DNA from: a bacterium
Lineage (GTDB): Bacteria; Patescibacteriota; Saccharimonadia; CAILAD01; GCA-016700035
Length of the DNA: 37,986 nt
Direction: 5' to 3'
NCBI GenBank assembly: GCA_020854115.1
Contig: JADZGC010000012.1
Location: 64,301-102,286, forward strand
Position 1 is the first letter of the stretch; the number at the start of each line of letters is the position of its first letter. Under the pieces are notes generated by a model. The model worked only from the letters and a program-made list of their open reading frames with translations. It did no database searches and was not told the origin of the DNA. Shown in pieces: positions 1-37,986 of the stretch. The translations under genes were made by a program, and so were the position numbers.

Positions 1-99
1 GACGTGACGATTCTGTCAAAAAAACACAGCAGAATCGACCTGATCTGACGGAATTATGAAGAAATATTGATAATTTTACATAAAGTCCGTCAAAAAGTA

Positions 100-129
100 T
101 TGACAGATGAGCGCTTATGCTTATATGAT
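100..129 (+). promoter_or_regulatory. Strong sigma70-type promoter
   Basis: A perfect -35 TTGACA (100-105) and a near-consensus -10 TATGAT (124-129) are separated by 18 nt. The hexamers are followed 34 nt later by a small ORF with a Shine-Dalgarno site, so this probably drives the 36-aa ORF and the ABC exporter gene behind it. Confidence 0.75.
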
Positions 130-163
130 AGGAGTCAATACTATTAACCATAGGAGACGGCCC

Positions 164-274
164 ATGACTATCACGACTTCACAGCACACTATTGCTCGAA
201 TTCGATCTGCGTGCATTTCTGGCGAGCTGGCCTCTATGGTTAGCGGCGCACAAGCGCACACCATCTCTCAGTAA
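164..274 (+). CDS. 36-aa small protein of unknown function
   Basis: An ATG at 164 is preceded by AGGAG (152-156) at a good distance and lies just downstream of a strong promoter. It encodes 36 residues beginning MTITTSQHTIARIRS and ending GAQAHTISQ, with one Cys and no clear membrane segment. No family is recognised. It is the first reading frame of a transcript that continues towards the ABC exporter, so it could be an exported peptide or a regulatory leader ORF. The promoter and ribosome site are visible; translation and function are inferred. Confidence 0.45.
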   Translation: MTITTSQHTIARIRSACISGELASMVSGAQAHTISQ

Positions 275-394
275 GTTTTATATCTATTGCACTTTTGGTA
301 GTGACCCTCACTGTGTCACAGTCTATCTTTCATATTCCTTGGTAATTTCAGTAGCGTCATGTAGGAGGTTTTGACCATTTCTGACGCGGTGCAG

Positions 395-466
395 ATGCAT
401 ACGCACCGCCTTGGAGCTGGTCTGGATTCATTCCGGCAGTTCCGAAACTACACAATTCGTTCGTGA
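395..466 (+). CDS. Possible 23-aa upstream ORF coupled to the exporter gene
   Basis: ATG at 395 opens a 23-codon frame (MHTHRLGAGLDSFRQF...) whose TGA (464-466) overlaps the GTG (463) start of the ABC gene as GTGA. An AGGAGG (363-368) sits 26 nt upstream of this ATG. The frame is also open back to an ATT (377) or TTG (371) nearer that site. It may couple translation into the exporter, which lacks its own Shine-Dalgarno site. Between 275 and 394 nothing else coding is visible. The short length makes this tentative. Confidence 0.25.
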   Translation: MHTHRLGAGLDSFRQFRNYTIRS

Positions 467-2265
467 TCCGCACATCGAGATTGCGGAGAAAGAAGGGAAC
501 AGTGTTCCGAGAGTATCGACGATTGTATCGAGCAATGTCTCGATATGACGAGTGCCGACAGATGCAGCCCGATATTCGCAAGAATATCAAGCTGACATTG
601 CTATGGATGGCATCTGGTGAAATGATGCTCCTTTTTCAGGCATACCCGATCAAACTTTACATTGATCGGGGGCTGAAGGATGCAGATAATCTTGGCACTT
701 GGACACTGGTTGTGGGGCTGGCCGTGCTGGCTGCACACCTGCTCGAAGAGGGCATTGATCAGCTAGTGACACGCTTTCGATTTCGGGCTTTGTGGGGAAA
801 CTACAAGCTCATCAACGTGCTTGGGGCTAAGCATCTCCTGCGTCTTGGAGCCAGCTTCCACACCAACAGTTCGTCAGGTGAGAAGGATTCTATCGTAGCG
901 CGCAATCACAAAAAGATTGATGTGCTCACGGACCAGCTCGTCTTTAATACCGGACCGTTGTGCTTTCGCATTTGCGCCATCCTGCTCTTTAGCTTCTCGG
1001 CTGATTGGCGGGCTGGCATTCTAGCGATAGCGTCTGTTGTGAGTTATCTGCTGGTACTTCGGTACTCGCAGGGCTTGAGTTGGCCGCATTTCTTGGAATT
1101 TCGCGAGCAGTTTAAGGCGATCGAGATTTCAGAAGGGGAGTTGTCTCACCATGCATTGACGATTGACGAACAAGGACTGGTCAAAGACTTCTCCGATAAT
1201 CATGCGTCGAAGATGCAGGGTCTGTATGACGCAGAGTTGATCGCCGTGCCGCGCTGGCGCCGCCATATGGGCTTGCAGTTTATCTGCTTGGCCTTCTTGC
1301 GCGCGTGCTACTATCCGCTGGCGTATATCGCTTGGCGGGATGGCGTTTCGGTAGGTACTTTGATCCTGTTGTCCGGCATCTTGGAGCGCATGTGGAGCAA
1401 CCTCGGTCGTTTCCACGAGCTCCAGCGCACGATGCGCGAAGGGGTTCCGGCCCTGACTGAAATGGCGGATCTCCTCGAGCTCCAGCCAGCTGTAGAGACG
1501 ACCCAATCTCCACGGACCATCACATGCCCGCGAGGTGAGATAGTTTTTTCGAGCGTCTCATTCTCCTACGGGAATGGTGGTCTGACTGCATTGTCAGACA
1601 TAAACTTCAGGATTCACCCTGGCGAGATGATCGCACTGATTGGTGCATCTGGTGGTGGAAAATCGACCATTGCCCGTCTGGCGATGCGGCTATATGATCC
1701 CACCGCTGGGTCAATTACCTTCGATGGCATTGATCTGCGCGAACTATGCCCTCAGTACTTGAGGCGTTCGCTAATCGGCTATGTCGCTCAAGACAATGTT
1801 CTTTTTGATCGTTCGATCGGAGAGAACATCAAGATCGGCAACCCCTCAGCATCGTGCGAGGATATGAAGCTAGCTGCCAAGTCGGCCGCAATCGCTGAGT
1901 ACATTGAATCGCTTCCAGAAGGCTACGATACGTTGGTTGGCGAGCGCGGCGTCAAGCTGAGTGGCGGTCAGAGACAACGCTTGGCTTTGGCTCGCGCGTT
2001 AATCAAGAACCCAGTGCTACTAGTTCTTGATGAACCGACCAGTGCTCTTGATGCTGAGAGTCAGGATTTGGTCAAGGATACGCTGCGCGAACTAGCAGAT
2101 CGACGGGTTTCGACGCTCATCATTGCTCATCGCATGTCGACCATCGAGCCCGCTGATCGGATTATTTCGCTGGACAGTGGTTCAATTGAGTTCATCGGAA
2201 CTGTCGCAGAGCATGAAGCTCACGACGGAATCTACATGGATCTCAAGCGTCGCGAAGGATTGTGA
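463..2265 (+). CDS. ABC exporter, fused membrane and ATPase domains
   Basis: A 600-residue half-transporter of the ABCB/MsbA-like exporter type, expected to act as a homodimer in the cytoplasmic membrane. Residues about 45-330 form the multi-helix membrane domain. The ATPase domain follows with Walker A GASGGGKST (394-402), signature LSGGQ (from 499), Walker B ending LDE (Asp523, Glu524) and the switch His556. No C39 peptidase domain is present, so it would not process a peptide itself. Two starts are possible: GTG 463, which overlaps the stop of a small ORF, or ATG 535 (Met25). Neither has a good ribosome site. The substrate cannot be told from sequence; small ORFs just upstream are candidate cargo only by position. 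Confidence 0.9.
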   Translation: MIRTSRLRRKKGTVFREYRRLYRAMSRYDECRQMQPDIRKNIKLTLLWMASGEMMLLFQAYPIKLYIDRGLKDADNLGTWTLVVGLAVLAAHLLEEGIDQLVTRFRFRALWGNYKLINVLGAKHLLRLGASFHTNSSSGEKDSIVARNHKKIDVLTDQLVFNTGPLCFRICAILLFSFSADWRAGILAIASVVSYLLVLRYSQGLSWPHFLEFREQFKAIEISEGELSHHALTIDEQGLVKDFSDNHASKMQGLYDAELIAVPRWRRHMGLQFICLAFLRACYYPLAYIAWRDGVSVGTLILLSGILERMWSNLGRFHELQRTMREGVPALTEMADLLELQPAVETTQSPRTITCPRGEIVFSSVSFSYGNGGLTALSDINFRIHPGEMIALIGASGGGKSTIARLAMRLYDPTAGSITFDGIDLRELCPQYLRRSLIGYVAQDNVLFDRSIGENIKIGNPSASCEDMKLAAKSAAIAEYIESLPEGYDTLVGERGVKLSGGQRQRLALARALIKNPVLLVLDEPTSALDAESQDLVKDTLRELADRRVSTLIIAHRMSTIEPADRIISLDSGSIEFIGTVAEHEAHDGIYMDLKRREGL

Positions 2266-2273
2266 TTTTACCT

Positions 2274-2304
2274 CGGCACACATGTTGTGCCGGGCTTTCT
2301 TTTT
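2274..2304 (+). terminator. Rho-independent terminator of the ABC exporter unit
   Basis: CGGCACA (2274-2280) and TGTGCCG (2286-2292) form a 7-bp stem with a 5-nt loop, followed by a T-rich stretch (to 2304). It lies 8 bp after the exporter stop codon. Confidence 0.8.
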
Positions 2305-2315
2305 CAAGATAGTGG

Positions 2316-2477
2316 CTACCAACCAGCTGCGAAGCTCCGCCAGATGATGAATCCGCAAAACACGAGACCCAACATGACGAGCAGCCCTGCTTGCCAAGCC
2401 TTGACTCCTTCGGGAACAGGGAGCACCCGGTCAGCTTTGCCCGGTATATGAAAGCCTAGTTTTGACTTGCGTTTCAT
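2316..2477 (-). CDS. 53-aa single-pass membrane protein
   Basis: Begins MKRKSKLGFHIPGK and holds one hydrophobic helix (about residues 28-46, core GLLVMLGLVFCGFIIW) near the C-terminus, ending RSFAAGW. The N-terminal half is basic and soluble, so a tail-anchored topology with the N-terminus inside is likely. Its ATG lies 6 bp beyond the stop of the GH114-type gene on the same strand, so the two are probably co-transcribed. No family is recognised. A role with the secreted glycosidase is possible only from position. Confidence 0.55.
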   Translation of the reverse strand: MKRKSKLGFHIPGKADRVLPVPEGVKAWQAGLLVMLGLVFCGFIIWRSFAAGW

Positions 2478-2483
2478 GTAAGT

Positions 2484-4139
2484 CTATTGTACTCCGCAGA
2501 AGTAGAGGAAGAACTGGAAGCAGCTTACTGTCTTACTGACGAGGGGAGAGGAAGCGGATTGGGTGCTGTTTTTTGCCTTGATCTGGTAGGTGTATGAGTC
2601 GAATACGTTGACTGGGGACTCTACAAACGATGTAGTTGTCGTGTTAATTGTATTCTTGCCTGGGCGTATGACATCATAACTCGTAGCGCCCGGTACTGCC
2701 GACCAGCTGAGCGTCAGCTTACAATTGTTCTTCCAGCTGCACGGTTCGAAGGACCATATGGCATAGTCGAGTGAGAAGTTTCTGAAAGTGGGTGCCGAAA
2801 GAGTCGTCGGTGTCTGTGTGGGCGGGATCGAGGTGGCAGCTGGAGGCGCCGTAGTTGGAGTCGGAGGTAGTGATGTTACGGTAGGGGGCACGCTAGTTGT
2901 GGTTGGTGGCACAGTCGTGGTAGTCGGAGGTACTGATGTTGTTGAAGGGGGATTGCTGGTAGCTCGGCTTGGGAATTCACCACAGGGCAGCAGATATCCT
3001 CCTCCTTCTGGTAATCCGAGTTTGTATTTTGCCACGTTGACACGGTATTTGCTGACGATCATACAATCTTTTATCGTTGTATACTCGGCGATCCAGACAG
3101 CTTTATTGGCATTCGTAAAGAGCTGTACGCCAGGATAATCTTTGCCATCTGCTCCTCGCATCCCACTGACCTGACTCGAGTCTGGTGCGTTCGTAATCGT
3201 GGTACATTCGGAGTATTGGATACATTCTTCTATCAGCGCCCAGTCAAAGTCATTTACAAGATCGTGGGCTTGCTCGAGATCGCCTTTGAGCCCAATACTC
3301 ATGCCCGCTTCGTGTGCCCAGCTAGCCAATGCTCTATTGTAGGCGATTTGGTCTTGGTAGGTAATGCCGGCATGGCCATTCACGACCACATTATCGAATC
3401 CATTGTCGTTACTCCAGTTTGTAATTTCATCAGGCTCGATCCCGTCAAAGCCCTTTGACTTACAGGCATTAATGCGACTTTGCATGATGGGCTTGAGGGC
3501 TTCTATCTGACGAATATCAAGCCAGTATGAACCATCCCATCCATCGTCCACGTCCCCGATGAGGTCTATCGATTTATGGGCTGCTACACCGTTGTATGGG
3601 ATGGGGGTAGTTCCCCAGGTATTTTTGCCTTCGGCTGACTGGGCGATGCGGTTTTTGTTTGGACCCCAAGTTCCCGGGAACAAATGAGCGTCTTTGCGAT
3701 AGTCTTCGAACACGCCGGCATCGAAATAACAGATTACTTTTTTGCCCATAGTGTGTAATTTTGCCACATCTTCAGCGGTAGTGTATTCCATGTCTAGGTC
3801 AAGGACATCTGCGCCTCCGGGTACGGGATTGCCATTACTGTCTACGGTCCCCATGTCTTTTGGATTATTGAAGTTGATACGTCCGCCCAGTATCCACGAG
3901 AGTTTTAGTGGTTTATCAGCGGTAGGCTTCCAGTAGGTAGCCGTCGTGGCTGCTCTTGAGGAAATGAGTAGAAAGCCTAAGACAATGATTCCAAGAATCG
4001 CAGCGATTGCCGTGACGATGGGAAAGCCTTTGGATTTATAGATCTGACTCGCAAACATTTGTTTGCCCCCTCTCTTTCGGGTGCGTGATAGGGTGCTCGT
4101 GGTCGCCTTCGAGACTTTTTTGTAGGTATTTTTTTTCAT
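2484..4139 (-). CDS. Signal-anchored GH114-type glycoside hydrolase with FN3 domain
   Basis: 551 residues. A basic N-terminus (KKNTYKKVSK, RTRKRGG) precedes a membrane anchor at about 38-62 ending SSRAA. Residues about 70-380 match the GH114 (endo-alpha-1,4-polygalactosaminidase-like) barrel, including KLSWILGG, VLDLDMEY, KKVICYFDAG, SYWLDIRQ, FDGIEPDE and DWALIEEC. A Thr/Pro linker of PPTTT-type repeats (about 390-440) leads to one FN3 domain and a Cys-aromatic-Cys tail, CFQFFLYFC. The family cleaves galactosaminoglycan, a biofilm or wall polymer; the substrate here is inferred. The enzyme is probably anchored outside the membrane. It is transcribed divergently from queA. Confidence 0.85.
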   Translation of the reverse strand: MKKNTYKKVSKATTSTLSRTRKRGGKQMFASQIYKSKGFPIVTAIAAILGIIVLGFLLISSRAATTATYWKPTADKPLKLSWILGGRINFNNPKDMGTVDSNGNPVPGGADVLDLDMEYTTAEDVAKLHTMGKKVICYFDAGVFEDYRKDAHLFPGTWGPNKNRIAQSAEGKNTWGTTPIPYNGVAAHKSIDLIGDVDDGWDGSYWLDIRQIEALKPIMQSRINACKSKGFDGIEPDEITNWSNDNGFDNVVVNGHAGITYQDQIAYNRALASWAHEAGMSIGLKGDLEQAHDLVNDFDWALIEECIQYSECTTITNAPDSSQVSGMRGADGKDYPGVQLFTNANKAVWIAEYTTIKDCMIVSKYRVNVAKYKLGLPEGGGYLLPCGEFPSRATSNPPSTTSVPPTTTTVPPTTTSVPPTVTSLPPTPTTAPPAATSIPPTQTPTTLSAPTFRNFSLDYAIWSFEPCSWKNNCKLTLSWSAVPGATSYDVIRPGKNTINTTTTSFVESPVNVFDSYTYQIKAKNSTQSASSPLVSKTVSCFQFFLYFCGVQ

Positions 4140-4276
4140 TTTTGTTGATTATTTACATTGATTAGCATAAGTATATTCAAGCTCATTTTAACATATGGAG
4201 TAGTCATGTATAGTGATGAGGCGATCTAATTGAAAAATAGCTGAGAAATATACGATACATCACAAAAGTTCACTCA

Positions 4277-5317
4277 ATGATGCACAAAAAGCCAATTCAA
4301 CCATTCGAATATACGCTGCCAAATGAGCTGATCGCTCAGCGACCTCCGGCAGTGAGAGGTGCATCGAGCCTCTTAGTGCTGGATCGAGCCTCGGGGGACA
4401 TGCAGGATAGGCGATATCGCGATTTGCCAGATTATGTTCGGCCGCAAGACGTTGTGGTGTTGAATGAAACCAAAGTAATCCCGGCCCGTCTCCATGCGGT
4501 CACTCAGTCTGGTGCACGCCGTGAACTATTTCTGACAGAGCGCCACCATGGCCCTATGCTAAGTCACGTGGGCCGCGCGATCTATAGGGGTAAGTTGCGA
4601 GCGGGGGATGTATTGCGGGTAGGTAAGGAGTCTATAGAAATCATCGAGATACTTGAAGATGGCGAAGCGCGCATCCGAGCCACTCTACCACTCGTAGTTT
4701 TGGCCGAGCGGGCAGGTGCCACTCCTTTGCCACCCTACATCAAACGCACGGCAGATAAAGCCGATGCAGAGAGGTATCAGACAGTCTTTGCACGACGCGA
4801 AGGTTCAGTGGCTGCACCAACTGCGTCACTCAATCTCACAAATGAGATTATGAATGAGATCAAGGATCGCGGTGCACAGATAGTGAAGCTCACATTACAC
4901 GTGGGGCGCGGTACATTTATGCCAATTCGTACAGATTCTCTCGAGCAGCACGTCATGCACCGTGAATATTATTCGATGCCTGTTAGTACCTTGAGAGCAA
5001 TTCGTCAGGCGCGCAAGTGTGGTGGTCGGGTCATTGCGGTTGGTACGACTGTCACGCGAGCGCTGGAGCATGCCGCGGCCAGCATCTTGGCTAATGAGGA
5101 TACGTCGATTCGTGACGAGGCTGACACTTTTATATACCCGGGGTATAGGTTTCAGTTAGTCGATATGCTGCTTACAAACTTTCATGCACCTGATTCGACC
5201 GTTTTGCAGCTAGCAGCAGCTTTTGCAGGTCCTCAATTCCTTAAACGCGCATATGACCATGCTCTAGCGAGTGATTATCGTTTCTTGAGCTACGGCGACT
5301 CTATGTTGATTTTGTAA
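4277..5317 (+). CDS. queA: tRNA preQ1 ribosyltransferase-isomerase QueA
   Basis: 346 residues, the normal family length. QueA transfers and isomerises the ribose of S-adenosylmethionine onto preQ1 at tRNA position 34 to make epoxyqueuosine. Family blocks visible are YTLPNELIAQRP near the start, LNETKVIPARL, PLPPYIKR, GSVAAPTASLN (usually GLHF), LTLHVGRGTF and NFHAPDST, and the C-terminal YRFLSYGDSMLI. No other queuosine gene is in the window, so preQ1 may be salvaged. The start chosen is the first of two adjacent Met codons; no strong ribosome site is visible. Confidence 0.95.
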   Translation: MMHKKPIQPFEYTLPNELIAQRPPAVRGASSLLVLDRASGDMQDRRYRDLPDYVRPQDVVVLNETKVIPARLHAVTQSGARRELFLTERHHGPMLSHVGRAIYRGKLRAGDVLRVGKESIEIIEILEDGEARIRATLPLVVLAERAGATPLPPYIKRTADKADAERYQTVFARREGSVAAPTASLNLTNEIMNEIKDRGAQIVKLTLHVGRGTFMPIRTDSLEQHVMHREYYSMPVSTLRAIRQARKCGGRVIAVGTTVTRALEHAAASILANEDTSIRDEADTFIYPGYRFQLVDMLLTNFHAPDSTVLQLAAAFAGPQFLKRAYDHALASDYRFLSYGDSMLIL

Positions 5318-5320
5318 TGG

Positions 5321-5995
5321 TTATATTTGCGGGAGTTTTTTTATCGATTTGTAGCCCTGCATAGTCGAAACAAGAGCTAGAACACACAGTGCGCCGAAGA
5401 GTAGTTGCCCAGCGAAAAACGTTAGTAGAGCGAAGAGAACTTGCAAGATTAGGAGTACGCGTAGGTAGCGGATGGCTTGGGCTGGACGCTTGGAGCGCAT
5501 AAGTATGATCGACAGTATGATGAGAGGAATGGTAAACGCGAGCATAATCGCACCTGACAGGCGGACATCTGATGCGGTGAGACCTGTATCTGTCCCCGAG
5601 GATGCAATATAGCCATCGGGGTCGAGCATAAAATACAGCCCGCCTAGGCTATTAAAGCCTGCTATGGCAATCATAATCCAGCTGGCGATTCGGATTTCTT
5701 TGATGTGACCCATCGAAGGTATGGCAACTTGATCGACCGGGATAGGTGTATTGGGTGGTGGTACTGCCGAAGCCGCGCCTGTAGTTGCTGGGGGTGCAGG
5801 AGTTGTAGGGGGTGCAGGAGTTGTAGGGGGTGCAGGAGTTGTAGGGGGGATGGTTGGTTTGGCTGATACTGTTGTGGCAGTTGTCTGATTTGATGTCAGC
5901 GGCTTGCCACAATTGCCACAAAATGGAGCCTCAGCTTTGGTCGGCTGATGACAGTATGGGCAGATTACTTCTGATGCTTGGCTTCCTGCCGGCAT
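5321..5995 (-). CDS. Zinc-ribbon membrane protein with TTPAPP linker
   Basis: 224 residues from ATG 5995, chosen because AAGGAAG lies 5 nt upstream. Longer in-frame starts would run into the preceding gene. A zinc ribbon of two CxxC pairs (CPYCHQ, CGNCGKP) is followed by a Pro/Thr linker with three TTPAPP copies, then about four membrane helices. The start is 37 bp after the PrsW-like gene stop on the same strand, and that protein also ends in a zinc ribbon, so the pair probably works together. The molecular role is unknown. Confidence 0.75.
   Translation of the reverse strand: MPAGSQASEVICPYCHQPTKAEAPFCGNCGKPLTSNQTTATTVSAKPTIPPTTPAPPTTPAPPTTPAPPATTGAASAVPPPNTPIPVDQVAIPSMGHIKEIRIASWIMIAIAGFNSLGGLYFMLDPDGYIASSGTDTGLTASDVRLSGAIMLAFTIPLIILSIILMRSKRPAQAIRYLRVLLILQVLFALLTFFAGQLLFGALCVLALVSTMQGYKSIKKLPQI
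5793..5846 (+). repeat. Three perfect 18-bp tandem repeats inside a coding linker
   Basis: GGTGCAGGAGTTGTAGGG occurs three times without a break (5793-5810, 5811-5828, 5829-5846). The unit is a multiple of three and encodes TTPAPP on the minus strand, so copy-number change would only alter linker length. Confidence 0.95.
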
Positions 5996-6032
5996 GGGCA
6001 CTTCCTTCATATTTGTTAGCATTGTAGCATGG

Positions 6033-6812
6033 CTAGGTCTTTTGTCCGCAGTACACGCAGTAGAGAGTGTGGTCAGGATTTGGCCGCCCGCATGAGCGAC
6101 AAAAGTGATTGGTGCCGTCGGCGCTGAGCTGTAGCTCCTTGTCGTGTTGTTGAGCGTACCGGTATAGCTTGAACACACCAAGGTTGAGCGATATTCCTAA
6201 GACTACCGATGCAATGGTAAATGGTCCCAGTCGTGAGAATACGCCGAAGTCATAGAGGCCATGGAGAATGATGGCAGTCAGTAAGCCTACCACTACCATC
6301 CATGTTCCGCGCCCAGTGACCTTGCGTCTAGCTAGAAAGAATCCAAACCACATTGCGAATCCTATGTGTAGAAATGGCGTAAAGATAATGCGGGCTAGAC
6401 CAGTACTAGCACCATCGGACAGGGTGTAGAGAATGTTTTCTATAAGTGCAAACATGACACTACTCATGCCGAAATAAAAAATGCCATCCGTCATTTCGTT
6501 GAAGTATGGTTTTTTGTAGAGCCATAGTGCCAGCGGAATAGATTTGGCGAGCTCTTCGACGATGCCGATAATCATCGAGGCAATAAATACCGACTGGATT
6601 GGTGCCGTACCATCTCTGAGGCTGACAAAAGCATCGTCTGATTGAATCGGATGTGTAACAAACACGATGACGATTGCCAGCAGGCCAAAAAGCAGCGAGG
6701 CTCGGACTGCACCTCGTGGCTCTTTTGATCCGCGATCATGAATAATCACATAGCGAATAAACCATGTTGCCGCGAGAATTTGGCCCGTAATGATCAAAAG
6801 ATAAGGTAGCAT
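6033..6812 (-). CDS. PrsW-family intramembrane protease with C-terminal zinc ribbon
   Basis: 259 residues with about seven membrane helices. The PrsW/CAAX-protease-like glutamyl motifs are present: EELAK (Glu86, Glu87, Lys90), Glu125 in FALIEN, His149 in FLHIGF, and HGLYD (His184, Asp188). The C-terminus carries a zinc ribbon (Cys238, Cys241, Cys252, Cys255), an addition compared with the basic PrsW fold. PrsW proteins perform site-1 cleavage of membrane anti-sigma factors in Firmicutes; the target here is unknown. The downstream zinc-ribbon membrane protein is a candidate partner or substrate by position. Confidence 0.85.
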   Translation of the reverse strand: MLPYLLIITGQILAATWFIRYVIIHDRGSKEPRGAVRASLLFGLLAIVIVFVTHPIQSDDAFVSLRDGTAPIQSVFIASMIIGIVEELAKSIPLALWLYKKPYFNEMTDGIFYFGMSSVMFALIENILYTLSDGASTGLARIIFTPFLHIGFAMWFGFFLARRKVTGRGTWMVVVGLLTAIILHGLYDFGVFSRLGPFTIASVVLGISLNLGVFKLYRYAQQHDKELQLSADGTNHFCRSCGRPNPDHTLYCVYCGQKT

Positions 6813-6925
6813 ATGTATTTATGCTGGCTGTTCCGGGAGAGACTGTCAAGACGCTTAACCTTGTAGTTGCGTATGAATATGCCATAATACGTTAGTTCTT
6901 GTTCCTTACTACAAACGAGGTGGCC

Positions 6926-8014
6926 GTGAGTGCTTCTGATCTGAACAAGATGAGTCCTGATCAACTGCGACAGAAGATTCGAAGCTTTGATTGGCCAGAG
7001 ATCTTTCGGATCTTTTCAACCATGGTTACGCCACACATCCAGGCACAGGAGTTGTTTGAGGAGCTGCCATATGACTCGTCGAGTGCATTGCATGACCTGA
7101 CACAAGTGAGTTACCCACCCAAGCCCAGTTCCCTGAGAGATGTGAGGGCATTAGCTGGATTGGCGACACCAAATCGCGAGCCTCTGATCACACGAGTGTT
7201 TTCTGACCGCCCGGATCAGCTCAACGAGCTGTATAATCACGCTCGAGATGATCGGCCGGTGGCAATCTTCATGGCGCATGACGACATCACCGATATCGGT
7301 CGCGTGCTGCCAGAAGTGTTGGTCGCACTCTGCGAATATCACGCAGATCTGGCGGTGGGTGAGGCGACTCGAGGAAGTGATACGTGGGAGCAGGCGGCCG
7401 AGCGCATGTATCAGGTACTTTGTCACAAGTTTCACATCATCTTGGCTGGTACCTTGCGATTGGTTGGTGCACTTGGCTTCCCTGTCGCAGACTTGCTGGC
7501 AAATATCGGCTGGGTGCACTTCAGCTTCCCGATCACAGAATCGACTCGTGAATCTGAGTTGCCGGTTGAGCTCATGCGAGTTTCCAATCGCCTGATGCGC
7601 ATGGAGCTCGAGGAGATGCTGCGCAATCACGGCGGCATTGTTGGTCTGGCCGGCCCTGGTTCGGTCGATAAGCGGCAGCCGCTTCATCAGTTGACGAGCT
7701 GGTTGCAGCACATTCCTGACCGCTATCGTGATCGGTACCGTGTCACGAGGCACGTGCAGCCGATTCATGCCGGAACGGCTGACCTAATCAAGGACATGTA
7801 TGTTCTGCCGGTTGCGGCTAAGGTCACCGGTGCGTCGCCATTCGTGCAGACTGGCCGGCTCCAGCGCGTGCGGCATCTCGATGACCTCCATCAGATCATG
7901 GAATGGATCGCTGACACCTGCACGCGTTGTAGCTTCGAGATTACTGTCTATCATCGTGATCCGCAGCGTTGGCGATCGGCGCTTCTGCGTTGGCGTCGCG
8001 ACGGACGCGAATAG
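6926..8014 (+). CDS. Unrecognised protein with HX4D motif, possibly PlsC-like
   Basis: 362 residues from GTG 6926, chosen because GAGG (6917-6920) sits 5 nt before it; the frame is open further upstream to TTG 6899. The sequence has AIFMAHDDITD with His118 and Asp123 in HX4D spacing, a later GLAGPGSVDK and then YVLPVA. That order recalls blocks I, III and IV of 1-acyl-glycerol-phosphate acyltransferases, but the match is weak and the EGTRS block is not conserved. It appears cytosolic, with no signal peptide and only a moderately hydrophobic stretch after residue 170. A single-gene unit with its own terminator. Function uncertain. Confidence 0.7.
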   Translation: MSASDLNKMSPDQLRQKIRSFDWPEIFRIFSTMVTPHIQAQELFEELPYDSSSALHDLTQVSYPPKPSSLRDVRALAGLATPNREPLITRVFSDRPDQLNELYNHARDDRPVAIFMAHDDITDIGRVLPEVLVALCEYHADLAVGEATRGSDTWEQAAERMYQVLCHKFHIILAGTLRLVGALGFPVADLLANIGWVHFSFPITESTRESELPVELMRVSNRLMRMELEEMLRNHGGIVGLAGPGSVDKRQPLHQLTSWLQHIPDRYRDRYRVTRHVQPIHAGTADLIKDMYVLPVAAKVTGASPFVQTGRLQRVRHLDDLHQIMEWIADTCTRCSFEITVYHRDPQRWRSALLRWRRDGRE

Positions 8015-8022
8015 TCTTCTAA

Positions 8023-8057
8023 GACCATCTGGGCTTATATGTTCAGGTGGTTTTTCT
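8023..8057 (+). terminator. Rho-independent terminator
   Basis: ACCATCTG (8024-8031) pairs with CAGGTGGT (8044-8051), with one G-U pair, and runs into TTTTT. It ends the 6926-8014 transcript. Confidence 0.75.
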
Positions 8058-8128
8058 TATGCTTGAGAAGTGTGTGCTTGGATTGTAGAATCATACAGAT
8101 TTCTTGTTCGAAAACTAGAAAGGCACCT

Positions 8129-8551
8129 ATGATGAAATTCAGACGTAGATACACAGCCACAGTGTGTGGCCACAGGACTCGTTCTGAAGGCAAAGTTTCC
8201 GCTTACGGAGAAACGATTACGACGAGAATGCCCATTCGAGACGGCAAAGTTGCTTTTTGCCTGAATTGCTTAGGAGAGATGGCGATCCGCTGTGCCTGGT
8301 GCGGGGCAGTCATATTTATCGGCGATCCTGTCACTCTGTATATCAAGCCGTCAGAAATGGAATTGGGTGCAGACACAGTGGCATACGGGTCTGACCCGGT
8401 TTGTGTCGTTGGGTGTCTTGGATGGGACTGTGCTTCGACTGGTGCGGATCGCACTGGGTTTTGGATGCCACATGAGATTGAGCGGTGTGGGTATGTGCAT
8501 CGGGTGCTGTCTCCTCTCGAGCAAGCCATGATGACCGGTGATATGTGTTGA
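8129..8551 (+). CDS. Cys-rich putative zinc-binding protein
   Basis: 140 residues from ATG 8129, just after an AAAGG ribosome site; in-frame codons further upstream overlap the terminator hairpin and are unlikely. Cys residues cluster as FCLNCLGE and CAWCGA (a four-Cys zinc-ribbon pattern), with further CVVGC and WDC pairs towards the C-terminus. The N-terminus is basic (MMKFRRRY). No membrane segment. No family is recognised; a nucleic-acid or protein-binding treble-clef or ribbon is plausible. A good terminator follows. Confidence 0.65.
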   Translation: MMKFRRRYTATVCGHRTRSEGKVSAYGETITTRMPIRDGKVAFCLNCLGEMAIRCAWCGAVIFIGDPVTLYIKPSEMELGADTVAYGSDPVCVVGCLGWDCASTGADRTGFWMPHEIERCGYVHRVLSPLEQAMMTGDMC

Positions 8552-8598
8552 TCGAAGATGTATCAGATATTACTTCTGCAACACCACTGCACTAATGT

Positions 8599-8633
8599 TG
8601 GCCGCCCTGGATCATCTAGGGCGGCAATTTTTA
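8599..8633 (+). terminator. Rho-independent terminator
   Basis: GCCGCCCT (8601-8608) and AGGGCGGC (8618-8625) make a perfect 8-bp GC-rich stem followed by AATTTTTATT. Confidence 0.9.
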
Positions 8634-8674
8634 TTGCTTATGCTACAATCATAATGATAAACGAGCGAGTTGTA

Positions 8675-8911
8675 ATGCAGTCGCAAGACCTCTTTCAGTA
8701 CGGGTGGATAGGGTACGGCTTCGTGGTTTCTTTCTTACTCTTCACGCTTGTTTGGGCGATTGTTCCAGCCAAAATTGTCATACGTTTGACGAAAGCAGAG
8801 GGCAAGTCACGACGTATGCAATTTTGGATAGCGTATCTTATCGGCGCAGTGGGTTTTTTGGCATTGGCTGGACTTGGTGTGTCGCTCGCTTTGCAGCAGA
8901 TGTTTTTGTAG
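8675..8911 (+). CDS. Small two-helix membrane protein
   Basis: 78 residues from ATG 8675 (MQSQDLFQYGW). Two hydrophobic helices, around FVVSFLLFTLVWAIV and AYLIGAVGFLALAGLGV, flank a basic loop (RLTKAEGKSRR). An alternative start at ATG 8654 adds MINERVV and would lie 4 nt after a TACAAT -10 hexamer (8644-8649), too close for an ordinary leader. No family recognised. Confidence 0.6.
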   Translation: MQSQDLFQYGWIGYGFVVSFLLFTLVWAIVPAKIVIRLTKAEGKSRRMQFWIAYLIGAVGFLALAGLGVSLALQQMFL

Positions 8912-8919
8912 ACAGATAT

Positions 8920-8948
8920 TTGACAATGGGGCGTACAATACATACATA
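8920..8948 (+). promoter_or_regulatory. Sigma70-type promoter of the alpha/beta hydrolase gene
   Basis: TTGACA (8920-8925) and TACATA (8943-8948) are 17 nt apart and lie 38 bp upstream of the ATG at 8986. Confidence 0.65.
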
Positions 8949-8985
8949 AGCAATTCGCTTTGTTCTTTGCATACGAGAGGGGGCG

Positions 8986-9708
8986 ATGATGAAACGAAAG
9001 CAGCCTCATGTCGTCAGGCCTGTTTCGGGTGTGCGCGTGGTGATCATAGCGGGTACGTTTGTATCGGCTGCAGCAGCTCGCGTCTATGAGCCTTTGGCGG
9101 ACGTGTTTCGGCGTCGAGACTATGCAGTCAAGATTCTGACAATTCCGCGCCTCGGTTTGGGCAGCCTTGATGATGCGGCGAATCGTTTGGATGAAGCAAT
9201 ATTCTCAGAGGACGATGCACAATTGATTCTGGTAGGGCATAGTCAGGGCGGTGTACATACACTCGATCTCGCGGGTCGTCATCCTGACCGTGTGGTGGCG
9301 GTGTTTAATTTCGCCACACCCCATCATGGTACGCGCTTGGCAAGCCTAGGACATTGGGTAAGCTGGGTGCCGGCTATCCGCGGTATGGAAGCTCATTCGC
9401 GGCATCTGCACAACCTGCGCGGGGTGAGGGAGTTTGAGGAAGAAAATATCCATTCGCTCTACACGATCTTCGATCAGCTGGTGGTGCCGTGGTTTGCGTC
9501 AACAATGTATGGCGCGAAGAATGTCGTCCTCGCGCCTGCAATTCTACATCGACTGTTGAGTCGAGCGGGGTTTCGTCGAAGTGAAGGGGTGGAGCTGATC
9601 CATGGCTATGCCGAGCATTTGTTTGTCATCTGGCATCGGCAGTTTCATGATTATATCGGGCAACAGCTCGATCGGCTGGATGGCCAGCAATTGGAGTTAG
9701 TTGGATAA
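8986..9708 (+). CDS. Alpha/beta hydrolase, lipase-like
   Basis: 240 residues; ATG 8986 follows a strong GAGGGGG ribosome site. The nucleophile elbow GHSQGG places the catalytic Ser at residue 86, preceded by the usual strand ILV. FNFATPHHGT after it resembles triacylglycerol lipase/PGAP1-like folds, and the C-terminal HGYAEHLFVIWH offers the catalytic His. No signal peptide is seen, though VVIIAGTFV is the first core strand. The substrate is probably an ester or lipid but cannot be specified. Monocistronic, with its own promoter and terminator. Confidence 0.85.
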   Translation: MMKRKQPHVVRPVSGVRVVIIAGTFVSAAAARVYEPLADVFRRRDYAVKILTIPRLGLGSLDDAANRLDEAIFSEDDAQLILVGHSQGGVHTLDLAGRHPDRVVAVFNFATPHHGTRLASLGHWVSWVPAIRGMEAHSRHLHNLRGVREFEEENIHSLYTIFDQLVVPWFASTMYGAKNVVLAPAILHRLLSRAGFRRSEGVELIHGYAEHLFVIWHRQFHDYIGQQLDRLDGQQLELVG

Positions 9709-9747
9709 GGCGCACCAATTCCTTCCACCCTCAATGGTCGTTTTTTA

Positions 9748-9770
9748 CCCTGCGTTATGCAGGGCTTTTT
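9748..9770 (+). terminator. Rho-independent terminator
   Basis: CCCTGC (9748-9753) and GCAGGG (9759-9764) form a 6-bp stem with a 5-nt loop, followed by CTTTTT. Confidence 0.75.
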
Positions 9771-9872
9771 ACTGCTTGTCTGTGGGGATTATCACAAAAG
9801 AGCAAAGGCTATAAGATATGACATTGATATTTATCAAGCCAGTAGTGATTGCAGGCCAAATGAGTCGCTAGC

Positions 9873-11063
9873 TCAGTAGGTGTTAAAATTAGCTTCGATA
9901 GTTGGCCAGAGGCTCTCAAGCTTATTAAATGGTACCGCGTCCTGGTAGTAGTACCACCAGAAGTATCCACCGACATAGCGATTACCAAGCGATGCCTTGA
10001 GTGCATTATGCATACCGTAATAACGGTTAGCGAGCGCCTGTTTCTCACTTAGGCTTGGATTGGTAGGGAGGCCGTCATCCTTGCCTTGGGCACCAATTTC
10101 ACCCATACCGATCTTCGCATTGGGGAATATAGATTTCATTTTGCTAAATATGGCGATAAACTGCTCGTTAGTAGGCTTAGCGCGTGGCGAACAAGCGGTT
10201 TCGTAAAAGCTTAGGAAGATGTAGTCAGTTCCATTTCTAATTTCTAGTGGAATAGAATTTGCGAATGATTCGGTATCTTCCCAGGAATAAGAATAGCAAT
10301 CATTGCTAGGCCAAAAATTAAGCGTAATGGCAGATTTAAGGTTGAGGCTAGCGTTATCTTTTTCAACCACATCATAGGCTGCCTGGAGTTTAGGAAGAAT
10401 TGTGGATGGGGTACCGACCCATTCGCCGTTAAGCTCATTGCCAATCTCATAAATATCTATGGTGTTTTTGTAGGTATTCACGAAACTTGCAGTTCGAGCC
10501 CTGTAGTTGGCGACACTTATAGATTTGAGGCTGGTAGAATCCAGAATTTCCCCCATTATATAGCTGGTTCTGCGTAGGCTATCTACTGCTACAGTGTAGT
10601 CAGGCGCAGTTGTTTTATTCTGGAATACAATTCGCGTAATTGGACGTTTACTATGCTTGGTGAGCGAAGCATTAAGAGCGCTAAGATTATCAATTGTCTC
10701 TGTAGTAACTCCATAAAGTGTGTCTGGGATGACTCTTCCAGGGGTGGTTGAAAAACCAGGACTAGGCGGTGGTTGTGAGGTAGTAGTGGTTTGGTCTTTA
10801 AAAATAATGTAGCTTCCACCAGATGCAGTCGTATCGGCGATGACGCCAATATTGCCACTCCTAGAGCCGCCTTCGGCCTCAATTTTTTGTGGTCCAGTTG
10901 ATGCCCGACTGGTCAGTAGTGTGATGATACCGACTGCCGCAACCGCCAAGCCGGCGATAGCTGGTAGTAACCTATTTCTTGACATATTCTTTAAGGGATT
11001 GTGAGTGGATAACAATCTTGATTTAGATCTTGGCTTTGGTTTATGTCGAGTAATTTTTGGCAT
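9873..11063 (-). CDS. Signal-anchored glycoside-hydrolase-like TIM barrel
   Basis: 396 residues. A basic cytosolic tail precedes a membrane anchor at about 33-52. Residues 60-90 (KIEAEGG..., ASGGSYIIFKD) resemble the first strands of a CBM6/35-type carbohydrate-binding module. After a short Thr/Pro linker, residues 115-396 look like a clan GH-A barrel: IGNELNGEW supplies a candidate acid/base Glu210 after Asn, and IGMGEIGAQ a candidate nucleophile Glu. Aromatic residues YFWWYYY near the C-terminus suit a sugar-binding groove. The exact GH family is not recognised. Probably a cell-surface enzyme; divergent from the CBM/FN3 protein at 11238. Confidence 0.75.
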   Translation of the reverse strand: MPKITRHKPKPRSKSRLLSTHNPLKNMSRNRLLPAIAGLAVAAVGIITLLTSRASTGPQKIEAEGGSRSGNIGVIADTTASGGSYIIFKDQTTTTSQPPPSPGFSTTPGRVIPDTLYGVTTETIDNLSALNASLTKHSKRPITRIVFQNKTTAPDYTVAVDSLRRTSYIMGEILDSTSLKSISVANYRARTASFVNTYKNTIDIYEIGNELNGEWVGTPSTILPKLQAAYDVVEKDNASLNLKSAITLNFWPSNDCYSYSWEDTESFANSIPLEIRNGTDYIFLSFYETACSPRAKPTNEQFIAIFSKMKSIFPNAKIGMGEIGAQGKDDGLPTNPSLSEKQALANRYYGMHNALKASLGNRYVGGYFWWYYYQDAVPFNKLESLWPTIEANFNTY

Positions 11064-11237
11064 GATGATATGAAACCTATTTACATTAGCGATTGACTAT
11101 CAATATAGTCAATCTTAAGTAAGAACACAAGCTTTATGCCGATATCATAAAGACACCACTATTATCATAGGTACTTGTACTTATCGATGAAAACTTATAT
11201 TCTACAAACATAAACTTTATAAAAGGGCAGACTAGTT

Positions 11238-12125
11238 ATGCATATAGAAGAGATAAGAATCAGAGGTAAAGTTATACTGGCCGGCATACTAGCTGTTACG
11301 ATATTGACCACCTTTACAGCCCTGTCTGGGTCGGCACAAGCGGCGGCTTGTGCGCCGGCAAATGGGCTTGGCTCAGTTACGCAAACGAGTGTTACTGTCA
11401 ATGCTGCTGGTGTCCACAATGTATGGGTGCGTATGCGTGCTGGTGATGCTCTGGCAAATAGTGTTGGTGTTGAGGTGACTCCATCGGGTGGAGCACCGAG
11501 CTGTTTAGTTGCTTCCAGTCAGAATATAACTGATTGGGAGTGGCGCAATGTAGGTAGCATCACGGTTACTAAGACTGGCAATACAATCAGGCTGGTTGGG
11601 CTAGCTGCCAATGTAAAAGTAGATCGGGTAATACTTGTTTCGGCTAGTAGTAGTAATTGTATTCCTAGTAATAGTCGGGATACCACCAAGAGTCCCATTG
11701 AAGAACCTGGTGATAATTGCATAGCAGCAACTTCACCACCTACCGCAACCATTACCTCAACTCCACCACCTACCGCAACCATTACCTCAACCCCATCACC
11801 TCCGACGACTGACAAGAATCCCCCGACCGCACCATCCAATATATCTCGGCTGTTAGTACTGGATATCTTTCGATTTCGTTATAATTTACAGCTCAAGTGG
11901 ACTCCTAGTGCGGATGCCGAAGGAGCAATCAAGCATTATTCGGTAGTACGCAATGATGGTATGGTTAGCAACTCGCTAAGGCCTGATTATGTTGATAATG
12001 AAGTTGTTGTGAATACAAAATATACCTATACCATTCAAGCTTTCGATATGGCTGGCAATGCCTCGCGACCGATTCAAACTAGCTTAACGACCCGTTGTCT
12101 CTTCGTCTGGTGTTGGCTCGAGTAA
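11238..12125 (+). CDS. Secreted CBM-like/FN3 protein with Cys-aromatic tail
   Basis: 295 residues. A signal peptide (hydrophobic core about 13-33) has a likely cleavage near AQAAA|C. Residues 35-135 contain VWVRMRAGD, WEWRNVGSITV, GNTIRLVGLA and VDRVILVS, the C-terminal strands of a galactose-binding-like carbohydrate module. A Thr/Pro linker with a duplicated 30-bp unit follows, then an FN3 domain (KWTPSADAEGAI..., YTYTIQAFD) and a tail ending RCLFVWCWLE. No catalytic residues are evident, so a surface-binding role is likely. The FN3 plus tail resembles that of the GH114-type protein in this window. Confidence 0.75.
   Translation: MHIEEIRIRGKVILAGILAVTILTTFTALSGSAQAAACAPANGLGSVTQTSVTVNAAGVHNVWVRMRAGDALANSVGVEVTPSGGAPSCLVASSQNITDWEWRNVGSITVTKTGNTIRLVGLAANVKVDRVILVSASSSNCIPSNSRDTTKSPIEEPGDNCIAATSPPTATITSTPPPTATITSTPSPPTTDKNPPTAPSNISRLLVLDIFRFRYNLQLKWTPSADAEGAIKHYSVVRNDGMVSNSLRPDYVDNEVVVNTKYTYTIQAFDMAGNASRPIQTSLTTRCLFVWCWLE
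11731..11790 (+). repeat. Two tandem 30-bp repeats in a coding linker
   Basis: 11731-11760 is repeated at 11761-11790 with one substitution. The unit is in frame and encodes a PPTATITSTP-type linker segment of the secreted CBM/FN3 protein. Confidence 0.95.
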
Positions 12126-12272
12126 AAACCTGGCTAGCTAGCAAATACATTATTTATTGACCGCGTATTTAGATTGCCAGTAGTAGTGGTAATCTGGCGC
12201 TCTAGCTGGTGATGGTAGGTCAATCGCTAGCCAACGGTAGTAAAATATAGTATAGTCTTCAGGTGTTTATAT

Positions 12273-12348
12273 TGGGATGTGGCCAAGTTGGTAAGGCGCC
12301 TGTTTCTGGCACAGGAGATCATAGGTTCGAGTCCTATCATCCCAGCCA
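12273..12348 (+). tRNA. tRNA-Gln (anticodon CTG)
   Basis: A complete cloverleaf can be folded by hand. The acceptor TGGGATG pairs with CATCCCA; the D-arm is GCC/GGC; the anticodon stem CCTGT/ACAGG encloses loop TTCTGGC with anticodon CTG; the T-arm ATAGG/CCTAT encloses TTCGAGT. A discriminator G and an encoded CCA end it. The U1-A72 pair and G73 are typical of glutamine tRNAs. 76 nt, no intron or long variable arm. Confidence 0.95.
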
Positions 12349-12457
12349 AGCAGGACAAGATTGAAGGCTGTCGAGCGGTGAAACAGCAAGGTTTTCTCTT
12401 TGAGTTATCTTTATTGACTGCGAAGATACACAACTCGAATGGATCATATTTTACTAA

Positions 12458-12463
12458 TATACT
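12458..12463 (+). promoter_or_regulatory. -10 hexamer for a leaderless transcript
   Basis: TATACT lies exactly 6 nt before ATG 12470, and no Shine-Dalgarno site is present. The predicted +1 is the A of ATG. The -35 region is weak. Confidence 0.55.
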
Positions 12464-12469
12464 ATCTAT

Positions 12470-13006
12470 ATGAAAAAATACGCAGCTCTCTTGCGGGGCA
12501 TAAATGTCGGTGGGCACACGCGCGTTGAGATGCGTAAGCTCAAACATATTTTTGAGCAAGCGGGCTGCCATCAGGTGGCGACCTATATCAATTCTGGCAA
12601 TGTGGTGTTTGCTGATGTACGCAAGCCCACGGTGCTGCGGGGCATTCTCGAAGACGCAATACGTGAGGCCTTCGAAGTGCATGTGCCGGTTGTGTTGCGC
12701 AGCCGTGAGCGGATTGCCGAGCTTTGCGCGGCAATCCCGGAGAGCTGGGTGAATGATACAGCCCATAAGACTGATGTGATGTTTCTGTGGGATGAGATTG
12801 ACAGCGAAGACATCCTCAAGATGATTAAGATTGACCCGACCCACGAGAGAGTGAAGTATGTCGCCGGTGCGCTAGTATGGAATATCGATCGAGAGAATGT
12901 GACGCGCGGGAATGGCATTAAGCTTATCAAGACTGACCTCTATCGGTATATGACCGTGCGAAATATCAATACAGTTCGCAAGCTACATGAACTCTTACAT
13001 TCGTAG
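12470..13006 (+). CDS. DUF1697 family protein
   Basis: 178 residues, a typical DUF1697 length. The family signature is clear at the N-terminus: YAALLRGINVGGH, then MRKLKHIFEQAG and TYINSGNVVF. The C-terminal region (TRGNGIKLIKTDLYRYMTVRN) is also typical, where related proteins read KxT..Y..MT.RN. The biochemical role of the family is not established. It stands alone downstream of tRNA-Gln with a leaderless-type promoter. Confidence 0.9.
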   Translation: MKKYAALLRGINVGGHTRVEMRKLKHIFEQAGCHQVATYINSGNVVFADVRKPTVLRGILEDAIREAFEVHVPVVLRSRERIAELCAAIPESWVNDTAHKTDVMFLWDEIDSEDILKMIKIDPTHERVKYVAGALVWNIDRENVTRGNGIKLIKTDLYRYMTVRNINTVRKLHELLHS

Positions 13007-13017
13007 CATCTGACGGA

Positions 13018-13046
13018 TTGCGCAGATCGACCATTAACCTTATGCT
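13018..13046 (+). promoter_or_regulatory. Promoter for leaderless HEPN-like gene
   Basis: TTGCGC (13018-13023) and TATGCT (13041-13046) are 17 nt apart. The -10 ends 6 nt before ATG 13053, so the transcript should begin at the start codon. Confidence 0.6.
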
Positions 13047-13052
13047 TAAGTC

Positions 13053-13460
13053 ATGCATACCCAGCCCCATTTACAGCTGCTCGAATCGGCCGTCAAGCAA
13101 TATGGTGATGGTGATTATCGGGAGGCGGTGGTGCTTTCTCATATTGCGATTGAGGTAGTTGCCGATCAAGTACTTGCGGCTTGGATCGACATCGCACAAC
13201 CAGTATCATTGCGGCCCTGGCTTAAGAAGCAGATCGAGAATAATCATAATCTCGGCACTACGAAGGCGAGTAAATTGTATGAAGCACTATCTGGTGACAT
13301 GATAAGTGAGCAAAGTTTTTGGAAAGATTTTTTGACAGCCAATCAGCTGCGGAATGATGTCATGCATGAGGGTAGAGAAGTCTCACAAGCACAGGCTCGT
13401 GCAGCACTTGCGAACGCCAAGCTTGTCATTGGGCATCTGTTGTCGCATCAACCAAGTTAA
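13053..13460 (+). CDS. HEPN-like alpha-helical protein
   Basis: 135 residues, predicted all-helical. It contains LRNDVMHEGREV with Arg100 and His105 in the RX4H spacing of HEPN superfamily RNases, and an upstream helix SHIAIEVVADQVL like those of DUF4145-type HEPN proteins. No partner MNT nucleotidyltransferase or antitoxin lies beside it, so a toxin-antitoxin role is not supported by context. RNase activity is possible from the motif but untested. Start chosen from the leaderless promoter; no ribosome site. Confidence 0.65.
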   Translation: MHTQPHLQLLESAVKQYGDGDYREAVVLSHIAIEVVADQVLAAWIDIAQPVSLRPWLKKQIENNHNLGTTKASKLYEALSGDMISEQSFWKDFLTANQLRNDVMHEGREVSQAQARAALANAKLVIGHLLSHQPS

Positions 13461-13596
13461 GATTTATTAACCACATGCTTTAAAAACAGTCTGGAGATAG
13501 TTGTGCTCGTGCTAAAATTATAGGTATGGATAGTAGGAATCGCTCGACCGATCACTGGTCGATTGTCACCGCATCGAGTAGAACGGAATATTTGTG

Positions 13597-14772
13597 ATGC
13601 GCAGAACGACCACATACAGCAGATTCCTCGAGGTGTGTAAGTATTGGCTGCCCCGGTCTTGGTTGTGGCGATCATACTTGGTGTGTACTGGTTGGCCTTG
13701 AGTCAGCCAGCCCAGGAAGCGGTGCAGTCGTTTGCGCAGCGCAATCCGTTCTTTGTTGACTATCCGAAGACGATACTTGGCATAAATATACCTGCACTTG
13801 TAGCCGCACTTGTGAGCTTACTCGGGATTTTGTTGTATTTCTGGATCGACTACAATGTCTTTCGAGCTCCTTTGATTGCTGAGAACCCAAAGATCCGCTA
13901 TACAGTCAAGCATCACCTGAAGGTCGTGACACTACCGAAGATTAGACATCGTCGGTCGTCAATTGAATACTGGTCATCGTTGTTTCTGTCGATGATGACA
14001 GCGCTGATCGTAACGACTATCTTTATTATCCAGCTAGTGCGAGCGATTGCTCCAACGGTGACCACTGGTAGTGCGAGTGAAATTACTCAGACATCCGTCA
14101 GATTGTCAGGAAATGTGACCTCAAATGGGTCACAAACTCTAACGGTGCGGGGCTTTGAGTATGGGCCGACTGTGGCGTATGGCAGTATTGTATCTGACAC
14201 TAAGCCAGATACCTATCAGTTTGCTTCGAGCTTTGGGGGTAGTGGATCGGGCAATGGTCAGTTTAGTCAGCCGGCTGGAATTGCGAAAGACTCGAGCGGG
14301 AATATCTATGTCGTCGATTACGCCAATCATGCTCAATGGCGCGGTGAGTGGGGCGGTGCAGAGTTTGCAGGCGGCAGTTGATGCGAAGCAAATACAGATT
14401 ACGCAGACAATTCCACTTAATCTGGGAGTAGCAATGAGCCCAGTTGTTTTGCAGCAGCTACTGACATCGGTGCTTGATAACGCAATCAAGTTTAGTAATG
14501 CTCGAGGGATTGTTGAGGTGCATGCCGAGAGTAGAAGGTCGCGTGCTATCATTACTATCAGCGATACGGGTGTCGGTATCCAGCGAGATAAACTCAATCA
14601 GCTGATGGCGCCATTCTCTCGTGCGACGGATGTGATGCGGTTTGACTATGAAGGTATGGGACCCTCACTCTATCTGGATAAAGTGATAATGGAGCAGGTC
14701 GGGGGCACGTTCACTATCGACTCAGAGCCTGAGAAGGGGACAACCGTCACGCTGGAGCTACCGACTAGCTAG
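13597..14772 (+). pseudogene. Internally deleted paralog of the NHL-repeat sensor kinase
   Basis: The remnant aligns to both ends of the 1875-aa kinase at 17165. Its first piece (ATG 13597, MRRTTYSRFLEVCKYW) is followed by a frameshift near 13645. The next frame (13644-14381) carries the membrane helices, the FN3-like segment RGFEYGPTVAYG and the start of the first NHL repeat (NIYVVDYANH). Near 14330 the sequence jumps, in another frame, to the kinase C-terminus (LNGAVSGAVQSLQ...) through N-box LDNAIKFS, G1 box DTGVGI and GMGPSLYLDK, ending at 14772. Roughly 4.5 kb of the ancestral gene is missing. The C-terminal part could still be translated as a short ATPase fragment, but no good start is seen. 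Confidence 0.8.
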
Positions 14773-14782
14773 CTCTTATCTA

Positions 14783-14811
14783 TTGAGCCGAAGTAAAATA
14801 TCTGGTAGAAT
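14783..14811 (+). promoter_or_regulatory. Promoter of purD
   Basis: TTGAGC (14783-14788) and TAGAAT (14806-14811) are 17 nt apart, giving a leader of about 45 nt that includes the GGGAGG ribosome site of purD. Confidence 0.55.
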
Positions 14812-14863
14812 GCGAGGGTTCGCTACGCTGCAAGGTCTGCAGCGCGAGGGAGGTACCTGAATC

Positions 14864-16150
14864 ATGAAGGTCGTAGTTGTTGGTGCGGGTGGGCGCGAAC
14901 ATGCGCTCGCCGATAGCTGCCATCGTCAGGGGCATGAAGTCATCGTGACCCCAGGCAATGCTGGCATTCCGTGGTCGACACCGACCCCACCGCAAGAGCT
15001 GGACGCTGATCTCTTTGTGATCGGGCCCGAGCAACCGCTGGTTGATGGCTTGGCCGATGAGTTGCGTGCTCAAGGCAAGCTGGTCTTTGGGCCCGGCTAC
15101 CCCGGCATCCGTATCGAAGCATCCAAGGCATTCATGAAAGAGTTGGTGCAAGCATCAGGCGCACCGACTGCGCGCTTCGTGGTAATTACAGACGAAGGCG
15201 AGCTCGATGATCTTTTACCGTCGTTCTTCGCTGGAGAAAACCCTGGCGCTGTCGTTAAGACAGATGGTCCGGCGGCGGGCAAGGGCGTGACTGTCTGCGA
15301 GACGGTCGAAAAAGCTCGTGCAGATGCGCTCGCCAAGCTGCGGGGTGAGAGCTTCGGAGAGTCGGGTCGACAGATTGTCATCGAAGCGCTACTCGGCAAG
15401 GCAGACCTCAGTGATTGCTACGAACGCTCGGTTTTCGCTCTGGTTCGTGTTGATAAGGACGGATTCCAGCGGCAGCTTGTGCCCATGATGGCGCAGGACT
15501 ACAAGCGGGTGAGTGATGACCCGACTTCGCCGATGACGGGCGGCATGGGATGCTATGCCCCGACGGGCGACGAGGACAAGCTCGAGCAGTGGGCGAAGGC
15601 ATGTATTGATCCGGTACTCGAGCTGATGTCGAGACGGTGTATTCCGTATGTCGGGTTCATGTACTTCGGGCTGATGATTGTGGACGACAAGCCGTACGTA
15701 CTCGAGATCAACATCCGTTTCGGAGATCCGGAGGCTGAGGTACTGCTCCCGCTTGTCACGTCCGACCTTGCGGTGGTCATGCGATCTGCGGCGAAGGGCG
15801 AGACGATTCCGCCGGTTCATTGCTCGAAAGCATATGCAGTGACGGTCGTGCTAGCGGCCGAAGGGTACCCCGATAAGCCTCGCAAGGGTGACATCATCTC
15901 GGGCTTGCCGCAACTACTCCAGGCTCGGCAGGCAGGCGTGCACGTCTATGCCGCCGGGGTGGAAGACAGTGGCTACGCAGACATGATGTTGACCAGTGGT
16001 GGACGCGTACTCGAAGTGACCGCAACAGGATTCACCGGTGAAATCGCTCGCCGTCGTGCGTACGAAGCGGCATTGCAGATCAACTTCGTCAACGCCGACG
16101 ACAGTGATACAAAACAGCTGCGACATGACATTGCCGCTCACTGGGCATAG
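14864..16150 (+). CDS. purD: Phosphoribosylamine-glycine ligase
   Basis: 428 residues, full length for PurD, an ATP-grasp enzyme that joins glycine to phosphoribosylamine in step 2 of purine synthesis. Visible blocks are KVVVVGAGGREHALA at the start, GPEQPLVDGLADEL, SKAFMKELV, VVKTDGPAAGKGV, PMTGGMGCYAP and EINIRFGDPEAEVLLP, with no lost motif. GGGAGG lies 11 nt before ATG 14864. The only other intact purine gene here is purE, while purB and purC are represented by a broken fusion, so its present pathway role is doubtful. Confidence 0.97.
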   Translation: MKVVVVGAGGREHALADSCHRQGHEVIVTPGNAGIPWSTPTPPQELDADLFVIGPEQPLVDGLADELRAQGKLVFGPGYPGIRIEASKAFMKELVQASGAPTARFVVITDEGELDDLLPSFFAGENPGAVVKTDGPAAGKGVTVCETVEKARADALAKLRGESFGESGRQIVIEALLGKADLSDCYERSVFALVRVDKDGFQRQLVPMMAQDYKRVSDDPTSPMTGGMGCYAPTGDEDKLEQWAKACIDPVLELMSRRCIPYVGFMYFGLMIVDDKPYVLEINIRFGDPEAEVLLPLVTSDLAVVMRSAAKGETIPPVHCSKAYAVTVVLAAEGYPDKPRKGDIISGLPQLLQARQAGVHVYAAGVEDSGYADMMLTSGGRVLEVTATGFTGEIARRRAYEAALQINFVNADDSDTKQLRHDIAAHWA

Positions 16151-16160
16151 TAAGTGATAT

Positions 16161-16189
16161 TCGGAGAGTTTTCGCTCTCCGATTTTTTA
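16161..16189 (+). terminator. Rho-independent terminator of purD
   Basis: CGGAGAG (16162-16168) and CTCTCCG (16175-16181) form a 7-bp stem, followed by ATTTTTTAT. Confidence 0.9.
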
Positions 16190-16257
16190 TTCGTCGTAAT
16201 GTGGCGAGTCGGTGTACTGTGTTCGGATGAAGCAATGAGCTTGATAGTTGCAGCGTC

Positions 16258-16996
16258 TTACCAGCTTGAAATGCCACAGCTAAACATCGCAATTTGTAGT
16301 CCGCGCTGAGCCATAGCCACGACTTCTGAGGTGTCATCAAGACTCTTGACTGCTCGCCTGAGAAAGCTACGAGCCGATGAATAATAGTCTGCACCGCGCA
16401 CGAGCCTTGAGGGCAGCAATCATGGTGCGCATGCCACCTGAGACGACCAGTTTGACCCCGACTGGCTTGTGGCAAGCTACTACAATAAGCGCCTCATCAG
16501 AAGAGATACCGACATAACGGAACCAGTGTGAGAAGTATTCTGCTTTAGCTCGCTGGGCTTCGATCCAGGCGTAGTTCGTGCCTCCCAGTCCAGCTGCATC
16601 GATGCCTGCTACACCAACCTCAAAGCGCTGCTTGACACTGTGTTCGTCGATACCGTGACTAACCTCTTTGACGAATACCGGGGCATCGATCTCGTCGACC
16701 AGACGGGCGATTTTATCGATTAGGCCGGCGTAGTTTGTGTTACCGCCGAGCCGCAATGCTTCCCGTACTGGGCTTATGTGAAGCGGGGATTCGTCTGTTT
16801 TGATCATGTGTACGATCCCTAGGTAGTCTGTGGCAGTTTTATCAAAGAAATTGGTCTTTGTTGATACGTTCTTAAGATTGATTTTGGAGAGAGTGTGGGA
16901 TAAGCGACGCATCTCGAATGGCCGTAGGGTGTGCTGTGAGTACTCATCGGCGCTAGATCGATACAGCCCCGTCTGTATTTTTTTACTTCCACTCAA
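16258..16996 (-). pseudogene. fni: Type 2 isopentenyl-diphosphate isomerase remnant
   Basis: The N-terminal piece from TTG 16996 (HTLRPFEMRRLSHTLSKIN, then TKTNFFDK) and a C-terminal piece (GNTNYAGLIDKIARL, VFVKEVSHGID, GIDAAGLGGTNYAWIEAQRA, VVSGGMRT) match the FMN-dependent type 2 isomerase. About 100 or more residues between them, including most of the flavin and substrate barrel strands, are absent. A single-base frameshift near 16393-16398 then ends the frame early. In the shifted frame the protein resumes as GADYYSSARSFLRRAVKS... to a TAA at 16258-16260. Two lesions make this non-functional. The intact enzyme interconverts IPP and DMAPP. Confidence 0.82.
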
Positions 16997-17149
16997 ATAG
17001 TCCTATCTAGTTTATCCGATGCCCATAACATTTGTATTTTGATCTTTTATGTCGCGTTGAGTTATTTCGCATTACTCATCGAAGGCTCAGGGAAGTGCGG
17101 TGTAATATGAGTGGATTCAAATATCGATGTAATTGCGGGCAATGTGCTA

Positions 17150-17155
17150 TATAAT
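17150..17155 (+). promoter_or_regulatory. -10 hexamer of the sensor kinase gene
   Basis: Consensus TATAAT ends 9 nt before ATG 17165, so the 5' leader would be about 3 nt or absent. No -35 close to consensus is visible. Confidence 0.5.
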
Positions 17156-17164
17156 GCATGTAAT

Positions 17165-20100
17165 ATGAAGGTTAAGCTTTCTGGTTTGAGACAGATCACT
17201 CATAGATATTGGCGAACAATAATTATCATTAGTACTCCTGTCATAACCTTCCTCATCGCTTGGCTAATCAGCAAGACACCTGTATGGGAGCAGGCTTTGC
17301 GTACACAGCCAAATGAACAGAACCTAAACATCTTACCAAGCTTGCTAGCTAGTAAGTCGGGTATGGCTTGGTTTCTTACCTTACTACTAATCTTATCTAT
17401 AGGTATCTATGTCTGGGTTGATTATTTGATTCATGCCAAGCCGCTTTTTGAGTCTAGCATCAGAACAAAATATACCCCCCTACATCATATCCGTGTTGTT
17501 GCACTCCCAAGGATCAAGCACAACTGGGCGATACTCACAAAGACATTGATGGCCGGTTCTTCAGCGAATATCTTACTGATGTTTGTATTACTAGTTTTCA
17601 CTTCAGGCGTTCGAGCTGCAAGCCCGGATGTTGTTACAAATAGCGCTAGTAATATTACGCACGGCTCAGCCAGATTGAATGGTACTATTAGTGATGATGG
17701 TGGAGCATCGCTTTCGAGTCGTGGCTTTGAGTACGGTACTGACACGAGTTACGGCAAGACTCTTAGCGAGGACCTGCCAGATTCGGGATCATATGATACG
17801 TGGGGTGAGACCAAGAACGGAACAACATTACTAAATTCTAGAGTTGTCTATCATGAAAATTTTGTTTATGTGGGTGGACCAGGCAAGGTGCAGAAATTTA
17901 CCCCAGAAGGAAGCTATGTGTCTAGTATTGGCAGCCTGGGCGAAGGTTCTGGGCAGTTTCTGGCAGCCAATGGAATAACTTTTGATGCCAGCGACAATAT
18001 GTTTGTTTTTGATGGTAGCGATAATATGGAGCCTGGATTTAGGGCGATAACAAAATTTGCCACTGACGGGACAGTTTTAGCAAGATGGGGGGAGAGGGGT
18101 TGCGCTGAGGGGCAGTTTAGCAAAGGTATGGGCGCTATCGTTTCAGACAGTAGTTATATCTACGTACTTGACACTGGCTGTAATCGTATACAGAAGTATG
18201 ATACTAGCGGTAATTTTATTGCTACCTGGGGATGGGGTGTCGATGATGGCAGTGCAGCTTTGCAGGTGTGTACTTCTGGTTGCCAGGCTGGAATTTCTGG
18301 TAGTGGAGTTGGGCAATTAAGTAATGTGGCGACGGGTATTTATCTAGATGGCTCTAGTCTTTATGTTGCTGATTCGTCTAATAATCGAATTCAGGTTTTT
18401 GATACGTCAGGGGGTTATATAAATGCTTGGGGTTCAGCTGGTTCGGGTTTGGGTCAATTCATTATGCCGACCGATATTACAAAGGTTGGTACGACACTAT
18501 ATGTTATCGAGACATTCAATAATCGTGTGCAGAGCTTTACGACTACGGGATCTCCAATTGCAGTGTGGGGAACTCAGGGGACCAACGATGGTCAGTTTCA
18601 GATGCCCTTCAGTATAACGGCAGATAGTAATAACCTATACACGGCTGAACTAAGCATATTTGGGGGTATGAACCGTATACAAAAATTTACTACATCCGGC
18701 AGCCATCTGGATACGTGGGGTGAGCCTGGGCCAGGTGAATTGGCGTTTCCTTCTGATATTGCCTTTGCTCCAGACGGTAGTCTGTATGCAATCAGCCAAG
18801 CAACCTTTAATGTGCATCATTTCAGTGCTACTGGTGAGGCCCTGGGTAGTTGGGGTGGAGGGCTTGGTTCGGGCCCAGGCCAATTTGGTGGCAGTATTCA
18901 TGGAATAGCCGTAGACTCTAGTGGCAATGTTTATGTATCCGATAAAAACGATCGTATCCAGAAATTTTCTAGCACAGGGACACTACTTGCGACTTGGGGA
19001 ACTCATGGCTCAGGGGATAATCAGTTTAGTACGCCAGCTGGAATTGCGATAGATAATAGTAACAATGTTTATGTTGCAGACAAAGATAATAACCGTATCC
19101 AAAAGTTTAGTAGTAGCGGTAGCTTTATAGAGATGTGGGGTTGGGGCGTTGACGATGGCAGTAATGTATTTCAGACTTGTTCATCTGGTTGCCAGGCCGG
19201 TATCCAAGGCACTGGTAATGGACAGTTCGCCAGTCTGCACGGACTAGAGTTTAACTCATCCAATCAGCTATTGGCGGCTGATGGAAATCTTGGAGGAAGG
19301 GTACAGACTTTCAGTACGACAGGAGTTTATCAATCGCAATGGGCCTTTGACGGAGGAGGATCATGCAATGGATGTTACGTTACGGTTGATGAGCAAGACA
19401 ATGTATACGTTACGAATTCAAATAGCATAAAGAAATATAATCCTGACGGATCATTTCTTGCCAATATTGGATCTCAGGGATATGGCGCGGAACAGTTTCA
19501 GGATGTACGTGGTATTGCCGTAGACGGCCAGGGTAATGTATACGTTGCTGACGAGTATAAGTCCCTGATCCACAAATACCCTCAGCCAATCAGTAGTAAC
19601 TTTTTTTTGACAACATCCAAGCTATTGTGTGAGACAACTTACCATTACCGTGCGTTTGCTGTAAATAGTGATGGTACTGGCTACGGTAGTGACCAGACGT
19701 TCCTTACTGGAAGTTGTACGAACGCAACCGTACCTAGTGCACCGAGCGGACTTAATACTAGTTTGGTTGCGTACGATTCGATCGCAATAAATTGGCAAGA
19801 GCCGAGTGATTTCGGAGGACGCGCACTAGGCGATTATATTTATGAGTATAAGAAAAGCAGTGACAGTACATGGATGGGTGACGTAACCCCCAATCTGTCG
19901 GAAATGATAGGTCCCCTGGATGAAAATACTTCTTATGATTTCAGGGTCGCTGCTACCAATAGTGTAGGAACGGGTCCATACACCTACATGACGGTTAGTA
20001 CTGTGGACGGAGGAGCGAGCCATACGTTATCATCTTGTGCAGACCTCGAGACGATTAATTATGATCTTATTGGTACGTATACCTTAGCCCAAGACATTGA

Positions 20101-22792
20101 TTGTAGTGGATATAACAGAACCATTCAGGCAAGTGGCGGCGAGGAATACACATTTGATGGCTTTTTCCCGATAGGTGCCTACAGTTCAGACGGCTTTGGC
20201 TTTAGGGGCACATTGAACGGAAATGGCTACAAAATAAACAATCTAAAAATTAACACGACAGCTATGAAACTAGGTTCTACGGGCTTGTTTAGGGTTACAG
20301 CTGGCGCAACCATTCAAAACCTCCAACTTGCCAACATCGATTACGACGTCAGTGGAAATGGATATGTTGGTGGCATTGTTGGCTATGCTTTGCGCACAAC
20401 TTTTACAAACGTTTCGACTACCGGTTCGATTACTGGACAACTGTCAACAAATCATGCAATCCTCACCATGGGTGGTATAGCTGGAACACTTGAAGTCGAG
20501 TCATACTTGCACAAGGTATATTCGTCGGTTAATCAGACCGTTACGCAAGACCTAGCAGCGAATGAAAGTTCCTTAATGGTTGGTGGATTAAGCGGATCAT
20601 TTGGGTACGGTACGGTGATGAATGGTAGTTTCTTACCGCCCGAATGGAGCCAAGATTTTCCTTCACCTGATGAAATAGTGAGCGGCCATTTGGAGGATAC
20701 ATACTATACTGGATCGATAAATGTAACAGGCATCGATGATGCAGAGACCACTCCTTTCATTGGCGGTATAGGTGGCATATTAATCCAGGGCGTGATTGAA
20801 AATACATATTTTGGCGGTTCGATAATAACGTCAAATACATCATCATGGATTGGTGGCATTGCACCTCCGGGCGCGTCGGGCGCAATGATTATCCGAAACT
20901 CATTTGTGGCAGGCTCGATAAGTAATGGAAATACTGTCCCCAACCCATTTATGGGGACAAATACTGTACCCCTTACAGCCTTTGCGACTTCTGGTGCCCC
21001 ATATCCAGATTCGATCATACAGGGTAACTTTTATGACAAAACTGCTATAGACGGAGATTATTGCTATTACTATGCTGTCATCAATAACCCACCGGTAGGA
21101 GTAAATAACCCTGCACATTGTCAGGCGGTAAACACAGATGGTTCCCAGCCAAATTATTTCAAGAACAATAGTGTCAACGGACCATTTACGGAGTGGGACT
21201 TTGATAATGTTTGGTTTGTTTGGAGCAATGATTTCCCGAAGTTTATCGCACAGCAGCAATCAACACCCTCACCAACCCCTACTCTTACTCCTACACCAAC
21301 ACAAAACCCTCCAACCGCTACCCCTACGCCCTCAACGCAGCCGCCGCCCCTGCCCCCAGTATCGCCTCTACCTAGTCCTCCTACGACTAGTCAGTTGATG
21401 CCAGGCACTTCAAATAGTCTCTTCGTACCAATGGCCTCACCGACCCCTACCCGTGCAGTAGATTCAAAAGTCACAGGCACGCTTTTAGATGGGTTCTTGA
21501 CCCAAGTTAAGCAAATGCCAGATGTGATTGCCTTAGCTATACCCTTGATCATTATTTTAATTCTAATAATGATTGCACTGTTGTATGCTCGCCAAGCATG
21601 GATTGAGTATCGCAATCAAAAACGACTCAACACGGTTGTCGATCGCTTCAAATACACTCGCCAAGCGAGCCAAAACTTCGTGGGCTTAGTATCTCATTAC
21701 TTCAATACACCTATTGGAATAATGCAGCTTGCGTTTGGTCAGCTCAAAGAAGAGAAGGCATTGACTACTCAACAGATGTCCCATATAAATCAAGCGATTA
21801 ATTCTATTGCTTCTGACGCAAAACAGTTAATTACAGGCGCCCAGCAGACAAACGAAGAAATTGCTGTCGCGTATAAAGAACAAACAATGATACAATCAAA
21901 AAATCCATTTAGACAGCTAGGAGTTTGGCTGCCAAGCCTATTGGTTGGGATTATCTTACTACTCCTAAATATCATCTACCGAGCTGCAAATCGCAACACA
22001 CTCAGCTTTACCGTGGCTTTCCTCGAAGTATTTTGCTTCATTGGCGGTGTGTTGCTACTCATATTTGCCCATCAATCGCGCGAGAAGCACATAGCCTTGA
22101 AGAATGCTATTCAGAGGCAGGCTGACCTAGAAAAAGACTTACTTTCAAGACGAGTCGACTTCATTCATAAGGCAACTGAGAAATTTGAATCTGACCTCGC
22201 GATTATCAATATGTACACTCGTTCAATTAAATCCGGTTCAACCGCTGCGCAATTTAAAGCCGGTGCTGCTCAACTAGCCCGACTGATAGCACGTCTGAAA
22301 TCGCTAGCTGTCATGGAGAGGCTTGATCCGGTCAATCAGACCCCAATTTCGCTAGGGGCAGCAGTCAATACGGCACGTGAAGCCATCGCGAAGATACAGA
22401 AAAGCGAAAACGTAACCTACGACATTGACATACCGCTTAATATGTATTCATCAATGAATGCCACGGCTCTTCACCAGGTGCTGACTTCAGTCATTGAAAA
22501 TGCCGTAAACTATGCTACACAAAATAGTTCGATTCAGATCCGTGGCGCTCTGAAAAATGGGCTTCCGATCATCACGGTACAGAATCAAGGCTTCGTCATA
22601 CCTAAAAAGCAGCTTGATCAACTGATGACACCATTCTCAAGGGCAGTTGACGTACTGCGCTATGATCACGAAGGGCTCGGGCTTTCGCTCTACCTAGATA
22701 AAGTAATCATGGAGCGAGTTGGCGGAGAGATTAGTATCACATCATCCGAAAAGTCTGGCACGGTTGTGACGTTGATGCTGCCGAAGAATTAA
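17165..22792 (+). CDS. Giant membrane sensor kinase with NHL and GLUG ectodomain
   Basis: 1875 residues from ATG 17165; the frame extends 18 codons upstream to GTG 17111, but the TATAAT favours 17165. Order: N-terminal membrane helices (about 15-165), FN3-like segment (155-200), an array of NHL-type beta-propeller blades (about 210-810, recurring W..G..G..GQF and IQKF patterns), FN3 (850-950), GLUG-type region (GNGYKINNLKI, GGIVGYAL; 955-1350), Pro/Thr linker (1364-1420), a membrane helix (1452-1475), an H-box SHYFNTP with His1511, two more helices (1588-1638), a second helical segment and a C-terminal HATPase_c domain (N-box ENAVNYA; GLGLSLYLDK). The G1 box reads NQGFV instead of DxGxG, so ATP binding may be altered. 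No response regulator is adjacent. Probably binds an extracellular ligand or a partner cell surface (inference). Confidence 0.85.
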   Translation: MKVKLSGLRQITHRYWRTIIIISTPVITFLIAWLISKTPVWEQALRTQPNEQNLNILPSLLASKSGMAWFLTLLLILSIGIYVWVDYLIHAKPLFESSIRTKYTPLHHIRVVALPRIKHNWAILTKTLMAGSSANILLMFVLLVFTSGVRAASPDVVTNSASNITHGSARLNGTISDDGGASLSSRGFEYGTDTSYGKTLSEDLPDSGSYDTWGETKNGTTLLNSRVVYHENFVYVGGPGKVQKFTPEGSYVSSIGSLGEGSGQFLAANGITFDASDNMFVFDGSDNMEPGFRAITKFATDGTVLARWGERGCAEGQFSKGMGAIVSDSSYIYVLDTGCNRIQKYDTSGNFIATWGWGVDDGSAALQVCTSGCQAGISGSGVGQLSNVATGIYLDGSSLYVADSSNNRIQVFDTSGGYINAWGSAGSGLGQFIMPTDITKVGTTLYVIETFNNRVQSFTTTGSPIAVWGTQGTNDGQFQMPFSITADSNNLYTAELSIFGGMNRIQKFTTSGSHLDTWGEPGPGELAFPSDIAFAPDGSLYAISQATFNVHHFSATGEALGSWGGGLGSGPGQFGGSIHGIAVDSSGNVYVSDKNDRIQKFSSTGTLLATWGTHGSGDNQFSTPAGIAIDNSNNVYVADKDNNRIQKFSSSGSFIEMWGWGVDDGSNVFQTCSSGCQAGIQGTGNGQFASLHGLEFNSSNQLLAADGNLGGRVQTFSTTGVYQSQWAFDGGGSCNGCYVTVDEQDNVYVTNSNSIKKYNPDGSFLANIGSQGYGAEQFQDVRGIAVDGQGNVYVADEYKSLIHKYPQPISSNFFLTTSKLLCETTYHYRAFAVNSDGTGYGSDQTFLTGSCTNATVPSAPSGLNTSLVAYDSIAINWQEPSDFGGRALGDYIYEYKKSSDSTWMGDVTPNLSEMIGPLDENTSYDFRVAATNSVGTGPYTYMTVSTVDGGASHTLSSCADLETINYDLIGTYTLAQDIDCSGYNRTIQASGGEEYTFDGFFPIGAYSSDGFGFRGTLNGNGYKINNLKINTTAMKLGSTGLFRVTAGATIQNLQLANIDYDVSGNGYVGGIVGYALRTTFTNVSTTGSITGQLSTNHAILTMGGIAGTLEVESYLHKVYSSVNQTVTQDLAANESSLMVGGLSGSFGYGTVMNGSFLPPEWSQDFPSPDEIVSGHLEDTYYTGSINVTGIDDAETTPFIGGIGGILIQGVIENTYFGGSIITSNTSSWIGGIAPPGASGAMIIRNSFVAGSISNGNTVPNPFMGTNTVPLTAFATSGAPYPDSIIQGNFYDKTAIDGDYCYYYAVINNPPVGVNNPAHCQAVNTDGSQPNYFKNNSVNGPFTEWDFDNVWFVWSNDFPKFIAQQQSTPSPTPTLTPTPTQNPPTATPTPSTQPPPLPPVSPLPSPPTTSQLMPGTSNSLFVPMASPTPTRAVDSKVTGTLLDGFLTQVKQMPDVIALAIPLIIILILIMIALLYARQAWIEYRNQKRLNTVVDRFKYTRQASQNFVGLVSHYFNTPIGIMQLAFGQLKEEKALTTQQMSHINQAINSIASDAKQLITGAQQTNEEIAVAYKEQTMIQSKNPFRQLGVWLPSLLVGIILLLLNIIYRAANRNTLSFTVAFLEVFCFIGGVLLLIFAHQSREKHIALKNAIQRQADLEKDLLSRRVDFIHKATEKFESDLAIINMYTRSIKSGSTAAQFKAGAAQLARLIARLKSLAVMERLDPVNQTPISLGAAVNTAREAIAKIQKSENVTYDIDIPLNMYSSMNATALHQVLTSVIENAVNYATQNSSIQIRGALKNGLPIITVQNQGFVIPKKQLDQLMTPFSRAVDVLRYDHEGLGLSLYLDKVIMERVGGEISITSSEKSGTVVTLMLPKN

Positions 22793-22821
22793 CAATATGT
22801 TCTAATCCATGACGCTGTGCT

Positions 22822-22849
22822 TTGGTGATTGAGCGAAATAATGTATAAT
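22822..22849 (+). promoter_or_regulatory. Promoter still present before the purB-purC remnant
   Basis: TTGGTG (22822-22827) and consensus TATAAT (22844-22849) are 16 nt apart. An AGAGGAA ribosome site precedes ATG 22900, so transcription and initiation signals outlive the broken gene. Confidence 0.6.
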
Positions 22850-22899
22850 CACTCGGTTCGTATTCGAAAAAGTACCTACCCACAACTAGAGGAAATGAG

Positions 22900-23301
22900 A
22901 TGACTACCAAACCCGTTATCGAGAATATCCTGGCCCAGCGCTATGCATCTGTACCGATGTGTCAGCTTTGGTCTGAGCGCGGCAAGATCATCGCCGAGAG
23001 GCAATTCTGGGTCGCGATCATGCGCGCTCACCAGCAAGCGGGGTTCGATATCTCCGATACGGTGATCGCCGACTTCAAGATCGAGCTCGGACTGACCAGC
23101 GATGGACGGCTCGTTGTGGCAGACGTTATCGACAACGACTCATGGCGAGTCTGGAGGGGCGGCAAGAAATAAGGTCAAGTTGACAAGCAGGTCTTCCGTG
23201 AAATCGTCGGACAAATGGACGAGTCACAGCGTCAGTCACTCAAGAAGCTCTTCGAGCAGGTAGCAGAAGCAACCGACGAGTACGGACGACCGAAGACATG
23301 A
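22900..23301 (+). pseudogene. purB-purC deletion fusion with an in-frame stop
   Basis: The first 54 codons ([46 protein letters not shown]) match the N-terminus of actinobacterial-type adenylosuccinate lyase PurB. From [21 protein letters not shown] through [11 protein letters not shown] the frame is the C-terminal part of SAICAR synthetase PurC. The join lies at ADFK, a stretch both ancestors plausibly shared. TAA at 23170-23172 interrupts the PurC part, which resumes in frame as GQVDKQVFREIVGQ and runs to TGA 23299-23301. Neither active site survives. It still has a promoter, ribosome site and terminator. Confidence 0.88.
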
Positions 23302-23306
23302 CATCC

Positions 23307-23333
23307 GCCGGGAGGCTCACCCCCCCGGCTTTT
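23307..23333 (+). terminator. Rho-independent terminator after the purB-purC remnant
   Basis: GCCGGG (23307-23312) and CCCGGC (23324-23329) form the stem, followed by TTTTC. Confidence 0.8.
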
Positions 23334-23337
23334 CTTA

Positions 23338-23366
23338 TTGACATAATGATTTGTGCGCAGTAGACT
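23338..23366 (+). promoter_or_regulatory. Promoter of purE
   Basis: Consensus TTGACA (23338-23343), a 17-nt spacer and TAGACT (23361-23366). It begins right behind the preceding terminator, so purE is transcribed independently. Confidence 0.75.
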
Positions 23367-23404
23367 TGCCAAGATCATTTTTGTACCTACTGAGGAGGAG
23401 ACCA

Positions 23405-23944
23405 ATGGTCTTGCAAGTTGAGAAGTTCAAGCGAGGCGCAGTACCTGGAGAGCCGTTCATCGGCATCATCATGGGTTCGTGGAGCGACTGGGCTGCTGGG
23501 ATGAACATGGCACTCACTACGCTCGATGAGTTGGGTATCCCCGCTGAAGCTGCCGTGATCTCTGCGCATCGTACGCCCAACTTGATCCAAGAATATGCAT
23601 CACGAGCGATCAGGATGGATTTCTCAGCAGTCATTGCAGCAGCCGGGGGTGCCGCTCATCTTCCAGGTATGGTTGCTGCACACCTTCCTTCAATCCCAGT
23701 GGTAGGTGTGCCGATGAAGACCTCCACTTTGGGGGGAGCAGATTCGTTGCACTCGATTGTGCAGATGCCGCCCGAGATTCCTGTTGGCACAATGGCGATA
23801 TCGGGGTGCGTGAATGCAGCCCTGTATGCTGCCCAGATAGAGGGTGTCAGAAACGTGTCGGTGAAAAACGCTCTGTACGTTCGTCGTTTGGGGCTGACAG
23901 ACCTGGTCATGCAGCATCCTGACCCGTCGGTTGACCCGCGCTGA
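23405..23944 (+). CDS. purE: N5-carboxyaminoimidazole ribonucleotide mutase
   Basis: 179 residues from ATG 23405, chosen because AGGAGG (23393-23398) is 6 nt upstream; the frame is open further 5' but without initiation signals. PurE converts N5-CAIR to CAIR. Class I motifs are intact: GIIMGSWSDWAAGMN, GIPAEAAVISAHRTP, AVIAAAGGAAHLPGMVAAH, PVVGVPMKTSTLGGADSLHS, and MPPEIPVGTMAI. No purK is nearby. The sequence is apparently under constraint, in contrast with the broken purB-purC remnant just upstream. Confidence 0.95.
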   Translation: MVLQVEKFKRGAVPGEPFIGIIMGSWSDWAAGMNMALTTLDELGIPAEAAVISAHRTPNLIQEYASRAIRMDFSAVIAAAGGAAHLPGMVAAHLPSIPVVGVPMKTSTLGGADSLHSIVQMPPEIPVGTMAISGCVNAALYAAQIEGVRNVSVKNALYVRRLGLTDLVMQHPDPSVDPR

Positions 23945-23955
23945 TCATTTTTATT

Positions 23956-23990
23956 ACTCTAGGAAGCAAATGCTCCCTAGAGTTTAATTA
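23956..23990 (+). terminator. Terminator between purE and nadK
   Basis: CTCTAGG (23957-23963) and CCTAGAG (23976-23982) form a 7-bp stem followed by TTTAATTAATTT on the plus strand. It lies between convergent genes and reaches the nadK stop codon. Confidence 0.65.
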
Positions 23991-24788
23991 ATTTCGCCCC
24001 AGTCGCTTGGCGTCGATGTGGTTGTACCAACCATCTTGGGTAAGCTCGAGCAGATCAATGTGGCGATCGGAGAGAGCAATTTCGATATCGTGGGTAAAAT
24101 CAGTCTCGACCTCGATGCCGTCACCAATGAGCTTGAGTGGTCGCTCTACAACTTCTTCGGTATCAAAACTCAACCGTACCGACCGCCTGCTCGACAGTAT
24201 ATGAGGGCGTTGCAAGCTCGAGTAGAGGACTGAGACATGCGGATTATTTGGCACTACCGCAAAAACATCTCGTGCGCTGGCATCTATTATTGGTCCGCCG
24301 GCAGCCATGCCATACGCAGTTGAGCCAAGCGGGGTTGTGAAGAGCACGCCATCTCCTACGAATTTGCCTTCTGAGTCACCGACACGCAGGGCGAATTTGG
24401 CTGCTCGCGCTCCGGCTCGCTCGAGGGAAATATCGTTGAAGGCATAGGTCAAAATTTGTTCTGATGCTGCATCGCGAGCGACCAAGAGCGGCGCCTCGAC
24501 CACACCATACTCACCATGCCGAAGGCTTTTTACAAGTAAATCTATCTCGTCTGGATTGACGGTTTGCAAGTAGCCGAGCCAGCCGGCAGCAATACCTACA
24601 AACATCACATTTGAGTGCAGGTGATCCTTGATTGCCTGCAGCATGGTGCCATCTCCACCGACCGCGATGATCAGAGGTTTCTCGAGATGAATGCCACTCG
24701 TGTCGAGCAACTGTCGCAAATTGTTCTCGATTTTGCGCGCTTTTTCGGTCGGCTTGGTGACAAAAAATATCTGTTCCATTACATCCAT
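23988..24788 (-). CDS. nadK: NAD kinase
   Basis: 266 residues, phosphorylating NAD to NADP with ATP or polyphosphate. The family signature GGDGTML is at 44-50, the NDISLERAG segment supplies the NE/D motif region, and TTPLGSTAYGMAAGGPI matches the conserved substrate loop. The C-terminal beta-sandwich ends in short family-typical strands. ATG 24788 has no ribosome site. A TATACA hexamer on the minus strand lies 7 nt upstream (24796-24801), suggesting a leaderless or near-leaderless mRNA; Met4 (24779) is an alternative start. Confidence 0.95.
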   Translation of the reverse strand: MDVMEQIFFVTKPTEKARKIENNLRQLLDTSGIHLEKPLIIAVGGDGTMLQAIKDHLHSNVMFVGIAAGWLGYLQTVNPDEIDLLVKSLRHGEYGVVEAPLLVARDAASEQILTYAFNDISLERAGARAAKFALRVGDSEGKFVGDGVLFTTPLGSTAYGMAAGGPIIDASARDVFAVVPNNPHVSVLYSSLQRPHILSSRRSVRLSFDTEEVVERPLKLIGDGIEVETDFTHDIEIALSDRHIDLLELTQDGWYNHIDAKRLGRN

Positions 24789-24866
24789 CTTATCTTGTAT
24801 AGGGCGCCCATGATAGGCAATGAGTAGGTTGAAATAAGGGCCCCTATCTGGTAGACTCTATCAATT

Positions 24867-25865
24867 ATGAAAAAAGCTCATGTTTCGAACAGTAAAAATT
24901 TCTGGCAAGCACTCGCCGAGAAGCAACAGCCGTTTTGTGCATTGGCACCGATGGATGATGTAACCGATCTCGTATTTCGTCAGCTTGTTACGGAGCTCGC
25001 GCCTGCGGATGTGTATTTTACTGAGTTTGCGAGTGTGGAAGGATTTTGTTCGCCCGGACGACACGCTGTGGAGCGACGATTACGCTTGGCTGATGGTGAA
25101 CAAGGCATCGTAGCGCAGATCTGGGGTACGATGCCCGAAAAATATAATCAGACAGCACAGCAGCTGAGCCAGCGGGGGTTTGTCGGGATTGACATCAATA
25201 TGGGTTGTCCAGTGCGTGACGTGATTAAGACTGGCGCTTGCTCGGGGTTGATACGCACGCCGGATCTGGCGGCAGAAATCATTGTTGCCACGAAGAAGGG
25301 TGCCGGTAATCTGCCAGTTAGCGTAAAGACCCGACTTGGGTTTACAGACGTAGACATCGAGGGTTGGCTTGGGTTCTTGCTCGAGCAAGATATCACTGCA
25401 CTGACTGTACATTTACGGACCGTGAGGGAACAGAGCAAGGTCGATGCACACTGGGAATTGGCTGATCAGATTGCTGCACTGCGAGATCGGATTGCGCCTC
25501 AGACTATCCTGATCATGAATGGCGATATCGCGGATCGTGCGGATGCGAAGCAGAAGCTCAGTGGCTCGGGTGTAGAGGGGGCGATGATCGGCCGTGGTAT
25601 TTTTCATAACCCATGGGCTTTCTCGCCTGAAGCGAGTGATCACTCGAAGTCAGATCGCATCGCGGCGCTTCTGCGTCACCTGGAGCTCTTTGAGCAGACG
25701 TGGACAGATGGTGAGAAACGGTTTGAGCCTCTGAAGCGATTCTTCAAAATTTACATTCAGGGTTTTGATGGCGCAGCCGAAATGCGTAATCAACTCATGG
25801 TGTGCAAGGATATTGTTCAGGCTCGCGGAATCTTAGATAAAAAAATTGCCCAGAACCGATTGTAG
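24867..25865 (+). CDS. dus: tRNA-dihydrouridine synthase
   Basis: 332 residues, an FMN-dependent TIM-barrel enzyme that reduces uridines in tRNA D-loops. LAPMDDVTDLVFR (usually MAGVTD) starts the barrel, and INMGCPV places the catalytic Cys at residue 114. SVKTRLGF, LTVHLRT (usually HGRT), MNGDI and IGRGIFHNPW are the phosphate and flavin-binding blocks. The subgroup (DusA, B or C) is not assigned. TAGACT (24852-24857) lies 9 nt before ATG and there is no Shine-Dalgarno site. Its 3' end overlaps the terminator of the opposing gene. Confidence 0.93.
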   Translation: MKKAHVSNSKNFWQALAEKQQPFCALAPMDDVTDLVFRQLVTELAPADVYFTEFASVEGFCSPGRHAVERRLRLADGEQGIVAQIWGTMPEKYNQTAQQLSQRGFVGIDINMGCPVRDVIKTGACSGLIRTPDLAAEIIVATKKGAGNLPVSVKTRLGFTDVDIEGWLGFLLEQDITALTVHLRTVREQSKVDAHWELADQIAALRDRIAPQTILIMNGDIADRADAKQKLSGSGVEGAMIGRGIFHNPWAFSPEASDHSKSDRIAALLRHLELFEQTWTDGEKRFEPLKRFFKIYIQGFDGAAEMRNQLMVCKDIVQARGILDKKIAQNRL

Positions 25866-25875
25866 GTTCCGGGGC
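25838..25875 (-). terminator. Terminator of the opposing zinc-ribbon gene, inside dus
   Basis: Read on the minus strand, GCCCCGGAACC pairs with GGTTCTGGGC and is followed by AATTTTTTTA. It starts right after the stop at 25876 and lies mostly within the last codons of dus. Confidence 0.65.
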
Positions 25876-26271
25876 TTAATCCATGCGGTCATTTTGCATG
25901 CAGAGGCATAGATCGTAGACATCATCGTCAAGTTTGGAAGAGTAGATCGTTGCGAGCATCTCTTCGAATTCTTCTGGTGAGATCTCAGGTGCCTCTTGAT
26001 ACAACGAAGACAACGTAATGATATGAGTACAAAACTCTGGGCTGTAGATGTCGCGAATATGCCCGTTGTGTTGTGCTCGCTTGAGCCGCCAGATTTCCAG
26101 CGTCGTAACGAGGTTACTATTGATCTGATTGCATGATGGGCAGCGCCAGAAGACCCAACCCTCGCGGTCTCGTCCGAGGCGCACAATCTCGATGAACTTG
26201 GCGCCGAAGAAGTAACGCTGCGTACATGGCAAATGTGAACAGATGAAATAACGTGGCGAACTAGCCAGCAA
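25876..26271 (-). CDS. Unknown Cys-containing protein
   Basis: 131 residues from TTG 26271. This start is preferred over the in-frame ATG at 26289 because that ATG is immediately followed by AAAGGAGGTG, a near-perfect ribosome site 5 nt before the TTG. Cys pairs at ICSHLPC and WRCPSCNQ look like a zinc ribbon; another CLC pair is near the C-terminus. The C-terminal third is acidic (SPEEFEEMLA, KLDDDVYD). No membrane helix. No family recognised. Confidence 0.6.
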   Translation of the reverse strand: MLASSPRYFICSHLPCTQRYFFGAKFIEIVRLGRDREGWVFWRCPSCNQINSNLVTTLEIWRLKRAQHNGHIRDIYSPEFCTHIITLSSLYQEAPEISPEEFEEMLATIYSSKLDDDVYDLCLCMQNDRMD

Positions 26272-26377
26272 GGTGCCACCTCCTTTCATAGTGTGATGAG
26301 GTCTGAGTGTTATTGTACATACTTTTAACTGTCCGGCAATGTATCACCGGCGATCTTATCGAGTTATGAATGCTTTC

Positions 26378-26386
26378 TGATACAAT
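26378..26386 (+). promoter_or_regulatory. Extended -10 for leaderless proS
   Basis: TGATACAAT combines a TGn extension with TACAAT (26381-26386). Exactly 6 nt separate it from ATG 26393, with no ribosome site, so +1 should be the A of ATG. Confidence 0.6.
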
Positions 26387-26392
26387 ACAGCT

Positions 26393-27664
26393 ATGCGACT
26401 GAGTCAACTTTTTACGAAAACCTCAAAAAATATCTCCGAAGAAACGGAGTCAATTAACGCGCGCTTACTCACTCGCGCTGGCTACATCAAGCAAGAAATT
26501 GCCGGGGTGTATAATTATTTGCCACTTGGTCTGCGCGTGCTCACTAAGATCGAGCAGATAGTACGCGAAGAAATGAACACCGTTGGTGTCGAGTTGCTTA
26601 TGCCGACACTCACGAGCCAAGAACGTTGGCGTGATACCGGTCGACTCGAAACAGTCGATGTAATCTTCGAGGCTCGCGGCGGAAATGAGGCGAGTCGAGA
26701 GAGAAATGATGCTACCTATATCGTCAATCCAACACACGAAGACGTGATTACCCCAATACTCAAGGAGTTCGTCGCGAGTTATAAAGATTTACCTCGGGCT
26801 GTCTATCAGATACAGACGAAGTTTCGTAATGAGGCACGAGCTAAGTCGGGTCTCTTGCGCGGAAGAGAATTTCGTATGAAGGATCTCTATAGCTTCCATC
26901 GTGACGAAGCCGATCTGAAGGAATTCTACGAGGCGATAAAGCCTGTCTACATGCGCGTGTATCAGCGGCTTGGGCTTGGAGCGGATACATTTCTTTGCTA
27001 TGCCTCGGGAGGTGATTTTACCGATGATTATTCACACGAGTTTCAAGTCGTACTGCCAGCCGGCGAGGATACAATTTATCTCGATCGAGCAAATAAGATA
27101 GCCTACAACAAAGAAGTCACAACCCCAGAGGATGCTGAAAAACTCGGTGTGGACTTTAGTGCACTCGAAGAAGTCACCGCTAGTGAGGCCGGCAATATCT
27201 TTCCGCTTGGCACGAAATACTCGAAGGCACTGGGCTTTGAGTATACGGATGAGAAAAATGAACGCCATCCGGTATGGATGGGTAGTTATGGTATCGGGAC
27301 GAGTCGCTTGATCGGGATCATTGCTGAGAAATTTGCTGACGAAAAGGGTCTAGCGTGGCCAGGAGCCGTTGCTCCGTATCGGTATCATCTAGTGGTGCTC
27401 GGGGGCGAGGATGCACACAAGGCCGCATCAGAGCTTTATGAAGACTTGGGGGTCGATGAAGTATTGTTTGACGACCGAGCGGATCTTTCTGCAGGAGGTA
27501 AGTTTGCTGACGCGGAGCTCATCGGTTGCCCGATTCGGCTTGTCATTTCTGACAAAACGCTTCAGCATGGAGAAGTCGAAGTCATGAGTCGACGTGGACT
27601 ATTCACCCAGCATAACGTGGAGCTCATCAATGCCAAGCACAAACTCGCCGAGCTCAACGCCTAG
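26393..27664 (+). CDS. proS: Prolyl-tRNA synthetase, short form without editing insertion
   Basis: 423 residues. Class II core: motif 1 region around GVYNYLPLGLRVL, motif 2 FRNEARAKSGLLRGREFRMKD (about 144-164), and motif 3 GSYGIGTSRLIGII. A C-terminal anticodon-binding domain follows (YHLVVLGGED to the end). The roughly 180-residue INS editing domain that typical bacterial ProRS carries between motifs 2 and 3 is absent, making it like the mitochondrial/alphaproteobacterial short form. Proofreading of Ala-tRNA-Pro would need another factor. Leaderless-type start. Confidence 0.97.
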   Translation: MRLSQLFTKTSKNISEETESINARLLTRAGYIKQEIAGVYNYLPLGLRVLTKIEQIVREEMNTVGVELLMPTLTSQERWRDTGRLETVDVIFEARGGNEASRERNDATYIVNPTHEDVITPILKEFVASYKDLPRAVYQIQTKFRNEARAKSGLLRGREFRMKDLYSFHRDEADLKEFYEAIKPVYMRVYQRLGLGADTFLCYASGGDFTDDYSHEFQVVLPAGEDTIYLDRANKIAYNKEVTTPEDAEKLGVDFSALEEVTASEAGNIFPLGTKYSKALGFEYTDEKNERHPVWMGSYGIGTSRLIGIIAEKFADEKGLAWPGAVAPYRYHLVVLGGEDAHKAASELYEDLGVDEVLFDDRADLSAGGKFADAELIGCPIRLVISDKTLQHGEVEVMSRRGLFTQHNVELINAKHKLAELNA

Positions 27665-27890
27665 TTTCAAGACAGGGGTTTACGAACACTACAAGGGTCA
27701 GCGCTATCTCGTGCTTTTTGTAGCTATGCTTGAATCAAATCTCGAGCCGCACGTTGTCTATGTGTCGCTCTACGACATGCCCAAAGCCCCAGGCAAGATT
27801 TGGCTACGGCCACTTGATGATTTCACTGCATCAATGACGGTCGAGGGAGTCATTCGCCCACGCTTCAAGTATATTGGCCCGGCTGTCTAG
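27630..27890 (+). CDS. DUF1653 family protein
   Basis: 86 residues from ATG 27630, which follows GGAG (27619-27622) by 7 nt and overlaps the last 35 nt of proS in another frame. The core GVYEHYKGQRYLVLFVAM...VVYVSLYD and KIWLRPLDDF...RPRFKYIG matches DUF1653, a small beta-rich domain of unknown role. The 20-residue Ser/Thr/Pro-rich N-terminus is the part that overlaps proS. Likely co-transcribed with proS. Confidence 0.8.
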   Translation: MPSTNSPSSTPSFKTGVYEHYKGQRYLVLFVAMLESNLEPHVVYVSLYDMPKAPGKIWLRPLDDFTASMTVEGVIRPRFKYIGPAV

Positions 27891-27921
27891 CTTGCAGCCG
27901 CTCGTGAATAGTCTCAAACCA

Positions 27922-27971
27922 GCCCTAAGCTTGCCATCCGCTGCCAGCTTAGGGCATAATACGCCTAAGCT
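27922..27971 (+). promoter_or_regulatory. Promoter embedded in a 10-bp inverted repeat
   Basis: GCCCTAAGCT (27922-27931) and AGCTTAGGGC (27946-27955) are a perfect inverted repeat with a 14-nt spacer; GCCTAAGCT recurs at 27963-27971. A promoter TTGCCA (27931-27936), 18 nt, CATAAT (27955-27960) is laid over it. No T-run follows, so an operator is more likely than a terminator. Confidence 0.5.
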
Positions 27972-28001
27972 ATAGAACAGATATATTTAAGGAGGGAAAA
28001 C

Positions 28002-28409
28002 ATGGAACCAGTCACTATTAATCTTTGGGGTGTACTCGCTGCGACGGCTTTTTCGATGATCGTTGGCGCCGTTTGGTATGGGCCACTACTTGGCAAAGAG
28101 TGGATGAAACTGGTCAACAAAACGCAAGAAGATCTGTCGAAGTCTGGCGGACAGATTTATCTCGTGACAATGCTTTGTTGGTTGCTCGTGAGCTATGTGC
28201 TAGCTCTATTTGTGCAGTATGTAGCAGCTGATACCTGGGTAGAAGGCGCTGTGACTGGATTCTGGATTTGGGCTGGTTTTATCTTCCCGACTCATGTGAT
28301 CCACACGCTGTTTGCTGGCCGCAGCAAGAAGCTTGTTGCAATTGATCTGGGCTATACCTTGGTCGCCATGATTGGGATGGGTATTATCCTTGTAGCACTA
28401 CCTAATTAG
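28002..28409 (+). CDS. DUF1761 membrane protein
   Basis: 135 residues with about four membrane helices. The family hallmark GAVWYGPLLGKEWMKL is at residues about 23-38, followed by a helical segment, GAVTGFWIWAGFI and a C-terminal helix. AAGGAGGG lies 5-6 nt before ATG 28002, one of the strongest ribosome sites in the window. The function of the family is unknown. It heads a likely two-gene unit with the MFS transporter 25 bp downstream. Confidence 0.85.
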   Translation: MEPVTINLWGVLAATAFSMIVGAVWYGPLLGKEWMKLVNKTQEDLSKSGGQIYLVTMLCWLLVSYVLALFVQYVAADTWVEGAVTGFWIWAGFIFPTHVIHTLFAGRSKKLVAIDLGYTLVAMIGMGIILVALPN

Positions 28410-28434
28410 CACTATCTTAAGCGCGTAGTCATCG

Positions 28435-29598
28435 ATGAGCCAGCACTTCGCCGTACCGGGTTATAACTTATTGCGCTATTTGCGCAATCGTGAGCTTGAT
28501 GAACTGTATATCGCTACTTTCCTCAAGACCCTGGCTCGTAGTTTGGTGTTAGTATTTATACCGATTTATCTCCTAACGATTGGCTTCTCAGTCCGTTTTA
28601 TCGCGCTCTTCTATCTCATAGAGTTTATCGGTATGCTGATCGCAACGCCTGTTGGGCTTGTGCTCAATCATAAGCTTGGCGTGAAGAAAACCATGGCCGC
28701 GGCTGACATTCTCTTTATTGGCTATATGTTTTCGGTGAGCGTACTCAAGCAAGTAGGTGGGTATCTAGTGTTGCCGACGCTTCTCTTTGCCTTTGCTGCA
28801 GGCTTGTTTTGGGCTGCGTATCATGTGGACTTCACGAAAAGCGTAGACAGGCAGGCGGAGGGTAGGGAGATATCCTTAACCAAAGCAGTGGTTATCTTGG
28901 CGTCTGCACTGGGGCCATTAGCTGGCTCACTTGTTATCGTCAGCTCCTCATTTGCCTCATCGTTTTATGTGGCTGCAGTTATGACGGTACTCGCAATACT
29001 GCCGTTGTTTATGACAAAAGATATCAAGACTCCAAAGCCACAGTTTTCATGGCGGAGGCTTAAGCGGGCGGACGTGGCTGAGAAGGGTTGGGCATATGTG
29101 GCATTTGGTGCGATGCAGATTGCTACTGAGACGTTTTGGCCGCTCTATATCTATCTCGCGCTGAAGAGTGTGGTCGAGGTTGGTGCAGTCTTTACCGTGA
29201 CGTCCCTCATGATGATCGGTGTGGTGGTGTGGTTTGGGAGGCGAGTAGATCGCAATCCAAAAAAAGCGATTACCTTTGGAGTGCTATTGCATGCTCCAAG
29301 CTGGTTGATCCGAATCCTGGCTTTTTCGCCGATCGGAGTATTTTTACTCAACGCATACAGTCAGCTCAGTTATCATTTGCTTGATGAGTCATTCGAAAAG
29401 GTTGTCTATGCTGAAGCTAAACAGTCATCCGACATATCAAATTACTTTTTGTTTCGTCAGATCTTCATTGCTCTTGGACGGTTTTTGGTCTGCACAGTCG
29501 TCTTTTTGACAGGCAAGATCGAAGTCGGATTTTTGTTTACCTTCATAGCAGTACCTCTCTATCTGGGATTGCGCGAAAAAGCTCAACATACAGTCTAA
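28435..29598 (+). CDS. MFS-type transporter
   Basis: 387 residues, almost entirely hydrophobic, with roughly 11-12 membrane helices in two halves split by a basic loop (TKDIKTPKPQFSWRRLKRAD). The interhelix loops carry basic residues (NHKLGVKKT, FGRRVDRNPKK) at the places of the MFS A-motif. No substrate signature is recognised. ATG 28435 has no ribosome site and is 25 bp after the DUF1761 stop, so translation may depend on the upstream gene. Confidence 0.82.
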   Translation: MSQHFAVPGYNLLRYLRNRELDELYIATFLKTLARSLVLVFIPIYLLTIGFSVRFIALFYLIEFIGMLIATPVGLVLNHKLGVKKTMAAADILFIGYMFSVSVLKQVGGYLVLPTLLFAFAAGLFWAAYHVDFTKSVDRQAEGREISLTKAVVILASALGPLAGSLVIVSSSFASSFYVAAVMTVLAILPLFMTKDIKTPKPQFSWRRLKRADVAEKGWAYVAFGAMQIATETFWPLYIYLALKSVVEVGAVFTVTSLMMIGVVVWFGRRVDRNPKKAITFGVLLHAPSWLIRILAFSPIGVFLLNAYSQLSYHLLDESFEKVVYAEAKQSSDISNYFLFRQIFIALGRFLVCTVVFLTGKIEVGFLFTFIAVPLYLGLREKAQHTV

Positions 29599-29650
29599 GA
29601 ATCTGCATAAAACCGAACAACATGTGAGATTTTTCACCGATTTCTCAGAC

Positions 29651-29670
29651 TTCGCATGCGAATATATAGT
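29651..29670 (+). promoter_or_regulatory. Palindrome and -10 before the small basic protein
   Basis: The 12-bp perfect palindrome TTCGCATGCGAA (29651-29662) abuts a -10-like TATAGT (29665-29670). A repressor site overlapping the promoter is possible; the -35 region is weak. Confidence 0.35.
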
Positions 29671-29694
29671 CACGGTAAGACGAAAGGAGGTTTT

Positions 29695-29853
29695 ATGAAA
29701 AAACTAACCCGTCGCAACCGAAGAGCACCAAAAAATCTAGTACACGACATGCGCACGATCGATGAGCTGTTGGATGAGATGGCGACCAAATGGGCTCTTA
29801 AGGCCGAGCGCTTAAACGCGCTAAAACTCAAACAGCGACAAATAGCTCGCTAA
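29695..29853 (+). CDS. 52-aa basic protein of unknown function
   Basis: ATG 29695 follows AAAGGAGG with a 4-5 nt gap, an excellent ribosome site; the frame is open a little further upstream but without signals. The product starts MKKLTRRNRRAPKN, is strongly basic and probably two-helical, with an acidic patch (TIDELLDEMA) in the middle. Possibly RNA- or DNA-binding. It does not match a ribosomal protein that I recognise. Followed within 20 bp by a hairpin that may be part of the same transcript. Confidence 0.65.
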   Translation: MKKLTRRNRRAPKNLVHDMRTIDELLDEMATKWALKAERLNALKLKQRQIAR

Positions 29854-29871
29854 AGGCCTTCCTTAAAGGGG

Positions 29872-29920
29872 CGCGGGACAAATATCAGACGTAGGAAAGC
29901 AGCCTCGTCTTGTCCACGCG
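29872..29920 (+). ncRNA. Long hairpin, structured RNA candidate
   Basis: CGCGGGACAA (29872-29881) pairs with TTGTCC-A-CGCG (29910-29920, one bulged A). Inside it, GACG/CGTC (29888-29891, 29906-29909) and AGG/CCT (29893-29895, 29903-29905) extend the helix to a 7-nt loop AAAGCAG, about 17 bp in all. No T-run follows directly; the terminator is about 50 bp downstream. Could be a 3' UTR element or a small RNA. Confidence 0.35.
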
Positions 29921-29965
29921 GAATCATTCCTTCATTTTATATCGATACACACATCTATGCTGACA

Positions 29966-29992
29966 ACCCACCGACGAGCCGGTGGGTTTCTT
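29966..29992 (+). terminator. Rho-independent terminator
   Basis: CCCACCG (29967-29973) and CGGTGGG (29980-29986) form a perfect 7-bp stem followed by TTTCTTGTTT. It ends the transcript of the 52-aa protein and hairpin. Confidence 0.85.
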
Positions 29993-30034
29993 GTTTGGCA
30001 CATAAAATGTGTTTTAAAAAAAGGTCCGAAATAC

Positions 30035-30063
30035 TTGCGTTTATACTATTTTCGTCGTACTCT
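30035..30063 (+). promoter_or_regulatory. Promoter for the leader ORF and three-gene operon
   Basis: TTGCGT (30035-30040), 17-nt spacer, TACTCT (30058-30063). The -10 ends 6 nt before ATG 30070, predicting a transcript that starts at that ATG. Confidence 0.6.
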
Positions 30064-30069
30064 AGTTCC

Positions 30070-30156
30070 ATGAGTCGTCTGCAAGCTGTCATTACAATTA
30101 TCGTCAACAAGCTCCTCCGCAAAGAGGCGCCTGTTTACGTCCGTATTGACGACTAA
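30070..30156 (+). CDS. 28-aa leaderless ORF, probable leader peptide
   Basis: Starts MSRLQAVITIIVNKLLRKEAP and ends YVRIDD, rich in Ile, Val and Leu. It has no ribosome site and would be translated from the first base of the mRNA. Its codons for Lys-Glu-Ala contain GAGGCGC (30124-30130), identical to the 3' arm and complementary to the 5' arm (30186-30192) of the terminator behind it. Translation could therefore decide between terminator and antiterminator folding. It could alternatively be an independent small protein. Confidence 0.5.
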   Translation: MSRLQAVITIIVNKLLRKEAPVYVRIDD

Positions 30157-30183
30157 CGATTCGATCAATCGAAGACGAAGCAC

Positions 30184-30210
30184 AAGCGCCTCACCCCGAG
30201 GCGCTTTTTG
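30184..30210 (+). terminator. Terminator/attenuator upstream of the three-gene operon
   Basis: AAGCGCCTC (30184-30192) and GAGGCGCTT (30198-30206) form a perfect 9-bp stem with loop ACCCC, followed by TTTG and TTTTC. It stands between the leader ORF and the first operon gene (30250), with no clear promoter after it, so read-through would control that operon. Confidence 0.8.
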
Positions 30211-30249
30211 TTTTCGAACCCGCACCTACACAAAACCAAGAGGAGCATC

Positions 30250-30570
30250 ATGCAGGTCTTTAGAGTGACAGTAATCCCCAGGTCGGACAGTGACTGGTCG
30301 GATGATCCGTACGAATGGGCGAGACGATTGATTGTTCAAGATCGTGATTTCCGCGAGCGTGGACGAGCAACAACGCTGGAATGTGGTATCGAGTTGCCGA
30401 GCGTTGACGGCGTTGAACGGCCTCGAACTCATGCCGAGTGCGAGGAATTTGCGCATGCAATCGTGTGGCTGGGTTGGCTGCTGCTGCATGGCTGTGTGGC
30501 TGGCTACATTATGACGATCGATAACTATTGCATCTCATCAATACTCTCGAACTGGGTGGCGTGGACATGA
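30250..30570 (+). CDS. Unknown protein, operon gene 1
   Basis: 106 residues from ATG 30250 with AGGAG (30241-30245) just upstream. It starts MQVFRVTVIPRSDSDWSDDP and includes EWARRLIVQDRDF, a Glu/Cys-bearing strand TTLECGIELP, THAECEEFAHAIVWLGWLLL and YIMTIDNYC. An alpha/beta layout (strand, helix, strand, helix, strand) is plausible. The WLGWLLLHGC stretch is hydrophobic but short. No family recognised. The TGA overlaps the ATG of the next gene as ATGA. Confidence 0.6.
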   Translation: MQVFRVTVIPRSDSDWSDDPYEWARRLIVQDRDFRERGRATTLECGIELPSVDGVERPRTHAECEEFAHAIVWLGWLLLHGCVAGYIMTIDNYCISSILSNWVAWT

Positions 30571-30815
30571 ACGCCGTATTGCAGCTGACGGATCGGAGTA
30601 GCTTCCCTCTGGCAGCGTGCCCACTTTCAGCTTGTGAGCAGATCGTTGATATGCTCACCGCGAAAGGGATCGCCTATTCCGACGTCCGGCATCGTGACGG
30701 TAAAGTATTTCGGATTCATTTTGCAAGCCTGGAGCAAGCGTATGATGCGTTTGCTCGACTGCGAATCTATTACATCCTCGATTACCCGAAATTGCTGGAA
30801 GGAGCCATCAGATGA
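30567..30815 (+). CDS. Unknown protein, operon gene 2
   Basis: 82 residues from ATG 30567, sharing ATGA with the stop of gene 1, so translation is probably coupled. The pattern CEQIVDMLTAKGIAYSDVRH, VFRIHFASLEQAYDAFARL suggests a ferredoxin-like beta-alpha-beta fold of the size of ACT or RNA-binding domains, but no family is recognised. Its stop again overlaps the next start as ATGA. Confidence 0.6.
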   Translation: MNAVLQLTDRSSFPLAACPLSACEQIVDMLTAKGIAYSDVRHRDGKVFRIHFASLEQAYDAFARLRIYYILDYPKLLEGAIR

Positions 30816-31042
30816 GCAAGAAGGCAAGTGGGCATGGTGATAGGTGCGTGGTGACCATCCATGCACGCAAGCGGGACATCGGCAATCTGCGCCGTCGCAT
30901 CGAAGCGGCGTTTCGCAGTGACTGTAGTCGAATGTCGATCCGGCCTGGCGATGGTTGGCTGCGAGTGACGTGTCAGCCTGAACATGTTGAGCCGCTGAGC
31001 GAGCTAGCCAGAGATGTCGGCGCGCAGCTCAAGGTAGTGTGA
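30812..31042 (+). CDS. Unknown protein, operon gene 3
   Basis: 76 residues from ATG 30812, with GGAAGGAG 7 nt upstream inside gene 2 and an ATGA overlap. A basic N-terminus (MSKKASGHGDR) precedes CVVTIHARKRDIGNLRRRIEAAF, WLRVTCQPEHVEPLSELARDVG and AQLKVV, again a probable beta-alpha-beta-beta-alpha-beta small domain. It looks like gene 2 in size and predicted fold, so the two may be distant paralogs. No function assigned. Confidence 0.6.
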   Translation: MSKKASGHGDRCVVTIHARKRDIGNLRRRIEAAFRSDCSRMSIRPGDGWLRVTCQPEHVEPLSELARDVGAQLKVV

Positions 31043-31062
31043 CGTACTCCACGTGATGTACG

Positions 31063-31096
31063 GCTGCTTCAGGGATATCCCCTGGAGCAGCTTTTT
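31063..31096 (+). terminator. Strong terminator of the three-gene operon
   Basis: GCTGCTTCAGGG (31063-31074) pairs with CCCTGGAGCAGC (31080-31091) with one G-T wobble and is followed by TTTTT. The xth -10 hexamer starts 3 nt after it. Confidence 0.92.
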
Positions 31097-31098
31097 CG

Positions 31099-31104
31099 TA
31101 TACT
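31099..31104 (+). promoter_or_regulatory. -10 hexamer for leaderless xth
   Basis: TATACT ends 6 nt before ATG 31111. There is no Shine-Dalgarno site and no recognisable -35, which would fall in the preceding terminator hairpin. Confidence 0.5.
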
Positions 31105-31110
31105 GGTAGC

Positions 31111-31914
31111 ATGTCTACAATCAAGATTTATTCATGGAATGTAAATGGCATTCGTGCCGTGCTCAAGAAAGACGTTTTTAAGCCCTTTATCGAGGCTCAT
31201 CAACCAGATATATTATGCCTGCAAGAAACTAAGGCGCAGCAAGGACAAGCAGAAGTCGATTTGCCTGAGTATGAGGAGTTGTGGAACTCGGCAACTCGTC
31301 CAGGGTATTCGGGGACTGCAATATTTACGAAGGTCAAGCCCGTAGGGGTACTGTATGGATTCCCAGACGATATAGCCAAGAAGTACGAGCTTGAGGATTC
31401 TTATGGCGATGCATCTACTGAGGGGCGCGTACTCGCTGCTGAGTTTGAAAAGTTTTATGTGGTGACGGTCTACACGCCAAACGCCAAAGACGATTTATCA
31501 CGAGTGCCATTGCGTGAGAAGCATTGGGACCCGGCCTTTCTCGAGTATTGTCAGCAGCTTGAGAAGAAGAAGCCAGTAGTCTTCTGTGGCGATCTGAATG
31601 TAGCCCACACCGAGGACGATCTGGCTCGTCCAAAGCCAAATATCGGCAAGAAAGGCTTTACCTATGAAGAGCGTGCCGGATTTGATGCTTTTGTGAAGGC
31701 GGGTTTTGTGGACACTTTGCGATTGTTTAAAGAAGGCAATGGTTTTTACACTTGGTGGTCACACTTTGGAGGTGCGCGCGCCCGCAATGTCGGTTGGCGG
31801 ATTGATTATGTGCTTGTTTCGAGTAGCCTGAAAGACAAAGTAATTTCGGCTGAGATCCATCCCGACGTGATGGGTTCCGATCATTGCCCAGTTAGTATCG
31901 AGCTAGAGGCATAA
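31111..31914 (+). CDS. xth: Exodeoxyribonuclease III
   Basis: 267 residues, the usual length for the ExoIII/Ape1 AP-endonuclease family of base excision repair. Catalytic blocks are intact: YSWNVNGIRA (Asn10, Asn12), LCLQETK (metal-binding Glu39), YSGTAIFTK, VVFCGDLNVAH with Asp and Asn of the active site, GWRIDYVLVS and MGSDHCPV with the terminal Asp-His pair. Cytosolic. Single-gene transcript facing the opposing cmk gene. Confidence 0.96.
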   Translation: MSTIKIYSWNVNGIRAVLKKDVFKPFIEAHQPDILCLQETKAQQGQAEVDLPEYEELWNSATRPGYSGTAIFTKVKPVGVLYGFPDDIAKKYELEDSYGDASTEGRVLAAEFEKFYVVTVYTPNAKDDLSRVPLREKHWDPAFLEYCQQLEKKKPVVFCGDLNVAHTEDDLARPKPNIGKKGFTYEERAGFDAFVKAGFVDTLRLFKEGNGFYTWWSHFGGARARNVGWRIDYVLVSSSLKDKVISAEIHPDVMGSDHCPVSIELEA

Positions 31915-31944
31915 AAGAAAACACCCCCGACCGAAGTCGGGGGG
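31910..31944 (-). terminator. Terminator of cmk on the minus strand
   Basis: CCCCCGAC (31924-31931) and GTCGGGGG (31936-31943) form a strong stem. The T-run (GTGTTTTCTTTT) follows on the minus strand, so it mainly ends cmk and reaches the xth stop codon. Confidence 0.8.
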
Positions 31945-31950
31945 ACTATG

Positions 31951-32670
31951 CTAGGCGGTCAGCCTTACGAGGTAGGAAGCGATGAACTCTCTAGCGACAG
32001 GGACGTCCTTGAGGGAGAGAATCACGTTCTTGGCGAGCTGCTCGGTGAGGGTGTCAGTCGTGTCGTAGACGATGGCATCGGGCGCGGGACGCAACTGGGC
32101 GACGGCTCGTGTGCGGTCGAGCTGATCTCGGCCGGCGACATCCTCGATTGCAATCGCATGGTCATGCTCAGCGCGTCTGCGAAGCGCTTCAGTAGGGTTG
32201 CACTTGAGGAAGATCTTACGGAGTGCTTCTGGGAAGACGTCGACACCGACGTTGCGCCCCTCGATGATCGCTGCCGGTCGATACTTTGCGAACTGGTGCT
32301 GCAGTTTGACGATCTCAGCACGAACCAGCGGCAACTTCGCGATGTGGGGTACGTAGGGACTCATGTTGCGCAACATTTGCTCATCGACTTGGCGACCACA
32401 CACTGACACGACAGTGCCGTCTTTGATGTGTGGCGCGAAGTCTCGTGCCAGCTCGGCGCATGCTCTCGTGAGCTCTGGCGGCAGCCCCTCGTCGGCGCTG
32501 AGCTGTCCGGGGTCGAAAGAGACCCCATTCTCCAGGCAGCCCCAAGTGAGAGCACGGTAGAGATCGCCACTACTCAGCCATTCGATACCGAGCAGCGCAC
32601 TGATCCGTTTGGAGAGGCTGGAAGTACCTGTTCCAGCACCGCCGTCGATGGTGATGACCACCTTATTCAT
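31951..32670 (-). CDS. cmk: Cytidylate kinase-like protein with altered P-loop
   Basis: 239 residues from ATG 32670, chosen for AGAGG 5 nt upstream. Cytidylate kinase features are TIDGGAGTG at the start, LSSGDLYRALTW, the long insertion around VCGRQVDEQMLRNMSPYV, IEGRNVGVDVFPEA (usually EGRD/N) and GRDQLDRTRAVA...APDAIVYDTTD. The P-loop Lys expected at residue 16 is Thr (codon ACT). I recall Thr at this place in some archaeal cytidylate kinases, so activity is not excluded. It phosphorylates CMP/dCMP if functional. Confidence 0.85.
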   Translation of the reverse strand: MNKVVITIDGGAGTGTSSLSKRISALLGIEWLSSGDLYRALTWGCLENGVSFDPGQLSADEGLPPELTRACAELARDFAPHIKDGTVVSVCGRQVDEQMLRNMSPYVPHIAKLPLVRAEIVKLQHQFAKYRPAAIIEGRNVGVDVFPEALRKIFLKCNPTEALRRRAEHDHAIAIEDVAGRDQLDRTRAVAQLRPAPDAIVYDTTDTLTEQLAKNVILSLKDVPVAREFIASYLVRLTA

Positions 32671-32791
32671 CGGAACCTCTTTCTGTAGGTGCAATTATCC
32701 GTACGATAATATAATCAAATAGTAAAATAATCAATAGACTAGCTTTATATCTAGACAATTTTAGTCAGATCTGATAACATAATCAATCGTT

Positions 32792-32965
32792 ATGGCTAAG
32801 AAACAAGCACGCCAACTCATAGTACTGAAGAACCCAGAAACGGGTACTTTGTATTACACGAAGAAGAATGCAACCTCGACACCGGATAAGCTAACGATGA
32901 AGAAGTACGATAAGAAAATCCGCAAAGTTGCAGAATTCGTCGAAAGCAAAGTCAAGCTCGGCTAG
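32792..32965 (+). CDS. rpmG: 50S ribosomal protein L33
   Basis: 57 residues. LIVLKNPETGTLYYTKKNATSTPDKL followed by MKKYDKKIRKVAEF matches the L33 pattern (GTGxFYxTxKNK...P.KLELKKFDP.). Zinc-binding Cys pairs are absent, so it is a C-minus form. The gene is short and preceded by an AT-rich stretch with CATAAT (32778-32783) 8 nt before ATG and no ribosome site. It lies divergent from cmk. Confidence 0.9.
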   Translation: MAKKQARQLIVLKNPETGTLYYTKKNATSTPDKLTMKKYDKKIRKVAEFVESKVKLG

Positions 32966-32994
32966 ACTCGGCACTGTAAGCATAATCTATTTGA

Positions 32995-33022
32995 CACTAC
33001 ACTGCTGCGCGGTGTAGTTTTG
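32995..33022 (+). terminator. Terminator after rpmG
   Basis: ACTACAC (32996-33002) and GTGTAGT (33012-33018) form a 7-bp stem with TTTTG following; it ends 7 bp before the next ATG. Confidence 0.6.
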
Positions 33023-33028
33023 TCATAT

Positions 33029-33739
33029 ATGAAATACATTCAGCGACTCGGGTATGGTCTGTGCCTCGTGCTGTTGGTAACTGCATTTACTGGGTCGGTT
33101 CAGGCTCATAATGGCAGTCATCCAGAAGGTGAAGGTCATGCAGATAAATCGACTGCGGTATCTTCGACAGCAACAAACACCCCGGGGCTCGATGACAAAC
33201 GTGGCCGGGCAGAGGCCTTACGAAAAATAAGTGTTATCAAAGAAGAAATTCGCGAGAAACAACAAAAGAATAAGGACCAGCAACGTATCAAGCGCTGTGA
33301 GGTCAAAGAGGCTAATGCCAAGAAGCGTTTCGAGGCAATTAAGACTAAAACCGCAAATGTAAAATCAGCTATAGATACAATTTTAGCTCGGGTAGAAAAT
33401 TTTAAGGCAAAGAAGAATATCACGATTAAGAATGAAGAGGCTTTGAAGACTGACATCGTTACAAAATCTCAAGCGGTAGATGATGCGGTCGCGAGTATCA
33501 AGGCGACGGCCGCGGGCTTTTCGTGCCAGAATGATGATGCAGTAGAGCAGGTAGCCCTAATCAAGAGCCAGGTAGATGTCTACAAGGCAGCCATCAAGGT
33601 GTATCGACAATCAGTGAAGGCGTATTTCCAGGCAATTCTACAGGTCCTAGAAGGCAAAGAGACGAGCTCATCTAACGCTAGCCCATCTGTTACACTATCA
33701 GTATCGCCAAGCGTATCCCCACAAGGAGATTCACAATGA
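33029..33739 (+). CDS. Secreted coiled-coil protein
   Basis: 236 residues from ATG 33029; the frame is open to TTG 33020 but that overlaps the terminator stem. A signal peptide ends SVQA|HN. A His/Gly-rich stretch (HNGSHPEGEGH) and a Lys/Glu-rich helical region follow (about 60-215, ISVIKEEIREKQQKN, VKAYFQAILQVLEG), with only two Cys. The tail is Ser/Pro/Val-rich. No family recognised; helical surface or spacer protein is likely. Its stop overlaps the start of the pilin-like gene (ATGA). Confidence 0.7.
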   Translation: MKYIQRLGYGLCLVLLVTAFTGSVQAHNGSHPEGEGHADKSTAVSSTATNTPGLDDKRGRAEALRKISVIKEEIREKQQKNKDQQRIKRCEVKEANAKKRFEAIKTKTANVKSAIDTILARVENFKAKKNITIKNEEALKTDIVTKSQAVDDAVASIKATAAGFSCQNDDAVEQVALIKSQVDVYKAAIKVYRQSVKAYFQAILQVLEGKETSSSNASPSVTLSVSPSVSPQGDSQ

Positions 33740-33987
33740 GGACTGCGCGCAGGGGCATTGGGGTAATCGAGGTCATTATTATTCTTGCCATTCTGGTCAT
33801 CATAGGAGCATTAGTATTTGTTGCCTTAAAGCCGAAGCCCACTCGACAGACTTCGAGCAATACGAGTACGCAGTCAGTGCAATCAGCCAGTGATATCAAG
33901 GCGGCAGCGACCGAAATAGATCGTCAAGATATTGATGCTATCGATGCCGAGCTTGATTCGCTCACCAAAGATATTGGTAATCTCTAG
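33736..33987 (+). CDS. Short type IV pilin-like protein
   Basis: 83 residues. The N-terminus MRTARRG|IGVIEVIIILAIL has a prepilin-peptidase site (Gly before the hydrophobic helix) and Glu at mature position 5, both hallmarks of class III signals. After the helix there is only about 50 residues of Thr/Ser-rich and acidic helix (KDIGNL end), so it lacks a normal globular pilin domain. AAGGAG lies upstream and the ATG overlaps the previous stop. Could be a minor pseudopilin. The pilus genes are not in this window. Confidence 0.65.
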   Translation: MRTARRGIGVIEVIIILAILVIIGALVFVALKPKPTRQTSSNTSTQSVQSASDIKAAATEIDRQDIDAIDAELDSLTKDIGNL

Positions 33988-34024
33988 CGAATCTTCATGC
34001 TCCGGGTGACGGATCATTGATCTG

Positions 34025-34033
34025 TGATACAAT
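34025..34033 (+). promoter_or_regulatory. Extended -10 for leaderless dsbA-like gene
   Basis: TGATACAAT (TGn plus TACAAT at 34028-34033) ends 6 nt before ATG 34040. No ribosome site. Confidence 0.6.
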
Positions 34034-34039
34034 CGGTGC

Positions 34040-34720
34040 ATGAAAAAATATATCCTTCCAGCCCTGTTTACATTGATTGTAGTCGGCATCATTGTGTTTG
34101 CGGTTCGTGCAGCGACGAATCCAGCTAATGACGCTAAGCCAGAAGATACTCAGTCGCCGAGTGTGGCATTAAGTGAGGAGGACAAGGCAGCTCTCAAAGA
34201 GGGCCAGATATACGGCTCGTCAGATAAGAAAATTGTGCTTACAGAGTTTGCCGATTTCCAGTGTCCGGCTTGTAAGTTTTACGAAAAAACCGTTGAAGAG
34301 CTTCGCAATACATACAAAGACCAGTTGACGGTAGTGTTTAAACATTACCCACTGTATCCGAGCCCGCATAAGAACGCTCAAGTAGCCGCGTACGCGTCTG
34401 AAGCTGCAGCTAAGCAAGGGAAGTTCTGGGAGATGCACGATAAGCTGTTTGAGACACAGGACGACTGGTCAGAGCTAGATGATCCAAAAGAAACATACAT
34501 TACATACGCAAGTGGCATAGGCCTAAATGTCGATCAATTTAAGAGTGACTATGATAATAAGGCCGGTGAAGGTGATATTAGGCGGGATAAGGATTTCGGG
34601 ACAAGACTTAAGCTTAAGGGGACACCAACCTTTTATCTCGACGGCAAGTTATTGGACTTGAAGGGTGATCCATCGGCACTCAAGAAAGCTGTCGAAGATG
34701 CAATTAAGGCGGCACAGTAG
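34040..34720 (+). CDS. DsbA-type thioredoxin-fold disulfide oxidoreductase
   Basis: 226 residues. An N-terminal membrane anchor (about 5-24) places the enzyme outside the membrane. The thioredoxin fold begins at IVLTEFADFQCPACKFYE, with active-site Cys75 and Cys78 (CPAC), and has a helical insert and the cis-Pro loop GTPTFYLDG. Similar to BdbD/DsbA-like (DSBA thioredoxin family) proteins that oxidise exported substrates. It is followed 5 bp later by a VKOR, the expected quinone-linked re-oxidant. Confidence 0.92.
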   Translation: MKKYILPALFTLIVVGIIVFAVRAATNPANDAKPEDTQSPSVALSEEDKAALKEGQIYGSSDKKIVLTEFADFQCPACKFYEKTVEELRNTYKDQLTVVFKHYPLYPSPHKNAQVAAYASEAAAKQGKFWEMHDKLFETQDDWSELDDPKETYITYASGIGLNVDQFKSDYDNKAGEGDIRRDKDFGTRLKLKGTPTFYLDGKLLDLKGDPSALKKAVEDAIKAAQ

Positions 34721-34725
34721 TTCGC

Positions 34726-35223
34726 GTGGCTGAGGTGACTTTTCGGCGACAACTTCCGGTCCAGGTGTGGGTGTGGTTAGCGCTGGCGACTGTTGGACTA
34801 TATGATGCTACGTTGTTGACGGTCCAGCACTATACCAAGCTAGGCTTGCAGTGTAACTTTACTGGTGGGTGCGAACGCGTGCTGACAAGTAAGTTTGCGA
34901 CCATTGGTGATATACCAATCGCTCTGGGTGGGGTTGGGTTCTATCTTCTCGTACTCTTTATGATGTTGGTAGCTGTAATGAATCAACAGCGACCAAACAG
35001 GTATTTTATGTTGGGATGGGGCGCAATTGGCTTCGTGGTATCACTCGTTTTGACTGGTATTCAAGCATTTATCATCAAAGCTTGGTGTCAGTACTGCCTA
35101 CTTTCAGCCCTTACGAGCACGCTTATTTTTTTGACAGCAATATGGTATTGGCGCAGTTCAGAGGCAAAGCCGCAAGTGGCAGCGCATGATGAGTCAAAAG
35201 AAAATGAGGAGGATGAAGGGTAG
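34726..35223 (+). CDS. Vitamin K epoxide reductase-family protein (VKOR)
   Basis: 165 residues from GTG 34726, with four to five membrane helices. The loop Cys pair is in LQCNFTGGCERVL and the catalytic pair is CQYC (Cys121, Cys124), with a Ser/Thr after the first pair as in VKOR. VKOR passes electrons from DsbA to quinone. The C-terminus is a charged cytosolic tail. Its TAG overlaps the GTG of the next gene, so the three redox genes form one translationally linked unit. Confidence 0.92.
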   Translation: MAEVTFRRQLPVQVWVWLALATVGLYDATLLTVQHYTKLGLQCNFTGGCERVLTSKFATIGDIPIALGGVGFYLLVLFMMLVAVMNQQRPNRYFMLGWGAIGFVVSLVLTGIQAFIIKAWCQYCLLSALTSTLIFLTAIWYWRSSEAKPQVAAHDESKENEEDEG

Positions 35224-35570
35224 TGGCCGATTTTAGTCATGTGATCGAGTTTTACGGTGAGACTTGCCCGCACTGCATCTCGATGCGTCCGGTGATTGAT
35301 GATGTGAATAAGGAACTAGGTGGGGAGATCAGGCGTCTCGAGGTATGGCAGCATCCTGAGAACGAAGCACTGATGAAACAATACGCTGAGATTATCGAGG
35401 CGGCATGTGGCGGTTTTTCGGCCGTGCCGAGCTTCGTAAATACCCAGACGAAGCAGGCGCTCTGCGGCGTGCAGGATAAGGAAACGCTCATTGCTCTTGC
35501 GCAAGGCGCTGATTGCAAAGACAATGTCTGTCAGATGCACTCTAAGATGCCAGACAAACACACAGCCTAA
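35223..35570 (+). CDS. Small thioredoxin/glutaredoxin-like protein
   Basis: 115 residues from GTG 35223, which shares a G with the upstream TAG and has AGGAGG in the preceding tail. VIEFYGETCPHCISM holds the CPHC active site (Cys15, Cys18). GGFSAVPSFVN is the cis-Pro region. There are extra Cys at CGG, CGVQ and a C-terminal CKDNVC pair. No signal peptide is present, so it is probably cytosolic, unlike its two neighbours. The partner could be the cytosolic side of the redox relay or another substrate. Confidence 0.85.
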   Translation: MADFSHVIEFYGETCPHCISMRPVIDDVNKELGGEIRRLEVWQHPENEALMKQYAEIIEAACGGFSAVPSFVNTQTKQALCGVQDKETLIALAQGADCKDNVCQMHSKMPDKHTA

Positions 35571-35599
35571 GCATCACGATCTCGCCGTATATTATAAGC

Positions 35600-35628
35600 T
35601 TGAGTACATACTCCTTTGTGGTTACAAT
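35600..35628 (+). promoter_or_regulatory. Promoter of gap
   Basis: TTGAGT (35600-35605), 17 nt, TACAAT (35623-35628), giving a leader of about 45 nt. Confidence 0.65.
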
Positions 35629-35681
35629 GGAAACAAACGTAAGCGTTTTCAAGCATAACTAACCAAAAGGATTTTCCTCAC

Positions 35682-36701
35682 ATGACCACTCGAGTTGCTA
35701 TTAACGGCTTCGGACGTATCGGACGCAATGCATTTAAGTTGGCTTTTGCTACGCCAGGTATGCGTATTGTCGCAATCAACGATCTCACAGAGCCGCGTGT
35801 ACTGGCGCATTTACTAAAGCACGACTCGAACTATGGGCTCTATCACAAGGACGTCAGCTCAGATGAGAAGCACATTATCGTCGGTGGGCATAAGATAGAA
35901 GTTTTTGCCGAAAAAGATCCGAGTGCACTGCCATGGAAGAAGCTGGATATAGATGTTGTGATCGAATCTACGGGTCGATTTGTGAAGGGGGAAGACGCGA
36001 GCTTACACCTAAAGGCTGGCGCGAAGAAAGTCGTCATTTCAGCGCCTGCCAAGGGTGATGACTCACTCGTTGCGACCCACGTGATCGGTGTGAATGAAGA
36101 TACGATTGACGTGAAAAACAAGCATGTCTTTTCAAACGCCAGCTGCACGACTAACTGCATTACTCCTGTAGCGGCGGTCATCGAGCGCGAGTTTGGCATT
36201 GAGAAAGCGATGATGACCACCGTGCATAGCTATACCGCCAGTCAGGCTTTGCAAGATGCTCCAGCTAAAGATCTCCGCGAAGGTCGCAATGCTGCCGAAA
36301 ACATCGTGCCAACCAGCACGGGTGCTACGATTGCTGCTGCTAAGGCGCTCCCGGCACTCGAGGGTGTCTTCCAGGGTCTTTCGATCCGTGTGCCTACCCC
36401 TGTGGTATCGCTCTCTGACTTCACGTTTCTGACCAAGAAGTCCGCAACTATCGAGGAAGTAAATGCGGCAATCAAAAAGGCCGCAAAAGAAGAGCGCTTC
36501 CGTGGGGTGCTCGGCTACACCGAAGAAGAGCTTGTGTCGAGAGACTTCGTGGGCAACCCACATAGCTCGATCGCTGACCTGAAGCTTACCAATGTCGTCG
36601 GGGGTAATATGGTGAAGGTTGTCGCTTGGTACGACAACGAGTGGGGCTACTCAAATCGACTCGTCGAGCTCGTTGGGCTTGTCGGCAAGAAGCTTAAATA
36701 G
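35682..36701 (+). CDS. gap: Glyceraldehyde-3-phosphate dehydrogenase
   Basis: 339 residues, complete. INGFGRIGRNAFK is the NAD-binding loop, NASCTTNCITP has the catalytic Cys155, and HSYTASQALQDAP, NIVPTSTGA and NEWGYSNRLVELV are the family blocks. It oxidises glyceraldehyde-3-phosphate to 1,3-bisphosphoglycerate. An AAAGGA ribosome site is about 13 nt upstream of ATG. It is followed by rpiB and rpe, grouping lower glycolysis with non-oxidative pentose phosphate steps. Confidence 0.98.
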   Translation: MTTRVAINGFGRIGRNAFKLAFATPGMRIVAINDLTEPRVLAHLLKHDSNYGLYHKDVSSDEKHIIVGGHKIEVFAEKDPSALPWKKLDIDVVIESTGRFVKGEDASLHLKAGAKKVVISAPAKGDDSLVATHVIGVNEDTIDVKNKHVFSNASCTTNCITPVAAVIEREFGIEKAMMTTVHSYTASQALQDAPAKDLREGRNAAENIVPTSTGATIAAAKALPALEGVFQGLSIRVPTPVVSLSDFTFLTKKSATIEEVNAAIKKAAKEERFRGVLGYTEEELVSRDFVGNPHSSIADLKLTNVVGGNMVKVVAWYDNEWGYSNRLVELVGLVGKKLK

Positions 36702-36746
36702 CTTATTTTGCACACGCATTACTCACACAGACCTGTATAATCCAGG

Positions 36747-36752
36747 TATAAT
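36747..36752 (+). promoter_or_regulatory. -10 hexamer for leaderless rpiB
   Basis: Consensus TATAAT ends 6 nt before ATG 36759; another TATAAT lies at 36736-36741. No usable ribosome site. Confidence 0.6.
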
Positions 36753-36758
36753 AGGCAT

Positions 36759-37223
36759 ATGACGAAGCACGTTCCGTCGACCGTCTTTATTGCTGCTGAC
36801 CATGGTGGCTTTGCGGCAAAGCAGAAGCTCGTGAACGCACTGGAGGGTGAGTTCACGATCGAGGATCTTGGTGCGCCAGCGCTTGATCCGGATGATGACT
36901 TTACACCGTATGCTGAGCGGGTAGGTGAGTCGGTGGTTAGTACGCCCGGCAGCATGGGCATTTTGCTTTGCCGGTCGGGCGAAGGTATGGCGATGGCGGC
37001 AAATAAGATCGACGGTGTGCGGGCAGCGCTAGCTTGGGAGAAACATGTGGCTATTGAGTCGCGAGATGATAATGACGCGAATGTCTTAGCGCTTCCGAAC
37101 GACTACGTATCAGCGGAGGAGCTCGTCGAGATAGCTCGTGTCTGGCTGACGACGCCGTTCTCCGGCGCAGAGCGTCATGATCGCCGCATTCAGCAAATCG
37201 CTGATCTTGAGGAGCGTTACTAA
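36759..37223 (+). CDS. rpiB: Ribose-5-phosphate isomerase B (RpiB/LacAB family)
   Basis: 154 residues. IAADHGGFAAKQKL is the N-terminal phosphate-sugar site, MGILLCRSGEGMAMAANKIDGVRAAL carries the catalytic Cys71, and DDNDANVLALPNDY the conserved HNDANVL-like motif (usually RxHNDANV). RpiB interconverts ribose-5- and ribulose-5-phosphate. CRSGEG differs from the usual CGTGIG. Its stop TAA is overlapped by the rpe start (TAATG). Confidence 0.92.
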   Translation: MTKHVPSTVFIAADHGGFAAKQKLVNALEGEFTIEDLGAPALDPDDDFTPYAERVGESVVSTPGSMGILLCRSGEGMAMAANKIDGVRAALAWEKHVAIESRDDNDANVLALPNDYVSAEELVEIARVWLTTPFSGAERHDRRIQQIADLEERY

Positions 37224-37852
37224 TGGCGAAGGTTGTACCGGCAATTCTGGAGTCTACTACCGCTGGGTATCGGCAAAAGCTCAATCTGGTTCGTCAGCTG
37301 ACGGATCGATTTCAGCTCGACATTATCGATGGCGTGTTTGTTGACAATAAAACAATCCTACCACAAGAAATTGAGCCACCGTCTGGACTCAAACTCGATC
37401 TACACCTGATGGTCGCGCATCCAAATGAACACATCGGCTATGCGATTAAGTTGCGTCCCTATACGATTATCGTGCAGTACGAAGCTGTCGATGGTGTGGC
37501 CGAAGCAATTGAGCGGATTAGTAAGGGTGGGATTCGCGCTGGGATTGCCATCAACCCCGAGACCCCGGTATCAGCTCTCGAGCCATTTCTCGAGCAGCTC
37601 TCTCATGTCTTGGTTATGGCCTATCCAGCTGGCTTTGCAGGTCAAAAACTCCATCTGGCCGCGCTCAAAAAAGTAGCTGAGCTGCGCGCTCTCAATGCAG
37701 ATCTCGAAATAGGGCTCGATGGCGGGGTAGCTGATGATACACTCAAGAAAATTGCCGCCGCGAAGTTTGACATCGTTTGCACCAACTCTTACTTATTTGG
37801 CGCTGATTCTGTACTGACTCGGTATCACGAGCTAATTGCTGCTTTGAGCTAG
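37223..37852 (+). CDS. rpe: Ribulose-phosphate 3-epimerase-like protein
   Basis: 209 residues, TIM barrel. VPAILESTT, DIIDGVFVDN, LDLHLMVAHP, GIAINPETP, VLVMAYPAGFAGQ and IGLDGGVADD match the Rpe fold. The first metal-ligand position, His in HVDxMDGHFVPN, is Gln here (QLD), while the Asp, the second His and the final Asp are kept; FVDN replaces FVPN. It may be a divergent epimerase. ATG overlaps the rpiB stop, so the two are translationally coupled. Confidence 0.85.
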   Translation: MAKVVPAILESTTAGYRQKLNLVRQLTDRFQLDIIDGVFVDNKTILPQEIEPPSGLKLDLHLMVAHPNEHIGYAIKLRPYTIIVQYEAVDGVAEAIERISKGGIRAGIAINPETPVSALEPFLEQLSHVLVMAYPAGFAGQKLHLAALKKVAELRALNADLEIGLDGGVADDTLKKIAAAKFDIVCTNSYLFGADSVLTRYHELIAALS

Positions 37853-37860
37853 GAGGATTT

Positions 37861-37986
37861 ATGCCACGCGAGGGTGAACAATTTCTTCATAGCAAAGACG
37901 ACAAGCTGCATCGTAGCCTCCCGGTTGAGCTCGAGCAGATACGACGAGCTCGCGCATCGCACGATCAAGAATATGTTGTAGATACC
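37861..37986 (+). CDS. Partial gene at the window edge
   Basis: ATG 37861 follows AGGAGG (37851-37856), which itself overlaps the rpe stop. The 42 visible codons begin MPREGEQFLHSKDDKLH and continue SLPVELEQIRRARASHDQ to the window end. The start suggests a helical, charged protein co-transcribed with rpiB-rpe. Too little is seen to name it. Confidence 0.6.
   Translation, partial: MPREGEQFLHSKDDKLHRSLPVELEQIRRARASHDQEYVVDT

Follow-up and report, generated by a model that had tools for sequence, protein, structure and literature searches.

Deletion-fusion pseudogenes are a familiar product of genome reduction in bacteria: two genes are truncated and joined by one deletion, and point mutations follow. 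The locus described here has the truncation and joining of two genes, the point mutation and the retained flanking expression signals in common with these pseudogenes, but differs from them in that the join is in frame and falls at a motif that is similar in both genes, so that the event is legible nearly to the single base. As a case of genome reduction this is ordinary biology, but the scar is unusually readable. For bacteria with reduced genomes of this sort (freshwater CPR), the reported coding densities point to few pseudogenes or to little recent gene loss (PMC9166423), which makes a scar whose join is readable useful for understanding how a pathway is dismantled and in which order its steps are lost. 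A literature search found nothing on a purB-purC fusion pseudogene, nor on such a pattern of purine genes in this group. The frame at 22900-23301 of the window (the whole stretch of DNA analysed, 37,986 nucleotides) is very probably a pseudogene that arose by deletion and fusion and carries a nonsense mutation.

Two homologies in one frame

Translation of the plus strand from the ATG at 22900 gives 90 codons up to a TAA at 23170-23172, followed by 42 further in-frame codons up to a TGA at 23299-23301 (Table 1). A profile search matched residues 1-57 to positions 1-40 of the PurB model TIGR00928 (E = 6.7e-5), and the same residues were found to be 39-46% identical over 57 amino acids to the intact PurBs of G020 (a relative of the same class), G003 (of the same order) and an Acidimicrobiales MAG, with E values of 2e-10 to 2e-15 in a small database. 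From residue 58 onward, the same frame encodes the C-terminal part of PurC, matching positions 160-231 of PF01259 when the stop is masked as X (E = 5.1e-15). Alignment with 13 intact PurCs revealed that DFKIELG and a further PurC motif, and then DKQVFRE behind the stop, are in register. The first-pass annotation had assigned 54 residues to the PurB N-terminus, with a switch at ADFK into the C-terminal region of PurC, and had proposed a separate homology search of each segment. These searches returned the start of PurB (TIGR00928) and the C-terminus of PurC (PF01259), as expected from that reading; the switch was upheld and the join refined to about 23068-23076, whereas the PurB part extends to residue 57-58 and not 54.

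The two parts therefore match two different intact genes, and most of each gene is missing. The fusion shares with PurB the start region, about 57 residues, and lacks about 420 residues that form the bulk of the enzyme. With PurC it shares the C-terminal 70 or so residues, including DFKIELG and another motif, whereas the first 200 or so are absent and the remainder holds the in-frame stop. As a full-length PurB the frame failed, scoring 21.8 bits over TIGR00928 positions 1-40 only (cut-off 326 bits), and as a full-length PurC it also failed, scoring 30.3 bits over the C-terminal positions 175-245 only of TIGR00081 (cut-off 189.9 bits). Since the 90-residue product consists only of a PurB start and a C-terminal piece of PurC, it cannot perform either reaction.

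Table 1. Features of the purB-purC remnant and of the neighbouring purine genes (window coordinates).
Feature	Positions	Strand	Basis
purD, intact reading frame	14864..16150	+	TIGR00877 312.6 bits, cut-off 288; 25/28 near-invariant columns kept
TATAAT, possible -10 of the former purB promoter; convincing -35 absent	22844..22849	+	read directly
AGAGGA, ribosome-binding-like site, 6 nt before ATG 22900	22888..22893	+	read directly
PurB N-terminal segment, residues 1-57	22900..23070	+	TIGR00928, identity to intact PurBs, alignment
Join at codons A-D-F; A as in PurB, F-K-I-E as in PurC, D compatible with both	23068..23076	+	alignment, DNA of relatives
PurC C-terminal segment up to the stop, residues 58-90	23071..23169	+	PF01259 E 7.6e-10, 90-residue ORF alone
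In-frame TAA nonsense codon	23170..23172	+	GG-K motif of intact PurC before it, DKQ-R motif after it
Rest of the PurC C-terminus after the stop, in frame as far as TGA 23299-23301	23173..23301	+	raises the PF01259 match by 17 bits
Terminator-like hairpin with T run, downstream of the remnant	23307..23333	+	-15.2 kcal/mol, z -2.5
Promoter-like site for purE, TTGACA, 17 nt, TAGACT, in the gap after the remnant	23338..23366	+	consensus scan
purE, intact, own ribosome site	23405..23944	+	TIGR01162 156.4 bits, cut-off 149.6; 23/25 near-invariant columns kept

The join and the proposed deletion

At the join site, intact PurBs have VADYE, LPAYE or IEAYE, intact PurCs have LVDFK or LVDLK, and the chimera has IADFK. 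The corresponding DNA of relatives, GCCGACTATGAG in the purB of G020 and GTCGATTTCAAA or GTGGACCTCAAA in purCs, has few bases in common. The suggestion made from the sequence at first reading, that the join used a short shared stretch, holds in part: a similar motif occurs in both genes and may have served in the join, but the common DNA of the relatives amounts to only a few bases. A short microhomology at the join is plausible on these alignments. A repeat search detected no flanking repeat able to have driven the deletion; the repeats that it found between two NHL-kinase genes are 60-74% alike and lie within the NHL blades.

The proposed ancestor would have carried an operon of purB, then purC (and purE), from which about 1.9 kb would have been lost in a single event, the deletion starting near codon 58 of purB and ending near codon 200 of purC. 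The intact proteins of G020 are about 480 (PurB) and 280 (PurC) residues long, and if the two genes were adjacent, some 420 purB codons and 200 purC codons would have been removed, so that the purB start with its ribosome site would share one frame with the final quarter of purC. The cut in the PurC part would be due to a separate nonsense mutation, either earlier or later than the deletion. Adjacent genes in this order are found in the Acidimicrobiales locus L017 (purB 3327-5003, purC 5033-5956, 29 nt apart), and an Eremiobacterota MAG locus (L024) has purB followed by a PurC-PurE fusion. The order purB-purC-purE therefore has precedent, and given the arrangement in L024, the position of purE downstream of the remnant requires no further rearrangement. 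For this lineage, the ancestral order is inferred, because other orders occur in the class: purE is divergent from purC-purB in G045, G108, G124 and G139, and G003 has purB beside purD, with purE-purC at another place. The order in G020 is purN-purM-purB-..-purE-purC-purH.

The genome comprises 790 kb in 21 contigs, with an estimated completeness of 99.5%, and the window covers the end of a 102 kb contig. Size, relatives and gene content suggest that the class is Saccharimonadia-like Patescibacteria. In a whole-genome family search, the fusion was the sole match to PurB and to PurC; the absence of intact parent genes elsewhere supports loss, although a pseudogene of this kind does not strictly require it. 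It is improbable that the organism has intact purB and purC and that the frame is an assembly or binning artefact, produced by a misjoin of the assembler or, for the stop, by a base error. The assembly is a draft, and a motif similar in both genes is also a possible site for a misjoin, but the missing 420 PurB codons and 200 PurC codons are nowhere else in the assembly, the join is internal to the contig and not at its end, and further purine genes are absent as well. An indel error does not explain the stop, since the reading frame does not shift across the TAA.

Expression signals

The promoter, ribosome site and terminator had all been described as still present at first reading. The ribosome site AGAGGA and the terminator-like hairpin were found, whereas the promoter is only half recognisable, with a perfect TATAAT and no passing -35; a consensus promoter scan gave no two-hexamer site at 22844. 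Folding placed the hairpin at 23307-23329, followed by TTTTCTTATT; it was absent from the list of a consensus terminator scan. The promoter-like site of purE is weak alone, about 1.3 such sites being expected by chance in 1.3 kb, and the ribosome site of purE, AGGAGGA at 23393-23399, is strong. With its own predicted promoter-like site and ribosome site, purE can be expressed independently of the broken gene.

The stop codon and the age of the scar

The PurC homology crosses the stop, as shown by the rise of the PF01259 score from 39.4 bits, when the frame is cut at the stop, to 56.3 bits, when the part behind it is included. The earlier reading of the TAA as a stop within a PurC frame that continues to 23301 was thus confirmed, and the whole-genome PurC search likewise reported one TAA inside the match. 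The remnant therefore has a disabling in-frame stop with homology behind it, as is found in deletion-fusion pseudogenes.

No excess decay is visible in front of the stop. The PurB part is identical to three intact PurBs at 20-23 of 49 positions, and these share 19-23 with one another. The PurC part before the stop has a mean identity of 64.5%, compared with 53-69% for intact PurCs, and keeps all 14 of 14 near-invariant residues. Behind the stop, the mean identity to intact PurCs drops to 26.9%, below that of every intact PurC compared (33-43%), a contrast that is based on about 30 residues on each side and on small samples. A lower identity is expected there, if this part is no longer constrained. 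The simplest reading of these comparisons is that the scar is young and that the segment after the stop has drifted slightly or was variable anyway. The lack of excess decay before the stop fits a young scar, and would fit a retained short ORF also.

That the 90-residue chimera serves as a small protein kept for a new function, with the stop as its proper end, is slightly less probable than an artefact. The frame has its own start, a ribosome site, a perfect -10 and a hairpin behind it, and shows no excess divergence before the stop and more behind. However, a recent scar predicts an equal lack of decay, the contrast across the stop involves only the short segments noted above, the complete domain of neither enzyme is present, and no PurB-PurC chimera was found among the other 146 relatives searched. 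A separate search for related loci likewise gave matches to one half or the other, among which no chimera was recognised. Read-through or recoding of the TAA is highly improbable: the 42 open codons behind the stop have PurC homology, but such a run is not rare by chance, the product would still be without most of both enzymes, and table 11 gives a normal reading of the window's other genes.

Purine genes in the genome

The probable pseudogene belongs to a pathway that is already without its later steps in this genome. Genome-wide searches gave no match for AIRS (PurM and PurL), AICARFT (PurH) or adenylosuccinate synthetase (PurA), for which 12 to 14 of 14 control genomes were positive. Of the eight families searched, PurF, PurD and PurE survive as intact ORFs. 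PurF is full-length, with 486 bits to TIGR01134 and 42 of 42 near-invariant columns kept, and the nearby purD and purE, described as intact at first reading, both proved to score above the cut-offs of their models (TIGR00877 and TIGR01162). PurD is the most divergent full GARS_A match in the class (151 bits versus 206-253).

The first-pass annotation regarded the fusion as a loss of purine synthesis in progress. This view was not borne out: since the PurM/PurL-type, PurH and PurA genes are already undetectable genome-wide, while PurF survives, the fusion stands as a late relic beside losses that are complete, and is not the loss itself. Judged from gene content, the known pathway can no longer yield purines de novo. 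Since further copies of PurB and PurC are absent, as are PurM/PurL, PurH and PurA, neither de novo purines nor the normal route from IMP to AMP would be available, which implies purine uptake, and we infer that the organism is auxotrophic for purines.

Orphan PurF and PurD in relatives

The repeated retention of orphan PurF and PurD is more interesting than the fusion, and their presence in genomes unable to complete the pathway is a testable puzzle. Eight families were searched in members of the same order. G003 has intact purB and purC, together with purD, purE, purF, one AIRS gene and two ORFs that match PurH; G004 (99% complete) has purF alone, G011 has purF and purD, and G010 has purD only. 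Of the same family, G001 (62% complete) was the only other genome among the relatives, and it has purE but neither purB nor purC. In G003, the AICARFT domain of PurH is split between C9:2852-3055 and C9:18746-19507, about 16 kb apart, covering model positions 1-66 and 62-311.

PurF scored above the cut-off in 21 genomes of the class, of which 11 have no AIRS match (3 of these 11 are less than 90% complete). These PurFs are at L147:7707-9221 (G000 C4) and in the relatives G004, G011, G014, G015, G030, G034, G038, G040, G115 and G140. Such a distribution suggests, from gene content, a role of PurF outside purine synthesis. Simple decay of PurF is argued against by the 73% identity of the genome's PurF to that of G004, and by their similar gene neighbourhoods. 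One tentative possibility, for which the retention of PurF alone, PurF with PurD, or PurD alone in relatives of the same order speaks, is that the locus is not in mid-decay but part of a stable end state, in which the lower pathway was lost first, and PurF, PurD and perhaps PurE were kept for a role outside purine synthesis.

Several further patterns were observed in the class. PurE and PurC, without a full PurB, PurM/PurL-type or PurH match, are present in G028, G059, G062, G063, G066 and G072, and this orphan PurE-PurC pair occurs in several families. Divergent proteins of the adenylosuccinate synthetase family are found in family f7 (G053, G059, G061, G062, G072, G091, G114, G133, G138 and G144), with scores of about 99-127 bits versus 350-490 for others; they could be of a different substrate class, for example PurZ-like enzymes. 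In G108, a second lyase of the PurB superfamily (C1:69291-70268) has an in-frame TGA.

A second deletion-like scar near purD

A second deletion-like scar, at 13644-14772 of the window and about 8 kb away from the fusion, was counted in favour of the deletion-fusion pseudogene reading. A frame with one NHL repeat (13644-14381) is overlapped, in another frame, by a histidine kinase ATPase domain (14155-14772; HATPase_c, E = 7e-21), and the whole resembles a shortened, frameshifted copy of the 1893-residue NHL-repeat histidine kinase encoded at 17111-22792. Each of these NHL-kinase loci lies shortly upstream of a purine gene, 13644-14772 of purD and 17111-22792 of the purB remnant.
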